Positions 1 through 64,000 of a DNA stretch of 64,000 bases are shown one piece after another. Under the pieces are notes generated by a model. It was given only the letters and a program-made list of their open reading frames with translations. It was not told the origin of the DNA and did not search any database. This stretch comes from Selenomonas sputigena ATCC 35185. GTDB taxonomy: Bacteria > Bacillota > Negativicutes > Selenomonadales > Selenomonadaceae. Both the position numbers and the translations under genes were made by a program. The first letter of the stretch is position 1; each line of letters begins with the position of its first letter. The DNA lies in NCBI RefSeq assembly GCF_000208405.1, contig NC_015437.1, forward strand, positions 496,001 through 560,000, written 5' to 3'.

Positions 1-701
1 TCGTGGCGGTGAAGAAGCAGAACCTCGTATTTTTGCCGCCCGACGTGAGCTTCCGTGCAGCGGCGCTGACGGGAGCGGCGGCGGTGGCTCTGCATGCTTT
101 CCGCAAGACGGGCGTAGGCCCCGGCTCGACGCTCGTGGTCTTCGGACTCGGCTCGATCGGTCTGGCGCTGGCAAGCTGGGCGCGCGAGGCCGACGTCCGA
201 AACATCGTGCTCGTGGCGCGAACGATGGAAAAGGCGGCTTTCGCTCGCTCGCTGGGCTTTTTGCAGTCGGTCGACATCGAGGGCTCGGATGTCTACAACT
301 ACGTCATGCGCCTGACGGGCGGGCGCGGCGCCGATGCGTGCATCGAGGGGCTCGGCGAGGGTGGTGCACTGGAGACGGCGCTGCTGTCCGTGAAGCGCGG
401 CGGGCGCGTCGTCGTCATGGGAAGGCCGGAGAAGAGCCTTGAGATGACGGGTCTCATGTACGATCTCTTGCTGCAGAAGGAGGTCGAGCTGCACGGCGCA
501 TGGAAGAGCAGCCTCAACACGCGCCCTGCCGAATGGCTCGACGCGATGAACGCGATGCGCAGCCATGCAGTCGATGCTGAGGCGCTCGTGACGCATACCT
601 TTCCGTTTGAAAAATACGAGGAGGCGTTCGCCTTGCTGCACGACAAGCAGGAGATGTACTGCAAGGTGCTCTTCGTGAACGGGGAGGAAGCGCATGGCTA
701 A
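1..701 (+). CDS. Zinc-type medium-chain alcohol dehydrogenase, C-terminal part (runs off the left edge)
   Basis: The C-terminal ~230 residues of a medium-chain dehydrogenase/reductase. The cofactor half is visible: a Rossmann glycine motif GLGSIGLA near residue 50, an acidic/basic stretch after the second strand, and a typical GGRVVVMGRP strand. The C-terminal piece (FPFEKYEEAFALL) matches the end of threonine or polyol dehydrogenase-like members. The catalytic zinc-binding N-terminal half lies outside the window, so the substrate cannot be read. The GTG at position 3 is unlikely to be the true start. The stop overlaps the next gene by 8 bases, so the two are probably co-transcribed. Confidence 0.8.
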   Translation, partial: VAVKKQNLVFLPPDVSFRAAALTGAAAVALHAFRKTGVGPGSTLVVFGLGSIGLALASWAREADVRNIVLVARTMEKAAFARSLGFLQSVDIEGSDVYNYVMRLTGGRGADACIEGLGEGGALETALLSVKRGGRVVVMGRPEKSLEMTGLMYDLLLQKEVELHGAWKSSLNTRPAEWLDAMNAMRSHAVDAEALVTHTFPFEKYEEAFALLHDKQEMYCKVLFVNGEEAHG

Positions 702-2607
702 GCGCGGCAAGCGTCAGAAGAAGGGGCTGGGCGGCTCGGCGAAGAAGCCGCTCGCGGCGTTTGCAGGCGGCTCGCCTGCCGAGTTGCTCGGCGAGGCGAG
801 CCGCCTTTTTGCCGCCGCGCGGTACACGGATGTGCGTGCGCTGCTCACGGCTGCGTTTGCCTCTTGGACGGGGGCTTCTGCCGGCGAGGCGGCGGCTTTT
901 CATGATCTCGTGGAGCTTCGCTATGTGTTGGCGGCGTCTCTCGTGCAGCTTGGCGACTATGGGGCGGCGCGTGCGGAGATCGCACGTATCCGCGAGAGCG
1001 CTGCCGCGCACCCGGGCGCGGCGCTGCAGGAGATCTACATCGAGAAGGCCGAGGGCAGGACGCGCACGGAGCTTAAGCATCTCGCGGCGCTCATCTCGTA
1101 TTTGGAGGAGCGGCTTGCCGAGGAGCCGCCCGCGCCGCTTGCCGCCTACTATCGAAAGTTCCTCGCGGAAGGCTATAGCCTCAGGGGTTCTGCGCTGACG
1201 CTCGCGGGAAGCGCGGCAGAGGGCGTCCGTGCCTTTCTCGCCGCGAGCCGCATGGAGGCAGATGAAGCGCAGGCCGTGGCGGAATACAGCAACGCGCTCT
1301 TCGCGCTCAACTATGTCGCCGTGGAGGAGCGTGCGCCTTTTGCGGGGCTGGCCGAGGGCTTCGACGGCTTCTTTTCCGATGTGGAGCGCATGGCGCACAC
1401 GAGGGTGCGGCACGCGCATGCGCGGCTTCGCATCGGCTATATCTCGCCCGATCTCCGTCGTCACGCGGTCGCCTTCTTCCTGCTGCCGCTCCTCCGTGCT
1501 TTCGACCGCGAGCGCTTCGAGGTCTTCTGCTATGCGAACAATAGCGAGGACGCTGTGTCGCGCACGATGGCGCAGCAGCCGGGCGTTCACTGGACGAATA
1601 TCCTCGGGCTTTTGCCCGAGGAGGCGGCGCGGCTCGTCGCGGCGGACGAGATCGACATCCTTTGCGACCTCTCGGGGCACACGAAGGACAACTGCCTCGC
1701 CGTCCTCGCGCGAAAGCCCGCGCCCGTGCAGATTACAGGGCTAGGCTACATGGGATCGACGGGGCTTTCGGCGATCGACTATGTGCTTGGGGATCGGGTG
1801 CTCGATGCGGCGGAGGACGTGGCGGAAGATGCGAAAATGGCGGCAGAGCGCACGGCAGGAGGGAACTGCCGAGGCGCGGCGGAGGACGGCGCGTCGCAGG
1901 GCGCTCGGGAGAAGCGGAGCGAGCGTCCGCTCTCCCTGCCGCACAGCCACTTCTGCTACCTGCCGTTCGTCGTGATGCCGGATGTCGCGCCGCCGCCGTG
2001 CCTTTCGCGCGGGCATATCACCTTCGGCTGCTTCAACAACTACAGCAAGGTCACGGACGCGATGCTGCTCCTATGGCGGCAGATTTTGGCGGATGTGCCG
2101 GGCGCGCGGCTGCTCTTGAAGAGCCGGCTCTTTGGGAGCGAAGAGGGGCGCTCGATCGCCGTCGAGCGCTTCGGGCGGCTCGGTCTCGATGCGTCGCGCA
2201 TCGAGCTGCGCGGCTTTTCCTCGGATTACCTCGCCGAGTATGCCGACATGGACATCGCGCTTGATACCGCCCCCTATACGGGCGGGCTGACGACGTGCGA
2301 GGCGCTCTATATGGGCGTACCCGTCGTGACACTCAAGGGCGGGACGCACGGCGCGAGGTTCGGCGCGAGCTTGCTGCAGAATGCAGGCCTTCCCGAGCTG
2401 ATCGCCGAGGATGCAGCGCAGTACGTGGAAATCGCAAAGCTCCTTGCCGGCTCGCCCGAAACGCTCCAAATGCTCCGAGAAAAAGAGCGCGACATGCTCC
2501 TCGCCTCACCGCTGATGAACTTTCGCCAATATGTGCAGGAAGTCGAGGCGGCGTATGAGGAAGTATGGCGTCGGTGGATGGGAGGAGATATGCGGGACGG
2601 GCAGTAA
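694..2607 (+). CDS. SPINDLY/OGT-type glycosyltransferase (GT41 family) with TPR-like N-terminus
   Basis: 637 residues. The N-terminal ~220 residues are Ala-rich helical repeats resembling TPRs. The C-terminal catalytic region shows GT41 hallmarks: RIGYISPDLRRHAVAFF near 245, LCDLSGHTKDN near 325, PAPVQITGLGYMGSTG near 345, and the second-lobe segments ITFGCFNNYSKVTD and DTAPYTGGLTTCEALYMGVPVVTL. Bacterial relatives transfer sugars from nucleotide-sugar donors to Ser/Thr of proteins; the acceptor here is unknown (flagellin or surface proteins are guesses). A charged low-complexity insert of about 45 residues lies near residues 370-415, between the two lobes. Start ATG 694 overlaps the upstream dehydrogenase by 8 bases. 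Confidence 0.85.
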   Translation: MAKRGKRQKKGLGGSAKKPLAAFAGGSPAELLGEASRLFAAARYTDVRALLTAAFASWTGASAGEAAAFHDLVELRYVLAASLVQLGDYGAARAEIARIRESAAAHPGAALQEIYIEKAEGRTRTELKHLAALISYLEERLAEEPPAPLAAYYRKFLAEGYSLRGSALTLAGSAAEGVRAFLAASRMEADEAQAVAEYSNALFALNYVAVEERAPFAGLAEGFDGFFSDVERMAHTRVRHAHARLRIGYISPDLRRHAVAFFLLPLLRAFDRERFEVFCYANNSEDAVSRTMAQQPGVHWTNILGLLPEEAARLVAADEIDILCDLSGHTKDNCLAVLARKPAPVQITGLGYMGSTGLSAIDYVLGDRVLDAAEDVAEDAKMAAERTAGGNCRGAAEDGASQGAREKRSERPLSLPHSHFCYLPFVVMPDVAPPPCLSRGHITFGCFNNYSKVTDAMLLLWRQILADVPGARLLLKSRLFGSEEGRSIAVERFGRLGLDASRIELRGFSSDYLAEYADMDIALDTAPYTGGLTTCEALYMGVPVVTLKGGTHGARFGASLLQNAGLPELIAEDAAQYVEIAKLLAGSPETLQMLREKERDMLLASPLMNFRQYVQEVEAAYEEVWRRWMGGDMRDGQ

Positions 2608-2650
2608 AAAATTTTGTATGCTGTCGAAAAATATGTTCGAAGGTGGTATA

Positions 2651-2827
2651 ATGACCTTAGAGATACGGGGTTATGGGATAGCGGTCTTTCCAAAAGAGAA
2701 GCTCACGCAGTATGCTTTGAATCCGGCGAAAGACAAGCATAAAGCGGAGGCGTTCTATTCCACCCTCGGGTATCAGATACAAGATGCAGAGGTCGTTCGA
2801 TTGATTTCGATTTATGTGACGAGGTGA
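2651..2827 (+). CDS. Small DUF6883-like ORF, probably internally deleted
   Basis: 58 residues. The segment FPKEKLTQYALNPAKDKHKAEAFYSTLGY resembles the beginning of DUF6883-like proteins, and the last residues (RLISIYV) resemble their end, but the roughly 50 residues normally between them are missing. A GAAGGTGG Shine-Dalgarno lies 5 bases before ATG 2651. A TATAAT overlaps the start codon, so a promoter here might mainly serve the next ORF. The family assignment is from memory of the motif and is tentative. No function can be stated. Confidence 0.45.
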   Translation: MTLEIRGYGIAVFPKEKLTQYALNPAKDKHKAEAFYSTLGYQIQDAEVVRLISIYVTR

Positions 2828-2831
2828 TATT

Positions 2832-3011
2832 ATGGAAATCAAATTGTATGACAGAGTACGTCTCAAGAGCGGTGAGACAGCCAGCATTGTGGAGATTTAT
2901 GAAGCTGGCGTTGCCTATGAAGCCGATATAGACCGTTCGGATGGCAGAATCGAGACCGATACGATACAGCATGAGGATATTGCAGCTATGATTTCAGAAA
3001 GTGCAGCATAA
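2832..3011 (+). CDS. Small DUF4926-like protein
   Basis: 59 residues beginning MEIKLYDRVRLKSGETASIVEIYEAG when read in short pieces: a small beta-barrel-like fold with a V-x-L-K-x-G-x-x-x-x-I-V-E pattern typical of DUF4926 proteins. Proteins of this type often follow DUF6883 ORFs, and here the start lies 4 bases after the previous stop, with a GAGGTG ribosome-binding site inside the end of the upstream ORF. The role is unknown; association with polymorphic toxin or immunity modules is an inference from neighbourhoods elsewhere. It ends about 40 bases before a terminator. Confidence 0.5.
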   Translation: MEIKLYDRVRLKSGETASIVEIYEAGVAYEADIDRSDGRIETDTIQHEDIAAMISESAA

Positions 3012-3051
3012 AGGAAGCACAAAAATATGACATTCGACTCCTCGAATATTT

Positions 3052-3080
3052 AAGCCGCCGCAAGGCGGTTTTCCTTTTTC
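3052..3080 (+). terminator. Rho-independent terminator
   Basis: A CCGCC stem (3055-3059), GCAA tetraloop and GGCGG (3064-3068), flanked by AA and a T-rich tail. It closes the DUF-like pair and separates it from metA. Confidence 0.7.
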
Positions 3081-3095
3081 CTGCACCCTTCTCAT

Positions 3096-3125
3096 TTGAC
3101 ACCTTTCCCTGTTCTATGCTAAACT
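3096..3125 (+). promoter_or_regulatory. Sigma-70-type promoter of metA
   Basis: TTGACA at 3096-3101, an 18-base spacer and TAAACT at 3120-3125. It lies about 50 bases before the metA start, directly after the upstream terminator. I saw no SAM riboswitch or T-box pattern in this short leader. Confidence 0.55.
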
Positions 3126-3175
3126 GAATCACGATTGAGGCGGCTCGGCCGCTCTGGGGAAAGCGAGGCGGTTTC

Positions 3176-4111
3176 GTGCCGATCAAAATACCGAACAGTT
3201 TGCCGGCGGCGCAGGTTCTGGAGAGCGAGAATATCTTTTTCATGGATGCGGAGCGTGCCTACAGCCAGGATATCCGCCCGCTTAGGCTTCTGATCCTGAA
3301 CCTCATGCCGAACAAGTCGGTGACGGAGACGCAGCTTCTGCGCCTTTTGGGCAATACGCCGCTGCAGGTCGAGGTCGACTTCATCTATACGGAGTCGTAT
3401 GTGCCGCAGCATACGTCGCAGGACTATCTTGCGGAGTTCTACGGCACGTTCGCCGAGGTGCGCCACAAAAAGTATGACGGCTTCATCATCACGGGCGCAC
3501 CCGTCGAGCAGATGGCCTTCGAGGAGGTCGCCTACTGGGAAGAGGTCGCCGAGATCATGGAGTGGAGCAAGAAGCACTGCTATTCGTCGTTCCATATCTG
3601 CTGGGGCGCACAGGCGGGGCTATACTACCACTACGGCATCGACAAGCAGGCTACGGGGCAGAAGGTCTTCGGCGTCTACAAGCATCACCTTTGCGTCGAG
3701 CACGAGCGACTTTTTCGCGGTTTCGACGATGAGTTCTATGTGCCGCATTCACGCCATACGGAGATAAAGAAGGCGGACATCGAGCGCATGCCCGAGCTGA
3801 CGATCCTCGCGGAGTCAGAGAGCCGCGCGGGCGTCTATGCGATTGCCAATATCGAAAAGAGGCAGTTCTTCATCACGGGTCATGCCGAGTACGATCCGCT
3901 TTCCTTGAAGCAGGAGTACGACCGCGATGTGGCGGCGGGGCTTCCGATTGAGATCCCGCAGAATTACTACCCGGCGGACGATCCGACGCAAACGCCTGTC
4001 GTGCGCTGGCGCTCGGTGGCGAACCTCTTGTTCGCGAACTGGCTCAACTATTATGTGTATCAGGAGACGCCGTATGAGCTTGACGGGCTTTACCGTGCGG
4101 CGGACGATTGA
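3176..4111 (+). CDS. metA: Homoserine O-acetyltransferase, MetA family
   Basis: 311 residues, full length for the family. It activates the homoserine hydroxyl in the first committed step of methionine synthesis. Catalytic Cys142 lies in HICWGAQAG, and the partner His/Glu pair is in ITGHAEYD near 236-238. The acyl-CoA-selecting position in TGAPVEQM counts as Glu111, the residue reported to make MetA proteins use acetyl-CoA; succinyl-CoA enzymes have Gly there. An acetyl product is therefore the better prediction although automated naming would say succinyltransferase. GTG 3176 is chosen because the following MPIKIP matches the usual MetA N-terminus. Own promoter upstream. Confidence 0.92.
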
Positions 4112-4153
4112 GATTTTTCGAATGGCTGGAAGAAAAGGAGTGAAAGAAAAAAG

Positions 4154-4816
4154 ATGAAGATGAAACGATGGCTGGCGGCCGCCCTTCCGCTCATTTTTCT
4201 TGCGGCGACGGCAGATGCGGCGCCTCATGTGCCGCCGAATATCTACGAATGGGTGCAGTCCTCGGCGCGTGCCAATTACTTCTTCAACAAGAACGTCATG
4301 CACTATGAGCTTCTTGCGGGCGGCGTGCTGAACCCGCGCGTGCTCATCGTGCCGACCTTGCAGACGTACGATGATGTGGCGATTGCCGACGTCGTCGCCA
4401 AGAGGCGCTGGCGCGGCGAATCGCTCGCGGGCTACGATGACCTTGTGGGCGAGGCGGAATATCTGCGCATCGATCTTGCGGCGGGGACTTCGACCTTGGA
4501 GCGTGCCGATGATCTCGACAGCACATGGTCGTCCATCACGACGACGTTCCCGAAGAATGTGACGGTCATCAAGGATCTGCCCGAGAAGAGCTTGGAGCGC
4601 AAGTTCCTTGAAGCGGTGCTCGCCTACGAGCGCGGGCATCGCATGGAGATTGCCGCACAGACGAAGAAGACGCTGACGACGGATGATCTGAAGCGGATGG
4701 AAGAGCATGAGCGTGAAGATCTGACGGCATCCTTGCTGGGAGGTTCCGCTCAGGCATCTGAAGAAAAGGCGCAAAAGGATCATGGGGCAAAGGCTGATCG
4801 AAAAGGCGGAGAATGA
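4154..4816 (+). CDS. Secreted protein of unknown function
   Basis: 220 residues with a clear signal peptide: MKMKRW, a hydrophobic core, then a likely cleavage after ATADA near residue 22. The mature part starts APHVPPNIYEWVQSS and contains no domain I recognise. Its C-terminal 35 residues are charged and low-complexity (EEKAQKDHGAKADRKGG). The end overlaps the start of hydE by 35 bases if hydE begins at 4782. It is probably exported to the periplasm. It lies in the run from metA to hydG, but nothing in the sequence links it functionally to those neighbours. Confidence 0.7.
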   Translation: MKMKRWLAAALPLIFLAATADAAPHVPPNIYEWVQSSARANYFFNKNVMHYELLAGGVLNPRVLIVPTLQTYDDVAIADVVAKRRWRGESLAGYDDLVGEAEYLRIDLAAGTSTLERADDLDSTWSSITTTFPKNVTVIKDLPEKSLERKFLEAVLAYERGHRMEIAAQTKKTLTTDDLKRMEEHEREDLTASLLGGSAQASEEKAQKDHGAKADRKGGE

Positions 4817-5822
4817 GCATAGCTTGTGCGAGGAGGAGCTCGCCGAGCTTTTGACATCTTCCGCTGCAGAAGAGCCTCTCGCCGCTGCCGCCGACCGCGT
4901 GCGGCGAAAGTATGTGGGCGACGGCGTGCATCTTCGAGGACTCATCGAGTTCACGAATATCTGCCGGCGCAGCTGCTTTTACTGCGGTCTGCGGCGTGAA
5001 AATGAAAGGGCGGAGCGCTATCGCCTGCGCTCGCAGGAGATCGTGCGCCTGGCGCAAAATGCACGCGGTTACGGCTATCGGACGGTCGTGCTGCAGGGGG
5101 GCGAGGACGGCTATTGGCATGTCGAGCGGCTCGCCCCGATCCTGCGCGAAATACGGGCTTTGGGGCTTGTCATCACGCTTTCCATCGGCGAGCGCACAGA
5201 AGAGGAGTATCGTGCGCTCAAGGAAGCGGGGGCAAGCCGTTTTTTGCTTCGTATTGAGACGACGGATCGCGAACTCTACGAAAGACTCGACCCGGGCATG
5301 AGCTGGGAGGCGCGCCGCGCATGTCTCGCGTCCCTGCGCGCGCTCGGCTACGAGGTCGGCACGGGGTCGCTCGTGGGGCTGCCCGGGCAGTCGGTCGAGT
5401 CTCTGGCTCGCGATATTCTCTTTTTTCAGGAGATTGATGCGGACATGGTGGGCATCGGCCCCTTCATCCCGAACGGCGATACGCCGCTCGGCGAGGCGGC
5501 GGCGGGTGACATTCACTTGACGCGGCGCATGGTTTCGCTCTTGCGGCTGCTCCTGCCCGAGGCGAATATTCCGGCGACGACGGCGATGGAGACCTTGGAG
5601 CGCGGTGCGCGTTCGCTCATCCTGCGCTCGGGCGCGAACGTCATCATGCCGAATGTGACGGAGGGCGACTTTCGCCGCAAGTACGCGCTCTATCCGGGCA
5701 AGGCGTGCGTCAAGGATACGCCCGAGCATTGCCGCGCGTGCCTGGGCGCACAGCTTTCGGCCATCGGCCGTTTCGTCGCCGAGGACGCGGGTTTTCGGCG
5801 CAGGAGAAGTATAGATTTGTGA
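4782..5822 (+). CDS. hydE: [FeFe]-hydrogenase H-cluster radical SAM maturase HydE
   Basis: 346 residues. HydE is a radical SAM enzyme that works with HydG and HydF to build the diiron subcluster of [FeFe]-hydrogenase. The CX3CX2C cluster motif is NICRRSCFYCG (Cys61, Cys65, Cys68), followed by a GGEDG glycine motif near 108 and the HydE-type segment GIGPFIPNGDTPLG. The ATG at 4782 has only a weak, closely spaced ribosome-binding site and overlaps the upstream gene by 35 bases; TTG 4824, with GGAG upstream, is an alternative start. ilvB follows after 10 bases. HydG is encoded 6 kb downstream; HydF and the hydrogenase are not in the window. Confidence 0.9.
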   Translation: MGQRLIEKAENEHSLCEEELAELLTSSAAEEPLAAAADRVRRKYVGDGVHLRGLIEFTNICRRSCFYCGLRRENERAERYRLRSQEIVRLAQNARGYGYRTVVLQGGEDGYWHVERLAPILREIRALGLVITLSIGERTEEEYRALKEAGASRFLLRIETTDRELYERLDPGMSWEARRACLASLRALGYEVGTGSLVGLPGQSVESLARDILFFQEIDADMVGIGPFIPNGDTPLGEAAAGDIHLTRRMVSLLRLLLPEANIPATTAMETLERGARSLILRSGANVIMPNVTEGDFRRKYALYPGKACVKDTPEHCRACLGAQLSAIGRFVAEDAGFRRRRSIDL

Positions 5823-5832
5823 GGTGTTTGCT

Positions 5833-7521
5833 TTGAAGATGAATGGGGCGCAGGCGGTTTTGGAAAGCCTGCGCAAGGAGGGCGTGCGCGTTGTTTTCGG
5901 CTATCCGGGCGGCGCTGTGCTCGACCTCTACGATGCGATTTACACGGAGAAGTTTCCCCATATCCTCGTGCGCCACGAGCAGGGAGCGGCTCATGCGGCG
6001 GACGGCTATGCGCGTGCGACGGGCGAGGTCGGCGTGTGCCTGGCGACGTCCGGCCCCGGCGGCACGAACCTCGTGACGGGCATCGCGACGGCGTACATGG
6101 ATTCTGTCCCGCTCGTCTGCATTACGGGGCAGGTCGGCAATCCCTACATCGGCAAGGATTCCTTCCAGGAGGCGGACATCTGCGGCATCACGACGCCGAT
6201 CACGAAGCACAACTACCTCGTGAAGGCGGCGAAGGATTTGCCGCAGGTCTTGAAGGAAGCGTTCTTCATCGCGCGCACGGGGCGTCCGGGGCCGGTCACG
6301 GTCGACATCGCCAAGGACGTCTTCACGCAGGAGCTGGATTATGTCTATCCCGAGAAGGTGCACTTGAAGGGCTATACGGCAGATTTCACGGGCGAGGCGG
6401 CAGAGGTCGAGGCGGCGGCGGCGGCAATCGCCGAGGCGAAGCGGCCGCTCCTCATCCTCGGCGGCGGCGTGACGCTCTCGGATACGGCAAAGACTGTGCG
6501 CGAGATTCTCGATCTCACGGGGATTCCCTCGGTGACGACGCTCATGGGCATCGGCTGCGTGCCGGCCGCACGCGAGAACTTCCTCGGCATGGCGGGCATG
6601 CACGGCACATACGCGGCGAACATGGCGATCCAGGAGTGCGATTTGCTCATCGCCGTCGGCATGCGTTTCGACGACCGCGTGACGAGCAAAATTCAGGGCT
6701 TCGCGCCGCGCGCGAAGATCGTGCACTTCGAGGTCGATCCCGTCGAGGTGAACAAGAACGTCGTCGCTGACTGCCGCGTGCTCGGCGACCTGCGCTGGTC
6801 GCTGCCGCTCCTCAAGGAAAAGCTGGCCGCGCTCGGCGATCTGCGCGCACGCTTTTCCGGGTGGAGCCGCTACACGGTCGAGATGAACAATGAGCAGCCG
6901 CTTTCCTACAAGAAGAAGGAAGGATGCGTCATGCCGCAGCAGCTCATCGAGACGGTCAGCGAGCTTGCCGCTGACGATGCGATCATCGTGACCGACGTCG
7001 GCCAGCATCAGATGTGGGCGGCGCAGTACTACGATGCGAAGGAGCCGCGCCGCTTCCTGACGTCGGGCGGTCTCGGCACGATGGGCTACGGCCTGCCCGC
7101 CGCCATCGGCGCGAAGGTCGCGCGGCCCGGCCAGCAGGTCATCCTCTTCACGGGCGACGGAAGCATCATGATGAACTGTCAGGAGATGGCGACAGCGGCG
7201 GCGAACGGCGTTGCCGTGAAGATCATCGTCGTGCACAACCGCGTGCTCGGCATGGTCACGCAGTGGCAGCGCATGTTCTACGACAAGCATTATTCCCAGA
7301 CGCTCCTGCCGGGCAGCACGGACTTCGTGAAGCTCGCCGAGGCGATGGGCGTGGGGGCTTGCCGCCTCCAAGATCCGGCAAGTCTCAAGGCGGATCTGGC
7401 AGCGGCCTTGACAAGCGAGGAGCCGATGCTCATCGACGTCATCGTGCCGGGCAACGTCGACGTCCTGCCGATGGTGCCGGGCGGCAAGAGTCTCGACGAA
7501 ATGGTCTTGGAGAGCGAGTAA
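5833..7521 (+). CDS. ilvB: Acetolactate synthase, large catalytic subunit
   Basis: About 562 residues. This ThDP- and FAD-dependent enzyme condenses pyruvate with pyruvate or 2-ketobutyrate in valine, leucine and isoleucine synthesis. Visible features are FGYPGGAVLDLYDAI with the catalytic Glu in VRHEQGAAHAADGYARATG near 50, the central FAD-linked domain (ILGGGV, MGIG, GMHGTYAAN), and the ThDP motif GDGSIMMNCQEMATA near 435. TTG 5833 is preferred because GAGG lies 8 bases upstream; ATG 5839 is also possible. The regulatory subunit gene ilvN is not adjacent but lies after an intervening 2.5-kb gene. Confidence 0.93.
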   Translation: MKMNGAQAVLESLRKEGVRVVFGYPGGAVLDLYDAIYTEKFPHILVRHEQGAAHAADGYARATGEVGVCLATSGPGGTNLVTGIATAYMDSVPLVCITGQVGNPYIGKDSFQEADICGITTPITKHNYLVKAAKDLPQVLKEAFFIARTGRPGPVTVDIAKDVFTQELDYVYPEKVHLKGYTADFTGEAAEVEAAAAAIAEAKRPLLILGGGVTLSDTAKTVREILDLTGIPSVTTLMGIGCVPAARENFLGMAGMHGTYAANMAIQECDLLIAVGMRFDDRVTSKIQGFAPRAKIVHFEVDPVEVNKNVVADCRVLGDLRWSLPLLKEKLAALGDLRARFSGWSRYTVEMNNEQPLSYKKKEGCVMPQQLIETVSELAADDAIIVTDVGQHQMWAAQYYDAKEPRRFLTSGGLGTMGYGLPAAIGAKVARPGQQVILFTGDGSIMMNCQEMATAAANGVAVKIIVVHNRVLGMVTQWQRMFYDKHYSQTLLPGSTDFVKLAEAMGVGACRLQDPASLKADLAAALTSEEPMLIDVIVPGNVDVLPMVPGGKSLDEMVLESE

Positions 7522-7534
7522 GGGAGACAGTGGG

Positions 7535-10018
7535 ATGAATGAGAAAGAGGTGCAGCTGATCGGGCAGCTGCAGGAGGCGGCTGCTGCGGGAGACGCGGCA
7601 GCTTGGCGAACTGTGGTTCTTGCGTTGATGGAAGCGTATAACTGTGCGCCCGATGAGGAGCTTTTTTCTCTGCTGCGTGATTTGCTCTATGTGCCGAATG
7701 CCGATGCTATGCGCGCGAACTATGAAAGGGCACGCGCAGCGCTTTTCGACAGGGCGGTGAGATTGTCGGAAGTGGCGTCATCTCCGCAGGAGTTTCCCTC
7801 GTATGAGGAACTGTCGTACCGCTTGTTCCCCCTCGATGCGGATGCTTCCGTGTTCTTCTGGAATGATGAGAACCGCTTCTTGCTGCATAAAGGCGGCACA
7901 CGTCTTTTGGATGCCGTGCAGAAAATGCTGCTTGACGCGCCGGAGTCCGAACTTCTTCCGCTCATGGCGGACGCTCTGCGCGAGCAGCGCACGAATGTCC
8001 TTAGAAAGCAGCTTTTTCTGTGGCTTGAACAGCGCTCCTTTCCTCCTTCGACGAAAGCTGCATTGACAGAATTTGCTGCTTTGAGCCATGATGAAGCGGA
8101 ACCTCTTTTCATCGAGGCGGTTTTTCGATTTGTCACAGGCGATTTGCCCGGAGCACGTGTCTTGGCAGAGCGTGCGTATGCGCTTCGCTCCGTTCATGTG
8201 GGATTGTGGCGGCTGCTTGTCGATATTTATGATGCACAGGGCGAAGAGGAGCTTGCTGCGCGCTTCAAGGGACTTTGTCACAAGCATACAGGGGAATTGT
8301 TGGGGATGCCTATTCGCCTTGAGGACATGGCTGTGCGGCGTGCTTTTCTGATGGGAAGGCTGACGGTCTTTCAGACGCCCTTTTACGAGGAAGTCGAGCT
8401 GCTTTCGCAGGGAGGGGTGCAGGCGCATCGGCACACGTTGTTCGGCAGGTTTCTCCTTTCACCGGAAAAGAGAGGGAGAAGGCTGTGGTGCGGCATCTAC
8501 AATACCGATATCTTTTTCAATATGCGTGCTGTGCGCTTGGCTCATCTGGAGTATTCGGGCGAAGAAGATATGGAGCTTTATTCGAATATCACCTTCGACC
8601 TGCGCAGGGCGATGACTGCGACTTCTTTGAACGTTCATGTATCGCCTGATGTGCCCGTTCTTGTCGCCGCCACCATTGCACCGTTCGAATCCCAGATGAA
8701 GGCTGCCATCACGCTCGATGATGGACAGACGCGCGGAGATTTCTATACGGGGATCGGGGAATTCGGTCTTTTGCGCATGGAGAGAGACACGCGCCTTACC
8801 TTTTCGGAAGGGGTTTTCGTTGTGACGGAACCTGTGCAGCTCGTGCACAGTCCCAAGCGCAAGCGCCTGATTTTGAATCTTCTGCTCGACGGCTTGTCCT
8901 GGGCGGCGATGCGCCGCGATGGATTCCGTGCCATGCCGAATCTCATGCGCTTTTTTTCCAAGGGTGTGATCTTTGATCAAGCGTTTTCTGTCGCCGAGTA
9001 CACGTTTGCTTCTCTCAGTACGATGGAAACGGGAATGCATATGCACAGAAGCCAGGTTTTCCATGGGGATGTGTGGATGGAAATTCCTGCCGAAAACAAG
9101 GTGCTTTCCGAGCGCATGAAGGAGCTTGGCTACCATTGCGTGCAGACCATGGGAGACGCCACAGGTATAGACAATGGTCTCAAACGCGGTTATGACCGTA
9201 TCGTCGCAGCTCCGTACATCACGCTTCCGACGTACGAGGGCGTCAAGCGGACGATCGATCATCTCGATGCTTTTGCGGAGTGCGACAATTATGTATTCCT
9301 GCATGTATCGGACTCGCATCCGGTCGTTTCCTATGCCATTCCGCCCCAGCCGAAAACGCAGGCGAAGCTTCCTTGGCAGGAACGTGTCTATGAAGGAGTG
9401 CCGAGAGAGAGGGCATTCGATCTCAATGGAAAACGGCGCAACGTGTACGACAACGTGGCTGCCATCGAGCGCATGGATAGGGCGCTTGGCGAGCTTTTCC
9501 GCTATATCGAGGATCACTACAAGGACGATGAGTACATCATCAATGCCTATTCCGACCACGGGGTTTCCGTTCACAGCAAAGATCCGTTCTTCTTCAGCGA
9601 CGAGCGCTGCGGCACGGCATTCATGATGCGCGGTGCGGGCATTCCCGCCATCGGCATGACGGATGAGCTCGTGAGCCTTCTCGATCTCCATGCCGTCGTC
9701 ATGCACGAGGCGGGGCTGCCCATGGATGAAACGCTCGATGCGAACCTGCCCGCCGTGTTCGGCGGCAGGGCACGCGAGTATGTGATCTCGAATTCCATCT
9801 TCCCGGGGCAGACGTACAAGCTCGCAATCCGCACGAAGGAACATGAGTTTCGTTTGGAAACGAAGGAGTTTACGCGCATGGACGGTACGATCGACATGAG
9901 CGCTTATACATGGCATCTGTATGAGCGAGAGGGGCATCGGGAGATCTGGAGCGACGCCTTGCGCGACAAGTTCCTCGCGATCGCGTGGCAGCATGTGGCG
10001 TCGTTCGCCCATGTGTGA
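7535..10018 (+). CDS. Alkaline-phosphatase-superfamily (sulfatase-like) protein with helical N-terminus
   Basis: 827 residues. Roughly 1-280 is helical, TPR-like and without recognised motif; 280-440 is a middle region; 440-740 is a metal-dependent hydrolase/transferase of the alkaline phosphatase superfamily. Probable metal ligands are Asp452 in LLLDGLSW, Asp593/His595 in VSDSHP and Asp674/His675 in YSDHGVSVH. At the nucleophile position sulfatases have Cys or Ser before PSR; here Thr490 lies in AEYTFASLSTMETG, as in phosphoethanolamine or phosphoglycerol transferases. A sulfatase function is therefore doubtful. No signal peptide or membrane segment is evident, so it may act in the cytoplasm. 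It sits 13 bases after ilvB and 59 before ilvN. Confidence 0.75.
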   Translation: MNEKEVQLIGQLQEAAAAGDAAAWRTVVLALMEAYNCAPDEELFSLLRDLLYVPNADAMRANYERARAALFDRAVRLSEVASSPQEFPSYEELSYRLFPLDADASVFFWNDENRFLLHKGGTRLLDAVQKMLLDAPESELLPLMADALREQRTNVLRKQLFLWLEQRSFPPSTKAALTEFAALSHDEAEPLFIEAVFRFVTGDLPGARVLAERAYALRSVHVGLWRLLVDIYDAQGEEELAARFKGLCHKHTGELLGMPIRLEDMAVRRAFLMGRLTVFQTPFYEEVELLSQGGVQAHRHTLFGRFLLSPEKRGRRLWCGIYNTDIFFNMRAVRLAHLEYSGEEDMELYSNITFDLRRAMTATSLNVHVSPDVPVLVAATIAPFESQMKAAITLDDGQTRGDFYTGIGEFGLLRMERDTRLTFSEGVFVVTEPVQLVHSPKRKRLILNLLLDGLSWAAMRRDGFRAMPNLMRFFSKGVIFDQAFSVAEYTFASLSTMETGMHMHRSQVFHGDVWMEIPAENKVLSERMKELGYHCVQTMGDATGIDNGLKRGYDRIVAAPYITLPTYEGVKRTIDHLDAFAECDNYVFLHVSDSHPVVSYAIPPQPKTQAKLPWQERVYEGVPRERAFDLNGKRRNVYDNVAAIERMDRALGELFRYIEDHYKDDEYIINAYSDHGVSVHSKDPFFFSDERCGTAFMMRGAGIPAIGMTDELVSLLDLHAVVMHEAGLPMDETLDANLPAVFGGRAREYVISNSIFPGQTYKLAIRTKEHEFRLETKEFTRMDGTIDMSAYTWHLYEREGHREIWSDALRDKFLAIAWQHVASFAHV

Positions 10019-10031
10019 TATGATGAGAGTG

Positions 10032-10054
10032 CCGCCTGAGACTTCTCAAGGCGG
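10032..10054 (+). other. Intergenic hairpin before ilvN
   Basis: CCGCC(T)GAG at 10032-10040 can pair with CTC(A)AGGCGG at 10045-10054 with one bulge and an ACTT loop. No T-run follows, so it is more likely an mRNA stabiliser or processing site than a terminator. Confidence 0.35.
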
Positions 10055-10077
10055 TAAGGAAGGCGGTTGAATCAAGC

Positions 10078-10581
10078 ATGATGCAGAAATTTTTCCTCGC
10101 GGCGCTTCTCGACAATAAGCCGGGCGTCCTCACGCATATATCGGGGCTGATCAGCCGCCGCGCGTTCAACATCGAGAGCATTTCGGCAGGCTATACGGAA
10201 GAGCCGGACGTGACGCGCATCAACATCGTCGTGTCGGTTGAGGACGAGCGCGAACTCGCGCAGGTTACGACGCAGCTCGCGAAGCTCATCGACGTCATCA
10301 AGATTGTCAACCTCAGCGAGGTGGACTCGATCAAGCGCGAACTCGTCTTGATCAAGGTGCGGGCGACGAAGGAGACGCGCGCCGACATCATCAACGTCGT
10401 CAACATCTTCCGCGCGCGCATCGTCGACGTGAGCAAGGAGAATGTCGTCATTGAGCTGACGGGCGAGGGCGACAAGATCGACGCCCTGTCCGAAGTGCTT
10501 TCGGAGTACGGCATCATCGAGATCGCACGCACGGGCGCCATCGCGCTGTCGCGCGGCCCCGTGCCGGTCAAGGAGATGTGA
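10078..10581 (+). CDS. ilvN: Acetolactate synthase, small regulatory subunit
   Basis: 167 residues, the usual length. It has an N-terminal ACT domain (LLDNKPGVLTHISGLISRRAFNIESISAG, residues ~8-37) that binds valine and transmits feedback inhibition to IlvB. A second ACT-like C-terminal domain contains ELVLIKVRA, the RADIINVVNIFRARIVDVS helix-strand and a final EIARTGAIALSRGP. ATG 10078 or 10081 is possible; both follow GGAAGG. The gene normally follows ilvB directly, but here a sulfatase-like gene separates them. dacF follows 45 bases downstream. Confidence 0.93.
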   Translation: MMQKFFLAALLDNKPGVLTHISGLISRRAFNIESISAGYTEEPDVTRINIVVSVEDERELAQVTTQLAKLIDVIKIVNLSEVDSIKRELVLIKVRATKETRADIINVVNIFRARIVDVSKENVVIELTGEGDKIDALSEVLSEYGIIEIARTGAIALSRGPVPVKEM

Positions 10582-10626
10582 GGGGAGCGCCGGATTTATC
10601 GGCGGTTTCGTAAGGGGGCAGTTCTT

Positions 10627-11766
10627 TTGCTGGGATGTAAGGATTTCTTCTCTTTTTGTGGTTTCAGGCCGAGCGGCGTGCGCCTTTTGGGACATCGCGC
10701 TTTGCGCAGAACTGCGGCGGCGCTCGCGCTTTCGTATGCGCTGACGGGGGGCGTGCCCGCGCTCGCCGCGCACGCGCCCGTCGCGGTCGGCGAGCGTGCG
10801 CACGACGTCGGACAGACCGAGGTGCACACCGAGCCGCAGCATGCTGGCTCAGCGCGGCGCACGATCGCCTTCGGAAAGCCGTCGCGGAAGAACGCGCCGA
10901 ACGCTGCGCCTGCGATACCTGAAGCCGCTCTGCCCGGCGCTGCCCCTGCCGCTTCCCCTACTCCGCCTGTGCCGCCCACAGCACTCGCCGCGCCGCCCGC
11001 TTCCGTGCGCTCGATGACAGCGGACGCGGCGATTCTCATGAACGCGCGTACGGGCGAGGTGCTCTACGAGAAGAACGGCGACAAGCGCGAGTATCCTGCG
11101 AGCATGACGAAGATGATGACGTGCATCCTCTCGGTCGAGAGCGGCAGAGCCGACCTTGCCGTGACGATTACGCCGTTTGCCGCCGACGTCGAGACGACGC
11201 GCGTGCGCCCCGGCGAGCAGGCGCGGCTTCGAGATCTCACGCGCCAGATGATGCTGATCTCCGACAACGGCGCGGCGCTCGCCATCGCCGAGACACTCGG
11301 CGGCTCGGAGGCGCAGTTCGCGGCGATGATGAATCGGAAGGCGCGGGAGATAGGCGCTTTTCATACGCATTTCGTCAACCCAAACGGCATGCCTGATGCG
11401 AACCACTATTCGACGGCGCATGACATCGCCCTCATTGCCGCCTATGGCCTCCGAAATCCCGAGTTCCGCAAGATCGTCGGCACGAAGGCGAGCACGATCT
11501 ACTACCTGCAGCCTGCAGGCTACAAGACGTACTGCGAGAACACGAACGCGCTGCTCTACTCCTACCCGGGCTGCACGGGACTCAAGACGGGCTGGACGCG
11601 TGCGGCAGGGGGCTGCCTCGCAGCATCCGCCGTGCGCGGCGATACGGAGCTGATCGCCGTCGTCATGCACTCGGACGACGAGGATACGCGGGCATCGGAG
11701 GCCGCCGCGCTCCTCGACTACGGCTTTAGCGCCTTGGCAGAGGGCGGGAAGCAGGAAAGATCTTGA
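10627..11766 (+). CDS. dacF: D-alanyl-D-alanine carboxypeptidase (PBP5/DacF type)
   Basis: 379 residues. A periplasmic serine peptidase that trims the terminal D-Ala of peptidoglycan pentapeptides. Motifs are SMTK (SXXK, catalytic Ser) near 160, SDN near 216 and KTG (KTGWTRAAGG) near 320. The N-terminus has a polar ~25-residue extension, a hydrophobic segment (AAALALSYALTGG), then a Pro/Ala-rich linker of about 60 residues before the enzyme domain. TTG 10627 is chosen because AGGGGG lies 8 bases upstream. The protein is shorter than E. coli PBP5 and probably lacks the C-terminal amphipathic anchor, so membrane attachment would rely on the uncleaved N-terminus. Confidence 0.9.
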   Translation: MLGCKDFFSFCGFRPSGVRLLGHRALRRTAAALALSYALTGGVPALAAHAPVAVGERAHDVGQTEVHTEPQHAGSARRTIAFGKPSRKNAPNAAPAIPEAALPGAAPAASPTPPVPPTALAAPPASVRSMTADAAILMNARTGEVLYEKNGDKREYPASMTKMMTCILSVESGRADLAVTITPFAADVETTRVRPGEQARLRDLTRQMMLISDNGAALAIAETLGGSEAQFAAMMNRKAREIGAFHTHFVNPNGMPDANHYSTAHDIALIAAYGLRNPEFRKIVGTKASTIYYLQPAGYKTYCENTNALLYSYPGCTGLKTGWTRAAGGCLAASAVRGDTELIAVVMHSDDEDTRASEAAALLDYGFSALAEGGKQERS

Positions 11767-11786
11767 GGATGCAAGGGGGCATAAGC

Positions 11787-13211
11787 ATGACAACGTACGA
11801 TCCGAAGTCCGCGCGTGCCGAGGAGTTCATCAACCATGAGGAAATTCTCGCCTCGCTCGCGTGGGCGGAAGAGAACAAGGACGATCGCGCGCTCGTGGAG
11901 CAGCTTCTTTCGCGTGCACGTGACTGCAGGGGACTCACGCACCGCGAGGCGGCGCTGCTGCTCGCCGTCGATGCGCCCGATCTCGTCGAGCGGATGCTCG
12001 CGCTCGCCAAGGAGATCAAGGAGGAGCTTTACGGCAAGCGCATCGTGCTCTTTGCACCGCTCTATTTGTCGAATTATTGCGTGAACGGCTGCGTCTACTG
12101 TCCCTACCATGCGAAGAACAAGCATATCCATCGCAGGAAGCTCACGCAGGACGAGATCCGCCGCGAGGTCATCGCTCTGCAGGATATGGGGCACAAGCGC
12201 CTCGCGCTGGAGACGGGAGAAGACCCCGTGCATAATCCGCTCGAATATGTGCTAGAAAGCATCAAGACGATATATTCCATCAAGCATAAAAACGGCGCGA
12301 TCCGCCGCGTGAATGTCAACATCGCGGCGACGACGGTCGAGGACTACCGAAAGCTCAAGGAAGCGGGCATCGGCACTTATATCCTCTTTCAGGAGACGTA
12401 CCACAAGGAAAACTACGAAAAACTCCATCCGACAGGCCCGAAGCATGACTACGCGTGGCACACGGAGGCGATGGACCGCGCGATGGAGGGCGGCATCGAC
12501 GACGTGGGCTGCGGCGTGCTCTTCGGTCTCAACATGTACCGCTATGACTTCGTCGGCCTCTTAATGCACGCCGAGCACTTGGAAGCGCGTTTCGGCGTCG
12601 GCCCGCATACGATCAGCGTGCCGCGCATTCGGCCGGCGGACGACATCGACCCGGGCGCGTTCTCCAACGCCATCGACGACGATACTTTCGCGAAGATCGT
12701 TGCCGTCATCCGCATCGCCGTGCCCTATACGGGCATGATCATCTCGACGAGAGAATCCGAGGAGAGCCGCCGCCGCGTCCTCGACCTCGGCATCTCGCAG
12801 ATTTCGGGCGCATCCTCGACGAGCGTCGGCGGCTATGAGAAGAGGGAGAGCCCCGAGGAAAATTCGGCGCAGTTCGACGTCAACGACACGCGCACGCTGG
12901 ACGAAGTCATCGAATGGCTCTTAGACCTCGGCTATGTGCCGAGCTTCTGTACCGCGTGCTACCGCGCGGGACGCACGGGCGACCGCTTCATGAGCCTGTG
13001 TAAGAGCGGGCAGATCAAGAACTGCTGTCTGCCGAATGCGCTCATGACTTTGAAGGAATACCTGGAGGACTACGCGCAAAAAACGACGCAGGAAAAGGGC
13101 GAACGCGTCATACAGGAGCAGTGGCAGGACATCCCGAACCCCGCCGTCAAGAAGAAGGCGGCGCTCTACCTCAAGGAACTCGGCGACGGCATGAGGGACT
13201 TTCGCTTTTGA
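11787..13211 (+). CDS. hydG: [FeFe]-hydrogenase H-cluster radical SAM maturase HydG
   Basis: 474 residues. HydG cleaves tyrosine to deliver CO and cyanide for the H-cluster. The radical SAM motif CX3CX2C is YCVNGCVYC (Cys98, Cys102, Cys105). The C-terminal auxiliary cluster motif CX2CX22C, which distinguishes HydG from ThiH, is present from CTACYRAGRTG through KNCC. ATG 11787 follows AAGGGGG with a 7-base gap. It starts 20 bases after dacF and ends the run that includes hydE, ilvB and ilvN. The related thiH downstream lacks the auxiliary cluster motif, so the two are not confused. Confidence 0.94.
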   Translation: MTTYDPKSARAEEFINHEEILASLAWAEENKDDRALVEQLLSRARDCRGLTHREAALLLAVDAPDLVERMLALAKEIKEELYGKRIVLFAPLYLSNYCVNGCVYCPYHAKNKHIHRRKLTQDEIRREVIALQDMGHKRLALETGEDPVHNPLEYVLESIKTIYSIKHKNGAIRRVNVNIAATTVEDYRKLKEAGIGTYILFQETYHKENYEKLHPTGPKHDYAWHTEAMDRAMEGGIDDVGCGVLFGLNMYRYDFVGLLMHAEHLEARFGVGPHTISVPRIRPADDIDPGAFSNAIDDDTFAKIVAVIRIAVPYTGMIISTRESEESRRRVLDLGISQISGASSTSVGGYEKRESPEENSAQFDVNDTRTLDEVIEWLLDLGYVPSFCTACYRAGRTGDRFMSLCKSGQIKNCCLPNALMTLKEYLEDYAQKTTQEKGERVIQEQWQDIPNPAVKKKAALYLKELGDGMRDFRF

Positions 13212-13272
13212 GGGGGAAGGAATGTATATTTATGCATGGCGCGTAGAAGGCGGTGCAATCTGCAAAATACGG

Positions 13273-13310
13273 AAAAGGAGCTGTCGCGTGTGTTTGCGAC
13301 AGCTCCTTTA
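13273..13310. terminator. Bidirectional terminator between hydG and the convergent toxin gene
   Basis: A perfect 11-bp stem, GGAGCTGTCGC (13277-13287) with GCGACAGCTCC (13296-13306), an 8-base loop, A-run on the left and T-run on the right. It suits termination on both strands of this convergent junction. Confidence 0.8.
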
Positions 13311-13346
13311 GCGTTAGGTCTTGCTCCTTCATAAAGAGAAAGAGCA

Positions 13347-13622
13347 TCAAAATAAATCGCTGTGTGTACCCGTTCGATGAAGGAGTAAAGTGAGAATTTC
13401 GTTATCAATACGATAGACTAGCAACCAATCTGGCAATATATGACATTCCCGATATCCTGCGAATGTACCTGTAAGTGCATGGTCGCGATTCCTTTCGGGC
13501 AATGGCGTTCCAGCGGCAAGCTGGTCGACGATTTCTTCCAGACGGCAAAGAGGCAGACCGCGTTTGGCAGCAGTTTTTACGTCTTTGCGGAAACGTGCTG
13601 TGGGGATGATCTTGTATTTCAA
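13347..13622 (-). CDS. YafQ-family mRNA interferase toxin
   Basis: 91 residues with a RelE/YafQ fold. The C-terminal catalytic set is conserved: His48, His61, Asp65-Trp66, then Arg83, His87 and terminal Phe91 (HRTGTHSDLF), matching positions known in E. coli YafQ. Such toxins cleave mRNA on the ribosome and are neutralised by the adjacent DinJ-like antitoxin. The start codon overlaps the antitoxin stop by 4 bases (ATGA), as usual for translationally coupled pairs. It looks intact. Confidence 0.88.
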   Translation of the reverse strand: MKYKIIPTARFRKDVKTAAKRGLPLCRLEEIVDQLAAGTPLPERNRDHALTGTFAGYRECHILPDWLLVYRIDNEILTLLLHRTGTHSDLF

Positions 13623-13885
13623 AGAATATCCTCCATCATTTCATGTGCTGAAGCATAGGATTTGAAATTCTCGGGATTTCTGCGTATCTCTTCGGCCTCC
13701 TGCAGAGCGGCCATCGTTTCGGGATTTGTTGCATAAAGCTCAAAAGGAAGCCTTCCTTGGCGCAGGATCTGACGCGCCATCGCGTTGACCGCGACGGACA
13801 TGTTGAGTCCCATGCTGGCGAGTGCGGCATCCGTTTGGGCTTTTAACGCTGAATCCATGCGGACTCGTATCATGGTCGAAGGCAT
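13619..13885 (-). CDS. RelB/DinJ-family antitoxin
   Basis: 88 residues. An N-terminal ribbon-helix-helix (TMIRVRMDSALKAQTDAALASMGLNMSVAVNAMARQIL split over residues 4-41) provides DNA binding and dimerisation. The C-terminal half (EEIRRNPENFKSYASAHEMMEDIL) would wrap the YafQ toxin. A strong AAGGAGG lies 8 bases before the ATG. It is the first gene of the minus-strand toxin-antitoxin operon and probably represses its own promoter in the AT-rich region up to about 13980, where a TATACT is present on the minus strand at 13967-13972. Confidence 0.88.
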   Translation of the reverse strand: MPSTMIRVRMDSALKAQTDAALASMGLNMSVAVNAMARQILRQGRLPFELYATNPETMAALQEAEEIRRNPENFKSYASAHEMMEDIL

Positions 13886-14033
13886 GTTTTCAACCTCCTT
13901 TTTGAGACGGAAATATGGAATAAAGCTACAGGAATCGTTGAAACTGTCGACCTGTCTTACGATATCAGTATAGCATAAATTTGAGAAGAGATACAGTGCA
14001 GTCTTAGGACTCTTAGCTGCACCGTATTTGTTG

Positions 14034-14062
14034 TTGATTATATGTGATAAATAACATATAAT
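14034..14062 (+). promoter_or_regulatory. Promoter with embedded palindromic operator for the HigA-like gene
   Basis: TTGATT at 14034-14039, a 17-base spacer and consensus TATAAT at 14057-14062. A perfect 8-bp inverted repeat, TTATATGT (14038-14045) and ACATATAA (14054-14061), spans the gap between both boxes. This is the expected position of an autorepression operator for the downstream helix-turn-helix antitoxin. Confidence 0.65.
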
Positions 14063-14079
14063 GAATTACAAGGAGCGGT

Positions 14080-14193
14080 ATGATGAGTTTTTGTGTCGTG
14101 TATTATGAGATGGAAAAAGGGATAGCGCCCGCTGAAGAATTCATTCTTGCACAGGATTCCGATTATTATAGGCAGAGGGGGATGCAGCGATGA
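14080..14193 (+). pseudogene. Remnant of a HigB/Gp49-type toxin gene (internally deleted)
   Basis: A 37-codon ORF with a good AGGAGCGG ribosome-binding site. Its beginning (CVVYYEMEKGIAPAEEFI) looks like the N-terminal strand and helix of RelE/HigB-type (Gp49-like) toxins, and its end (DYYRQRG) resembles the C-terminal end of that family. The catalytic middle of about 60-70 residues is missing. The last bases overlap the antitoxin ATG in an ATGA junction, as in intact higBA pairs. It is therefore probably non-toxic. Confidence 0.5.
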
Positions 14194-14486
14194 GAAGTTT
14201 TCATACGACTTTGCATGAGCGATTGAAGGATTCTGAGTTCAAGGCAGAGTATGAGGCACTAGAGCCTGAGTTTCAGCTTATTCGCTCACTATTGGAGGCA
14301 AGGAAGGTTACAAAGCTCACGCAAAAAGAATTGTCTGCAAGAACGGGCATTTCGCAGGCGGATATCAGTCGCATTGAAACAGGAGAGGCCAACCCTTCAA
14401 TGCAGACGATGAAGAGGCTGGCCGAGGGGTTGGGTATGCAGCTTCGCGTGATGTTCGTACCGCAGAACGCGCACAGCGGCGTGTAG
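14190..14486 (+). CDS. XRE-family (HigA-like) antitoxin/transcriptional regulator
   Basis: 98 residues with a central Cro/C1 helix-turn-helix: KLTQKELSARTGISQADISRIETGEANPS at about residues 43-72, followed by MKRLAEGLGMQLRVMF, the usual end of HigA-type antitoxins. It is translationally coupled (ATGA) to the shrunken toxin ORF upstream. With the toxin apparently lost, it may survive as an orphan autorepressor or protect against related toxins. An 8-bp palindrome in its promoter is the likely binding site. Confidence 0.8.
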   Translation: MRSFHTTLHERLKDSEFKAEYEALEPEFQLIRSLLEARKVTKLTQKELSARTGISQADISRIETGEANPSMQTMKRLAEGLGMQLRVMFVPQNAHSGV

Positions 14487-14515
14487 AAAAGCAGATCGGC
14501 GTCGGCGAATTTTCC

Positions 14516-14543
14516 TTGCATTTTTCCACAACTGCGCTATAAT
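14516..14543 (+). promoter_or_regulatory. Sigma-70-type promoter of the thi operon
   Basis: TTGCAT at 14516-14521, a 16-base spacer and TATAAT at 14538-14543. Transcription would start near 14550, immediately before the riboswitch. Confidence 0.6.
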
Positions 14544-14554
14544 GAATACTGAAA

Positions 14555-14640
14555 AAGGGGAGTCCACGAATGGGCTGAGAGGGGGCTTTTCGCTCCGACC
14601 CGAAACCTGATTTGGATCATGCCAACGTAGGGAATAGAGG
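14555..14640 (+). ncRNA. TPP riboswitch (THI element)
   Basis: Contains the conserved TPP-binding blocks in order: GGGG, then GGCTGAGA (14573-14580), ACCC, ACCTGAT (14605-14611), and CCAACGTAGGGA (ending 14634). It senses thiamine pyrophosphate in the nascent thi mRNA. A terminator follows at 14651, so ligand binding probably promotes early termination. Confidence 0.93.
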
Positions 14641-14650
14641 GCGACTTTGA

Positions 14651-14690
14651 CCGCATACACCGCTTTGGCGTATGCGGTTTTTCTTTTTGG
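14651..14690 (+). terminator. Riboswitch-controlled terminator
   Basis: CCGCATAC (14651-14658) pairs with GTATGCGG (14670-14677), followed by a T-rich run. It lies between the TPP aptamer and thiS and is the expression platform. Confidence 0.8.
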
Positions 14691-14702
14691 GGAGGGATGA
14701 AG

Positions 14703-14897
14703 ATGGTGAAGATCAACGGCGAGGACGTTGCGGCGGACGGCAGGATGCTCTTGGATTATCTGCAGGAAGCGGGATATGTACCCGCACGCATCGCTGTCGA
14801 GCGAAACGGCGAGATCGTGCCGCGGGCGACGTATGACTCGGTGCGGTTTGCGGCGGGCGACGTCGTGGAGATCGTGAGCTTCGTCGGCGGCGGCTGA
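14703..14897 (+). CDS. thiS: Sulfur carrier protein ThiS
   Basis: 64 residues with a ubiquitin-like fold and the required C-terminal Gly-Gly (VSFVGGG). As thiocarboxylate it donates sulfur to ThiG. ATG 14703 is preferred: GGAGGG ends 6 bases upstream, whereas ATG 14697 follows it directly with no spacer. It is the first gene of the riboswitch-controlled operon. The adenylating enzyme ThiF, needed to activate the C-terminus, is not encoded in the operon. Confidence 0.9.
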   Translation: MVKINGEDVAADGRMLLDYLQEAGYVPARIAVERNGEIVPRATYDSVRFAAGDVVEIVSFVGGG

Positions 14898-14963
14898 GAC
14901 GATGAGGAGCGTGCTGTCGATGGCAAAGGCTTCTCCCAAAGGGAGGGCGAAGGGGGAAATCGT

Positions 14964-15761
14964 ATGGAAAAGAAGCAAGGGGAAGACATGTTGAAGCTTG
15001 GCGGCAAAATGTTCCGCTCGCGCTTCATCCTCGGCTCGGGCAAGTATTCGCTCGAACTCATCCGCGCTGCCGTGGAAAATGCGGGCGCGGAAATGGTGAC
15101 GCTCGCCGTGCGGCGCACGAATACGCGCGAAGGGCAGAGCATCCTCGATTACATTCCTGAGCATGTGACGCTCTTGCCGAACACGTCGGGCGCACGCACG
15201 GCAGAGGAAGCCGTGCGCATCGCACGCATGGCGCGCGAGCTTGGCTGCGGCGACTTCATCAAGGTGGAGATCATGCGCGACGCGAAGTATCTTCTGCCGG
15301 ACAACGAGGAGACGGTTCGCGCGACGAAATTGCTCGCCGCCGAGGGTTTTACCGTCCTGCCGTATATGTTTCCCGACCTCTATGCGGCGCGCGCCCTTGA
15401 GGCGGCGGGAGCGGCGGCGGTCATGCCGCTCGCCGCTCCCATCGGCTCGAATCAAGGGCTGCAGGCGAAAGCGTTCATCAAGATTCTCGTCGAGGAGATC
15501 GACGTGCCGATCATCGTCGATGCGGGCATCGGCAGGCCGTCGGAAGCGTGCGAGGCGATGGAGCTCGGCGCCGCCGCCGTCATGGCGAACACGGCGATCG
15601 CGACGGCGGGCGACGTGGCGCGGATGGCGGGGGCGTTCAAGGCGGCGATCGAGGCGGGACGCGCGGCGTATCTTGCGGGGCTTGGCCGCGTCTTGGAGCG
15701 CGGCGCGTCTGCGTCCGATCCGCTGACGGGCTTTCTGCACGAAGGAGAGGCGACGAGATGA
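14964..15761 (+). CDS. thiG: Thiazole synthase ThiG
   Basis: 265 residues, a TIM barrel that joins deoxyxylulose phosphate, dehydroglycine and ThiS thiocarboxylate into the thiazole ring of thiamine. Family segments are [36 protein letters not shown], the Schiff-base lysine in [20 protein letters not shown] and [14 protein letters not shown] 14964 or the internal ATG 14988 (MLKLGGKMF) may be used; both have AGGGG-type sites. The stop overlaps the thiH start in an ATGA junction. Confidence 0.94.
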
Positions 15762-17014
15762 GAGAAGATGCAAGCTACTTCATAGATTCGGCGCGTTTGA
15801 GCGGCGCGGCGCTTGAAAGGAAGCATCGGCTCGAAAACGATCCGGCGAGCCGCACGGATGTCATGGCGTATGCGAGCGATATGGAGCGGATTGATTCCGA
15901 TGTGCGCGAAAAGGTGCTTTCTGCGACAGCGGAGTACGATCCTGCCGCCTACAGCGCCGCCGACGTGGAACGCGCTCTCGCGTACGAACGGTGCAGTATC
16001 GAGGATTTTGCGGCGCTACTCTCGCCTGCCGCCGCGCCGTTTTTGGAGCGCATGGCGAGGCGTGCCCAGCGGGAGACGGGGCGTCATTTCGGCAACACGG
16101 TTTACGTCTTCACACCGCTTTACATCGCGAATTACTGCGATAATTACTGTATTTACTGCGGCTTCAACCGCTACAACGACATCGTGCGGCGCAGGCTCAC
16201 GGAAGCGGAGATCGCACGCGAGATGGAGGTCATCGCGGCGTCGGGCATCGAGGAGATCCTGCTGTTGACAGGCGAAAGCCCCGCCAAGAGCGACATCGCC
16301 TACATCGGCGAGGCGTGCCGTCTAGCGCGGCGGCATTTCCGCAACGTCGGACTCGAAATCTATCCGGTGAATACGTCGGACTATCGCTATCTGCACGAGT
16401 GCGGCGCGGACTATGTGACGGTGTTTCAGGAGACGTATGACGCCGTGCGCTACGAGGAGCTTCACCTCGCGGGCAGGAAGCGCGTCTTTCCCTACCGCTT
16501 CGAGGCGCAGGAACGCGCCATCTTGGGCGGCATGAGGGGCGTCGGCTTCTCGGCTCTTCTGGGGCTCGCCGACTTTCGGCGCGACGCCCTGGCGACGGCG
16601 CTGCACGTCTACTTCCTGCAGCGCAAGTATCCGCACGTCGAATACTCGCTCTCCTGTCCAAGGCTTCGTCCCATCGTCAACAACGCGGGAATCAACCCGC
16701 GCGACGTGCATGAAAGGGAGCTTTGCCAGGTGCTATGCGCCTACCGCATCTTCCTGCCCTACGTCGGCATCACGGTCTCCTCGCGCGAGTCGGCGAGCTT
16801 TCGCGACGGCATCGTGAAGATCGCGGCGACGAAGGTATCGGCGGGCGTCTCGACGGGCATCGGCGACCACGAGGAGAAGTACGAGGGAAAGGAAGCGCAG
16901 GCGGCGGGTGACGAGCAGTTTGAAATCGCCGACGCGCGTTCGCTCGCCGAGATGTACGCAGGGCTTTCGCGCGGCGGTTTGCAGCCCGTACTGAACGATT
17001 ACGTCTATGTATAG
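15758..17014 (+). CDS. thiH: 2-iminoacetate synthase ThiH
   Basis: 418 residues. This radical SAM enzyme cleaves tyrosine to dehydroglycine for ThiG. The CX3CX2C motif is [15 protein letters not shown], followed by LLLTGESP and the [21 protein letters not shown] segment. It lacks the C-terminal auxiliary cluster motif seen in HydG. An open frame extends further upstream inside thiG, but ATG 15758, coupled to the thiG stop, fits the family start. Its end overlaps the next gene by 8 bases. Use of ThiH rather than the oxygen-dependent ThiO fits an anaerobe. Confidence 0.93.
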
Positions 17015-17606
17015 GGGAAGAATCATTGCGTGCATCACGAATCGCCGTCTCGTAAAAGGCGATTTCCTCGCGCAGATCGAGCGCGTCGCCGCGATGGAGA
17101 TGGCAGACTGGATCATCGTGCGCGAAAAGGATTTGAGTGTGGAGGAGTATCGGATGCTTTTCGCAAAGGTCGCACGCATCGTGCATAAGGGCGGCAAGAA
17201 GTGTCTCGCGCACGGTCGGATTGCGCTCGGCATGATGTCGGAACTCGGCGCGGACGGCATCCATCTGCCGCTTGACGTCCTGCGCGAATGGCGAGCGGCG
17301 AGCGGGCGGCGGTCAGCGCCGCAAGCGGGCGCTGTGCAGCTCGTCGGCGCATCGGCGCATTCCGCCGCCGAAATCGCCGAAGCCGTCGCCCTTGGCGCAG
17401 ACTACGCGACGCTCAGTCCCATCTTCGTCACGGCGTGCAAGCCGGGTGCTGTCCCGCTCGGCATCGCCGCCCTCGCCGCCGTCTGCAAGGAGTCGCCGAT
17501 CCCTATATTCGCGCTCGGCGGCATCGGCATGGACAAGCTCGACGCCTGCATCGAAGCCGGCGCGGCGGGCTGCTGCATGATGTCGGAGCTGATGCGGTGC
17601 ATGTGA
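17007..17606 (+). CDS. thiE: Thiamine phosphate synthase / TenI-like protein
   Basis: 199 residues with a TIM-barrel ThiE/TenI fold: WIIVREKDLSVEEY (the catalytic Arg/Lys-Asp segment), GIHLPLD, VGASAHSAAEIAEAVALGADYATLSPIF, and FALGGIG. ThiE couples thiazole phosphate with hydroxymethylpyrimidine pyrophosphate. TenI paralogues instead aromatise the thiazole product, and the divergent pyrophosphate loop (TACKPGAVPLG rather than TxTK) leaves TenI possible. As last gene of the thi operon it overlaps thiH by 8 bases. Confidence 0.8.
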   Translation: MYRGRIIACITNRRLVKGDFLAQIERVAAMEMADWIIVREKDLSVEEYRMLFAKVARIVHKGGKKCLAHGRIALGMMSELGADGIHLPLDVLREWRAASGRRSAPQAGAVQLVGASAHSAAEIAEAVALGADYATLSPIFVTACKPGAVPLGIAALAAVCKESPIPIFALGGIGMDKLDACIEAGAAGCCMMSELMRCM

Positions 17607-17667
17607 GAGCATGAGGCATGATGCGGCTTTTCGTGTCAAAAGGCCGCGTTCCTTTACGAAAACTTTA

Positions 17668-17696
17668 TTGAAAAATATTCTCATATATGTTACACT
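17668..17696 (+). promoter_or_regulatory. Sigma-70-type promoter of fumC
   Basis: TTGAAA at 17668-17673, a 17-base spacer and TACACT at 17691-17696, in an AT-rich gap after the thi operon. Confidence 0.55.
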
Positions 17697-17697
17697 G

Positions 17698-17728
17698 AAA
17701 GCGTCGGAATTTGTCCGACGCTTTTCTT
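17698..17728 (+). terminator. Terminator-like hairpin at the fumC transcription start
   Basis: AAGCGTCGGA (17698-17707) and TCCGACGCTT (17713-17722) form a perfect 10-bp stem followed by TTCTTTC. It can terminate the thi operon. Because it lies just downstream of the fumC promoter, it would also sit at the very 5' end of fumC mRNA. Confidence 0.65.
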
Positions 17729-17757
17729 TCCGCTTACAGATGAAGGAGGAGACGTTT

Positions 17758-19122
17758 ATGGAGTACAAGATCGAGCATGATTCTCTCGGAGAGGTTCGCG
17801 TGCCGAAGGATCGCTATTGGGGGGCGCAGACGCAGAGGAGCTTCGAGAATTTCCCCATCGGCACGGAGAAGATGCCGAAGGAGATCATTCGCGCCTTTGC
17901 CATCTTGAAGAAGTCGGCGGCGTTTGCCAACGCGACGCTCGGCAGGCTCGACGAGAAGCGCCGCGACGCCATCGCGAAGGCGGCGGATGAAATTCTCGCG
18001 GGCGATCTGGACGGGCATTTCCCGCTCGCCGTATGGCAGACGGGCAGCGGCACGCAGTCGAACATGAACGTCAACGAGGTGCTGGCGAATCGCGGCAACG
18101 AGATTGCGGGCGAGAAGCTGCTGCATCCGAACGACCATTGCAATATGTCGCAAAGCTCGAACGACACGTTCCCGACGGCGATGCACATCGCCGCCGTCGT
18201 CGCCATCGAGGACAAGCTCTTGCCGTCGATCGACAAGCTTGCCTCGACCTTCGAGCGTTTGATGAAGGAGAATGAAGGAATCGTCAAGACGGGCAGGACG
18301 CATTTGCAGGATGCCGTGCCGATTTCCTTCACGCAGGAGATCAGCGGCTGGCTCGCCATGCTCAAGGCTTCGCGCGCACAGATCGAGGCGACGCTGCCGT
18401 TCTTGAAGGAGCTGGCCTTGGGCGGCACTGCGGTCGGCACGGGACTCAATGCGCCCGAGGGCTTTGCCGAGGAGGTCGCGCGCGTCGTCAGCGACATCAC
18501 GGGACTCGATTTCCGTACAGCACCGAACAAGTTCCACGCGCTCTCGGCGAAGGATGAGATGGTCTTCGCGCACGGCGCCTTGAAGGGGCTGGCGGCGAAC
18601 CTCATGAAGATCGCCAACGATGTGCGCTGGCTCGCGAGCGGCCCGCGCTGCGGTCTCGGCGAGATCACGATCCCGTCGAATGAGCCGGGAAGCTCGATCA
18701 TGCCGGGCAAGGTCAATCCGACGCAGTGCGAGTCGGCGACGATGGTGGCGGTGCAGGTCATGGCGAACGATGCGGCTGTCGCCATCGCGGCTTCGCAGGG
18801 CAATTTCGAGCTGAACGTCTACATGCCCGTGACGATCTACAACTTCCTGCAGTCGGTGCGCCTCCTGGCGGATTCCCTGCGCTCCTTCGATGAGCGCTGC
18901 GTCGTGGGCATCAAGGCAAACAAGGAGAAGATGCACGAGAACCTGCATCGCTCGCTGATGCTCGTGACGGCGCTGAATCCCGTCATCGGCTACGAGAAGG
19001 CGGCGAAGACGGCGCACAAGGCGTACGAGGAGAACATCTCGCTCAAGGAGGCGTGCGTCGCGCTCGGCTTCCTCACGCCTGAGAAGTTCGACGAGGTCTT
19101 CCATCCCGAGGAGATGGTCTAA
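17758..19122 (+). CDS. fumC: Fumarate hydratase, class II
   Basis: 454 residues, typical length. It interconverts fumarate and malate without an iron-sulfur cluster. Signature segments are TGSGTQSNMNVNEV near 100, the catalytic TGRTHLQDAVP region near 180, and the superfamily signature GSSIMPGKVNPTQCE near 317. ATG 17758 follows AAGGAGGA with a 7-base gap. Its stop directly abuts the GTG start of a methyltransferase. In a Selenomonas-like organism the enzyme probably runs in the reductive direction toward succinate and propionate; this is inference. Confidence 0.94.
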   Translation: MEYKIEHDSLGEVRVPKDRYWGAQTQRSFENFPIGTEKMPKEIIRAFAILKKSAAFANATLGRLDEKRRDAIAKAADEILAGDLDGHFPLAVWQTGSGTQSNMNVNEVLANRGNEIAGEKLLHPNDHCNMSQSSNDTFPTAMHIAAVVAIEDKLLPSIDKLASTFERLMKENEGIVKTGRTHLQDAVPISFTQEISGWLAMLKASRAQIEATLPFLKELALGGTAVGTGLNAPEGFAEEVARVVSDITGLDFRTAPNKFHALSAKDEMVFAHGALKGLAANLMKIANDVRWLASGPRCGLGEITIPSNEPGSSIMPGKVNPTQCESATMVAVQVMANDAAVAIAASQGNFELNVYMPVTIYNFLQSVRLLADSLRSFDERCVVGIKANKEKMHENLHRSLMLVTALNPVIGYEKAAKTAHKAYEENISLKEACVALGFLTPEKFDEVFHPEEMV

Positions 19123-19980
19123 GTGACGGACGTCGGCAAGAGTCCGGCCGTACCGGAAGCGGGCGCGGGGAAATCGCCCGAGGACGGCACGGGCAGAAAG
19201 CCGAACTACAAGAACTGGCTGCCGCGCCGCATGATTGCGGCAGCGCTCCTGGCCGCTGTACTCTTCTGGGCGTTCTTCGCGCTCGCGCTCGCCCTTTTGC
19301 CGCGTGCGGGCGCGTGGCTCGCCCTCGATGCCTTCCTTGTGCTCGCGGCTCTCGCTTCGATGCTCCTCACATTTTGGTTCTGCGCTCTCTACCGCATGTT
19401 TTCTTACGACGGCAAGCGGCAGTTGGCACGGCAGATCGTCGAGGGAACGGCGGCATTTGTCAAGCTTCCCGCAGGCGGGCGCATCCTCGACGTCGGCTGC
19501 GGCAGCGGCGCTCTGACGATCGCCTGCGCGAAGGGAAATCCCGCGTGCCAGGCGATCGGCGTCGATCTCTGGCGCGGCGTCTACGCCTCGTTCAGCCAGC
19601 GGATCTGCGAGGAGAATGCGGCGGCTGAGGGCGTGACGAATACGGAGTTCCGCCCGGGCGACGCCCTCAAGCTCGATTTTCCCGACGAGAGTTTCGATGC
19701 GGTGACGAGCAACTATGTCTATCACAACATCCCGAAGATCTCGGGGCAGACGATGCTCGAGGAGACGCTTCGTGTCCTGAAGAAGGGCGGCGTCTTCGCG
19801 ATTCATGACATCATGGAGCGCGGCAAGTACGGTGATATGGAAGCGTTCGCCGCCAAGCTGCGAGATGAGGGCTACGAGGAGGTCAAACTTCTCGACACGG
19901 CCAAGGGCATGTTCATGAGTCAAGGCGAGGCGCGCTTCATGTGCTGCAGCGCGTCCAAACTGCTTGTCGGCAGGAAGTGA
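19123..19980 (+). CDS. Membrane-anchored class I SAM-dependent methyltransferase
   Basis: 285 residues. A polar N-terminus of about 35 residues precedes two hydrophobic segments (near 40-62 and 67-87). A Rossmann methyltransferase domain follows with motif I ILDVGCGSGALTIACA, an acidic GVDLW, and a motif near SFDAVTSNYVYHNI. The C-terminal IHDIMERGKYGDMEAFAAKLRDEGY is typical of small-molecule methyltransferases (Methyltransf_11/25). The substrate is unknown. GTG 19123 lies immediately after the fumC stop, so the genes are co-transcribed; a terminator closes the unit. Confidence 0.8.
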   Translation: MTDVGKSPAVPEAGAGKSPEDGTGRKPNYKNWLPRRMIAAALLAAVLFWAFFALALALLPRAGAWLALDAFLVLAALASMLLTFWFCALYRMFSYDGKRQLARQIVEGTAAFVKLPAGGRILDVGCGSGALTIACAKGNPACQAIGVDLWRGVYASFSQRICEENAAAEGVTNTEFRPGDALKLDFPDESFDAVTSNYVYHNIPKISGQTMLEETLRVLKKGGVFAIHDIMERGKYGDMEAFAAKLRDEGYEEVKLLDTAKGMFMSQGEARFMCCSASKLLVGRK

Positions 19981-20002
19981 AGTCGTCGTAACAGAAAAGT
20001 GG

Positions 20003-20047
20003 AAGGCTGTGCATGAGTCGGTTCGACTCGTGCGCAGCCTTTTTTTG
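20003..20047 (+). terminator. Rho-independent terminator after the methyltransferase gene
   Basis: A long hairpin: AAGGCTG..GCA..GAGTCG pairs with CGACTC..TGC..CAGCCTT with small internal mismatches, followed by a run of seven T. Confidence 0.8.
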
Positions 20048-20369
20048 CCGGAGGGGCGGCGCACGATGCCCGATAGGCGGGTGCTGCGTGCATATTTTGC
20101 ACGCAAGCGACATGGGGCAAACGTCCTTTAAACATTGTTAGAAATTGCTCATGAAATTCGTCTGCGGAGTTTTGATTGCTCTTATTTCTTTCTTTTACAG
20201 CAGAAAGTCGGTTCCTTCTATGCAGATTCATCGCAATTCATGTATATTGGAATCAACTGTCAGGAAGTTTCCTCGTTTTGCCCGAATTCGCAGAAAAAAC
20301 TTTCTTCCCGCAAAGAGGGGTTTTTGTTCTATAATAAAAGAAAAGTTGGGAGAAAAAGAGGAGGTTCTT
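20048..20369 (+). other. Intergenic leader of the first chemoreceptor gene
   Basis: About 320 bases with no credible gene. It holds CCCGATAG at 20069-20076 (similar to a sigma-28 -10 box, but without a -35), a 7-bp hairpin GCGTGCA/TGCACGC at 20086-20104, and a TATAAT at 20330-20335 without a matching -35. Which promoter drives the gene cannot be decided by eye. Confidence 0.35.
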
Positions 20370-22337
20370 ATGAAACTGAAACCGAAGATGCTCTTGGGTA
20401 TCGGGATTCCGCTCGTTGCGGCATTCCTCATCGTGGGATTCGTCATCAGCTCGATGGCGAGCTCGGCGCTGACGGCATCGAAGCAGAGAAGTATGTACGA
20501 GATGGGCGAGCATTATGCCAACGCCATCGACAAGATCGTGGAGATGAACCGCGTCGCTGTCGAAACGGCGACGGTGAATTGGGAGGAGGCGATGCCCGAG
20601 GGCGAGGCGCTGCACGAGGCGCTGCTGCACATGGCGGATCGCCCGGGCGTCGTCTCCGCCTATATCGGCAGGGCGGACGGCAGCGCGGCGACGAGCGCAT
20701 CGTTCCGCGCGGGCTACGACCCGAGGGAGCGCCCGTGGTACAAGGAGGCGGCCGCTGCTCCCGACAAGACGATCATATCCAAGCCGTACAAGGCGGCGTC
20801 CACGGGCAAGCCCGTCTTGACGATCAGCCGCGCCATTGAGAAGAACGGGGAGGTCAAGGGCGTCGCCGCCATCGATATTTCGCTCGAATCCGTCGGGGAC
20901 ATCGTGCGGGACGTCAAGGTCGGCGAGACGGGAGCGCTCGTCATCCTAGGGCCGGAGACGGAGTACATCTACCACACGAAGTATACGGTGGACGACCGAT
21001 TCAACGAGATTGACGGCGGCGCTTATAAGGATCTGGCAGCGAAGCTTACGACGGGAAAGCCTGAGCAGATCGAAGCTGACTATCAGGGCAGCAAGAAATT
21101 CTATGCGGGCGTTCCCGTCGGGGAGACGGGCTGGACGGTGCTCATCGCCCTGCCGCGCGACGAGGCGAATGCCGCCGTCACGCACATGAGCATGCTCGTT
21201 GTCGCGATCTGCCTCGCGGCTCTCGTCCTGCTTCTCGGCATCACCTATGTATTGCTCCATGCGGTGACGACGCCGATCGGCGTCCTGTGCTCGCTGATGG
21301 AGAAGATCGCGGGCGGCGACCTCACGACGCATCTTCCCGCGAGCAGCCGCTCCGATGAGATCGGCGCCCTGCAGAACAGCTGCCGCGACATGATGACGAG
21401 CCTGCAGACGATGGTCAAGACGACGAAGGAAGCCGCCGACCATGTGTCGGAGTCGAGCGAGGAATTGACGGCAAGCTCCTCGCAGTCGGCGGACGCGGCG
21501 CAGTCGGCGGCGGAAGCCGTCGTCGTCATCGCCGAGGAAAGTGCGCGTCAGAGTACGATCGTTGAGGATGCAACAGGAAAGGTCATGGGCGTCAACGACG
21601 AGATGAAGACGATTCGCTCGGCGGTCGATAAGGCGCAGCAGGCGGTTGCCTCGACGGGCGAGGCTACCGAGGAAGGCGCGGAAAAGCTCAGGGGTGCGAT
21701 CCGAGGCGTCGAAGGGCTGGCCGATGGCTCGGCGAAGACGAGCGCGGCGGTCGAAAAACTCTACGAGGGCTCGAAGAACATCGCGGAGATCAACGAGCTG
21801 ATCACGAGCATCGCAGGGCAGACGAAACTCCTCGCGCTCAACGCGGCGATCGAGGCGGCGCGCGCGGGCGAGCAGGGCAAGGGATTCGCCGTCGTCGCCG
21901 ACGAGGTGCGAAAGCTCGCCGAGCAGAGCGAGCAGGCGGCGCAGGAGATCGGCACAGTCATCGGCAAGAACTCGGAAGAGATCGAGCATGTATTCTCGCT
22001 GACGAAGAGCCAGCAGGACGATGTGCGCGAGAATGTGCGAGAGGTCAAAGAAGCAGGCGAGAAGTTCCGCCGCATCATGGGGCTTGTCGAGGAGCTTGAG
22101 GGCGAGATCGAATCCGTCGTCAAGATCAGCGAGAAGGTGCAGAAGAGCTGCGCCGAGACGGCGGCCGCCGTGCAGGAGATCAATGAGGTCTCGCATACGG
22201 TGCAGCAGAAGGCGACCGACGTCTCCGCCGTATCGGAGGAGCAGGCAGCCTCGACCGAGGAGATCGCCGCCGCCAGCCAGACGCTCGCGCATCTGGCGGA
22301 GCAGCTGCAGCAAGGCGTGCAGAAGTTCCGCCTCTAA
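20370..22337 (+). CDS. Methyl-accepting chemotaxis protein 1 (dCache sensor)
   Basis: 655 residues. TM1 is at about 9-30 and a periplasmic double-Cache domain at about 35-272. TM2 lies near 273-298, HAMP near 299-350, and a cytoplasmic signalling hairpin at about 390-640 with the conserved tip [41 protein letters not shown]. The sensor has the ligand-pocket signature DPRERPWYK and an Asp in [11 protein letters not shown]. The canonical amino-acid-sensing set is incomplete (PYKAAS instead of Y-x-D). No CheR-tethering pentapeptide is seen at the C-terminus (QKFRL). ATG 20370 follows GAGGAGG. It is the first of seven paralogues in the window. Confidence 0.93.
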
Positions 22338-22367
22338 GATGGAGCCTGCGGCATGCGGGCGCAAGAC

Positions 22368-22427
22368 AAAAGGGGATAAGGCAAGGGACGAGAGCGGTGA
22401 AGCGCATCTTGCCCCTTGTTCTTTTTC
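22368..22427 (+). terminator. Probable terminator after MCP 1
   Basis: GGGG..GGCAAG near 22372-22386 can pair with CTTGCCCC (22408-22415) with a bulge, followed by TTGTTCTTTTT. It lies between the MCP and the NUDIX gene and may be leaky. Confidence 0.5.
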
Positions 22428-22452
22428 CGAAGGGAAAGGAAGGAGCTGGAAG

Positions 22453-22920
22453 ATGGAAAGAATGAGCACGCTTTGCTATATCGAGCGTGAGGGCAAGTAT
22501 CTGATGCTGCATCGCACAATCAAGGAGAACGACGTCAATCACGGCAAGTGGATCGGCGTCGGCGGTCACTTCGAGGCGGACGAGTCGCCCGAGGAATGCC
22601 TGCTGCGCGAGGTGGAGGAGGAGACGGGATATCGGCTCCTTTGCTGGCAGTTCCGTGCGCTCGTCACGTTCGTTTCGGGCGACGGGGTGACGGAGTACAT
22701 GCATCTCTTCACGGCGGATCGCTTCACGGGAGCGCCGATCTCTTGCGACGAGGGGGAGCTTGCCTGGGTGGAGAAGGGGCGCATAGAGAGTCTGGAGCTT
22801 TGGGAGGGCGACCGCATCTTTCTGCGCCTTCTGGCGCAAGATGTGCCATTTTTCACATTGAAGCTCGTCTATGATGGTGCGGGAGGGCTTCTTGAGCATC
22901 GTCTGCATCGCTATGCGTGA
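22453..22920 (+). CDS. NUDIX hydrolase (MutT/8-oxo-dGTP diphosphatase-like)
   Basis: 155 residues. The full NUDIX box GX5EX7REUXEEXGU is present as GHFEADESPEECLLREVEEETGY near residues 37-60. It hydrolyses nucleoside diphosphates linked to another moiety; the N-terminal MSTLCYIEREGKYLMLHR and the HGKWIGVGGH start are typical of the 8-oxo-dGTP diphosphatase group. The exact substrate is not readable. ATG 22453 follows GGAAGGAG and the whole recognisable domain begins there, although the frame stays open further upstream inside the MCP. It is unusual as an isolated gene between two chemoreceptors. Confidence 0.88.
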   Translation: MERMSTLCYIEREGKYLMLHRTIKENDVNHGKWIGVGGHFEADESPEECLLREVEEETGYRLLCWQFRALVTFVSGDGVTEYMHLFTADRFTGAPISCDEGELAWVEKGRIESLELWEGDRIFLRLLAQDVPFFTLKLVYDGAGGLLEHRLHRYA

Positions 22921-23227
22921 TGAAGGGGAAAAGAGGAGAAATATGAAGTTAAAAGGATGAAATGGAAGATACTGGTTGAAAATTGGAGTAAAATAGGCGA
23001 TACTCTCCTGAATGAACGATTTTCTCTCGACAAAAGTATGAGAAGAAATGGGATATATTTTCTATTTCATGTTTATTGAGAAAATTCTCAGGAAAACGAG
23101 GCAGGAAAAAGAGCCGATTTTACGAATATGGAGGACTAAAGCACAGCTTAAGGGGTATTCCTAGAAAGTTAGGGTTTGATTAAAGGAATATCCAGGGAAT
23201 GGACAAGAAAGGACAGGGATGAATTGT
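22921..23227 (+). other. AT-rich leader of MCP 2
   Basis: 307 bases, no gene. GCCGATTT at 23113-23120 resembles a sigma-28 -10 box; the sequence 15-16 bases upstream is AAAAC rather than TAAA. An imperfect inverted repeat, GGTATTCCT near 23153-23161 and AGGAATATCC about 30 bases later, lies between it and the ATG. No T-run follows, so it is not an obvious terminator. Confidence 0.35.
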
Positions 23228-25195
23228 ATGAAATTAAAACCCAAGATGCTTTTGGGGATCGGTGTGCCGCTCGTCGTGATTTTCATCATCATGGGCGTCG
23301 CCATCAACATGATGGCGAGCTCGGCGCTGACGGCGTCCAAGCAGAAGAGCATGTACGAGCTTGGCGAGCACTATGCGAACGAGATTGACAAGATCGTCGC
23401 CGCTGATACTGCCGTGGTCAATGCGACGGCGGCCGCCTGGGGCGAGTCGATGCCCGAGGGCGAGGCGCTGAAGGCGACACTCACCCACATCGCGGATTTG
23501 CCGGGCGTTGCCTCTGCCTATATCGGCAGGCCGGACGGCAGCTATGAGACGAGCAAGCACTTCCCGGCGGGCTACGATCCGCGCACGCGCCAGTGGTACA
23601 AGGCTTCGGCGGCGAACCCGGACAAGGCGGTGATGTCGAAGCCGACGACGGCAGCTTCCGACGGCAAGACCGTCGTGACGCTCAGCCGCGCCATCGTGCG
23701 AAACGGCGCGCTCATCGGCGTGCTCTCCATCAACATCGAGCTTGACGCCGCGCGCGAGGCAGTCAAGGATGTGAAGGTCGGCAAGACGGGCGCATTGATC
23801 ATCCTTGGCCCTGACACGGAATACATTCATCATTCGACGTACACGCTCGCGGACAAGTTCAAGGAGATTGATGGCGGCGCTTACAAGGAGATTGCGGAGA
23901 AACTTACGTCGGGGACTCCTGTGCAGCTTGAGGCGGAGTATCAGGGCGAGGCGAAGTTTTACGCGGGCGTGCCGATCGGCGAGACGGGCTGGACGGCTCT
24001 TGTGGCGCTGCCGGTTTCCGAGGCGAACGCTGCCGTCACACAGATGGAACTGGCGCTGTTCGTCATCTGCATCGTCGCGCTCGCGCTCATCTTGGGCGTC
24101 ACCTACGTCCTGCTGACTTCGGCGATCACTCCGCTCGGGCTGCTGTCCTCTCTGATGGAGAAGGTCGCGGCAGGCGACTTGACGATGCAGCTTTCCTCCG
24201 ATGTGCGCCGCGATGAAATCGGCGCCCTGCAGACGAGCTGCCGTACGATGCTCGAAGGACTGAAGCGCACGGTCAGTTCGACGCGCAAGGCGGCGGGGCA
24301 GGTGTCGCAGGCGAGCGAGGAGCTTTCGCTGAACGCCGGACAGACGGCGCAGGTCTCACAAATCTCTGCTGAGGCTGTTACGGACATCGCCAACCAAAGC
24401 GCTGCACAGAGTCAGATTGTTGAGGAGACGGCGGAGAAGCTCGTGAACGTCGACGAGCAGATGAAGACGATCTCGCAGGCGATTGCGGAAGCCGGGCAGG
24501 CGGTCGCATCGACGGGAGAGGCGACGAAGGAAGGCGACGCGATGCTCGATCAGGCCATCGCGGGCGTCGAGGGACTCGCGGACGGCTCGGTGAAGACGGG
24601 CGCGGCCGTCGAGAAGCTCTATGCCGGCTCGAAGAACATCGCGGAGATCAACGAACTCATCACGAATATCGCGGGGCAGACGAAACTCCTCGCCCTCAAT
24701 GCCGCCATCGAGGCGGCGCGCGCAGGTGAGCAGGGCAAGGGCTTCGCCATCGTTGCTCAGGAAGTCCGAAAGCTCGCCGAGGAGTCGGCGGCGGCGGCGC
24801 AGGAGATCAGCGGCGTCATCACGCAGAACGCCGAAGAGATCGAGCAGGTCTTCGCGCTGACGAAGGCGCAGCAGGAAGAGGTGCGCGAGAACGTCGGGCA
24901 GGTCAAGGCGGCGGGCGAGAAGTTCCATCGCATCATGGATCTTGTCGGCGATCTGGAGGCGGCCATCGTGCGCATCGTCGACATCAGCCGCAAGGTGCAG
25001 GCGGACTGCGATGCAACGACGGCATCGGCGCAGCGCATCAACGATGTCTCGCACAAGATTCACAAGAAGGCGTCCGACGTATCCGCTGCCTCGCAGGAGC
25101 AGGCAGCCTCGACGGAGGAGATTGCCGCCGCCAGCCAGACTCTCGCGGGCCTTGCCATAGAGCTGCAGAACAGCGTGCAGGCATTCCGCCTTTAA
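23228..25195 (+). CDS. Methyl-accepting chemotaxis protein 2 (dCache sensor)
   Basis: 655 residues with the same plan as MCP 1: TM1, dCache, TM2 near 275-298, HAMP and signalling hairpin. The sensor signature is DPRTRQWYK, but the acidic pocket residue on the later strand is Asn (VLSINIELD) where MCP 1 has Asp, so the ligand probably differs. The hairpin tip is conserved ([41 protein letters not shown]). ATG 23228 is chosen because CAGGG lies 9 bases upstream; the in-frame ATG 23219 touches that site directly. Confidence 0.93.
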
Positions 25196-25272
25196 TGTTT
25201 GTTCACAATAAACTTCCTGAAGGGGAATTTTGTCTGTATCTGCAGGATATGCACAAAACAAGAATAAGGGAA

Positions 25273-25317
25273 AAAGAGGGGGAGGACGCATCCTTGCGAG
25301 CCTCCTCTTCTTTTTTG
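25273..25317 (+). terminator. Terminator after MCP 2
   Basis: AAGAGGGGGAGG near 25275-25286 pairs imperfectly with CCTCCTCTT, followed by CTTTTTT. Confidence 0.65.
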
Positions 25318-25665
25318 CTTGGCAAAACTAGGTATAAATACCTAAAATTTTCAAAGAGTTAAGCGGAAAAATTTTTTTGAGACAGATATACTAAAGTCAG
25401 AAAACATAAGAGAAATACATATCATGTGCATAAGTTGTTATAGGCTCATTGTACCCCCCCCCCCCATAAGTCGTAAAATAAACGACTTTTTTACTAGGGG
25501 CAAGCAGGAAAAAGTCGCATGGATGGCGAATGACAAAACATAGAGGGGAAATCTCTTTGTAGTATGCGCTTTTACCTTGTTTGTCCGCTGCTGTCGGAGC
25601 AATAGAGGAAGGGCGTACTCGTGGAGTGTATATGTGTTCATAGAAGCTGGGCTGGGAGGTTCATT
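25318..25665 (+). other. Leader of MCP 3 with C12 tract and hairpin
   Basis: About 350 bases without a credible gene. It contains a run of 12 C at 25454-25465. Two bases later a terminator-like hairpin begins: AAGTCGT (25468-25474) and ACGACTT (25482-25488), then TTTT. No convincing promoter boxes were found. A short palindrome GTATAAATAC lies near 25332. Confidence 0.5.
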
Positions 25666-27630
25666 ATGAAGTTGAAAGGAAAAATGCTCACGGGGATCGG
25701 CGTGCCGCTTCTCATCGTATTCGTCGTCATGGGATTCGTCATCAATACGATGGCGACGGACGCCTTGTCGACATCCAAACAGAGGAGCATGAGCGAGCTT
25801 GGCTCGCGCTATGCGAATGCTATCGTCACGATCGTTGAGTCGGCGCGCGTCGCCGTCAATACGACTTGCATGAATTGGGCACAGAGTCTGCCCGAAGGCG
25901 CCGCGATGCAGGAGGCCGTGCGCGAGATCGCCAAACTCGACGGCGTCGACAGCGCCGTCTTCGGGAATGCGGACGGCTCCTATGTGGCATCAAGTTCGCT
26001 TGGCGCGGGCTACGACCCGAGGACGCGCGCGTGGTACAAGGAGGCGGCGGCGCAGCCGGGAAAACTCATCGTCTCGAAGCCGTTCAAATCGGTCAAGGGC
26101 GATCCGGTCATCAGTCTGAGCCGCGCGATCGTGCAGAACGGCGCAGTGCGCGGCGTTCTCTGCGTCGGCATATCGCTTGAGCCGGTGGGAAATCTGCTCA
26201 AGGACGTCAAGGTCGGCGAGACCGGCTCGATCGTCGTCCTCGGCCCCGATACCGAGTACATCTATCATCCGAAGTATACGGTCGAGGATAAGTTCAACGA
26301 GATTGACGGCGGCGCTTACAAGGACTTTGCCGCCAGATTGACGACGGGAAAGCCCGAGCAGATCGAAACGGAATATCAGGGCGTGCAGAAGTTCTATTCC
26401 GCCGTACCTGTGGGGGAGACGGGCTGGACGCTCCTCGTGGCTCTGCCGGTCTCCGAGGCGAACGCCGCGGCTGCGCACATGAGCTGGGCGCTGCTTGCGA
26501 TCTGCGCCATAGCGCTCGCACTTTTGCTGGGCATCACTTATGTCCTTTTGACGTCGGTGACAACGCCGATCGGCGCTCTTTCGGGTCTGATGGAAAAGAT
26601 TGCGGACGGCGATCTCACGGCACATCTGACGAAGAGCGACCGCAGCGACGAGATCGGCACGCTGCAGAACAGCTGCCGCGATATGCTCGAAGGCCTGCAG
26701 ACGACGGTCAAGTCGACGAAGTCGGCTGCCGAGCAGGTGGCCGCGTCGAGCGAGGAACTGACGGCGAGCGCTGCACAGACGGCGACGGCTGCACAGTCCG
26801 CCGCTGAAGCCGTCTGCATCATCGCCGAAGAGAGCGCAAACCAGAGCGGGATTGTCGACGCCGCGACGCAGAAGGTCACGGGCGTCAACCGGCAGATGAA
26901 GACGATTTCGGAGGCGGTCAGCACGGCGAAGCGCGCCGTGAACCTGACGGGCGAGGCGACGCAGGAAGGCGACGAGAAGCTCGACCTTGCCATCGAGGGC
27001 GTCGAGGGCCTTGCCAAGAGCGCGGCGACGGCGAGCGCGGCGGTCGAGAAGCTTTACGACGGTTCGAAGAACATCGCGGAGATCAACGAGGTCATCACCT
27101 CGATTGCAGGGCAGACGAAGCTCCTCGCCCTCAATGCCGCCATTGAGGCGGCGCGCGCCGGCGAGCAGGGCAAGGGATTCGCCGTCGTCGCCGAAGAGGT
27201 GCGAAAGCTTGCCGAAGAGTCCGAAGCGGCGGCGAAGGAGATCAGCGGCGTCATACAGAAGAACTCCGAAGAGATCGAGCATGTCTTCGAACTCACGAGG
27301 AATCAGCAGGGCGAGGTGCGTGAGAACGTCGGGCAGGTCAAGGAAGCGGGCGAGAAATTCCATCGCATCATGGATCTCGTGGCGGAGCTGGAAACGAGCA
27401 TAGAGAGTATCGTCGAGATCAGTGAGAAGGTGCAGGCCGACTGCAGCGAGACGACGGCTTCCGTGCAGAAGATCAACGATGTCTCGCATACGGTGCAGCA
27501 GAAAGCGACGGACGTCTCCGCCGTATCGGAGGAGCAGGCGGCATCGAACGAGGAAATCGCCGCCGCCAGCCAGACGCTCGCCGACCTCGCCGAACGTCTG
27601 CAGGCGGGCGTAGAAAAGTTCCGCCTGTGA
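25666..27630 (+). CDS. Methyl-accepting chemotaxis protein 3 (dCache sensor)
   Basis: 654 residues, closest in layout to MCP 1. It has TM1 at 9-30, dCache with [14 protein letters not shown]2 near 273-298, HAMP and signalling hairpin ([41 protein letters not shown]). The late-strand pocket residue is Gly ([10 protein letters not shown]) rather than Asp, a third variant in this cluster. ATG 25666 follows GGGAGGT. The gene is preceded by a 12-C homopolymer about 200 bases upstream. Confidence 0.93.
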
Positions 27631-27678
27631 TGAGGATGAAAATCGCTCAAAGCCTTGAAAATAAAGGCTTTGCGGCAC

Positions 27679-27707
27679 TTGACAGGGACGGATTCTGCGC
27701 TTATAAT
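27679..27707 (+). promoter_or_regulatory. Consensus sigma-70 promoter
   Basis: TTGACA at 27679-27684, a 17-base spacer and TATAAT at 27702-27707: a perfect consensus promoter for the two small genes that follow. In the leader, CGCCTCCT (27754-27761) and AGGAGGCG (27765-27772) form a tight hairpin upstream of the ribosome-binding site. Confidence 0.75.
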
Positions 27708-27823
27708 AAGCGGAAATGCGAGGATATGGACGCGGTCTGCTCACGGGGCGGATCGCCTCCTGCGAGGAGGCGTTTGCCGCTTCGTTCCTCAAGTAAATCA
27801 AAGACATATACGGAGGTAACATC

Positions 27824-28027
27824 ATGGGTGATCTTGGATTTGGCAAGCCGATTTTCTGGGTGGGTCTCGCTGCGGGCATCGTGGCGGGTGCGCTCGGCTA
27901 TCGTTGCGTGCAGAAGCGCTGCGCGGCGAAGAAGGCGGCTGCTGCCGCACTGCCGCAGGCATCGCTCGAAGAGCTTCTGCAGCAGAAGGCGGAGATCGAG
28001 GCTCTGATCGAGGCGCAGCAGGCGTAA
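27824..28027 (+). CDS. Small single-span membrane protein
   Basis: 67 residues: a short N-terminus, one Gly/Ala-rich transmembrane segment (PIFWVGLAAGIVAGALGYRCV, about 9-29), a basic stop-transfer stretch (QKRCAAKK) and a helical, Glu/Gln-rich cytoplasmic tail (LEELLQQKAEIEALIEAQQ). Two Cys lie at the membrane edge. CGGAGG precedes ATG 27824. It is encoded one base ahead of an HMA-like protein under a perfect promoter, so the pair likely works together. The function is unknown. Confidence 0.7.
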   Translation: MGDLGFGKPIFWVGLAAGIVAGALGYRCVQKRCAAKKAAAAALPQASLEELLQQKAEIEALIEAQQA

Positions 28028-28028
28028 G

Positions 28029-28331
28029 ATGGGCATTCTCTCGGCGTTGGGCATACCAACGAACAAGTTCGAGCTCTTCCTGCGTTCCGTCGAGGTTTCG
28101 TCCTATATCCCCGGGCGCATACGGCTGCACAGCAAGATGCTCGTCGGCAGCCCCAAGGTGGAGAAGGAACTTCTGGCGTATCTTCGCTCGTATTCGGAGC
28201 TGAGCGAGGTGGAGACGAGCACGGCGACAGGCTCGATCCTCATCAAGTACACGCCGCAGCTTCTCCATTCGAACGAGGAGCTGACGCGTGCGGAAGCGTA
28301 CATCAAGGAGCGCGCGAAGAATCGCAAATGA
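28029..28331 (+). CDS. Small HMA2-like domain protein
   Basis: 100 residues. The segment SYIPGRIRLHSKML followed by VETSTATGSILIKYTP matches the N-terminal HMA-like domain found in metal-translocating P-type ATPases and in stand-alone HMA2 proteins. The copper-binding CxxC of classic HMA domains is absent. A role in metal handling or in regulating a membrane transporter is an inference. It starts one base after the upstream stop and ends before a strong terminator. No ATPase is encoded nearby. Confidence 0.6.
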   Translation: MGILSALGIPTNKFELFLRSVEVSSYIPGRIRLHSKMLVGSPKVEKELLAYLRSYSELSEVETSTATGSILIKYTPQLLHSNEELTRAEAYIKERAKNRK

Positions 28332-28338
28332 GCGGAAA

Positions 28339-28390
28339 AAATCCGCCTGCCCCGCTGTATCGGACAGCGAGACGGGCGGATTTTTTTAGA
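28339..28390. terminator. Terminator at a convergent junction
   Basis: ATCCGCC..CCCGCTGT pairs with ACAGCG..CGGGCGGAT, followed by a run of seven T on the plus strand. An A-run on the left could also serve the convergent gene on the minus strand. Confidence 0.8.
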
Positions 28391-28455
28391 AAACGCTGAT
28401 AAAATGAAGTTGCCCGAATTTGCACAGGCGGGCGGCGGCCTTTATTCACGGTTTT

Positions 28456-28932
28456 TCAATAGAGCTGTGCCTTCCAGTAGGCGAGGTCAGGTTCGTTCAA
28501 GGGCAGGTCGACGCTGTAGCCGTTGTCGTAGCGGATCTTGACGCGAACCTCGTCGGCCTTTCTGAGGAGCGGCAGCAGCTGGGGCGAGACGTTGAGGAAG
28601 AATTTGTTCGTGTTCTTCAGCGAGGTCTCGGGGCTGTATTCCTTGAGGTCGTAGCTCGGCGGCTCCTGCTTGACGATGGCGTCGATGTCCCAGGCGTCGC
28701 CGTCGGCGCTGATGGTCACGAGCGGCTTTGGCTTCGCGCTGCTGTAGCGGTAGTCCCACATCGTGAGCGTCGCGCCTTCGACGCGGCCGCTTTCGTCGTA
28801 GGAGCCTTGGAAGTCGATCTTGCAGTAGGCGGAGAGACTCTTTGCCGTGCGGTGGTCGGCGGTGTAGGTGTAGCCAAAGCCGAAGGCGCCGCAGAGGATG
28901 AGGAGGAGGCCGAAGTAGAGGAAGATTTTCAT
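28456..28932 (-). CDS. Membrane-anchored protein of unknown function
   Basis: 158 residues. An N-terminal hydrophobic segment (IFLYFGLLLILCGAFGFGYTY) acts as signal anchor; the Cys inside it lacks a proper lipobox. The exported part has two strands with GYRYD-like aromatic content and ends in YDNGYSVDLPLNEPDLAYW. I recognise no family. ATG 28932 is preferred over the upstream in-frame ATG at 29001, because GGAG precedes it and the hydrophobic segment starts there. It is convergent with the HMA-like gene. Confidence 0.65.
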   Translation of the reverse strand: MKIFLYFGLLLILCGAFGFGYTYTADHRTAKSLSAYCKIDFQGSYDESGRVEGATLTMWDYRYSSAKPKPLVTISADGDAWDIDAIVKQEPPSYDLKEYSPETSLKNTNKFFLNVSPQLLPLLRKADEVRVKIRYDNGYSVDLPLNEPDLAYWKAQLY

Positions 28933-29049
28933 AGGGGTTCTCCGTTCCGCCCGCGTCGCTTCTGCACGCCTTTCAGAGAGAGCTGTTCGCGATGCGGGCA
29001 TGTTTTCTCCCTCCCATTATACTTTATGCGCCGCGCCTTGTCACTACCA

Positions 29050-29078
29050 TTGCGCCCGTGCTTCTCCTGTGCTATAGT
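29050..29078 (+). promoter_or_regulatory. Promoter of the ROK kinase-nagA unit
   Basis: TTGCGC at 29050-29055, a 17-base spacer and TATAGT at 29073-29078, 40 bases before the ATG. Confidence 0.5.
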
Positions 29079-29117
29079 GGTAGGAACGATGTTCAATATT
29101 TTCGAGGATGGGAGTCC

Positions 29118-30053
29118 ATGGAAGAAAATTTCATTTGCTTGGATATTGGCGGCACTTCGATCAAGTATGCACTTGCTGCAGGAGGCAGGCTGCGCGAGAA
29201 AGGTTCTGTGCCGACGGAAGGACGGACGGCGGGGGCGCAGGGCGTAGCCGAGAAGGTGCTCGCCATCGTCGATGCTTTTCGGGGAAGAGGCGTCGCGGGC
29301 GTCGCGATCTCGACGCTCGGCATCGTCGATCCGGTCGCGGGCAAGGTCATCTACGCAGGTCCTAGCATCAAGGACTACACGGGATTTGCCCTCAAGGCTC
29401 TCGTCGAGGAAGCGACGGGACTTTCCTGTACGGTCGAGAACGATGTGAACTGCGCGGGGCTTGGCGAGTACTGGCTCGGTGCAGGCCGCGGCGTGCGTTC
29501 GCTCGTCTGTCTGACGGTCGGCACGGATGTCGGGGCTTCCATCCTTTTCAACGGCAGACTTTGGCGCGGCGCGAACTACAGCGCGGGCGAGGCCGGCAGC
29601 ATGAGGCTCGCGGGCGGCAGGTTCGGCGACCTCGCTTCCGTGCGCCGCATGGTACAGAGCGCGGCGAAGGCGCACGGCATCGCCGAGGAGCTTGACGGTG
29701 AGACGGTGTTTGCGTGGGCGCGTGCAGGCGACGCCGATGCGGTGAACGCCATCGCGAGGCTCATCGCGCCGCTCGCCGAGGGGATCGCGAATATCTGCTA
29801 CATGCTCAATCCCGAGCGCATCGTCCTCGGCGGAGCGGTGATGGCGGAGCGCCAGTATCTGGCGCCGCGCATCCTCGCGGACTTGGAGGAGGCGGTGCCG
29901 CGCCCGTTCCGCTCCGCGACGCAGCTCGCTTTCGCCGAGCTGGGCAACGATGCAGGACTCATGGGAGCGCTCTATCACTTCCTTCAGCGCCGCAGGGACG
30001 CGCAGGAGAGAGCACAGAATCGAGAAACGGGGGAGGCGGGAAAGGTCAGATGA
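29118..30053 (+). CDS. ROK-family sugar kinase
   Basis: 311 residues. The N-terminal phosphate loop LDIGGTSIKYAL, the phosphate-2-like segment STLGIVDP, the catalytic-Asp segment VENDVNCAGLGEYW and TVGTDVGASI define a ROK sugar kinase. The usual Cys-rich zinc motif after the GHx segment is missing; the corresponding stretch reads SAGEAGSMRLAGG. Glucose, N-acetylmannosamine, N-acetylglucosamine and beta-glucosides are possible substrates. The ATGA overlap with nagA favours an amino sugar. ATG 29118 is the only start with the complete P-loop domain and no extra tail. Confidence 0.85.
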   Translation: MEENFICLDIGGTSIKYALAAGGRLREKGSVPTEGRTAGAQGVAEKVLAIVDAFRGRGVAGVAISTLGIVDPVAGKVIYAGPSIKDYTGFALKALVEEATGLSCTVENDVNCAGLGEYWLGAGRGVRSLVCLTVGTDVGASILFNGRLWRGANYSAGEAGSMRLAGGRFGDLASVRRMVQSAAKAHGIAEELDGETVFAWARAGDADAVNAIARLIAPLAEGIANICYMLNPERIVLGGAVMAERQYLAPRILADLEEAVPRPFRSATQLAFAELGNDAGLMGALYHFLQRRRDAQERAQNRETGEAGKVR

Positions 30054-31252
30054 AGGCGATCATCAATGGACGGCTCTTGCTGCCGAACATGGAGGGAGAT
30101 TTCCGCGTCATGGAAGATATGGCGCTTCTCTACGACGAGCGCATCGAGAGGATCATCGACATGGATGAGGTGGAGGCGGAAGCGGGCATCGACGAGGTGC
30201 ATGATGCGCATGGGCTGTTCGTCTCGCCGGGCTTCATCAACGTGCATGTGCACGGCGCGTGCGGCTGGGACGTGATGGATGCGGCGGAAGAGGCGCTGCC
30301 GGCCATCGGCCGCTACCTCGCGCGCACGGGCGTCGTCTCGTGGCTCGCGACGACGATGACGGCGGGCGAGGACGCGGTGCACGCTGCCTTCGAGCGCGCG
30401 CGCAGCGCCATGCGCATGACGCCCGAGGGCGCGCGCATCCTCGGCGTGCACATGGAAGGACCTTTCATCAGCAAGGCGTACAAGGGAGCGCAGGCGGAGG
30501 AGGCGATCGTACGCGCCGACTACGATTGGATCGAGTCCTTCGAAGATGTCGTGCGCATCGTGACCTTGGCGCCCGAGGAGCTGGACGGCAAGTATACGTT
30601 CATCGACCGCTGCCGCGATGCGGGCATCCTCGTTTCTATCGGCCATTCGAGCGCGGACTACGGGACGGCGCTCGAAGTCATAGAGAAGCACGGCGTCACG
30701 CACATCACGCACTGCTTCAACGCCATGAGCGGACTGCACCAGCGTCATCCGGGCATCGTCGGCGCGGCGCTCGATACCAAGGTCAACTGCGAACTCATCG
30801 CTGACAATATCCACGTCGATCCTGCGGCGCAGCGCATCCTCTACCATGCGAAGGAGGGCAGGAATATCATCCTCGTGACGGATTCGATGCGTGCCGCCGG
30901 CATGGGCAACGGCGTATTCGAGCTGGGCGGGCAGGAGGTCACGGTCAAGGGAACGCGCGCAGAGCTGGCGGACGGCACGCTCGCGGGCAGCGTGCTCGCG
31001 ATGAACGAGGCGGTTCGGAACTTCGCGCGGACGACGCGCGCACCCATCGAGCGCGTCGTTGAGATGGTCACGCGCACGCCCGCGGAGGAACTCGGCATCT
31101 ATGAGGAGACGGGTTCTTTGGAGGAGGAGAAGCGGGCCGATCTCACGCTCTTTGATGATGAGCTCAACATCGCCGCGACGATTGTCGGCGGGCATCTCTC
31201 CTACATCGCCGCGCCCGACGCCTTGGACGGCGCGTGGCAGGACAGGGAGTAG
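30050..31252 (+). CDS. nagA: N-acetylglucosamine-6-phosphate deacetylase
   Basis: 400 residues of the amidohydrolase superfamily. It removes acetate from GlcNAc-6-phosphate, feeding glucosamine-6-phosphate to catabolism or cell-wall recycling. Metal and active-site segments are HVHGACGWD near 64, HMEGPF near 135, GHSSADY near 200, HCFNAMSGLHQRHPG near 223, and catalytic Asp in VTDSMRAAGMG near 281. The start overlaps the kinase stop by 4 bases. GlcNAc kinase plus deacetylase suggests recycling of peptidoglycan amino sugars; nagB is not in the window. Confidence 0.93.
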   Translation: MKAIINGRLLLPNMEGDFRVMEDMALLYDERIERIIDMDEVEAEAGIDEVHDAHGLFVSPGFINVHVHGACGWDVMDAAEEALPAIGRYLARTGVVSWLATTMTAGEDAVHAAFERARSAMRMTPEGARILGVHMEGPFISKAYKGAQAEEAIVRADYDWIESFEDVVRIVTLAPEELDGKYTFIDRCRDAGILVSIGHSSADYGTALEVIEKHGVTHITHCFNAMSGLHQRHPGIVGAALDTKVNCELIADNIHVDPAAQRILYHAKEGRNIILVTDSMRAAGMGNGVFELGGQEVTVKGTRAELADGTLAGSVLAMNEAVRNFARTTRAPIERVVEMVTRTPAEELGIYEETGSLEEEKRADLTLFDDELNIAATIVGGHLSYIAAPDALDGAWQDRE

Positions 31253-31291
31253 AGGAAAGGCTTCAAGAAGGCAAGGGAAGGAATCGGACGG

Positions 31292-32098
31292 ATGGCAATA
31301 CGCATGATTGTGACGGATATGGACGGCACGCTGCTCGATGCGAAGAACGGCATCTCAGAAAAGAATCGGGCGGCGCTCAAGGAGGCGGCGGCAAAGGGCG
31401 TCCATGTGGCGATCGCTACGGGACGCATGCACCTCTCGGCTCTGCCTTACGCGAAGGAGATCGGAGTCACGGTGCCGATCGTCTCGTGCAACGGCGCACT
31501 CGTCAAGACGACGGCGGGCGAGGAGCTTTTCGCTTCGCCCATCGCGCCCGACGTGGTGCGAGAAATCCTCGACTGCATGAAGGAGCACGGCTGGTACGTG
31601 CAGCCCTATACGGACGAGGGACTTTTCTTCTGCGAGCGGGACTGCCGTGCCTGCGCTTACGAAAAGCTCGCGGGCATCGAGGGAAAGGCCGTCGGCTGGG
31701 ATGGCCTCCTTGCATTGGGGACGCGCGTCTTCAAGCTGTTGTCGATCAGTGACCGTGCCGAGGAGACGGCGGTGCGTGCGGCAGAAATCTCGCGCATGTT
31801 CGAGGGAAAGGTTCGAGCCGTGCGCTCGAAGGAGAAGTACGTCGACATCATGGCGGAGGGCGTGTCGAAGGCGGCGAGCATCGAGCGCCTTGCGGCAAGC
31901 CTCGGCATCAACATGTCGGAGGTGCTGGCGCTCGGCGACTCGGATAATGACTGCGAGATGCTCGCTGCCGCGGGCATCGGCGTCGCCATGGCGACAGGCA
32001 CGCCTGCGGCGCGGGAGGCGGCGGACTTCCTCGCAGAAAACGGAGCGGCGGACGGCGTGGCACGGGCTGTGCACGCCTATGTACTTGAAGGAAAGTGA
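31292..32098 (+). CDS. HAD-superfamily Cof-type phosphatase
   Basis: 268 residues. HAD motif I is VTDMDGTLLD near 7, motif II the Ser/Thr region at SCNG, motif III a Lys in the KAASIERL helix, and motif IV GDSDND near 213. The type IIB cap between motifs II and III places it in the Cof/YidA group, which dephosphorylates sugar phosphates or FMN-like metabolites. The exact substrate is unknown. It lies 39 bases after nagA and is a tandem paralogue of the next gene. Confidence 0.88.
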   Translation: MAIRMIVTDMDGTLLDAKNGISEKNRAALKEAAAKGVHVAIATGRMHLSALPYAKEIGVTVPIVSCNGALVKTTAGEELFASPIAPDVVREILDCMKEHGWYVQPYTDEGLFFCERDCRACAYEKLAGIEGKAVGWDGLLALGTRVFKLLSISDRAEETAVRAAEISRMFEGKVRAVRSKEKYVDIMAEGVSKAASIERLAASLGINMSEVLALGDSDNDCEMLAAAGIGVAMATGTPAAREAADFLAENGAADGVARAVHAYVLEGK

Positions 32099-32120
32099 AA
32101 GAAAGCATGAGGGATAGAGG

Positions 32121-32918
32121 ATGGCAATTCGGCTGATCGTGATGGATCTCGACGGCACGCTCTTGACTTCGGAAAAGATGGTGTCGGACTACAGCAAGGA
32201 CGTCTTGCGGCGGGCGATGGAAAAGGGCGTTGCCGTGACGCTGGCGACGGGGCGCATGCTGCTCTCGGCGAGCTACTTCGGCAGGATCATCGGAGCAAAC
32301 GCGCCGATCATCTCGTGCAACGGCGCTCTGGTGCAGGCGCTCGATGCGACAGAGCCGCTCTTTTTGCGCGCCTTTTCGCCCGAGACGGTGGCGGAGCTTC
32401 TGACATTTGCGCGGGAGAACGGCTGGTACGCGCAGTGGTACATCGGCGACGACATCTACGCTGAGGATTTCCGACCCGAGTATTTTACCGCCTACCGCAC
32501 GGTGCAGGGCTTCGCCGTGCACGAGGTCGGCGAGGATTTTTCGCCGTACGTCGAGGGCGTCGCGCAGGTCGTCGTGCGCGACCTCGCGGGCGGCGTCGGC
32601 GCTATCGCCGCGTCGATCCGCGAGCGATTTGCGGGACGCGTCGATCCGCAGCAGTCGAAGGGCTACACGCTCGACCTCGTGCCGACGGGCGTATCGAAGG
32701 CGACGGGCATCGAGGCGATCCTGCGTGCGACGGGCATCCGAGCAGACGAGGTCATGGCGTGCGGCGACTCGGACAATGACCTATCCATGCTGCGCCTCGC
32801 GGGTACGAGCGTCGTCACGGCGAACGGACAGGAGGAAGCGAAGGCGCTCGCGACATATCTTGCGCCAGGCTGCGACGAGGACGGCGTGGCAAGGGCGATC
32901 GAGGAGCTTGTTCTCTAG
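32121..32918 (+). CDS. HAD-superfamily Cof-type phosphatase (tandem paralogue)
   Basis: 265 residues with motif I VMDLDGTLLT near 7, SCNGAL motif II, KATGIEAIL motif III and GDSDNDLSM motif IV. It shares the same start (MAIR), length and cap arrangement as its upstream neighbour, 22 bases away, so the two arose by tandem duplication. The caps differ strongly (YIGDDIYAEDFRPEYF here), which suggests different substrates. Confidence 0.88.
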   Translation: MAIRLIVMDLDGTLLTSEKMVSDYSKDVLRRAMEKGVAVTLATGRMLLSASYFGRIIGANAPIISCNGALVQALDATEPLFLRAFSPETVAELLTFARENGWYAQWYIGDDIYAEDFRPEYFTAYRTVQGFAVHEVGEDFSPYVEGVAQVVVRDLAGGVGAIAASIRERFAGRVDPQQSKGYTLDLVPTGVSKATGIEAILRATGIRADEVMACGDSDNDLSMLRLAGTSVVTANGQEEAKALATYLAPGCDEDGVARAIEELVL

Positions 32919-32966
32919 GATCTGGGTTTTTCAAGGGATTCTTATCAGTTTGCAGGAGTGGAGAGC

Positions 32967-33872
32967 ATGACGAAAGAGAAGGATTTCAAATTTATCATCG
33001 TGACGGGGCTTTCGGGCAGCGGCAAGACGCAGGCGTGCCGCTTTTTGGAAGACCTCGGCTATTTCGTGGTGGACAATCTGCCGCCGGTGTTCATCCCGAA
33101 GTTTGCCGAGCTTTGCCGCCATTCGGCCGGACATGTGAGCCGCGTCGTGCTCGTCGTGGACACGCGCGGGCGCGAGTTCTTCGACACCTTCGTGCATGTG
33201 CTCGAAGAGATGGATCAGGCGGGTACGCCCTACGAGATGCTTTTCATGGAAGCCTCTGACGAGACGATCATCCGCCGCTACAAGGAGACGCGCCGCCGCC
33301 ATCCGATGGCGGCGAACGCGCGCATTTCCGACGGCATCCAGAAGGAGCGCCGCCGCTTGGAATCCGTGCGCAACAAGGCGACGTACATCATCGACACGTC
33401 GCAGCTCAAGAAGGTCGATCTCAAAGAGAAGATCTGGCGGCTCTTCGGCAGCGAGGACGGGCACAAGATGAGCATCAATGTCCTGTCCTTCGGCTTCAAG
33501 TTTGGCATGCCCCTGGACGCGGACATGGTGCTCGACGTGCGCTTCCTGCCGAATCCCTTCTACATCGAGGAACTGCGCAGAAAGAGCGGCGCCGTCCCGG
33601 AGGTCGCCGAATACATCGGCAAGTGGCCCGTGACGCAGGAGTTCGAGGAAAAGCTCGACGCCATGCTCGATTTCCTCATGCCGCAGTACATCAAGGAGGG
33701 AAAGCCGCAGTTCGTCATCGCCATCGGCTGCACGGGCGGCATGCATCGGAGCGTCTACATCGCCTGCCATATCTATCGTTTCTTGACGGCGCGCGGCTTC
33801 CAAGTGGAGCTTGAGCATCGCGATCTCATGAAGAACGAGGTCGCCGAGCATCCGAAGGAGCTGCCCGAATAG
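32967..33872 (+). CDS. rapZ: RNase adapter / nucleotide-binding protein RapZ (YvcJ)
   Basis: 301 residues. N-terminal Walker A GLSGSGKT near 13-20, a Walker B region ending in LVVDTRGREFF, and the conserved C-terminal GCTGGMHRSVYIACHI. In E. coli RapZ targets small RNAs that control glmS, while the Bacillus homologue YvcJ binds nucleotides and affects competence. ATG 32967 has AGGAG 8 bases upstream, favoured over GTG 32958. It heads the classic rapZ-yvcK-whiA cluster of Gram-positive-type genomes. Confidence 0.93.
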   Translation: MTKEKDFKFIIVTGLSGSGKTQACRFLEDLGYFVVDNLPPVFIPKFAELCRHSAGHVSRVVLVVDTRGREFFDTFVHVLEEMDQAGTPYEMLFMEASDETIIRRYKETRRRHPMAANARISDGIQKERRRLESVRNKATYIIDTSQLKKVDLKEKIWRLFGSEDGHKMSINVLSFGFKFGMPLDADMVLDVRFLPNPFYIEELRRKSGAVPEVAEYIGKWPVTQEFEEKLDAMLDFLMPQYIKEGKPQFVIAIGCTGGMHRSVYIACHIYRFLTARGFQVELEHRDLMKNEVAEHPKELPE

Positions 33873-33921
33873 ATGGGCGACGTTTTGCACCGCCTTGTTT
33901 AGGAAAGGGTCGATCAAAAGA

Positions 33922-35223
33922 ATGCACTTATTGAAATGGCTTTATCCGGGCATGCATTTCAAGCGTTGGATGCTCGTGTTCGGCGCGGGCGTCATGATGG
34001 TCAGTCTGGGTCTTGCCCTCGTCTTCAACTACAAGTATCTCGACATCATCGAGGAGGCAATCTTCCGTGCCGTCTACCTGTGGCGCGGAAGTTTCGATTA
34101 TGTGATCACGACGATCGTCGGTCTCGTCATCGTCGTCTTAGGGCTCGCCCTGATGCTCTTTGCGACGCGCTTCGTCATACGCTCCGTCATCAGCGTGCTC
34201 CTGCCCGACAGCTCGGAAAAGCTCGTCGACATCATCTACGAGAAGCGCCGCCTCGACAAGGGGCCGCAGGTCACGGTCATCGGCGGCGGACACGGGCTTT
34301 CCGTGCTCCTTCGCGGCATCAAGCAGGCGACGAGCAATGTGACGGCGGTAGTGACGGTCGCCGACGACGGCGGCTCTTCGGGAAGGCTGCGCGAGGAACT
34401 CGGCATCATCCCGCCGGGCGATCTCAGGAACTGTCTCGTCGCGCTCGCCGATACGGAGCCTCTGATGGAAAAGCTCTTCCAGTATCGCTTTCAGAGCGGT
34501 ACGGAACTCAAGGGACACAGCTTCGGCAACCTCTTCATCGCCGCCATGGCGGAGGTCACGGGCGACATGGAAGAGGCGCTGAAGAAGTCGTCGAAGGTTC
34601 TCGCCGTCAAGGGGCGCGTGCTTCCGGCATCAACGGCGCATGTACGGCTCGATGCGGTCATGGAGGACGGCACCCTCGTCGAGGGCGAGTCGCATATCCC
34701 CGAGGTGCACAAGCACATCCGGCGCGTGAAGCTCTTTCCCGAGCGCGTCGAGCCTGTGGAGTCGGCGCTTGCGGCGATCCGCGAGGCGGACGTCGTGATC
34801 CTCGGCCCCGGCAGTCTCTACACGAGCATCATGCCGAATCTCCTCGTCGACGGCGTGGCGGAGGCGCTCAAAAAGAGCCGCGCCCTGAAGATTTATATAT
34901 GCAACGTGCTGACGCAGCCGGGCGAAACGGACGGCTACACGGCTTCTATGCACGCCCGGGCGATTCTCGATCATGCGGGCAGGGGCGCGATCGACTACAT
35001 GCTCGTCAATGCGACGCCGCTGCCGTACGGGACGGCGCAGCTTTTGGAGAAGGAGGGCATCGAACCCGTGGCGATCGATGAGGATGCCGTCAACGCGCTC
35101 GGCATCGGCGTCGTCAAGGCCGACCTCGTGAATGACGACGATGTCGCGCATCACGATCCGGAAAAGCTCATGAAGAGCGTGATGAAGATGGCGTACAAAC
35201 TGCATCCCGGCATCGGCAAGTGA
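33922..35223 (+). CDS. yvcK: Gluconeogenesis factor YvcK family protein
   Basis: 433 residues. Two membrane segments at the N-terminus (about 14-35 and 55-80) precede the CofD-like nucleotide-binding domain, which shows VTVIGGGHGLSVLLRGIK near 117, VTVADDGGSSGRLREELG near 140, GPGSLYTSI near 290 and NVLTQPGETDGYT near 325. YvcK proteins bind UDP-sugars and support growth on gluconeogenic carbon and cell-wall synthesis. The membrane-anchored form is common in Negativicutes and Clostridia. The ATG is 12 bases after AGGAAAGGG, slightly long. Confidence 0.92.
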   Translation: MHLLKWLYPGMHFKRWMLVFGAGVMMVSLGLALVFNYKYLDIIEEAIFRAVYLWRGSFDYVITTIVGLVIVVLGLALMLFATRFVIRSVISVLLPDSSEKLVDIIYEKRRLDKGPQVTVIGGGHGLSVLLRGIKQATSNVTAVVTVADDGGSSGRLREELGIIPPGDLRNCLVALADTEPLMEKLFQYRFQSGTELKGHSFGNLFIAAMAEVTGDMEEALKKSSKVLAVKGRVLPASTAHVRLDAVMEDGTLVEGESHIPEVHKHIRRVKLFPERVEPVESALAAIREADVVILGPGSLYTSIMPNLLVDGVAEALKKSRALKIYICNVLTQPGETDGYTASMHARAILDHAGRGAIDYMLVNATPLPYGTAQLLEKEGIEPVAIDEDAVNALGIGVVKADLVNDDDVAHHDPEKLMKSVMKMAYKLHPGIGK

Positions 35224-35235
35224 GGAGGGACTCCT

Positions 35236-36177
35236 ATGGCGCAGCCATCGTTTTCAGCTGAGGTGAAGAACGATCTCGCGCGTCCCCTCGGGCGCAAGGC
35301 GTGCTGCCGCACGGCAGAACTGGCGGCGCTCCTGCGCATGGGCGCCGTCCTGACGCTCGGGGCGAAGCGCGCCGTCGGACTCGCGTTTACGACGGAGAAC
35401 GCTGCGGTCGCGCGCAAGGCCTTGATGCTCCTCAAAGGTTCGGCGGGCGTCCATACGGAATTGACGGTCAGCCGCTCGCGCCGCCTGAAGAAGAACAACA
35501 GCTATCGCGTGCATGTCCTGCCGTCGCGCGAGGTCGCCGCCCTCATGGAGCGCATGGGTCTCATGCGCGGCTCAGCGCTCAACATGGGCACGGACAGCGC
35601 GCTCCTCAAGAGGGCGTGCTGCCGTCAGGCGTACTTGCGCGGCGCCTTCTTGGGCGGCGGCAGCGTCAGCCGCCCGGAATCCGGCTATCATCTGGAATTG
35701 GTGACGGGGAGCTATTCCTTTGCGGAGCTTCTGCTCTCGCTCCTTCGCACGATGGGGTATCCGGCGGGGCTGACCGACCGCAAGGAAAGCTACGTCGTCT
35801 ACCTGAAGGAAAGCGACGCCATCATTGATTTTTTCTCTCTGCTCGGTGCGGAGAAGGCAGCTGAGGCATTCGAGGTCACGCGCAACTTGAAGGAAGTCAA
35901 GAATCAGGTCAACCGCCTCGTGAACTGCGAGACGGCGAACGTACAGAAGTCGGTCGATGCCGCCGGCAGACAGATCGCGGCGATTCGCGCACTGGAGGCG
36001 GCGGATGCCGTCGCGGGGCTTTCTGCGGGACTCCGAAAGACGGCAGAGGTGCGCATGGAACATCCGACGGCGACGCTCGCAGAGCTTGCGGGGCTTTTGG
36101 GCATAGGAAAATCGGGCGTCAATCACCGGCTGCGAAAGCTCGTCTCCTTGGCGGACGGGCAGGAAGGAGGAATCTGA
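35236..36177 (+). CDS. whiA: DNA-binding protein WhiA
   Basis: 313 residues. An N-terminal LAGLIDADG-like degenerate homing-endonuclease fold (FSAEVKNDLAR, GAFLGGGSVSRPESGYHLEL near 130-150) is fused to a C-terminal helix-turn-helix (TLAELAGLLGIGKSGVNHRLRKL near 277-300). WhiA regulates division or sporulation genes in actinobacteria and supports chromosome segregation in Bacillus. The endonuclease catalytic residues are not evident, as usual for this family. It is the third gene of the conserved cluster, 12 bases after yvcK. Confidence 0.94.
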   Translation: MAQPSFSAEVKNDLARPLGRKACCRTAELAALLRMGAVLTLGAKRAVGLAFTTENAAVARKALMLLKGSAGVHTELTVSRSRRLKKNNSYRVHVLPSREVAALMERMGLMRGSALNMGTDSALLKRACCRQAYLRGAFLGGGSVSRPESGYHLELVTGSYSFAELLLSLLRTMGYPAGLTDRKESYVVYLKESDAIIDFFSLLGAEKAAEAFEVTRNLKEVKNQVNRLVNCETANVQKSVDAAGRQIAAIRALEAADAVAGLSAGLRKTAEVRMEHPTATLAELAGLLGIGKSGVNHRLRKLVSLADGQEGGI

Positions 36178-36178
36178 G

Positions 36179-36988
36179 ATGGCAAAGCGCATGATCTTGT
36201 ATGCGGCAGGAATCGTTCTGCTCGTCGTTTTCTCGCTCGCCGTTTACGCGCATTTTCATCCGGCGCAGGGCGTGCTCGTCCTGGAGTATCACCATATCGC
36301 CGACCGCGTGGACGATCCCGAGGGGGCATTGGTGGAACGCTACTATGTGCCGACGGAGGAATTTGCCGCGCAGCTCGACTATTTGAAGGCCGAGGGCTAC
36401 GAGACGATCACCATGCTGGAATTTTCCAAGGCGGCGAAGGGGAAGGGAAATCTTCCCGAAAAGCCTGTGATCGTCACCTTCGATGACGGCTACGAGGACA
36501 ATTACACGCAGGCGCTGCCGCTCCTCGAAGAGCGCGGGATGAAGGGCGAGGTCTACGTGGTCACGAATTTCATCGGCAAGAAGGGCTATCTGACGTGGGA
36601 CGAACTGCGCGACATGCAGCAGCGCGGCATTGAGATCGGCTGCCACACGGCCGACCATCTGCCGCTCGTCGGCATGTCCCGCGCCGAGCAAGAGGATCAG
36701 GTGCGCTTGTCGAAGCTGCTCATGGAGTGGAACGGCATCAAGACGGTGTTCAGCTTCTCCTACCCGAACGGCAGCTGCAATGAAGAGATCGCCAGGCTTC
36801 TGCGCGACAGCAATTATCTGACGGCAGTCACGGGCGATGCGGGGTTCAACACGTTCCAGACCGATCCGATGTTCCTGCAGCGTGTCAACATCCCGCGACC
36901 GCGCTTCGGCCTCACGGAGTTTCGCCTGCGCATCTTGAAGGCGGAGCTTTTCAGCATCTTCGGCATCAACCAGCATTTGCAGCACTAG
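36179..36988 (+). CDS. Membrane-anchored polysaccharide deacetylase
   Basis: 269 residues. A signal anchor at about 5-25 is followed by a NodB-type domain: motif 1 VTFDDGYEDN near 98, motif 2 HTADH (HTxxH) near 156, and SYPNGSCNEEI near 196 as motif 3. It probably deacetylates N-acetylated surface glycans in the periplasm. The start lies one base after the whiA stop, so it extends that operon. The missing C-terminal extension makes it a compact family member. Confidence 0.87.
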   Translation: MAKRMILYAAGIVLLVVFSLAVYAHFHPAQGVLVLEYHHIADRVDDPEGALVERYYVPTEEFAAQLDYLKAEGYETITMLEFSKAAKGKGNLPEKPVIVTFDDGYEDNYTQALPLLEERGMKGEVYVVTNFIGKKGYLTWDELRDMQQRGIEIGCHTADHLPLVGMSRAEQEDQVRLSKLLMEWNGIKTVFSFSYPNGSCNEEIARLLRDSNYLTAVTGDAGFNTFQTDPMFLQRVNIPRPRFGLTEFRLRILKAELFSIFGINQHLQH

Positions 36989-37078
36989 GCGTGCGGCGAA
37001 TGCTTCGTGCTGCTTCGCCAAGTGGAAGTTTTGAGGAATTATCTTATGTGGGTAGAGGAAAAAGGGGTTTTCGACAAG

Positions 37079-38368
37079 ATGAAACGATGGAAGGCAAGGA
37101 TTGCGGCGTGCTTTTTTGCGACGCTCGCGAGCATGGGCGTGACGAATCCTCCGGCTGGAGCGGAGCGTCACGGAATGGACGAGGCTTCCACGACGCGCGT
37201 CACGACGGACGAGGCGCGCGCCGTGCATGAGCCGCAGGGAACGCGCCTCTTGGGACGGAGAGTGCAGCAGGAAGCGGAGCCGTACAGCGTGCGTCTGAAC
37301 TTCGGCACAGGCCTGCCGGGTGCGCTGCGCTTCAACGAGGCGCAGCGTGCCATGCGCGAGTGGAACGTCGAGACCGAGGACACGGGCGGCACACTGCTCT
37401 TTTCCGACAGCCCCGAATACGTGACAGAAGACGGCATCCTCTATGAGGACACCGTTGCGGGCGATGCGCGCATCCTCTACTATCATCTGAATAACACGAG
37501 CGTGCGCAAGAAGGTTGCCGTCGTGCTGCAGAACGAGGGGGATTCCTCCGTCGTCGTTCGCGTCACGCGCGGCGGTGCGAGCCGTCCGAGCAGCGACTAC
37601 CTGGAGGTGGGCAAGGGTACGCAGCTCGCCTACTTCCAGACGAAGCGCGATGATATGCTCTATGTGCAGCGCGGCACGAAGCGGCTTTTGGAGCCGGAGA
37701 TGAATCATACGGCGCTTGAGCCGGGGCAGCTCGTCTACGGTGTCTACGATTTTCACGCCGACGGCCCTGTCAAAGTTTCCGTTCTCATGTATCCGGCGAC
37801 CGCCGATCCGCTGAAATTCATCTCCCGCGCACGCGTCCTGCCGAAGGATGAGCAGCGCCTGCGCGGCACGTTCCAGGGCATGAACCGCGTGATCAGCAGC
37901 AAGCCGTACAATCCCGACAAGGACGGCGTCGTCTACATCCCGATCGGCGACAATCGTCAGGACGTCTTCCGCACGGGCGTCGACGCGACGGACGGCAGCA
38001 CGGTGACGAACGTCGGCAACTACGGCGTGCTCTACCGCATCCAGATCCCGACGACGGGACGCGAGGCGACGCAGTACTATCTGACGCCGTTGGGCGGCGT
38101 CTATGCGGGCGCGATGAGCGTCGACTTCGGTCACGGCTCAAGCCTCTTGGAAACGCCGGGCGGCAGGCTCTTCTTCGGTGACGCCATACCGCCTGACAGC
38201 GATGCTGACCGCGCCGCACGCCTCACAGGCAAGGATCGCCTGAAGGTCGCCGCAGAGCTGTCCGACCTCGGCAGCTACCACAGCTCCGTGCAGCCGAGCT
38301 TCGAGCTGTCGCCGCCGGGCGCGTCGAACCTGCCCGTGCAGATCATCCTGATGCCGGCGGGAAAGTGA
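37079..38368 (+). CDS. Secreted protein of unknown function
   Basis: About 429 residues with a signal peptide (MKRWKARIAACFFATLASMGV, cleavage near PAGAE). A disordered linker with LLGRRVQ follows, then a long beta-rich region (for example ILYYHLNNTSVRKKVAVVLQNEG and YGVLYRIQIPTT) and a C-terminal LPVQIILMPAGK. The sequence pattern suggests stacked immunoglobulin-like or copper-amine-oxidase-N-like beta domains, but I cannot name a family. ATG 37079 is chosen for the signal peptide; ATG 37046 is an in-frame alternative. It lies 90 bases after the deacetylase gene. Confidence 0.7.
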   Translation: MKRWKARIAACFFATLASMGVTNPPAGAERHGMDEASTTRVTTDEARAVHEPQGTRLLGRRVQQEAEPYSVRLNFGTGLPGALRFNEAQRAMREWNVETEDTGGTLLFSDSPEYVTEDGILYEDTVAGDARILYYHLNNTSVRKKVAVVLQNEGDSSVVVRVTRGGASRPSSDYLEVGKGTQLAYFQTKRDDMLYVQRGTKRLLEPEMNHTALEPGQLVYGVYDFHADGPVKVSVLMYPATADPLKFISRARVLPKDEQRLRGTFQGMNRVISSKPYNPDKDGVVYIPIGDNRQDVFRTGVDATDGSTVTNVGNYGVLYRIQIPTTGREATQYYLTPLGGVYAGAMSVDFGHGSSLLETPGGRLFFGDAIPPDSDADRAARLTGKDRLKVAAELSDLGSYHSSVQPSFELSPPGASNLPVQIILMPAGK

Positions 38369-38394
38369 ACCGGAATGGGAATTGTATGCATAAG

Positions 38395-38430
38395 AAAACC
38401 CGCCGCCGAATCTAAAGGCAGGCGGGTTTT
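38395..38430. terminator. Bidirectional terminator at a convergent junction
   Basis: AAAACCCGCC (38395-38404) and GGCGGGTTTT (38421-38430) form a perfect 10-bp stem including the A/T flanks, between the secreted-protein gene and the minus-strand CBS gene. Confidence 0.8.
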
Positions 38431-38474
38431 CGTGCATCAAGACCCTGATGGTTCGCATACGAGCTGTTGCCCAA

Positions 38475-39125
38475 TCAGCCGATCTTCACGACATGCGATA
38501 CGTGGAAGCCGTTTTCTTCGAGCTTCTTCTTCACGGCTTCGCTGTCCGTCGTGTCGAAGCGCACGACGATTTCGTAGCTGCCGTCGTCCTGCTGGCAGGT
38601 GACGAGGCTGTCGATGTTGCAGCCGCAGTCGGCGATGATGCCGCCGAGGTCGCGCACGACGCCGACCTTGTCGCCGACGTCGGCGATGGTGAAGCGCGTC
38701 TTGCCGTGCGTCAGCCCCATGACGTCGACGAAGGTCTTGAAGATGTCGGTTTCCGTGATGACGCCGACGACGGCGCCGACGCTCGACACGACGGGCAGGC
38801 CGCCGATCTTGTGGTTGTACATGATGAGCGCGGCTTCCTCGATGGTCGCGTCATCCTTGACGGAGACGACCTCCTTCTGCATGATTTCGCCGATGCACAT
38901 TTTCGCCAGGAGCGAGGTGATCTCGTAGCGCGAGAGCGTCGTCGCGGGCGACGGCGAGACGCGCATGATGTCGCGGTCGCTCAAGAAGCCGACGAGCTTG
39001 CCGTCTTCATCGACGACGGGCAGGCGGCGGAAGCGGTGCTTCTTCATCAAATCCTTCGCGGCCGAGACCTTCGTGTCCGGCGTGACGGTGAAGGGATTTT
39101 TTGCCATGCGGTTTGCTACAAACAT
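38475..39125 (-). CDS. CBS-pair and ACT domain protein (AcuB-like)
   Basis: 216 residues: two CBS domains (MAKNPFTVTPDTKVSAAKDLM and IMQKEVVSVKDDATIEEAALIM) at about 7-60 and 75-130, then a C-terminal ACT domain (GKTRFTIADVGDKVGVVRDLGGIIADCGCNIDSL). Such proteins sense adenine nucleotides and amino acids; AcuB is the best-known relative. ATG 39125 has AAGGA 7 bases upstream. It lies 49 bases after livF on the same strand, so its ACT domain could report branched-chain amino acids; that is inference. Confidence 0.87.
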   Translation of the reverse strand: MFVANRMAKNPFTVTPDTKVSAAKDLMKKHRFRRLPVVDEDGKLVGFLSDRDIMRVSPSPATTLSRYEITSLLAKMCIGEIMQKEVVSVKDDATIEEAALIMYNHKIGGLPVVSSVGAVVGVITETDIFKTFVDVMGLTHGKTRFTIADVGDKVGVVRDLGGIIADCGCNIDSLVTCQQDDGSYEIVVRFDTTDSEAVKKKLEENGFHVSHVVKIG

Positions 39126-39174
39126 TGTCAGCATCCTTTCTTTAGGAAGCGCGGATAACGGATTTTCCTCTGTT

Positions 39175-39891
39175 TCAGCCGCCCAAATAGGCTTTTCGCA
39201 CATCTTCGCTCGCTGCGAGCTCCTTTGCCGCGCCTTGGAGCGTGATCCTGCCCGTTTCCATGACGTAGGCGCGGTGCGCGATGGAAAGCGCCATGTTGGC
39301 GTTCTGCTCGACGAGGAGGACGGTCGTGCCCTCGCGGTTGATGTCCTCGATGATGGAGAAGATCTCCTTGATGAGGAGCGGCGCAAGGCCCATCGACGGC
39401 TCGTCCAAGAGGAGGAGCTTCGGGCGGCTCATGAGGGCGCGCCCCATCGCGAGCATTTGCTGCTCGCCGCCCGAGAGCGTGCCCGCCTGCTGCTTGCGGC
39501 GTTCCTTGAGGCGCGGGAAGCGGTTGTAGACGATCTCGAAGTCTTTTTCTACCCCCGCCTTGTCCTTGCGCGTGAAAGCGCCCATCTCCAAGTTTTCCTG
39601 CACGCTCATCTCAGCGAAGATGCGCCGCCCTTCAGGCACCTGTGAGATGCCGTGCTTGACGATCTCGTGCGCGGGCATGCCCGCGATGTTTTCCCCGAGG
39701 AAGGAGATGCCGCCGCTCTTGGGCGCGAGCAGTCCCGACACCGTGCGCAGCGTCGTGGACTTTCCCGCGCCGTTCGCGCCGATGAGCGTGACGATCTCGC
39801 CCGCCTTGACTTCGAGGCTCACACCCTTCAGCGCGTGGATCGCGCCGTAGTAGACGTGGATGTTGTCGATTTTCAGCATGATTTCTGCCAT
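39175..39891 (-). CDS. livF: Branched-chain amino acid ABC transporter ATPase LivF
   Basis: 238 residues. Walker A GANGAGKST near 36-44, Q-loop region VPEGRRIFAEMSV, signature TLSGGEQQMLAMGRAL near 138, Walker B LLLLDEPSMGLAP and switch His region LLVEQNANMAL. The PEGRRIF segment is typical of LivF rather than LivG. It powers uptake of leucine, isoleucine and valine. GGAGG precedes ATG 39891, and the start overlaps the end of the livG transcript region with 2 bases between stop and start. It is the last gene of livHMGF. Confidence 0.93.
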   Translation of the reverse strand: MAEIMLKIDNIHVYYGAIHALKGVSLEVKAGEIVTLIGANGAGKSTTLRTVSGLLAPKSGGISFLGENIAGMPAHEIVKHGISQVPEGRRIFAEMSVQENLEMGAFTRKDKAGVEKDFEIVYNRFPRLKERRKQQAGTLSGGEQQMLAMGRALMSRPKLLLLDEPSMGLAPLLIKEIFSIIEDINREGTTVLLVEQNANMALSIAHRAYVMETGRITLQGAAKELAASEDVRKAYLGG

Positions 39892-39893
39892 CT

Positions 39894-40661
39894 TTACGCC
39901 TCCCCGCCGAGATAGGCACGAATGACTTCGGGATTTTCCTTGATTTCTTTCGGTGTGCCCTCGGCGATGATTTCGCCGTATTCGAGGACGTAGATGCGCT
40001 CGCAGATTCCCATGACGAGGCTCATGTCGTGCTCGATGAGGAGGATCGTCAAGCCGAATTCCTTCTTGATCCAACGGATCATTTCCATGAGTTCCTGCGT
40101 CTCTTGCGGATTCATGCCGGCCGCCGGCTCATCCAAGAGGAGGAGCTTGGGCTTCGCGGCGAGAGCCCGCGCGATCTCAAGGCGCCGCTGTGCGCCGTAG
40201 GGCAGGTTTTTCGCGAGTTCGTGCGCCTGCTTTTCGAGGTGGAAGATGGCGAGAAGCTTCATCGCCTTCTCTTCTATTTCGCGCTCTTCTTTGAAATACC
40301 TGCCAAGGCGAAGCACGGCTTCGGCGACCGTGTACTTCGTGCGCGTGTGGTAGGCGATCTTGACGTTTTCAAGGACGCTTAGCTCGGAGAAAAGGCGGAT
40401 GTTCTGGAAGGTGCGTGCGATGCCGCGTGCCGTGATCTCGCTGGGCTTCTTGCCGACGATGCTCTTGCCGTTGAAGGTAAGCTCGCCTTCGGTCGGACGG
40501 TAGACGCCCGTGATCATGTTGAACGCCGTCGTCTTGCCCGCGCCGTTCGGCCCGATGAGACCGATGAGTTCGCCCTTTTCGATGACCATGTTGAAGTTTG
40601 ACACGGCGCGCAGGCCGCCGAAGACTTGCGCGAGTCCGTCCGCTTTCAGTAATTCAGCCAT
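39894..40661 (-). CDS. livG: Branched-chain amino acid ABC transporter ATPase LivG
   Basis: 255 residues. Walker A GPNGAGKTT near 37, the LivG-type ARTFQNIRLFSELSVLENVKIA segment, signature LPYGAQRRLEIARAL, Walker B LLLLDEPAAGMNPQET and switch IEHDMSLVM. The C-terminal IAEGTPKEIKENPEVIRAYLGGE is diagnostic for LivG. Its ATG overlaps the livM stop by 8 bases. Confidence 0.93.
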   Translation of the reverse strand: MAELLKADGLAQVFGGLRAVSNFNMVIEKGELIGLIGPNGAGKTTAFNMITGVYRPTEGELTFNGKSIVGKKPSEITARGIARTFQNIRLFSELSVLENVKIAYHTRTKYTVAEAVLRLGRYFKEEREIEEKAMKLLAIFHLEKQAHELAKNLPYGAQRRLEIARALAAKPKLLLLDEPAAGMNPQETQELMEMIRWIKKEFGLTILLIEHDMSLVMGICERIYVLEYGEIIAEGTPKEIKENPEVIRAYLGGEA

Positions 40662-41607
40662 TCGCCTGACCTCCTTTGCCGAAGATGCGCTTCAACGGGC
40701 CGAACGCCGTGAGTTCCACATAGCCGAAGATTCCCTTGGGGCGGTAGAGCATGAAGAGGATCAGGGCGACGGCGAAGATGATCATGCGAAATTCGGGCCA
40801 GCTTGCGAGCGCCGCCTGCAGGATCGTGACGAAGAACGCGCCGACGACAGAGCCGGTCAGAGAGCCCATGCCGCCCAAGACGACCATGATGAGGAAGAAA
40901 AAGGACTGCATGAAGGTGAAAGACGTCGGGTTCAGATACGTCAGCGTATGCGCGAAGAGCCCGCCGCCGAGCCCTGCGAATCCTGCGCCGATGGCGAACG
41001 CCATGACCTTGTAGCGCGTCGTTGGGATGCCCATGGCCTCGGCGGCGATCTCGTCCTCTCGGATCGCGATGCAGGCGCGGCCGTGCGTGGAGTTCACGAA
41101 GTTCTTGATGAAGAACAAGGTGACGAACACGGCGAAGAAGACCCATGCGAAGTTGGTGTCGCGCGCGATGCCCTTGAAGCCCGCGGCACCGCCGACGTAG
41201 TCGATGTTGATGAGCACGACGCGGATGATTTCACCGAGGCCCAAGGTGGCAATGGCGAGGTAGTCGCCGCGAAGGCGCAGCGTCGGCAGGCCGATGAGCA
41301 CGCCGAGGAAGGCCGCAGCGATTGCGCCTGCGAGGAGCGCGAGGGGAAACGGCACATGAAAGTTCGTCGTCAGAATGGCGGCGGCATAGGCGCCGACCGC
41401 CATGAATCCCGCATGGCCGAGCGAGAACTGTCCCGTATAGCCGTTGATGAGGTTGAGGCTCGCCGTCAGGATGATGTTGATGCCGAGGAACAGGAGGTTC
41501 AGCTGCCAGAAAGAGCCGATGACGCGCCCTGTGATCAGTCCCTGAAGAACGGCAAAGAGGATGAGCCCGAAGAGGAAGAAGATGAGATCCTGCTTGCGTA
41601 AATTCAT
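40654..41607 (-). CDS. livM: Branched-chain amino acid ABC transporter permease LivM
   Basis: 317 residues, about 8-9 transmembrane segments. The conserved permease block NLINGYTGQFSLGHAGFMAVGAYAAA near 50-78 and REDEIAAEAMGIPTTRYKVMAF (the ATPase-coupling loop) near 195 define LivM. It partners LivH in the inner membrane. It starts 7 bases after livH and overlaps livG by 8 bases. Confidence 0.93.
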   Translation of the reverse strand: MNLRKQDLIFFLFGLILFAVLQGLITGRVIGSFWQLNLLFLGINIILTASLNLINGYTGQFSLGHAGFMAVGAYAAAILTTNFHVPFPLALLAGAIAAAFLGVLIGLPTLRLRGDYLAIATLGLGEIIRVVLINIDYVGGAAGFKGIARDTNFAWVFFAVFVTLFFIKNFVNSTHGRACIAIREDEIAAEAMGIPTTRYKVMAFAIGAGFAGLGGGLFAHTLTYLNPTSFTFMQSFFFLIMVVLGGMGSLTGSVVGAFFVTILQAALASWPEFRMIIFAVALILFMLYRPKGIFGYVELTAFGPLKRIFGKGGQANG

Positions 41608-41614
41608 GCCGCAC

Positions 41615-42502
41615 CTACACTTTCTCGCGGGTGTTCTTGCCGAAAAGCCCCGCAGGTTTGAAGAGGAGGACGAGGATCAGGATGGCGAAGGCCGCCGCAT
41701 CGCGGAACGTCGAGGAAACGAAGCCCGAGACGAACGCCTCGACGATGCCGAGGATGAGCCCGCCTGCGACAGCACCCGGCAGGATACCGATGCCGCCGAG
41801 CACCGCGGCGACGAATGCCTTGATGCCGGGCATGATGCCCATGAGGGGGTCGATCGAGTTGTAGTAGACGCCGACGAGCACGCCCGCGACAGCCGCAAGC
41901 GATGAGCCGATCCAGAACGTGAAGGAGATCACGCGGTCGGCATTGATGCCCATGAGCTGCGCCGTTTCGGTATCATAGGACGCGGCGCGCATCGCCTTGC
42001 CGATCTTCGTGTACTGCACGATGTAGGTCAGGACGACCATGAGGAAGCATGTGATGCCCAAGATGAGCATCTGCTGTCCGTTGATGACGAGAGAGCCGAC
42101 GCTGAAGGCCACGTCCTGAAAGAGCGGCGGGAAGGTGCGCGGCGTCGGCGAGACGAAGTACATCATCGCGTACTCCAAAAAGAGCGAGACGCCGATTGCC
42201 GAGATCAGCGCTGAGATGCGCGGCGCATGGCGCAGCGGCTTGTACGCGAGCTTCTCGATGACGATGCCCAAGAGTCCCGTGATGATCATCGCGAGGATGA
42301 GTGCGGGCACGATGGGAAGCCCGAGGTTCGTCACGGCGAAGAAGCCGAGATATGCGCCGACCATGTAGATGTCGCCGTGCGCGAAGTTGATGAGCTTGAT
42401 GATACCATAGACCATGGTATAGCCGAGCGCGATCAAGGCGTAGATGCTGCCGAGCGACACGCCGTTGATGAGCTGCTGGGCGATTTGCTCCGAAAGCTCC
42501 AT
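41615..42502 (-). CDS. livH: Branched-chain amino acid ABC transporter permease LivH
   Basis: 295 residues with about 8 membrane segments. NGVSLGSIYALIALGYTMVYGIIKLINFAHGDIYM near 10-45 is the LivH signature, and TAQLMGINADRVISFTF near 190 is the coupling loop. ATG 42502 follows AAGGAG; an open extension of 19 codons upstream is ignored. A terminator-like hairpin separates it from livK, so membrane components are probably made in lower amount than the binding protein. Confidence 0.93.
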   Translation of the reverse strand: MELSEQIAQQLINGVSLGSIYALIALGYTMVYGIIKLINFAHGDIYMVGAYLGFFAVTNLGLPIVPALILAMIITGLLGIVIEKLAYKPLRHAPRISALISAIGVSLFLEYAMMYFVSPTPRTFPPLFQDVAFSVGSLVINGQQMLILGITCFLMVVLTYIVQYTKIGKAMRAASYDTETAQLMGINADRVISFTFWIGSSLAAVAGVLVGVYYNSIDPLMGIMPGIKAFVAAVLGGIGILPGAVAGGLILGIVEAFVSGFVSSTFRDAAAFAILILVLLFKPAGLFGKNTREKV

Positions 42503-42547
42503 GATTTCTCCTTTCTTTTGTGAAACGAAATTTTCATCAAAGTATAG

Positions 42548-42573
42548 AAAAGGCCGCATCTCTGCGGCCTTTT
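42548..42573 (-). terminator. Attenuating hairpin between livK and livH
   Basis: AAAAGGCCGCA (42548-42558) and TGCGGCCTTTT (42563-42573) form a perfect 11-bp stem with a 4-base loop. On the minus strand a U-run follows the stem. Partial termination here would give more livK than livHMGF mRNA. Confidence 0.75.
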
Positions 42574-42592
42574 CCCTTGCATGGAAGTGGAA

Positions 42593-43765
42593 TCAGTTCC
42601 CCTCCGGCGCAATCTTCGCCTTGAGTTCCTTTTCGCCGTTCTTCATCTCAAGGATGACCGCCGTCTTGATCGGGTTGTGGTTCTTATCCATAGAGATGGT
42701 TCCCGTACCGACCTTGAGATCCTTCGTCGCCTCAAGCGCCTCGCGAATCTTTTCCGTATCGCCGCTGCCTGCACGCTTCAGAGCATCGACGAGCATCTTG
42801 CCCGCATCATAGCCGAGAGCCGCGAAGACGTTCGGTGCACGGTTGTACTTCTTCTTGTACGCTTCGATGAAGCCCTGCACCTCGGCGTCCTTCTCCGAGT
42901 AATGCGTGCTGAAGAAGGTGTTGTTCAGCGCGTCCGCGCCGGCGATGTCGACGACCTTCGTGTCGTCCCAGCCGTCCGTGCCGAGGATCGCAGAATTGAT
43001 GCCCATCTCACGCGCCTGCTTGACGATCTTGCCGACTTCCTCGTAGTAAGCGGGCACGAACATGACGTCAGCGTTCGCCGTCTTGAGCTTCGTGAGCGTC
43101 GCCTTGAAGTCCTGATCCTTCTGCAGGAAGGCTTCTTCCATGACGACCTTGCCGCCCGCCGCTTCGAACTTCTCCTTGAACACCTTCGCGAGGTTCTTCG
43201 AGTAGTCCGAGCTGTTGTCGACGTAGATGACTGCCGTCTTCGCCTTGAGCTCCTTCGCGGCGAAGGTTGCCATCACTTCGCCCTGCTGCGGGTCGATGAA
43301 GCAGCTGCGGAAGACGTAGGGCTTGACCTTGCCGTTTTCCACTGTCGCCTCGGGACTCGTCGCGCACGGTGCGATGATCGGCACCTTCGCGTCCGTCGCC
43401 GTCTGCGTTTCGGCGAGCACGAGGCCCGTTGTCGCAGGGCCGACGATGACCTTGACGTCGTCGTCGGAGATGAGCTTCGTCGCCGCATTGATCGACTCCG
43501 CCGCTTCCGACTTGTCGTCGACGGAAACAAGCTCGATCTTCTTGCCATTGATGCCGCCGGCCTCATTCGCCTCGTCGATTGCGAGCTGCAGGCCCTCAAT
43601 CGTAGCGTTGCCGTAGTTCGCGACGTTGCCCGTAAGCTCGAAGTTCGCGCCGACCTTGATCGTATCGCCCGACTCCTTCGAGCCGCAGCCTGCAAAGACG
43701 CTGCCCAAGAGCGTCGCTCCGAGAACGGCGCAGGCGAGCCGCAGGCTCTTCTTGCTGAAAATCAT
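42593..43765 (-). CDS. livK: Branched-chain amino acid ABC transporter binding lipoprotein LivK
   Basis: 390 residues. A lipoprotein signal ends in the lipobox VFAGC near residue 25. The mature part is a type I periplasmic-binding fold: TIKVGANFELTGNVANYGNATIEGLQLAIDEANEAGGINGK, then IIAPCATSPEAT and a YDAGKMLVDALKRAG helix. It captures branched-chain or related amino acids. GGAGGGG precedes ATG 43765. It is the first gene of the minus-strand operon livK-livH-livM-livG-livF. Confidence 0.93.
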   Translation of the reverse strand: MIFSKKSLRLACAVLGATLLGSVFAGCGSKESGDTIKVGANFELTGNVANYGNATIEGLQLAIDEANEAGGINGKKIELVSVDDKSEAAESINAATKLISDDDVKVIVGPATTGLVLAETQTATDAKVPIIAPCATSPEATVENGKVKPYVFRSCFIDPQQGEVMATFAAKELKAKTAVIYVDNSSDYSKNLAKVFKEKFEAAGGKVVMEEAFLQKDQDFKATLTKLKTANADVMFVPAYYEEVGKIVKQAREMGINSAILGTDGWDDTKVVDIAGADALNNTFFSTHYSEKDAEVQGFIEAYKKKYNRAPNVFAALGYDAGKMLVDALKRAGSGDTEKIREALEATKDLKVGTGTISMDKNHNPIKTAVILEMKNGEKELKAKIAPEGN

Positions 43766-44013
43766 GAAAATCCCCTCCAAAATTCTTCGAAAACGTGCAC
43801 AGCACGATAACTTTCCCTATTATATGCGATGTTACAGAGTTAGTCAAGAACGGATTCGTGAGGAATGGGCGTTTGTTTTCTTTGAGGAAATTTCTCTGAT
43901 AGGTCATTTTATACGGGTCACAAAGAGACGTTCCTATAGTATAATATATAATATGAAGCGAGCGAAGGAAGGTTGCTCGAAACCTTTTGGGAAACAAGGA
44001 GGAGCTTAGAAAA

Positions 44014-44553
44014 ATGAAAAATGTGTTCCGGTTCTTTTTCGCCTGTGCTTTGATGCTCGCAGGCAGCGTCCTTGCGGGCAGCGTCGCGAGTGCGCATACG
44101 ATGCCTGATTCCGAGGCGGTGCTTCTCTATCCGCGTGCGCAAGGGAGCATGGATATCACGGTCGAATTCCAATGCGGCATGTCGCTCGACGAGGTCGAGG
44201 CTGTCTTGGGCAGCGATTTTGAATTGCAGGATAAACGTTATGAGTTTCGCATCGTGCGCTATACGTATGGCAACATCGTATTCGGTGCGACTGTCGGCAG
44301 GAACGATTCGCGGCCGACAGGTGAGATCCCGGTCAGAAGCATCGCGTGCCAAAGCCCGTACTTCCATACGCCGTCGGGCTTTCGCGTCGGCGGCAACTAT
44401 GCGGACGTCGTGGCAATGTACGGCGAGGGCGAAGTGTCGGAATATGCCCCGGGTGAGCGCATCTATACGCTTCCGTCCTACCGAAGCGTGAGTTTCAGCG
44501 TCGATGATGCGGATCGCATCACGAAAATCACTATTATAGCGGGCGATGTATAA
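44014..44553 (+). CDS. Secreted protein, first of a tandem pair sharing an AHTMPDSE start
   Basis: 179 residues with a cleavable signal peptide ending VASA. The mature protein starts HTMPDSE. Two repeats of a G-x(3,4)-D-V/E-V-x-A-x-[LY]-G pattern (GMSLDEVEAVLG near 58 and GGNYADVVAMYG near 128) recall SmpA/BamE-like half-domains. The family is unknown to me. A strong AAGGAGGA lies upstream of ATG 44014. A TATAAT at 43940-43945 gives a likely -10 without a clear -35. The next gene is a diverged copy. Confidence 0.7.
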   Translation: MKNVFRFFFACALMLAGSVLAGSVASAHTMPDSEAVLLYPRAQGSMDITVEFQCGMSLDEVEAVLGSDFELQDKRYEFRIVRYTYGNIVFGATVGRNDSRPTGEIPVRSIACQSPYFHTPSGFRVGGNYADVVAMYGEGEVSEYAPGERIYTLPSYRSVSFSVDDADRITKITIIAGDV

Positions 44554-44647
44554 ACTTTCAGGACATATGTTCAGCCGTGAAGCAGAGCGGCAGGAGCTGC
44601 TTTTGACACTGTTTCTGGCGATGGCATCATCAAGGAGGTTTTGAAAA

Positions 44648-45184
44648 ATGAAACATCTGTTCCAGACCATTTTCTGTGGTGCGCTGCTGCTCGTTGCTCT
44701 TGTCTTTGCCGGTGGTACGGCGAGCGCACATACGATGCCTGATTCCGAATGGGGGCTGCTCTGTGACGCCGTAGGCGGGGACGGGGCGGGCGTGATCGAG
44801 TTTGGCGTCGGAATGCCGCTTCAATATGTCGAGGATTTTTTGGGCAGCGGCTTCGACGAGGAGGAAAAAGCGATCGAATCCTTGCGTCTTGTATATTACA
44901 AATACCCTGGCATCACGTTCTGCGGCGAGATGCAGAAGAGTGACAAGCGCCCGCCGGACGAGGCACCCATCGTTTTCATCGAATGCAGGAGTACGGAGTT
45001 CCGTACACCGTCGGGCTTTTGCATCGGAGACGCCTTTGAGGAGGTCGAAGCGATGTACGGCAGGGGCGAGGTGATCGGTTCGAAGCATGTATATTGGTTT
45101 GATGAGGCGAGAAACGTGAGTTTCACGGTGGATGAGGTGGGTCTGATCGAGGAGATTGGCGTGCATCAGGTCATTTTCGGTTGA
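44648..45184 (+). CDS. Secreted protein, second of the tandem pair
   Basis: 178 residues, paralogous to the previous gene: the same signal-peptide layout, identical SAHTMPDSE at the mature start, then GVGMPLQYVEDFLG and IGDAFEEVEAMYG repeats. Elsewhere the two proteins have drifted strongly; this one has Cys in GLLCDA and ITFCGE. AAGGAGG precedes ATG 44648. Both are probably periplasmic or surface-exposed; the function is unknown. Confidence 0.7.
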   Translation: MKHLFQTIFCGALLLVALVFAGGTASAHTMPDSEWGLLCDAVGGDGAGVIEFGVGMPLQYVEDFLGSGFDEEEKAIESLRLVYYKYPGITFCGEMQKSDKRPPDEAPIVFIECRSTEFRTPSGFCIGDAFEEVEAMYGRGEVIGSKHVYWFDEARNVSFTVDEVGLIEEIGVHQVIFG

Positions 45185-45357
45185 GGAAAGTTTGCCAATC
45201 GGTCTGCGCCTTCGGCTTGAGTTCTTGGATTTCCACGCTAGCTTAGATAAAATGCAAAAGGAAGGATTTTGAGATTGCCTCTTGACTTTTGGCGGGAATT
45301 TTCTTAGTATGAGCGAAGTGGTGATGCTTGTATTATTTTAGGAAGGAAGTTCATCCT

Positions 45358-45693
45358 ATGGAAACATCGTTGAAAAAAATGGAATCCGAGTCAGAGCATG
45401 TGGAGAAGAAGGCTGCCAATCTCGGGAAGAGCGCCGTGCAGGATAAGATGAAGGTCGTCGGAACGATCGGATCCATTCTGTCCGTGTGCATGTATGTCTC
45501 CTATATCCCGCAGATCATCGGCAATCTGTCCGGACATCCGGGCGATTGGATTCAGCCGTTCGTCGCGTTCATCAACTGCACGATCTGGGTGGCGTACGGC
45601 TTCTTCAAGCAGCAGCGCGATTGGCCGATCGTCATTGCCAACTCTCCAGGAATCGTCTTCGGTCTGACCACTGCATTGACTGCGCTCTTTTAG
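45358..45693 (+). CDS. SemiSWEET-type sugar transporter (PQ-loop, MtN3 family)
   Basis: 111 residues: a polar, charged N-terminal extension of about 30 residues, then three transmembrane segments. The PQ-loop motif is in TM1 (SVCMYVSYIPQIIGNLSG), with FINCTIWVAYGFF in TM2 and IVIANSPGIVFGLTTALTALF in TM3. SemiSWEETs work as dimers that move mono- or disaccharides by facilitated diffusion. The extension is longer than in typical 85-95-residue members. AAGGAAG precedes ATG 45358. Confidence 0.85.
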   Translation: METSLKKMESESEHVEKKAANLGKSAVQDKMKVVGTIGSILSVCMYVSYIPQIIGNLSGHPGDWIQPFVAFINCTIWVAYGFFKQQRDWPIVIANSPGIVFGLTTALTALF

Positions 45694-45736
45694 CAGAGGG
45701 AAGGATTTTGTCTATTTGTGAAGGAGAAGTGAGAAA

Positions 45737-45949
45737 ATGAAGCTCAGTGCAAGAAATCAGTTCAAGGGCAAGGTCGTATCCATCGAGAAAGGTGCGGTCA
45801 ATGCCATCGTTGGCATCGAGATCGCAGGCGGCAACGTCGTCACGGCGACCATCAGTATGGGGTCCGTCGAGCGGCTTGGCCTTGTGATCGGCAAGGAAGC
45901 CTATGCCGTCATTAAGGCGACTTCCGTCATGGTCGGCGTGGACGACTGA
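45737..45949 (+). CDS. Molybdenum-pterin binding protein (Mop/TOBE domain)
   Basis: 70 residues forming one complete Mop domain: SARNQFKGKVVSIEKGAVNAIVGIEIAGG, ITATIS-like strand TATISMGSVERLGL and AYAVIKATSVMVG. It is similar to clostridial MopI-MopIII, which oligomerise and store molybdate or tungstate. AGAAGTGAG precedes the ATG. It lies 43 bases after the SemiSWEET gene; no molybdate transporter is close, so co-transcription may be incidental. Confidence 0.9.
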   Translation: MKLSARNQFKGKVVSIEKGAVNAIVGIEIAGGNVVTATISMGSVERLGLVIGKEAYAVIKATSVMVGVDD

Positions 45950-45973
45950 GCGACCCCTGGCGTTCAGGAACTG

Positions 45974-46027
45974 CACATAATGAAAAGCCGCTGTCGGGTT
46001 TCCTCGACAGCGGCTTTTCATTATGTG
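45974..46027. terminator. Strong bidirectional terminator (23-bp stem)
   Basis: A perfect 23-bp inverted repeat (arms 45974-45996 and 46005-46027, loop 8 bases) with GAAAAGCCGCTGTCG in the left arm. It contains T-runs for both strands and separates the convergent Mop gene and the small minus-strand gene. Confidence 0.85.
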
Positions 46028-46041
46028 CGATTCGGCGGTGG

Positions 46042-46272
46042 TCAGACAGCCTTGCGCTCTTTTGGCGTCTCATGCGAGATGCGGCGGATGCGCTCGAAGG
46101 GGATGCCCTCGAATGCATAGCGCAAATCCAAATGCCCGTCAGCCAGCTTGAATGAAACACGCTTGAGCGTGCGACCTTTCGAGTGCCTTTGGATTTTACG
46201 GATGTAGCGCTCCGCTTCCTTAGCAGAAAGAGCGCCGCTCTCGATGATGACGGTGACATTGTCAATCGTCAT
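46042..46272 (-). CDS. Small conserved-looking protein of unknown function
   Basis: 76 residues from ATG 46272, which has GGAGGG 6-7 bases upstream; the frame stays open 39 codons further but without a site. The sequence MTIDNVTVIIESG, an AKEAERYIRKIQRHSKG helix, then VSFKLADGHLDLRYAFEGIPFERIRRIS suggests a compact alpha/beta domain. I cannot assign a family. A good promoter (minus strand) lies about 105 bases upstream, leaving a long leader. Confidence 0.6.
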   Translation of the reverse strand: MTIDNVTVIIESGALSAKEAERYIRKIQRHSKGRTLKRVSFKLADGHLDLRYAFEGIPFERIRRISHETPKERKAV

Positions 46273-46377
46273 AAAAATCCCTCCAGCGGTGTTGCAACCG
46301 TACCGGAAATCCATTTGAAGGACTTCCTCGAAACAAGACGGGAAGAACGAAATATCATCCTTCCGAATTCCTTGCCC

Positions 46378-46405
46378 ATTATACACCATCGGACGAAAAT
46401 TGCAA
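46378..46405 (-). promoter_or_regulatory. Promoter of the small minus-strand gene
   Basis: Read on the minus strand: TTGCAA (46405-46400), a 16-base spacer and TATAAT (46383-46378). Confidence 0.6.
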
Positions 46406-46512
46406 GGTTTTTCTGTTTCCCGCTGAAAAGTCCCAAAAATAATGGAAGATAAAGGAAATGAAATGACGGAGGAATACCGAATATCCTTGAGTGGAAAATG
46501 AAATCTTTGCGC

Positions 46513-46959
46513 CTAGATAAAATACATGATATTTTCCTTGGACTTTTGTCGGTCAGCCTCTTCGAGGATGGCGCAGAGGTTCACTCCTTGAAGCGATTTT
46601 CGTATGGCGGCGTCCAGAGGGTCGTAGACGCAGCTCGCCAACGCTTGCTCAAGATCCTCCTGTGCATCTCCCGTCGCAGGACCTGCCTTTTCCGTCAGCG
46701 GCAGTTCGATGGCAGCGAGCACGTCCCATGCCGTGATCTCCTGCGCCGCGCGAGCGAGATGGTAGCCGCCCTGCGACCCTTTGCTTGAGGTCACGAGACG
46801 CGCGTGCTTCAGAAGGGAGAATACCTGCTCCAGGTAGATTTTGGATATGCCTAGATTCTCGGAGATCGTGAGGATCGTCGTCGGGCTGTTCGCCTGGCCG
46901 ATTCGCGCGAGGAACGCCATGGCAGCCAGTCCGTAGCGCCCTTTGGCGGAAATTTTCAT
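46513..46959 (-). CDS. Rrf2-family transcriptional regulator (CymR/IscR-like)
   Basis: 148 residues. A winged helix-turn-helix begins MKISAKGRYGLAAMAFLA and continues ISENLGISKIYLEQVFSLLKHARLVTSSKGSQGGYHLAR. The three closely spaced Cys of Fe-S-binding IscR/NsrR are absent; only isolated Cys at ASCVYD and NLCAIL remain. Position next to, and divergent from, cysK makes a CymR-like role in cysteine metabolism likely. CymR in Bacillus acts together with CysK as co-repressor. Confidence 0.87.
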   Translation of the reverse strand: MKISAKGRYGLAAMAFLARIGQANSPTTILTISENLGISKIYLEQVFSLLKHARLVTSSKGSQGGYHLARAAQEITAWDVLAAIELPLTEKAGPATGDAQEDLEQALASCVYDPLDAAIRKSLQGVNLCAILEEADRQKSKENIMYFI

Positions 46960-46998
46960 AAGGGTATACCTCTTTTCATACAGTTTATCTATGTATTT

Positions 46999-47027
46999 AT
47001 TCTATAGGGAAATCGCGAATTTGTCAA
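46999..47027 (-). promoter_or_regulatory. Promoter of the Rrf2 regulator gene
   Basis: Minus strand: consensus TTGACA (47027-47022), a 17-base spacer and TAGAAT (47004-46999), 40 bases before the ATG. Confidence 0.65.
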
Positions 47028-47204
47028 TTACATAGCGATGAAATATGTTTTCTGCCGTGCGATTTCTTAGGGAAGCGCTGCATTTATTCGTGTTTCCTTC
47101 ATAAGGTGCATCAGAAGAGGCAGCCCTGCAGAGCTTCGGGATTGTGACTGTGCGGTTGGCGAGTGTAAAGATTCGCCGCTGCGAACAATTTTTCAAAAAG
47201 CCTA

Positions 47205-47233
47205 TTGACACGCTAGGAAAAACGATGTAGTAT
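47205..47233 (+). promoter_or_regulatory. Promoter of cysK
   Basis: TTGACA at 47205-47210, a 17-base spacer and TAGTAT at 47228-47233. Confidence 0.65.
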
Positions 47234-47237
47234 ATAA

Positions 47238-47254
47238 CATATCAAACAGATATG
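47238..47254 (+). promoter_or_regulatory. Candidate Rrf2/CymR operator at the cysK start site
   Basis: CATATC and GATATG separated by AAACA form a 6-bp inverted repeat 5 bases after the -10 box, overlapping the expected transcription start. Its position and the neighbouring Rrf2 gene suggest repressor binding; the match to known CymR sites was not tested. Confidence 0.45.
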
Positions 47255-47288
47255 AATTACATATATTGAATTTTGAGGAGGACATATC

Positions 47289-48221
47289 ATGGCAAAAATA
47301 TACGAAAGCATTACGGAACTCATCGGCGGCACGCCGCTCCTGCACGCGAAGAATTTCAGCGCGAAGCATGGCATCGAGGCGACGATCCTCGCGAAGCTTG
47401 AGTACTTCAATCCCGCGGGCAGCGTCAAGGATCGCATCGCGCAGGCGATGGTCGAGGAGGCGGAGAAAAACGGCGATTTGAAGCCCGGCTCTGTCATCAT
47501 TGAGCCGACGAGCGGCAACACGGGGATCGGCCTCGCGAGCGTCGCAGCGGCGCGCGGCTACCGTGCCATTCTCACGATGCCCGAGACGATGAGCGTCGAG
47601 CGGCGCAACCTCTTGAAGGCGTACGGCGCAGAGATCGTCCTGACGGACGGCGCGAAAGGCATGAAGGGCGCGATCGAGAAGGCAGAGGAACTTGCGAAGG
47701 AAACGCCGAACGCCTACATTCCGTCGCAATTCACGAATCCTGCTAACCCCGCCGTGCACAAGAGGACGACGGGGCCTGAAATCTGGGAGGCGACGGAAGG
47801 CAAGGTCGACTATTTTCTTGCGGGCGTCGGCACGGGCGGCACGGTGACGGGCGTCGGAGAATACTTGAAGAGCAAGAATCCGAACGTGAAGGTCATCGCC
47901 ATCGAGCCGGAGAATTCGCCTGTTCTCAGTGAAGGCAAGGCCGGTCCGCACAAGATTCAGGGCATCGGTGCAGGCTTCGTGCCCGAGACGCTCAATACGA
48001 GCGTGTACGATGAGGTCATCACGGTGTCGAACGACGACTCTTTCCGCTACGGCAGGGAGTTCGCGCGCACGGAAGGGGCGCTCGTCGGCATCTCGTCGGG
48101 CGCTGCTCTTGCCGCCGCCGTCGAGATTGCGCGCCGTCCCGAGGCGAAGGGCAAGACGATCGTAGCTCTCCTGCCCGACACGGGCGACCGCTATCTTTCG
48201 ACAGAGCTCTTTAAGGACTGA
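47289..48221 (+). CDS. cysK: Cysteine synthase A (O-acetylserine sulfhydrylase)
   Basis: 310 residues, a fold type II PLP enzyme. The PLP lysine is in [11 protein letters not shown] near 40, the substrate loop is [12 protein letters not shown] near 68, the phosphate cup [10 protein letters not shown] near 178 and the Ser in GISSGAAL near 265. It makes cysteine from O-acetylserine and sulfide. AGGAGG precedes ATG 47289. It is probably controlled by the divergent Rrf2 regulator. A strong terminator follows. Confidence 0.94.
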
Positions 48222-48276
48222 GATGGAAGTCATCCTTTAGAATTTTTCGTGAAAAGCAAATCGTTCCTTTTCAAAC

Positions 48277-48330
48277 GAGATTTAATCCCATCGGCACACT
48301 GTCGATGGGATTAAATCTCATTTAAATTAT
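48277..48330 (+). terminator. Terminator after cysK
   Basis: A perfect 17-bp stem (48277-48293 and 48303-48319) containing TTTAATCCCATCG, followed by an AT-rich stretch. Confidence 0.7.
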
Positions 48331-48345
48331 TACTCTATTCTATCG

Positions 48346-48374
48346 TTGACAAAAGATGAAAGTTCTTATAGAAT
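48346..48374 (+). promoter_or_regulatory. Promoter of the cobalamin-riboswitch operon
   Basis: TTGACA at 48346-48351, a 17-base spacer and TAGAAT at 48369-48374. Transcription would start near 48381, just before the riboswitch. Confidence 0.7.
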
Positions 48375-48399
48375 GAGATGCGAATAAAAATTGCATAAA

Positions 48400-48627
48400 A
48401 AAACAGGTGCTGAACAACGCTTTAGGACGCATAGAAAACGCTGTACCGAAAACACGGTGCTTTTCTCTATGTTTTCTAAAAGAGAATCCGGTCAAATGCC
48501 GGAGCGGTCCCGCCACTGTAAGGAAGAGCAAAGCTGCATGGATGAACATCCGGTCACTGGGGAGCCATCTCTGGGAAGGCGCAGCCGCGCGAGGATTCCG
48601 AGCCAGGAGAACTGCCTGTTTTGTGCG
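48400..48627 (+). ncRNA. Cobalamin (B12) riboswitch
   Basis: The B12-box core is evident: AGAATCCGGTC, GGAGCGGTCCCGCCACTG (GCCACTG at 48512-48518), CATCCGGTCACTGGG and the closing GAGCCAGGAGAACTGCCTG (ending about 48619). The outer boundaries are approximate. A terminator at 48688 provides the expression platform, and the gene controlled is an outer-membrane TonB-dependent receptor. Confidence 0.92.
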
Positions 48628-48687
48628 CCCCGCAGATCCACGAGAGATGGGAAGGGGAGCCGACTACGATATCGGGATGATATAGCG

Positions 48688-48714
48688 GCTTTCTTCGTGG
48701 AGAAAGCTTTTTTT
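48688..48714 (+). terminator. Riboswitch-controlled terminator
   Basis: GCTTTCT (48688-48694) and AGAAAGC (48701-48707) with a 6-base loop and a run of seven T. It would form when cobalamin is bound. Confidence 0.8.
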
Positions 48715-48900
48715 ATTATGAAAATCCAAGAAGTCAAGCCTAAAGGGCGCAGACGGATTGGCGAACTTTCATGAAGGGCGGCGCACAATGTTCATAAATT
48801 GGACGTTTGTGCGTGCATTTTATGCAGTTTTTCAGCAATGCCGGATAGGCGTTGCAGGAAAAAGGAAGGGCGTACGCTCATCAAGGAGGAAATGAAAGAA

Positions 48901-51357
48901 ATGAAAAAGCGACACCTCACATGCGCGATTCTTGCCGGATTATTGTCCACATGGGGGGGGCAAAATCCCGCTCACGCAGGGCATGACGAAAATCTGCAAT
49001 TCTATACGCTGGACAGCATCGAAGTCACGGCGGAACAGACGATCAACCAGTTCGGCGACACGGTGACGGAGCAATCCTACTACCGTACGGGCGGTGATGT
49101 CAAGGTCATCACGCGCGAGGAGATCGAGAAGCGTCACTACGCGGATCTCACGGAGGCGATCAAGCGCATCCCGGGCGTGACGTTCCAGAACCCAGGCTAC
49201 CGCGGCGGTGAGTATGGATATCAGTTCTACAACAACGGCGTGCTCATCAACGGAGACTCGCGTGTCGTCATCCTCATCGATGGGCGGCGCGTGGACAACC
49301 TTACGAGTACGCGCATCGGTTACAATAGCACCAAGGGCAGTAAGTCCACAGGCGTCAATCTCGACCAGCTGCTCGGCATCGAGAGCGTCGATAAGATCGA
49401 GGTCATCAAAGGTCCCGGCGCATCGGCGTATGGACCGGATGCGACGGGCGGCGTCATCAACATCATCACGCGCAAGGGAACGGTCGAACGTAAGGGAACA
49501 CTCGATCTTTCGACCGGCTCGTGGAGCAAACATAATTATTCGCTGACGCTATCGGGTACCATCGATGAGAATCCTACCTTCCGCTATTTCGGCACGGTGA
49601 CGCGCACGTTGAGCGGCGATACGGAATACGTCGATGGCGAAACGGGCAAGATCGGCACGCTCGGCGGCTCGCACTGGGCGGAAGATGCGGTCAATATCCG
49701 CATCGACAAGGATCTGACCGATGAGCAGAGTATCAAGTTCTGGTACAACCACAAGAGCGGCAAAGACGGCTATCCGATCTCAACGCCGCGTCTCAAGTAT
49801 TGGAATCAGGACGACTGGGAACGCATCATTTTTGGCGCTGCCGTCGGTCAGCTGGACTCGAATAACGCCCTCAAAGGGGGCATCAACCCAAATACGGGAA
49901 ACTGGGAACCGGCACGCACGCTTGCCGGCGATGCGCGCAACCCCGGCTATGCGAACCTCTACGCACTTGATGGCAAGGTGTACAATTCGTTCAGCCGCTT
50001 TAGGCACAACGATTGGGAGTTGAAGTGGACGTTCGACAAGGACAATCGTATGGAGAGCTTCGTTCGGCTCTATCATCAAAACCACCGTTACTCCAACCGC
50101 GATAAGTATGTCTGGGGCGATAAGAAACGCAAAGATCTTGTTCAAGACTATCGCACACAATTCCCGACAGGTGCAACGAAAGAGCAGCTCAAGCAGTGGA
50201 TCAGCGATCATCTCGCGCCTTTCCCGGGCGGCGATCCGGCAAAGGTGCAGGAATGGCTCGAAAAAACGGGCGGCAAAGCGCCTGAGCCGACCAGCTGGTA
50301 CGAGGAAGAAAACCACGGTCTTCAAGTGCAGTACGCAAGAGCCATAGGCAAGAACGATGTCATCGCGAGCGTTACTTATGACAAGGCGAAGAACTATGCG
50401 AAAAGCATTCGGAACAATGGAAGAGTCACGGAATCGCATACGGCTCGCGACTCTGTCCTTGCCTATGTGCAGGACAAGATTCACATCACCCCGAACTGGG
50501 ATCTTACTCCCGCACTCCGCTACAGCTACTACTCAGGCTATGAGTCGTCTACTGCAGGGGACGATGTGCAGGGAAAAGGAAAGACGAACATCTTCACCTA
50601 TGCACTCAACACAGAATACGTATTTGACGATACCCTCAGCACATATTTCGGCTGGACGAAGATTCTCCGTCCGCTGCGCCAGGGCGACTACACAAAAGTA
50701 GACGGCGTATTTGAGACCCCGTTGAAAGATGAGCGCGGCGATGCGTGGACACTCGGCGTGCGCAAGGAGTTCTCTCAGCATACCGCACTTGCCGTTCACT
50801 ATGACTGGACGCGCATGAGCAATGCGATTGCGACGCTGCCGATTTGGAATAATGATGATGCCGATTTTTCCAGTACGGCGGTCAATGCACGCGAGGACAA
50901 GAAGTCGTTCAACATCACGTTCGACCATGCTTTTGACAAGCATTTCTCGATGAGCGCATCCTACACCCACATGGAGGACAAGTGGATGGCGAAGCCCGGC
51001 TGGGTGCTCGACCCGAACTGGGGCTACCAAAGCGGCAGCGACATCAATACGCAGATCAATCGTCTGCGTCCGCAAAATCACTATGCGCTCAATCTCTCCT
51101 ATGAGAAGGGGAAGATCTATACGGGACTCTTGATGAACTGGTATACGGGATGCAGTCCGACAGCGTTCACGGACAGTCAGTTCCTCGTCCTTGACTGGAA
51201 TTTCAACTACAGCTTCACCCCCGATCTCACAGGGTACCTTACTATAAACAATCTGACGAATGAGGCGTATCAGACCTCGTACAACTCATGGAACGGCATC
51301 GGCAGTTCAGCCATGCCCGGCCGCAGCATCATGGTCGGCGCACGCTATACGTTCTGA
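48901..51357 (+). CDS. TonB-dependent outer-membrane receptor, probably for cobalamin or a related corrinoid
   Basis: 818 residues. After a signal peptide ending near AHAG come a TonB-box-like DSIEVTAEQ, a plug domain (GGDVKVITREEIEKRHYADLTEAIKRIPGVTFQNPG; IEVIKGPGASAYGPDATGGVINIITRKG), then a 22-strand-type barrel ending in the aromatic ARYTF required for outer-membrane insertion. ATG 48901 is 10 bases after AAGGAGGA. The B12 riboswitch and the following BtuFCD-like genes point to cobalamin. Within the signal peptide, codons TGG GGG GGG create a run of eight G (48953-48960) that could slip. Confidence 0.88.
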   Translation: MKKRHLTCAILAGLLSTWGGQNPAHAGHDENLQFYTLDSIEVTAEQTINQFGDTVTEQSYYRTGGDVKVITREEIEKRHYADLTEAIKRIPGVTFQNPGYRGGEYGYQFYNNGVLINGDSRVVILIDGRRVDNLTSTRIGYNSTKGSKSTGVNLDQLLGIESVDKIEVIKGPGASAYGPDATGGVINIITRKGTVERKGTLDLSTGSWSKHNYSLTLSGTIDENPTFRYFGTVTRTLSGDTEYVDGETGKIGTLGGSHWAEDAVNIRIDKDLTDEQSIKFWYNHKSGKDGYPISTPRLKYWNQDDWERIIFGAAVGQLDSNNALKGGINPNTGNWEPARTLAGDARNPGYANLYALDGKVYNSFSRFRHNDWELKWTFDKDNRMESFVRLYHQNHRYSNRDKYVWGDKKRKDLVQDYRTQFPTGATKEQLKQWISDHLAPFPGGDPAKVQEWLEKTGGKAPEPTSWYEEENHGLQVQYARAIGKNDVIASVTYDKAKNYAKSIRNNGRVTESHTARDSVLAYVQDKIHITPNWDLTPALRYSYYSGYESSTAGDDVQGKGKTNIFTYALNTEYVFDDTLSTYFGWTKILRPLRQGDYTKVDGVFETPLKDERGDAWTLGVRKEFSQHTALAVHYDWTRMSNAIATLPIWNNDDADFSSTAVNAREDKKSFNITFDHAFDKHFSMSASYTHMEDKWMAKPGWVLDPNWGYQSGSDINTQINRLRPQNHYALNLSYEKGKIYTGLLMNWYTGCSPTAFTDSQFLVLDWNFNYSFTPDLTGYLTINNLTNEAYQTSYNSWNGIGSSAMPGRSIMVGARYTF

Positions 51358-51379
51358 TCGTTCGGTCATGAAAAGGAAA

Positions 51380-51425
51380 AGACGCAGGCTATTCTTTCGC
51401 GGAATGTCCTGCGTCCCTTTCTTAT
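51380..51425 (+). terminator. Hairpin between receptor and ABC-transporter genes
   Basis: GACGCAGG (51381-51388) and CCTGCGTC (51408-51415), then CCTTTCTT. It may attenuate transcription from the receptor gene into the transporter genes. Confidence 0.55.
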
Positions 51426-51435
51426 AGGAGGAAGG

Positions 51436-52455
51436 ATGAAAGTTTTCTATCTGTTGCTCATCTGCCTCGTTTTCCTGCTCACGGCTTGCAGTCCCATCGT
51501 GAAGGTGCAGGATGAAAATGCACAGCGTCTTGGCACAGCGGAGCAGGCGGATGCAGCGTATACGCCCGTCACGATTGAGAACATCAACGAAAAGGGCGAC
51601 CCCATCGCGCAGGTCTACGAGCGTCCGCCGGAGCGCGTGGTCGCCGTCTGGCAGAACTCGATCGAGACGCTGCTCGCGCTCGGCGTGGGCGATCGCATCG
51701 TTGCAGGCATGGGGGTGCCGGACGCGAAATACATCCGACCGGAGTACCGAGCGGCATACGAGGCGATCCCCTACACGAGTCTCGAACATCTCGACGTGGA
51801 GACGATCCTCATGATGCAGCCTGATCTGATCGTCGGCTGGGCGTCCACCTTCTCTCCGAAGGTACTGCGCTCTACGACGTTTTGGGCGGGGCGCGGCGTG
51901 CACACTTACATCGCACCGGCGTCTGCACGCATGACAAAGATGAAAACCATCGCGCAGGAGTGCGAGGACATCCGAAATCTCGGCCGCATCTTCGGACGGG
52001 AAGATCGTGCCGAGACTCTCATCGGCGAGATGCAGCATGAAATCTCATTTGTCGCTGAAAAGACCGCCCACCGAGAAAAACGTCCGCGCGCTCTCGTCAT
52101 CGAGCTTATGGGCAAGGAGATTCGTACCTATGGCAAAGATACGCTCGCAGGCGATATGCTTCGGGCGCTCGGCGCCGAGCATCTGGCGGCGGACGGCACG
52201 AGTCTCAGCATGGAAGAGATGATTGAGCTGAACCCCGACGCGATCTTTCTCGTTGTCATCGAAAACGACTATGGCAACGAGGATGCGATCCTCGCACGCC
52301 TCTATGAGAATCCGGCGCTTAGCTCGCTCGTCTGTGTAAAAGAGAGACGCATCTATACGGCGCCGCTCTATGCGGTCTACAGTGCGGGGATTCGCACTTA
52401 CGACGGCATCACGATCTTTGCTCATGGGCTGTATCCCGAGATATATGGAGAATAA
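51436..52455 (+). CDS. ABC transporter substrate-binding lipoprotein (BtuF/FecB-like)
   Basis: 339 residues. Lipoprotein signal with LLTAC lipobox near residue 18. A type III binding fold: PPERVVAVWQNSIETLLALGVGDRIVAG near 63, MMQPDLIVGWAS near 128, a long backbone helix around 170-205, and a second lobe with LGAEHLAADGTSLSMEEMIELNPDAIFLV. It presents cobalamin (or another large chelate) to the permease. AGGAGGAAGG precedes the ATG. First gene of the btuFCD-like set. Confidence 0.87.
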   Translation: MKVFYLLLICLVFLLTACSPIVKVQDENAQRLGTAEQADAAYTPVTIENINEKGDPIAQVYERPPERVVAVWQNSIETLLALGVGDRIVAGMGVPDAKYIRPEYRAAYEAIPYTSLEHLDVETILMMQPDLIVGWASTFSPKVLRSTTFWAGRGVHTYIAPASARMTKMKTIAQECEDIRNLGRIFGREDRAETLIGEMQHEISFVAEKTAHREKRPRALVIELMGKEIRTYGKDTLAGDMLRALGAEHLAADGTSLSMEEMIELNPDAIFLVVIENDYGNEDAILARLYENPALSSLVCVKERRIYTAPLYAVYSAGIRTYDGITIFAHGLYPEIYGE

Positions 52456-52458
52456 TCT

Positions 52459-53514
52459 ATGCAAGCATTTTTTTCTCGCGCGGGGCTTCTTGCCCTCTTA
52501 GCCCTGCTCACAGCGCTTCTCATTGGCGCACTCTTCTGGGCGCTCTCCATCGGAACGGTCGATCTGCCGCCCGATGCGATCGCCGCTGCGCTTCTCGATC
52601 AAATACAGAGCGGCACGCCCATCGACATGGCGGGCAAGGGTCCTGTCCATGACATCGTCTGGCTGCTTCGCCTGCCGCGCCTTTTGCTCGCCGCCATCAT
52701 CGGCGCGGGCCTTGCCACCTGCGGCGTCATCATGCAGGCGATTGTGAAGAATCCTCTCGCCGATCCTTACATCCTCGGCATCTCGGCGGGCGCGTCTCTT
52801 GGCGCGACCTTCGCCATCCTGCTTGGCGTCGGCGCGGCGCTCGGCGAAAATGCCGTCGGCATCGCCGCATTTTTGGGCGCATTTTCCATTTCTCTCGCGG
52901 TTTTATTCATCGCGAACATCGGCGGACGTGCGAATGCGATGAAGCTGCTGCTCGGCGGCATGGCGCTCAGCGCTGTGTGCAGCGCCTTTTCGAGCTTCAT
53001 TGTCTATTTTGCCAACGACAAGGAGGGCATTCAGACGATCACCTACTGGATGATGGGCAGTCTCGCGGGAGCAAAGTGGGAGCATATCGCGCTGCTCGGC
53101 GGCATTTCCCTGCTCGCGGTTCTCTTCTTCTGGTCGCAGAGCCGTATTCTCAACCTCATGCTGCTCGGCGATGCGTCCGCGATCACGCTCGGCACCGATC
53201 TTCATGCCTATCGGCAAGGCTATCTGATCGTCAGTGCGCTCGTCGTCGGCTTCGCCGTCTTTGCTGCGGGCATGATCGGCTTCGTCGGTCTGGTTGTTCC
53301 CCATGTCGTGCGGATGCTCGTCGGTACCGATCATAGGCGCCTCATCCCCGTGAGCGCTCTCGTGGGCGCGATCTTCCTCGTCGTCGCCGACGGGCTTTGC
53401 CGCGTTCTCATTCCACATACGGAGCTGCCGATCGGCATCCTGATCGCACTTGTGGGCGCACCCGCATTCATCTACCTCATGGTGAAGCGCACCTATGGAT
53501 TCGGAGGGCAGTGA
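52459..53514 (+). CDS. ABC transporter permease (BtuC/FecCD family)
   Basis: 351 residues with about 10 transmembrane helices. Family blocks are LPRLLLAAIIGAGLATCGVIMQAIVKNPLADPYILGISAGASLGA near 68-112, a central GGMALSAVCSAFSSF, and GFVGLVVPHVVRMLVGTDHRRLIP near 273-296, the coupling region. It forms the inner-membrane channel. Starts 3 bases after the upstream stop; the ATPase gene follows one base after its stop. Confidence 0.92.
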   Translation: MQAFFSRAGLLALLALLTALLIGALFWALSIGTVDLPPDAIAAALLDQIQSGTPIDMAGKGPVHDIVWLLRLPRLLLAAIIGAGLATCGVIMQAIVKNPLADPYILGISAGASLGATFAILLGVGAALGENAVGIAAFLGAFSISLAVLFIANIGGRANAMKLLLGGMALSAVCSAFSSFIVYFANDKEGIQTITYWMMGSLAGAKWEHIALLGGISLLAVLFFWSQSRILNLMLLGDASAITLGTDLHAYRQGYLIVSALVVGFAVFAAGMIGFVGLVVPHVVRMLVGTDHRRLIPVSALVGAIFLVVADGLCRVLIPHTELPIGILIALVGAPAFIYLMVKRTYGFGGQ

Positions 53515-53515
53515 T

Positions 53516-54292
53516 ATGGAGATACTCGCGGAGGCGGTAAAACTCTTCATCGGAAACAAGGAGATCCTCAAGGGGTTAGATTTTCATCTGAAGCCGAAGG
53601 AATTTCTCGGCATCATCGGCCCCAACGGCAGCGGCAAGAGTATGTTTTTGAAATGCCTCTATCGCGTACAGAAGCCGACCGCAGGGACGATCACACTGAA
53701 CGGACACACACTCGATGAGATGTCTTATCGAGAGTCCGCACAGCAGATCTCTGTCGTGGCGCAGCATAATTTCTACAGCTTCGACTTCAGCGTGCTCGAC
53801 GTCGTGCTCATGGGGCGCTCGCCGCACAAGCGTCTTTTCGACCGTGACAATGCGAACGATTATGCGATCGCGCATCGCTCGCTTCGTACCGTCGGCATGG
53901 ACGATTGTGCAGAACGTAGCTTCTCAAGTCTCTCGGGCGGAGAGCAGCAGCGCGTGATTCTTGCGCGTGCTCTGACGCAGGAATCCGAGTGCATGATCCT
54001 CGACGAGCCGACCAATCATCTGGACATCAAGTATCAGTTGCAGATCATGGATATTGTAAAGCGGCTCGACCTCACCGTCGTCGCGGCGATCCATGACCTC
54101 AACATCGCCGCGCTTTATTGCGATCGTCTCATCGCCATACAGAAGGGGCGCATCGTTGGAGCTGGCACGCCGCGCGAGCTTTTGACGGAGGCGTTCATCC
54201 GCGATCTCTACGAAGTATGCGCGAAAGTGGAAGAAGGGGAGGACGGGCGCATCTATATCCGCTATGTGCCGCAGTACGGGATAAAATCGTAA
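53516..54292 (+). CDS. ABC transporter ATP-binding protein (BtuD/FepC-like)
   Basis: 258 residues. Walker A GPNGSGKS near 36, Q-loop VVAQHN, signature SSLSGGEQQRVILARAL near 139, Walker B CMILDEPTNHLDI, switch His in AAIHDLNIAALYCDRL. It follows the FecCD-type permease, GGAGGG lies before ATG 53516, and the in-frame ATG 53495 is inside the permease gene. It energises uptake of the same ligand. Confidence 0.92.
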   Translation: MEILAEAVKLFIGNKEILKGLDFHLKPKEFLGIIGPNGSGKSMFLKCLYRVQKPTAGTITLNGHTLDEMSYRESAQQISVVAQHNFYSFDFSVLDVVLMGRSPHKRLFDRDNANDYAIAHRSLRTVGMDDCAERSFSSLSGGEQQRVILARALTQESECMILDEPTNHLDIKYQLQIMDIVKRLDLTVVAAIHDLNIAALYCDRLIAIQKGRIVGAGTPRELLTEAFIRDLYEVCAKVEEGEDGRIYIRYVPQYGIKS

Positions 54293-54451
54293 GGAAACAT
54301 TGCTCCCTGTAAATCCTATGAGAAGATTATGCGTCGGGATTCACTATGAATCTTCGAACAGTCATCGGGTCGAATGCGCGGGCCGATCGTCAGACTTCGG
54401 CAAGGCGTGAGGATTTGCTTTGAAATCTCATCTGAACAATCACGACAGACA
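54293..54451 (+). other. Gene-free stretch after the ABC ATPase
   Basis: About 160 bases with no ORF, recognisable RNA or strong hairpin that I can support. Promoter and leader elements of pheA follow. Confidence 0.5.
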
Positions 54452-54505
54452 AACTGTAAACTCGTGAACTGTAAACTTGCAAAGCTGTCGTTTCTGTGAT
54501 AATAT
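54452..54505 (+). promoter_or_regulatory. pheA promoter with direct repeats upstream
   Basis: TTGCAA at 54477-54482, a 17-base spacer and TAATAT at 54500-54505. Immediately upstream the 11-mer AACTGTAAACT occurs twice (54452-54462 and 54467-54477), 15 bases apart, the second copy touching the -35 box: a possible activator or repressor site. Confidence 0.5.
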
Positions 54506-54525
54506 AGAAGCGTTTTCAGCAATCT

Positions 54526-54559
54526 GCCCCCTTGGCGTCCTTGCTCAAGGGGGCTTTTT
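54526..54559 (+). terminator. Terminator-like leader hairpin of pheA
   Basis: GCCCCCTTG (54526-54534) and CAAGGGGGC (54546-54554), then TTTTT. It lies between the pheA promoter and its ribosome-binding site and could be an attenuator. No Phe-rich leader peptide or T-box motif was recognised. Confidence 0.65.
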
Positions 54560-54613
54560 CGTAAGGCGGCACGGGATTTATCCGTGCTTTCTGAGTGGAG
54601 AAGGAGGCGGGTA

Positions 54614-55504
54614 ATGGACACGTTGGGCTTTCTCGGCCCTCTGGGTACGCACAGTGAGGCGGCGGCGCTTCATTTGAACGGGCTTCTCGATGAGCCGCGC
54701 GAGCTTCTGCCCTTTCCTGCCATCTTTCAGGCGCTTTCGGCGGTGGAGGAGGGGCAGGTGCAGGGGGCGCTCGTGCCGGTGGAAAATTCGCTCGAAGGTT
54801 CGGTGAACATCACGCTCGACACCTTGAGTTCGAGCGAAGCCTTCGCCTTGAATTTGGAACTCATCTGGGGCGTGCGCAACGAGCTGATGATGAAGTACCC
54901 GAAAACCGAGGTGCGAAGCATCATCTCTCATGCGCAGCCGCTCTCGCAGTGTCGCGCCTACTTGAAGGAGCACCATGCGGCGGCTCGCCTCGTCGCAGTC
55001 TCCTCGACGGCGGAGGCGGCTCGCCTCGTCGCGCTGAGCCGTCCTGAGGACGGCTGTGCCGCCATCTGCACGGCGCGTGCGGGCGAACTGTACGGCCTTT
55101 ATCCCGTGGCCGAGGACATCCAGGACACGATGGCGAACTGCACGCGCTTCTTCCTCGTTGAGCGTGCGGGGAAAAAGTCGCCGGCGCTTCGTTTCTCGAA
55201 TGAGCCTGTGCCTGAGAAGCTCCTGGTAATCTGCCAGATTGACGGCAAGCGCGCGGGCAGCTTGTGCGAGGTTTTGCAGGAGTTCGCCGTGCGCGGTGTG
55301 AACATGCTGCGCATTGAGTCGCGCCCCGCGCGCACGGAGCTTGGAGCTTATATCTTTTTCTTTGAGTTGGAGGCGGATGCCGCTGGGCTTGCCGCTTCAG
55401 TTGAAGCGGTGCGCCAAAAGAGCATCTGGCTGCGCACCCTCGGCGCGTTTCCCGTGCTGACGGCTGCAAATTTGAAAGGAGCATCTTTATGGTCATCATT
55501 ATGA
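54614..55504 (+). CDS. pheA: Prephenate dehydratase
   Basis: 296 residues. It converts prephenate to phenylpyruvate in phenylalanine synthesis. The catalytic domain shows FLGPLGTHSEAAA near 5, VPVENSLEGSVNITLD near 56 and DTMANCTRFFLV (catalytic Thr) near 175. The C-terminal ACT domain has GSLCEVLQEFAVRGVNMLRIESRPAR; the ESRP segment is the usual Phe-feedback site. A monofunctional enzyme without chorismate mutase. AAGGAGG precedes ATG 54614. It overlaps the DAHP synthase gene by 16 bases. Confidence 0.93.
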   Translation: MDTLGFLGPLGTHSEAAALHLNGLLDEPRELLPFPAIFQALSAVEEGQVQGALVPVENSLEGSVNITLDTLSSSEAFALNLELIWGVRNELMMKYPKTEVRSIISHAQPLSQCRAYLKEHHAAARLVAVSSTAEAARLVALSRPEDGCAAICTARAGELYGLYPVAEDIQDTMANCTRFFLVERAGKKSPALRFSNEPVPEKLLVICQIDGKRAGSLCEVLQEFAVRGVNMLRIESRPARTELGAYIFFFELEADAAGLAASVEAVRQKSIWLRTLGAFPVLTAANLKGASLWSSL

Positions 55505-56520
55505 ATCCGGACGCAACGGCGGAAAATATCAAGGAAGTCATCCATGCAATCAACGGCGTGGGGCTTGAGGCGAAGATCATGGAGGGCGCACAGCAGAAGA
55601 TCGTCGGCGTCATCGGCGACAAGCGCCGCATGGGCTCTTTGGCAATCGACGCGATGGCGGGCGTCGAGCAGAGCGTTGCCATCTCCAAGAGCTACAAGCT
55701 CGCGAGCCGTGAGTTCCATCCGATGCCGACGGTCGTCGATGTCGGCGGCGTCAAGATCGGCGCGGGAACGCCCGTCGTCATGGCGGGGCCGTGCGCCGTC
55801 GAGTCGCGCGAGCAGCTCATGGAGGCTGCCGAGATCGTCAAGAAGGGCGGCGCCGAGTTCCTGCGCGGCGGCGCCTACAAGCCGCGCACATCGCCGTACT
55901 CCTTCCAAGGTCTTGAAGAGGAAGGCTTGAAGCTCCTCGCCGAGGCGCGCGAGAAGACGGGACTCAAGGTCGTCACCGAGGTCACGGAGGTCGAGAACGT
56001 CGGACTCGTTTCCGAGTATGCTGACGTCCTGCAGATCGGCGCGCGCAACATGCAGAACTTCCGCCTCTTGAAGGAGGTCGGACGCGGCACGAAGCCCGTC
56101 ATGCTCAAGCGCGGCCTCGCGGCGACGATCGACGAATGGCTCAATGCCGCCGAGTACATCATGAACGAGGGCAATCCGAACGTGATCTTCTGCGAGCGCG
56201 GCATCCGCACCTACGAGACGTACACGCGCAACACGCTCGATCTCAGCGCCGTCGCCGCCATCAAGCACCTGTCGCACCTTCCCATCATCGCCGATCCGAG
56301 CCACGGCACGGGCAAGTGGCGCTTCGTGCGCCCCATGGCGTTCGCCTCGATCGCCGCAGGCGCAGACGGGCTCATCATGGAGATGCACCCGAATCCGGCG
56401 AAGGCACTTTCCGACGGCCCGCAGTCGCTGACGCCCGAGAGTTACTACGAGGTCATGCGCGGTGTCAAGAAGCTCGCGAAGTTCATGCAGGACGAGAAAA
56501 TCGAGCCGATGGATATTTAA
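55489..56520 (+). CDS. aroF: 3-deoxy-7-phosphoheptulonate (DAHP) synthase, type I-beta
   Basis: 343 residues. It condenses PEP and erythrose-4-phosphate at the entry to the shikimate pathway. An N-terminal ferredoxin-like regulatory domain ([18 protein letters not shown], residues 1-70) precedes a TIM barrel with [10 protein letters not shown] near 98, [18 protein letters not shown] near 123, the metal/PEP residues in MLKRG, and DPSHGTGK near 265. The N-terminal domain mediates tyrosine or phenylalanine control in relatives such as Thermotoga. AAAGGAG precedes the ATG inside pheA, so the two are translationally linked. Confidence 0.93.
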
Positions 56521-56546
56521 TTTTGAAGAAATCTTGGTTTTTCCTT

Positions 56547-56572
56547 TAGAAAAAATGTGGAAAAGACGATAG
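56547..56572 (+). promoter_or_regulatory. Sigma-28-like promoter of MCP 4
   Basis: TAGA at 56547-56550, 14 bases, then GACGATAG at 56565-56572 (consensus TAAA-N15-GCCGATAA). The -10 region and the following AGAATAGAAACGTATGAG are shared with the leader of MCP 7. Confidence 0.5.
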
Positions 56573-56592
56573 AAGAATAGAAACGTATGAGG

Positions 56593-56627
56593 AAATGGGA
56601 TGCGTGTTCGCGGGCATCCCATTTTTT
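56593..56627 (+). terminator. Terminator-like hairpin in the MCP 4 leader
   Basis: AAATGGGATGC (56593-56603) and GCATCCCATTT (56614-56624) form a perfect 11-bp stem, followed by further T. It begins about 20 bases after the -10 box, inside the transcript. Confidence 0.75.
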
Positions 56628-56679
56628 ATCGTGCGATATGTACGGAAAATTTCTACAATTTCTATGGAGGGGAAGGATT

Positions 56680-58650
56680 ATGAAACTCAAACCGAAGATG
56701 CTTTCGGGCGTTGGCGTGCCGCTGCTCGTCGTGTTCATCGTCATGGGGGTCATCATTTACTTGATGGCGAGCGCGGGGCTCAAGACTGCGACGGAGGTCG
56801 GCATGGAGCAGCGCGCCAATCGTTACGCCGAAGAGATCGACGGCAACATTCGTGAGCAGGCGGCTCTCTTGACGGCTCTCGGTACGAGTTGGGCGGACGG
56901 CATGCCAGCGAATGAGGCGCTGCAGGGAACGGTTGACGAGCTGGGGCGCTGCAATGGCGTCTATGGCTTCCTCGTCGGGCGTCCTGACGGCTCGCATGTG
57001 ACGAGCCAGGAGTATCCGCCCACATGGGATCCGCGCACGCGCGATTGGTACAAGAACGCGGCGTCTTCCGATGGCGTAGTGTTTTCCGACGTCTACAAGA
57101 ACGCGGCAGACGGCGCGATCATCGTGACACTGAGCAAGGCGGTGCGCGGCCACGACGGCGAGCTTGTCGCCGTCATCGGCACGGATGTTTCGGTCGAATC
57201 CCTGACAGGAATGCTCAGGGACGTCAAGGTCGGCGAGCACGGCTCCATCTTTGTCTTGGGAGACAAGAGCGAGTTCATTTATCACAAGAAATTTCAGTTT
57301 GACGATACGACGCTCAACGAACTGGACGGCGGCAAATATAAGGCTCTTGCCGCGAAGTTCCTGGCCGACAAGCCGCAGATGCTCGAAGAAGAGTTCGAGG
57401 GCGTGCAGAAGTTCTATCAGATGGTTCCCATTCCCTCGACAGGCTGGCATGTCGTCATCGAGGTGCCGCAGTCCGAGGCGTTCGCCGCAGCGACGAAGAT
57501 GTCGTATGCGATCTTTGTCATCAGCCTCGCGGCGCTCGCGCTTTTGGGCGGCATCGTCTACTATTTTCTCACGGGCATGATTTCGCCGATCAAAGCCTTG
57601 TCCGAGACGATGAGCTTTATCGCCAAGGGCGACCTCACGCACAAGTTGCCCGCAAGCGATCGCGCCGACGAGATCGGCGTGCTGCAGACGAGTTCGAGCG
57701 AGATGGTCGCGACGCTTCGGAAGATGGTCGAAGGTACATCGAAAGCCGCAGAGCAGGTGTTAGCATCGTCCGAGGAATTGACGGCAAGCTCTACGCAGAC
57801 GGCGAACGCGTCGCAGTCGGCGGCGGAAGCTGTTGTCGATATTGCCGAGCGCGCGGCGGAGCAGAGCGACATCGCGGAGATGGCGAACGAGGTCGCGCAC
57901 AACATGGGCGCGCAGACCGAGGACATCGCCAAGGTGGTCGGTGAATCGACGAAGGTTGCTGAGATGACGGCTGAGGCGACGCGCGAAGGCCGCGCTGTGC
58001 TGGAAAAGGCGGTCGCGGGCGTCGACAGCCTCGCGGCGAACTCCGTAAAGGTCGGCGAGGCTGTGCAGAACCTCTACGACGGCTCGAAGAATATCGCGGA
58101 GATCAATGAGCTCATCACGAGCATCGCGGGACAGACGAAACTTCTCGCCTTGAACGCCGCGATCGAGGCGGCGCGTGCGGGCGAGCAGGGCAAGGGCTTC
58201 GCCGTCGTCGCTGACGAGGTGCGAAAGCTCGCCGAGCAGAGCGAGCAGGCGGCGCAGGAGATCAGCGCGGTCATCGGCAAGAACTCCGCGCAGATCGAGA
58301 ACGCATTCACGCTGACGAAATCGCAGGACGAAGAGGTCAAAGAGAGCGTGGAAGAAGTCCGCGCAGCTGACGAGAAGTTTGCGAAGATCGCTGAATCCAT
58401 CCGTGCCCTGATTGGGCAGGTCACGAAGGTCGGGACGATCACGGGAGCGCTCGAAAAGGACTGCAAGAGCACGGTCGATACGGTGCAGAAGGTCAGCGAT
58501 CTGTCGCACGCTGTGCAGCAGAAGGCGACGGACGTGTCCGCTGTCTCCGAGGAGCAGGCGGCGTCTGCCGAGGAGATCGCAGCCGCGAGCCACACGCTCG
58601 CAGATCTCGCGCAGCAGCTGCAGCAGGGCGTGGCGCAGTTCCGTCTGTAG
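56680..58650 (+). CDS. Methyl-accepting chemotaxis protein 4 (dCache sensor)
   Basis: 656 residues with TM1, dCache, TM2 near 272-298, HAMP and signalling hairpin. Sensor signature [13 protein letters not shown], with the late-strand pocket Asp kept ([10 protein letters not shown]). The signalling tip is the shared [41 protein letters not shown]. It belongs to the second subgroup (MCPs 4-7), marked by FIYHKKF in the sensor and [11 protein letters not shown] after TM2. GGAGGGGAAGG precedes ATG 56680. Confidence 0.93.
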
Positions 58651-58737
58651 GAACGGGACGGAAAAGTAATTTATATCGCTTCGCGTGCCGGCTGAACATA
58701 TTTTCTGAAAGGCTCGCGTGAAAATATGCTTTTGGGC

Positions 58738-58764
58738 TAAAGATTTTTGCAAAATGCCCGATAA
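58738..58764 (+). promoter_or_regulatory. Sigma-28-like promoter of MCP 5 (best match)
   Basis: TAAA at 58738-58741, exactly 15 bases, then CCCGATAA at 58757-58764, 7 of 8 bases of the flagellar sigma-28 -10 consensus. The strongest such site in the window. Confidence 0.75.
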
Positions 58765-58780
58765 AAAGAATACGGGAGCG

Positions 58781-58815
58781 CAGGAAAAGGGAGGGATGAA
58801 TCCTCCCTTTTCCTG
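58781..58815 (+). terminator. Terminator-like hairpin in the MCP 5 leader
   Basis: CAGGAAAAGGGAGG (58781-58794) and CCTCCCTTTTCCTG (58802-58815) form a perfect 14-bp stem with a 7-base loop; its 3' arm itself contains TTTT but only TTG follows. Confidence 0.7.
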
Positions 58816-58862
58816 TTGCCGAAACCAGTGCGAATGAGAATCTTTATACGGAGGGTAATGAA

Positions 58863-60830
58863 ATGAAGTTGAAACCGAAGATGCTCTTGAGCATCGGCGT
58901 GCCCTTGATCATCGTGTTTGCCGTCATGGGCGTCATCATCTATCTGTTGGCAAGTGACGGTCTCAGGACGAGCCGGCTCATTGCCATGACCGAGCGCTCC
59001 GGCCACAATGCGGCAATCATCGATGGAAATTTGTTGGGAAAAAGCGAGACGCTGGAAGCAATCGCCATGAGCTGGGCGGACAATATGCCCGAAGGCGAGG
59101 CGCTGCAGGACGCTGTGTCACATCTGGGCGGCAGAGAGGGCGTCAAGTCGTTCTATATTGGCAAACCCGATGGCTCCTACGCAACGAGTCAGTCGCTTCC
59201 TGCGGGTTACGATCCGCGCACGCGCGACTGGTACAAGAATGCGGCGGCCTCCGACAAGGTGGAGATTTCCCCTGTCTATCCGACGGCGTCGGATCATACG
59301 AATGTCGTGACGCTGAGCCGCGCCGTGCGAAGAAACGGCGAACTCATCGGGGTCATCGGCATGAATCTCGCGGTCGATCAGATTACGGAGTTCCTTAAAG
59401 GCGTCAAGGTCGGCGAAACGGGATCGCTCTTCGTCTTGGGGCCGAACAGCGAGTATATTTATCACAAGAAATTCACGCTTGAAGATCCGCCGCTCAATGA
59501 GCTCGACGGCGGCAAGTACAAGGATCTTGCGGCACGCTTCACATCCGATGAAGCGCAGTCCTTCGAAGCGGAATTCCAAGGCGTCAAGAAGTTCTATCGT
59601 TCTGAGCCGATCGGTGCAACGGGTTGGCACATTGTCATCGAGATGCCGTTCTCTGAAGCATTTGCGGCGGCGACGCGCATGTCGTATGCGATCCTCGGCA
59701 TCAGCCTCGCGGCGCTTGCACTTCTCGGCGGCATCACGTATTACTTCCTCACGGGCATGATTTCGCCCATCGAGATTTTGTCTGAGTCGATGGGCTTCAT
59801 CTCCAAGGGAGATCTCACGCACAAGCTTCCCACGAGCGAACGCGTCGACGAGATCGGCGTGCTGCAGAACAGCTCAAGCGCGATGCTCGCGACGCTGCGC
59901 AAGATGGTCGAAGATACAACGAAGGCGGCAGACCAAGTGCTTGTATCCTCCGAGACGTTGACGGCAAGTTCGACGCAGACGGCAAATGCGTCGCAGGCTG
60001 CGGCGGAAGCCGTCGTCGATATCGCCGAGCGCGCGGCAGAGCAGAACGATATCGTGGAGATGGCGAACGAGGTCGCGCACAACATGGGCGAGCAGACGCG
60101 GGACATCGCCAAAGTCGTCGATGCCTCGACAAAGGTCGCAGACGAGACGGGAAAGGCGACGAGAGAAGGCCGCGAGGCGCTCCAAAAAGCAGTTGCAGGC
60201 GTCGAGAATCTTGCGGAAGGTGCCGTGAAGGTCGGCACAGCCGTGCAGCACCTCTACGATGGCTCGAAGAACATCGCGGAGATCAACGAGGTCATCACGA
60301 ACATTTCGGGACAGACGAAACTCCTCGCGCTGAATGCCGCGATCGAGGCAGCGCGAGCAGGCGAGCAGGGCAAGGGCTTCGCCGTTGTCGCCGACGAGGT
60401 GCGAAAGCTCGCCGAGCAGAGCGAGCAGGCGGCGCAGGAGATCAGCACGGTCATCGGCAAGAACTCCGCGCAGATCGAGAGCACATTCGCACTGACGAAA
60501 TCGCAGGAAGACGAGGTCAAGGGAAATGTCGGCCAAGTTCGCGCTGCCGACGAGAAGTTCGCGAGCATCGCCGGTTCTGTTGAAGCCTTGACCGAGCAGG
60601 TAGAAAAGCTCACGAAGATTACGGGAGTGCTCGAAAAGGACTGCAAGAGCACGGTTGATACGGTGGAAAAAGTCAGCGGCATCTCGCACGCTGTGCAGCA
60701 GAAGGCGACGGACGTGTCCGCCGTCTCCGAGGAGCAGGCGGCGTCTGCCGAGGAGATTGCGGCCGCGAGCCACGCGCTCGAGGATCTTGCTCAGGAACTG
60801 AAGCAGGGAGTTTCGAAGTTCCGCCTTTGA
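58863..60830 (+). CDS. Methyl-accepting chemotaxis protein 5 (dCache sensor)
   Basis: 655 residues, subgroup B. Sensor with [14 protein letters not shown] and an Asn at the late-strand pocket position ([10 protein letters not shown]), so it differs from MCP 4 there. TM2, HAMP ([24 protein letters not shown]) and the signalling tip ([41 protein letters not shown]) follow. ATG 58863 follows GGAGG with a short gap. A sigma-28-like promoter lies 100 bases upstream, so co-regulation with flagellar genes is likely. Confidence 0.93.
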
Positions 60831-60864
60831 AAAAAGACGCGGTACATACATCCGCATGATTTAC

Positions 60865-60905
60865 AGAGGTCTAGCCGATGGGTCTGCACCTTCGGCTAGA
60901 CCTCT
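60865..60905 (+). other. Perfect 14-bp hairpin after MCP 5
   Basis: AGAGGTCTAGCCGA (60865-60878) and TCGGCTAGACCTCT (60892-60905). No T-run follows, so it could be a weak terminator or mRNA-end stabiliser. Confidence 0.6.
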
Positions 60906-60910
60906 TGGGG

Positions 60911-61078
60911 TTAAGGAACCACTGATAAATTCAGCCACCCATCTTCACGCATCTGCGCTGTCCTCTCGTCGTCGACAAATCCTCGACGTAGCACCGCTAC
61001 GCCTCCGGTTTGTCTCCTCGATAGATACAGCGCATCTGCGCAAATCTGGGCGACTTCCTTTTATCAGCGGTTCCTTAA
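60911..61078. mobile_element. MITE-like palindromic element (168 bp)
   Basis: Ends are near-perfect terminal inverted repeats: TTAAGGAACCACTGATAAA on the left (60911-60929) against TTATCAGCGGTTCCTTAA on the right, one mismatch. The interior has no ORF but contains a small hairpin CGTAGC-ACC-GCTACG and two GCATCTGCGC copies, near 60949 and 61032. Non-autonomous mobile or repeat element inserted between MCP 5 and MCP 6. Confidence 0.6.
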
Positions 61079-61102
61079 ATATCAGGAATCTTTGCAGGAT
61101 AT
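61076..61102 (+). promoter_or_regulatory. Possible sigma-28-like promoter of MCP 6
   Basis: TAAA at 61076-61079, 15 bases, then CAGGATAT at 61095-61102 (GATAT core matches the Bacillus sigma-D -10). The TAAA partly comes from the right end of the MITE-like element. Confidence 0.35.
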
Positions 61103-61169
61103 TTGAAAATGGAGTAGAAAAGAAGCATGTAGGTTACAAGTTTTGGAAGAACACAGGGAGGAGCACGAA

Positions 61170-63140
61170 ATGAAACTCAAACCGAAGATGCTTTTGAGCA
61201 TCGGCATTCCGCTCATCGTCATCTTCATCCTCATGGGAACGATCATCTATCTGATGGCAAGCTCGGGGTTGAAAAGCGCGGTGGAAGTCGGCATGGAGCA
61301 GCGCGCGGGCCGCTATGCGGCGGAGCTTGACGGCAGTGTGCAGGAAAAGCGCGCGATGGTGGAGACCATCGCCCAGGATTGGAGCGTCGGTTTGCCGCAG
61401 GGGGACGATCTGCAGCAGGCGGTCCGCGACATCTCGGCACGTCCCGGCGTCTTTGACTTCTACGTCGGATTCCCCGACGGTTCGTCCGTGGTGAAGGATC
61501 AGGTGTCGGAAGGTTTCGATCCGCGCACGCGCCCGTGGTACAAGAATGCAGTAAACTCGAAAGATGTGGAGCTTTCCGAGGTCTATCAGAGCGACCCTGA
61601 CAAGACGCAGGTCATGACGCTGAGCAAGGCGATCTATAATAAGAACGGCGAGCTTGTCGCTGTCATCGGCATGGATGCTTCTGTCGATAGTATGACGGAG
61701 ATTTTGAAGGATGTGAAGGTCGGCGAGCATGGCTCGCTCTTCGTCCTGGGACCGGACAGCGAATTCATCTACCACAAGAAATTCACGCTCGACGACCCGC
61801 GGCTCAACGAGATGGATGGCGGCAAGTACAAGGATCTGGCAGCGCGCTTCACATCGAAGGATCCGCAGATGTTTGATGCGGAGTTCAACGGCGTGCACAA
61901 GTTCTATGAATCGATGCCGATCGGCACGACGGGCTGGCACATCATCATCGAGGTGCCGCAGGCGGAGGCGTTTGCATCGGCGACGCAGATGCTCTATGCG
62001 ATTCTTGTCATCAGCCTCGTTGCTCTCGCGCTTTTGGGCGGCATCACCTACTACTTTCTCTCGGGCATGATTTCGCCAATCGAGATCCTGTCCGAGACGA
62101 TGAGTTTCATCGCCAAGGGGGATCTTACGCACAAATTGCCCGCGAGCGATCGCGTCGACGAGATCGGAGTGCTGCAGACGAGCTCGAATCAGATGGTCAC
62201 GACGCTCCGAAAGATGGTCGAGGACACCTCGAAGGCCAGCGAGCAGGTGCTCGCGTCCTCTGAGGAGTTGACAGCAAGCTCGACGCAGACGGCGAATGCG
62301 TCGCAGTCGGCGGCAGAAGCCGTTGTCGACATCGCCGAGCGTGCGGCGGAGCAGAGCGATATTGCGGAGATGGCGAACGAAGTCGCGCACAATATGGGAG
62401 CGCAGACCGCAGACATCGCAAAGGTCGTCGATGCTTCGACGAAGGTTGCCGACGAGACGGAAGCAGCGACGAGAGAAGGCAGGGAGGCGCTCGGTAAGGC
62501 GGTTGCGGGCGTCGAGAGTCTTGCGACGGGAGCTGCGAAGGTCGGCGCCGCCGTGCAGAACCTCTACGACGGCTCGAAGAACATCGCGGAAATGAACGAG
62601 CTCATTACGAGCATCTCAGGCCAGACGAAACTCCTCGCTTTGAATGCTGCCATCGAGGCAGCGCGCGCGGGCGAGCAGGGCAAGGGATTCGCCGTCGTCG
62701 CTGACGAGGTGAGAAAGCTCGCCGAGCAGAGCGAGGAGGCAGCGCAGCAAATTAACGCGGTCATTGGCAAGAATTCCGCGCAGATCGAGAGTGCATTTGC
62801 ACTCACGAAATCGCAGGAGGACGAAGTCAAGGGAAATGTCGGGCAAGTTCGTGCCGCCGACGAGAAGTTCGCGAGCATCGCCGGCTCCGTCGAGGCCTTG
62901 ACCGAGCAGGTCGAGAAGCTCACGAAGATCACGGGCGCACTCGAAAAGGACTGCAAGAGCACGGTCGATACGGTGCAGAAGGTCAGCGACCTGTCCCATG
63001 CCGTGCAGCAGAAGGCGACGGACGTGTCCGCCGTCTCCGAGGAGCAGGCGGCGTCCGCCGAGGAGATCGCGGCCGCGAGCCACACGCTCGCAGATCTCGC
63101 GCAGCAGCTGCAGGCAGGCGTCTCGAAGTTCAGGCTTTGA
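61170..63140 (+). CDS. Methyl-accepting chemotaxis protein 6 (dCache sensor)
   Basis: 656 residues, subgroup B. Sensor signature [14 protein letters not shown] with the late-strand Asp present ([10 protein letters not shown]). TM2 is followed by [39 protein letters not shown] and the signalling tip [41 protein letters not shown]. The C-terminal third is nearly identical to MCP 5 over long stretches, suggesting recent duplication or gene conversion. GGGAGGAG precedes ATG 61170. Confidence 0.93.
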
Positions 63141-63221
63141 GACGGAACATGCGACGATTTTCGGCAGCATAAGGGACTATAGGTGTTTATTCCCCGGTAA
63201 GATGGATATTTCCTCCTCTGG

Positions 63222-63245
63222 TAAATTTCTTTAAAAATACGATAA
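63222..63245 (+). promoter_or_regulatory. Weak sigma-28-like promoter of MCP 7
   Basis: TACGATAA at 63238-63245 fits the -10 box (6 of 8), but the nearest TAAA (63222-63225) is only 12 bases away. The downstream AAGAATAAGAACGTATGAG matches the MCP 4 leader. Confidence 0.35.
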
Positions 63246-63263
63246 AAGAATAAGAACGTATGA

Positions 63264-63292
63264 GAAAAGGGGATGCAGAAGCGTCCCTTTTT
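63264..63292 (+). terminator. Terminator-like hairpin in the MCP 7 leader
   Basis: AAAAGGGGATGC pairs with GCGTCCCTTTTT with one bulge around an AGAA loop, ending in a T-run. The same position relative to the start as in MCPs 4 and 5. Confidence 0.65.
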
Positions 63293-63333
63293 CTATCGGA
63301 GAAATATCCACTGTCTGTTCGGAGGAGATGAAC

Positions 63334-64000
63334 ATGAAACTTAAACCTAAGATGCTCCTGAGCATTGGTGTGCCGCTGCTCATTGTCTTCATCGCCATGG
63401 GCTTCATCATCTACAGGATGGCGAGCTCGGGGCTTAAGACGGCGACGGAGGTGGCCATGGAGCAGCGCGCCAGCCGCTACGCCGAAGCGATCGACGGCAA
63501 AATGCAGGCACAGGAAGCGCTGCTCGACGCCATCAGCATGACCTGGAGCACGGCCATGCCGACAGGGGAAGTCTTGCAGGAGGAGGTCGCGGCGTTCAGT
63601 CGACGTGAAGGTGTCCAATTCTTTACGGTCGTCTATCCCAATGGCGCATTTTTGGGCAGCGAGCCGCTGCCGGCGGATTTCGATGCGCGTGGGCGTGCCT
63701 GGTACAAGAATGCCGCCGCTTCGGATGATGTGCAGATCTGCCCTGTCTATACGAGCATCGCGGACAATCAGGAGATCGTCACGCTGAGCAAGGCAGTGCG
63801 CGGCAAGAACGGCGAGCTCATCGCCGTCATCGCTACGGACGTTTCGGTCGCTTCCCTGACGGAGATCGTCAAGGACGTCAAGGTCGGCGAGACAGGCTCG
63901 CTCTGCGTCTTAGGGCCGGACAGCGAATTCATCTATCACAAGAAATTCACGGTCGACGACCCGCGGCTCAACGAGATGGAGGGCGGCAAGTACAAGGATC
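63334..64000 (+). CDS. Methyl-accepting chemotaxis protein 7, N-terminal part (cut by window edge)
   Basis: The first 222 residues: TM1 ([25 protein letters not shown]) and most of a dCache domain with the variant signature [14 protein letters not shown] and late-strand Asp kept (VIATDVSVAS). The sequence leaves the window inside the sensor (EGGKYKD), so TM2, HAMP and signalling parts are not seen but are expected from the six paralogues. GGAGGAG precedes ATG 63334. Confidence 0.88.
   Translation, partial: MKLKPKMLLSIGVPLLIVFIAMGFIIYRMASSGLKTATEVAMEQRASRYAEAIDGKMQAQEALLDAISMTWSTAMPTGEVLQEEVAAFSRREGVQFFTVVYPNGAFLGSEPLPADFDARGRAWYKNAAASDDVQICPVYTSIADNQEIVTLSKAVRGKNGELIAVIATDVSVASLTEIVKDVKVGETGSLCVLGPDSEFIYHKKFTVDDPRLNEMEGGKYKD

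Follow-up and report, generated by a model that had tools for sequence, protein, structure and literature searches.

A candidate slippage switch in the signal peptide of a TonB-dependent receptor of Selenomonas sputigena, and related G/C tracts in receptor leaders of two genera

Introduction

In Neisseria meningitidis, the haemoglobin receptors HmbR and HpuA are phase-variable through poly-G tracts, the length of which sets the reading frame, and in meningococcal hmbR substitutions at the edge of the tract were described as changing the run and not the 'effective tract length' (PMC3786947). An earlier note on the DNA studied here stated that such tracts cause phase variation of outer-membrane receptors in other bacteria. 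Many poly-G/C targets of Campylobacter jejuni are LOS, capsule and flagellar genes. In strain NCTC11168, 29 poly-G/C loci of seven or more were described as switching genes ON and OFF (PMC4965091). A homopolymer near the gene start also acts in Listeria inlA, where a 5' poly(A) tract is associated with reversible inactivation (PMC2831843). Runs of 6G-8G were classed as 'mutable' (1e-7 to 1e-5) and runs of >7G as 'hypermutable' (1e-5 to 1e-2) in Table 1 of PMC4235727.

The locus described here is a TonB-dependent receptor (TBDR) gene with a G8 tract, located in a window of 64,000 nucleotides of the genome of Selenomonas sputigena ATCC 35185 (NC_015437.1, positions 496,001 to 560,000); coordinates given without further specification refer to this window. 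It resembles hmbR and hpuA in having a coding poly-G tract, and its AT plus G8, compared with G10 in orthologs, has the same effective tract length in the sense of PMC3786947. It differs from them in its tract, which is part of the signal-peptide coding sequence; in the cobalamin riboswitch upstream of the gene; in belonging to a diderm Firmicute; and in that its tract length is known from one genome of the species. As in C. jejuni, a genome-wide set of G/C runs is present; switching was measured there (PMC4965091), whereas here TBDR leaders dominate and the runs are known from sequence. The position of the homopolymer near the gene start is shared with Listeria inlA (PMC2831843). Tracts of the inlA type consist of A/T, in contrast to the G/C tracts considered here, which are fewer in the genome than composition predicts.

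A literature search, in which few subscription papers were covered, returned no report of slippage switching in Selenomonas, Negativicutes or Veillonella, and none of a riboswitch-controlled phase-variable TBDR. Poly-G switching of receptors is already known from Neisseria, and poly-G phasomes from Campylobacter; the present locus apparently belongs to an undescribed phasome of oral Selenomonas. The wider set of slippery tracts is the more interesting part of the results, more so than the single receptor.

Methods

TBDRs were identified by a search with the plug domain PF07715. The leader of a TBDR was defined as the interval within 300 nt upstream of the plug domain, and the body as the 1800 nt starting at the plug. 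Expected numbers of G or C runs were calculated with a first-order Markov model, and the G7 words of the window were compared with 100 shuffles. Runs were counted in 19 genomes, comprising the genome of S. sputigena, 13 relatives, and five genomes chosen for carrying an ortholog of the window gene. The 13 relatives were taken from 36 same-family relatives as homolog carriers; other homolog carriers were omitted, among them G019, a relative rich in G9 runs (26). A search of contigs gave 28 homologous loci, of which 23 were inspected; the five omitted were partial matches in Campylobacterota-type MAGs and bins. For the frame check of leader tracts, the region 5' of each tract was searched by rule for start codons accompanied by a Shine-Dalgarno-like stretch, and the frame of the start was compared with that of the plug.

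Receptor gene and G8 tract

The receptor gene extends over positions 48901-51357 of the plus strand and encodes 818 amino acids. Its plug domain (PF07715, 67.0 bits) and its beta-barrel domain (PF00593, 63.3 bits) both scored above the Pfam cut-offs. The ATG at 48901 is a good start for the 818-codon open reading frame, with the Shine-Dalgarno-like stretch AAGGAGG just upstream at 48883-48889 on the same strand. The signal peptide MKKRHLTCAILAGLLSTWGGQNPAHA (48901-48978, plus strand), which is followed by GHDENL, was assigned from the open reading frame and from an alignment of leaders with homologs, the cleavage site being judged by eye.

The tract, a putative slippage switch, begins 52 nt into the open reading frame. 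It consists of G at 48953-48960 on the plus strand, preceded by T at 48952 and followed by C, and is read as TGG GGG GGG CAA. Addition of one G leads to a TGA at 48984-48986 and removal of one G to a TGA at 49064-49066, both being native DNA read in other frames; by frame reading, a single-unit change in G8 abolishes the full-length receptor. The earlier note had placed a run of eight G in the signal peptide of a TBDR, with a TGA at about 48984 after an extra G and a later stop after loss of one, and the sequence, the open reading frame and the Pfam matches agree with it in all three respects. In the single assembled genome from which the length of the tract was taken, the copy is in frame (ON).

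A cobalamin riboswitch (RF00174) was found upstream of the receptor on the same strand, at 48437-48633 (plus; cmscan 88.7 bits, E 1.4e-20), ending 267 nt 5' of the receptor start, which places the gene under predicted riboswitch control. The riboswitch was present in nine of 11 homologous loci scanned. Three genes of an ABC importer follow on the plus strand. They encode a BtuF/FhuD-like periplasmic binding protein (51436-52455; PF01497, with all nine NCBIfam matches below cut-off), a FecCD/BtuC-like permease (52459-53514; PF01032, with 249.5 bits against a cut-off of 334 for the BtuC equivalog NF003001) and an ATPase (53495-54292; PF00005). The receptor thus resembles BtuB (TIGR01779) in its place behind a cobalamin riboswitch and beside an ABC importer, and in its plug region, yet it scored far below the equivalog cut-off (82.1 against 599.7 bits), and assignment as a BtuB equivalog was rejected. 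The substrate was therefore deduced from the riboswitch and the neighbouring genes, from which we infer a corrinoid.

Number and placement of G/C runs

The number of G runs was unremarkable. The window contained eight G7 words, compared with a shuffle mean of 5.5, and 27 of the 100 shuffles reached eight; six of the eight words were supplied by a C12 run at 25454-25465 and not by G8. With the dinucleotide content of the window, 0.92 G runs of at least eight were expected per window. Genome-wide, 11 G or C runs of at least eight were observed versus about 39 expected. An excess of G runs by count was rejected, as the genome has fewer runs than the Markov model predicts.

The placement of the runs was far from chance. 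Leaders of the 13 TBDRs in the genome hold five of the 11 runs versus 0.017 expected (binomial P 3.7e-12), the leader interval having been picked after the pattern was noticed in this genome, for which reason the count was repeated in other genomes. None of the 11 runs lay in the 1800 nt of a TBDR body, and eight of the 13 TBDRs had no run of eight or more.

The 19 family genomes contain 209 G/C runs of at least eight, of which 24 were located in TBDR leaders, all 24 in two genera, and none in the 1800 nt from a plug start. The 13 relatives contributed 112 runs and 87 plug matches; leader runs were found in F0473 (4/18) and G001 (1/7), some of them seen before this count was made, and the remaining 11 relatives had 0 of 87 runs in TBDR leaders. 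In the five ortholog-chosen genomes, with 86 runs and 88 plug matches, 14 leader runs were found versus a summed expectation of about 0.18. They were distributed over G087 (4/19), S. infelix (6/18), G078 (2/16), S. massiliensis (1/18) and oral taxon 892 (1/15). Four of them are the tracts of the focal orthologs, which were set aside because the five genomes had been picked for that ortholog; 10 of 82 runs were still located in leaders. The pattern is strong in two genera and absent from the rest of the sample, and generality across the family was not borne out, 11 of the 19 genomes having none of 87 runs in TBDR leaders.

Reading frames of leader tracts

Of 24 leader tracts, 19 were in frame with the plug and five out of frame, several tracts having more than one candidate start and signal peptides being judged by eye. 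The out-of-frame tracts occur in this genome (one), F0473 (one), S. infelix (two) and the focal ortholog of G087. This ortholog is 85% identical to the window receptor, stems from a one-contig genome and has the riboswitch upstream; its leader is out of frame and its body open over 817 codons. The other four out-of-frame TBDRs have open frames of 1622, 1633, 1556 and 720 codons. Natural out-of-frame alleles with an otherwise intact coding sequence are thus present in the focal ortholog of G087 and in four other TBDRs with leader tracts. Old pseudogenes would be expected to carry further stops. The out-of-frame assemblies could in part be homopolymer miscounts.

Two very large TBDRs were observed at genome positions 1344258 (locus L057) and 1458276 (L058), with open frames of 1622 and 1645 codons. 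Their leaders are near-identical, the former having a G10 tract out of frame and the latter being in frame.

The tract site in orthologs and distant homologs

In 11 of 189 family genomes, including this one, the search gave a homolog with an E value of 1e-100 or lower. Nine of the 11 are at least 71% identical, with the window gene counted among them, and each of the nine has Gly-Gly(-Gly) at the tract site. The run is G8 (window) or G10 in six of these close orthologs and broken in three. G10 occurs in oral taxon 892, S. infelix, FOBRC6, G078 and G087; S. massiliensis has GGT GGG GGG, a G6, and S. artemidis and F0473 have GGC GGA GGG. Breakage of the run by synonymous codons in close relatives, named in the earlier note as evidence against switching, is found in part: the run is broken in three of nine, and six of nine retain G8 or G10. 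The homolog of G036 has no Gly-Gly at the tract site. In that of G089 (locus L167), the stretch before residue 46 was unrecognisable as a leader, and the upstream region looks unrelated, perhaps through an insertion.

In the alignment, the window copy and the four G10 orthologs that are in frame are equally long; the first two Gs of these orthologs correspond to A and T in the window copy. For this reason slippage may be infrequent in the window copy, or the gene may be fixed in the ON state.

Among the 23 inspected loci of the contig search, four had a run of at least eight, three of them in Selenomonas and one in Veillonella sp. VA139. No G/C run of five or more was present in the leader stretch of 14 of the 15 non-Selenomonas homologs inspected (one locus, L145, was unmatched over the leader). 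The VA139 homolog (L143, at about 4010) was seen to carry an in-frame G10 in the signal peptide; the other inspected Veillonella homologs had no G/C run of five or more there. A second receptor of F0473, 41% identical, has G9 at the same alignment column. In addition, paralogs of the window receptor were noted in a cluster at 1195095-1212206 of F0473 (L122), some apparently split and one with a G9 leader tract.

Interpretation

We regard the G8 tract as the probable slippage site of a contingency locus that acts at translation and still works as a switch. Slipped-strand mispairing at replication would alter the number of Gs in the tract. Leader and receptor body would then lie in different frames, and translation would end after about 28 or 54 codons. 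No receptor would reach the outer membrane from a shifted copy until a second slip restored it. The cobalamin riboswitch would set expression separately, in series with the frame switch, so that the receptor would be made only with the tract in frame and with cobalamin status permitting. The run lies early in the open reading frame and has a length at the border of the 7-8 or more Gs considered for such switches; by the classes of PMC4235727, G8 is borderline in this strain and the G10 of the relatives falls well inside the hypermutable class. Phase variation, as proposed in the earlier note, is best supported for the class of element: recurrent leader runs of 8-13, the run in six of nine orthologs, and out-of-frame alleles with intact bodies are consistent with TBDR leader G/C tracts being phase-variable. 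For the window gene the proposal is likely. The border length of G8, the broken run in three of nine close orthologs, the scarcity of leader runs in homologs beyond Selenomonas, the 11 genomes devoid of TBDR leader runs, the eight TBDRs of this genome that have no run of eight or more, and the chance of miscounted homopolymers weigh against it.

The main rival to a working switch is an eroded one. An ancestral tract of about G10 would have lost two 5'-edge Gs by substitution, leaving AT before G8, and the copy would be locked ON in practice and slip rarely. The presence of G at the window's A and T in four in-frame G10 orthologs of equal total length points in this direction, as do G6 or GGC GGA GGG at the site in other lineages and the position of G8 near the lower limit of lengths that switch (PMC4235727). 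Erosion is less easily reconciled with exactly G8 in two further in-frame TBDR leaders of this genome, in which runs of at least eight are rare (11), and we consider it rather unlikely. A chance run, arising from glycine codons where the signal peptide requires Gly-Gly, would agree with the absence of an excess by count and with the retention of Gly-Gly(-Gly) in the three close orthologs with a broken run, where the residues themselves may matter. Codon use argues against it. GGG made up 188 of 1195 Gly codons in 41 window open reading frames, and GGG GGG one of 80 Gly-Gly pairs, that pair being the W-GGG-GGG of the receptor; in six ortholog bodies GGG accounted for only 7-10% of Gly codons, and in the in-frame G10 orthologs every Gly codon at the tract site is GGG, three in succession. 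Another TBDR leader has its run, C9, in Pro codons, so the run recurs and glycine does not. Given this skew and the C9 tract, selection for glycine alone fails to explain the runs, and together with the placement test it makes a chance origin very improbable.

Two further explanations concern the origin and the level of the variation. Several of the genomes are drafts, homopolymers are error-prone and the lengths were taken from assemblies; the true run length might therefore differ, and the out-of-frame alleles might be errors. Such errors would not put runs into leaders with none in bodies, in-frame alleles dominate (19/24), and the assembled focal gene is unbroken, which leaves miscounting with a minimal probability. 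Transcriptional or ribosomal slippage at the tract would give a fixed mixture of products with no heritable change in the DNA, and out-of-frame alleles could then still yield some receptor. The tract lengths differ at the DNA level between orthologs and paralogs, and the alleles are mostly in frame, a state that slippage of this kind would not require; action at the RNA level is hardly probable.

A broader reading is put forward tentatively, as a serious possibility that we would not yet back. Oral Selenomonas and at least one Veillonella, by convergence or descent, would possess a phasome in which G/C tracts are preferred in the signal peptides or leaders of TBDRs. One corrinoid-type receptor would be doubly gated, by a heritable frame switch and by a cobalamin riboswitch, and the phasome would extend to promoters or leaders of chemoreceptor genes, to a two-partner-secretion transporter gene and to a zeta-toxin gene. 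If so, single cells of a mouth bacterium would gamble on a corrinoid-type receptor and on several other TBDRs, which would bear on competition for nutrients, on phage entry and on exposure to antibodies in plaque, and one sequenced genome would represent one of many on/off combinations.

Other G/C tracts of the genome

Six of the 11 genomic runs are located outside TBDR leaders, namely the C12 tract and five G8 tracts. The C12 tract (25454-25465 of the plus strand, G12 on the minus strand) is the longest G/C run in the genome. It lies about 200 nt 5' of a gene assigned by Pfam to a dCache/HAMP chemoreceptor (MCP; ATG at 25667) and is followed directly by a terminator-like hairpin at 25468-25488. 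A change in its length could alter the hairpin or the promoter spacing, and the tract possibly belongs to the same set of slippery tracts. When length variants of C12 were sought in 20 relatives, only G001 gave a match, over 94-97 bases that exclude the tract.

The five G8 runs each occupy positions 1501-1508 of their extracted loci. One lies upstream of a 4HB chemoreceptor gene (genome position 785692; L011) and another upstream of a gene of the ShlB/Omp85 type (1175961; L014). Both are preceded by ATGTCT(T/A)GC, and downstream of each run positions 11-16 read TATCAT or TATAAT; they are possible promoter-spacer switches. At 1626279 (L019) the run reads as C8 on the plus strand and lies within the leader of a large protein, putatively a surface protein, whose first 538 residues, which the locus covers, gave no Pfam match. 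A further G8 coincides with what is presumably the P-loop of a zeta-toxin-like gene (1145718; L013), where no single open frame of at least 70 aa spans the run and the flanking parts appear in different frames as assembled. The remaining G8 (1077907; L012) occupies the ribosome-binding site position of a nucleotidyltransferase gene, right in front of its presumed start.
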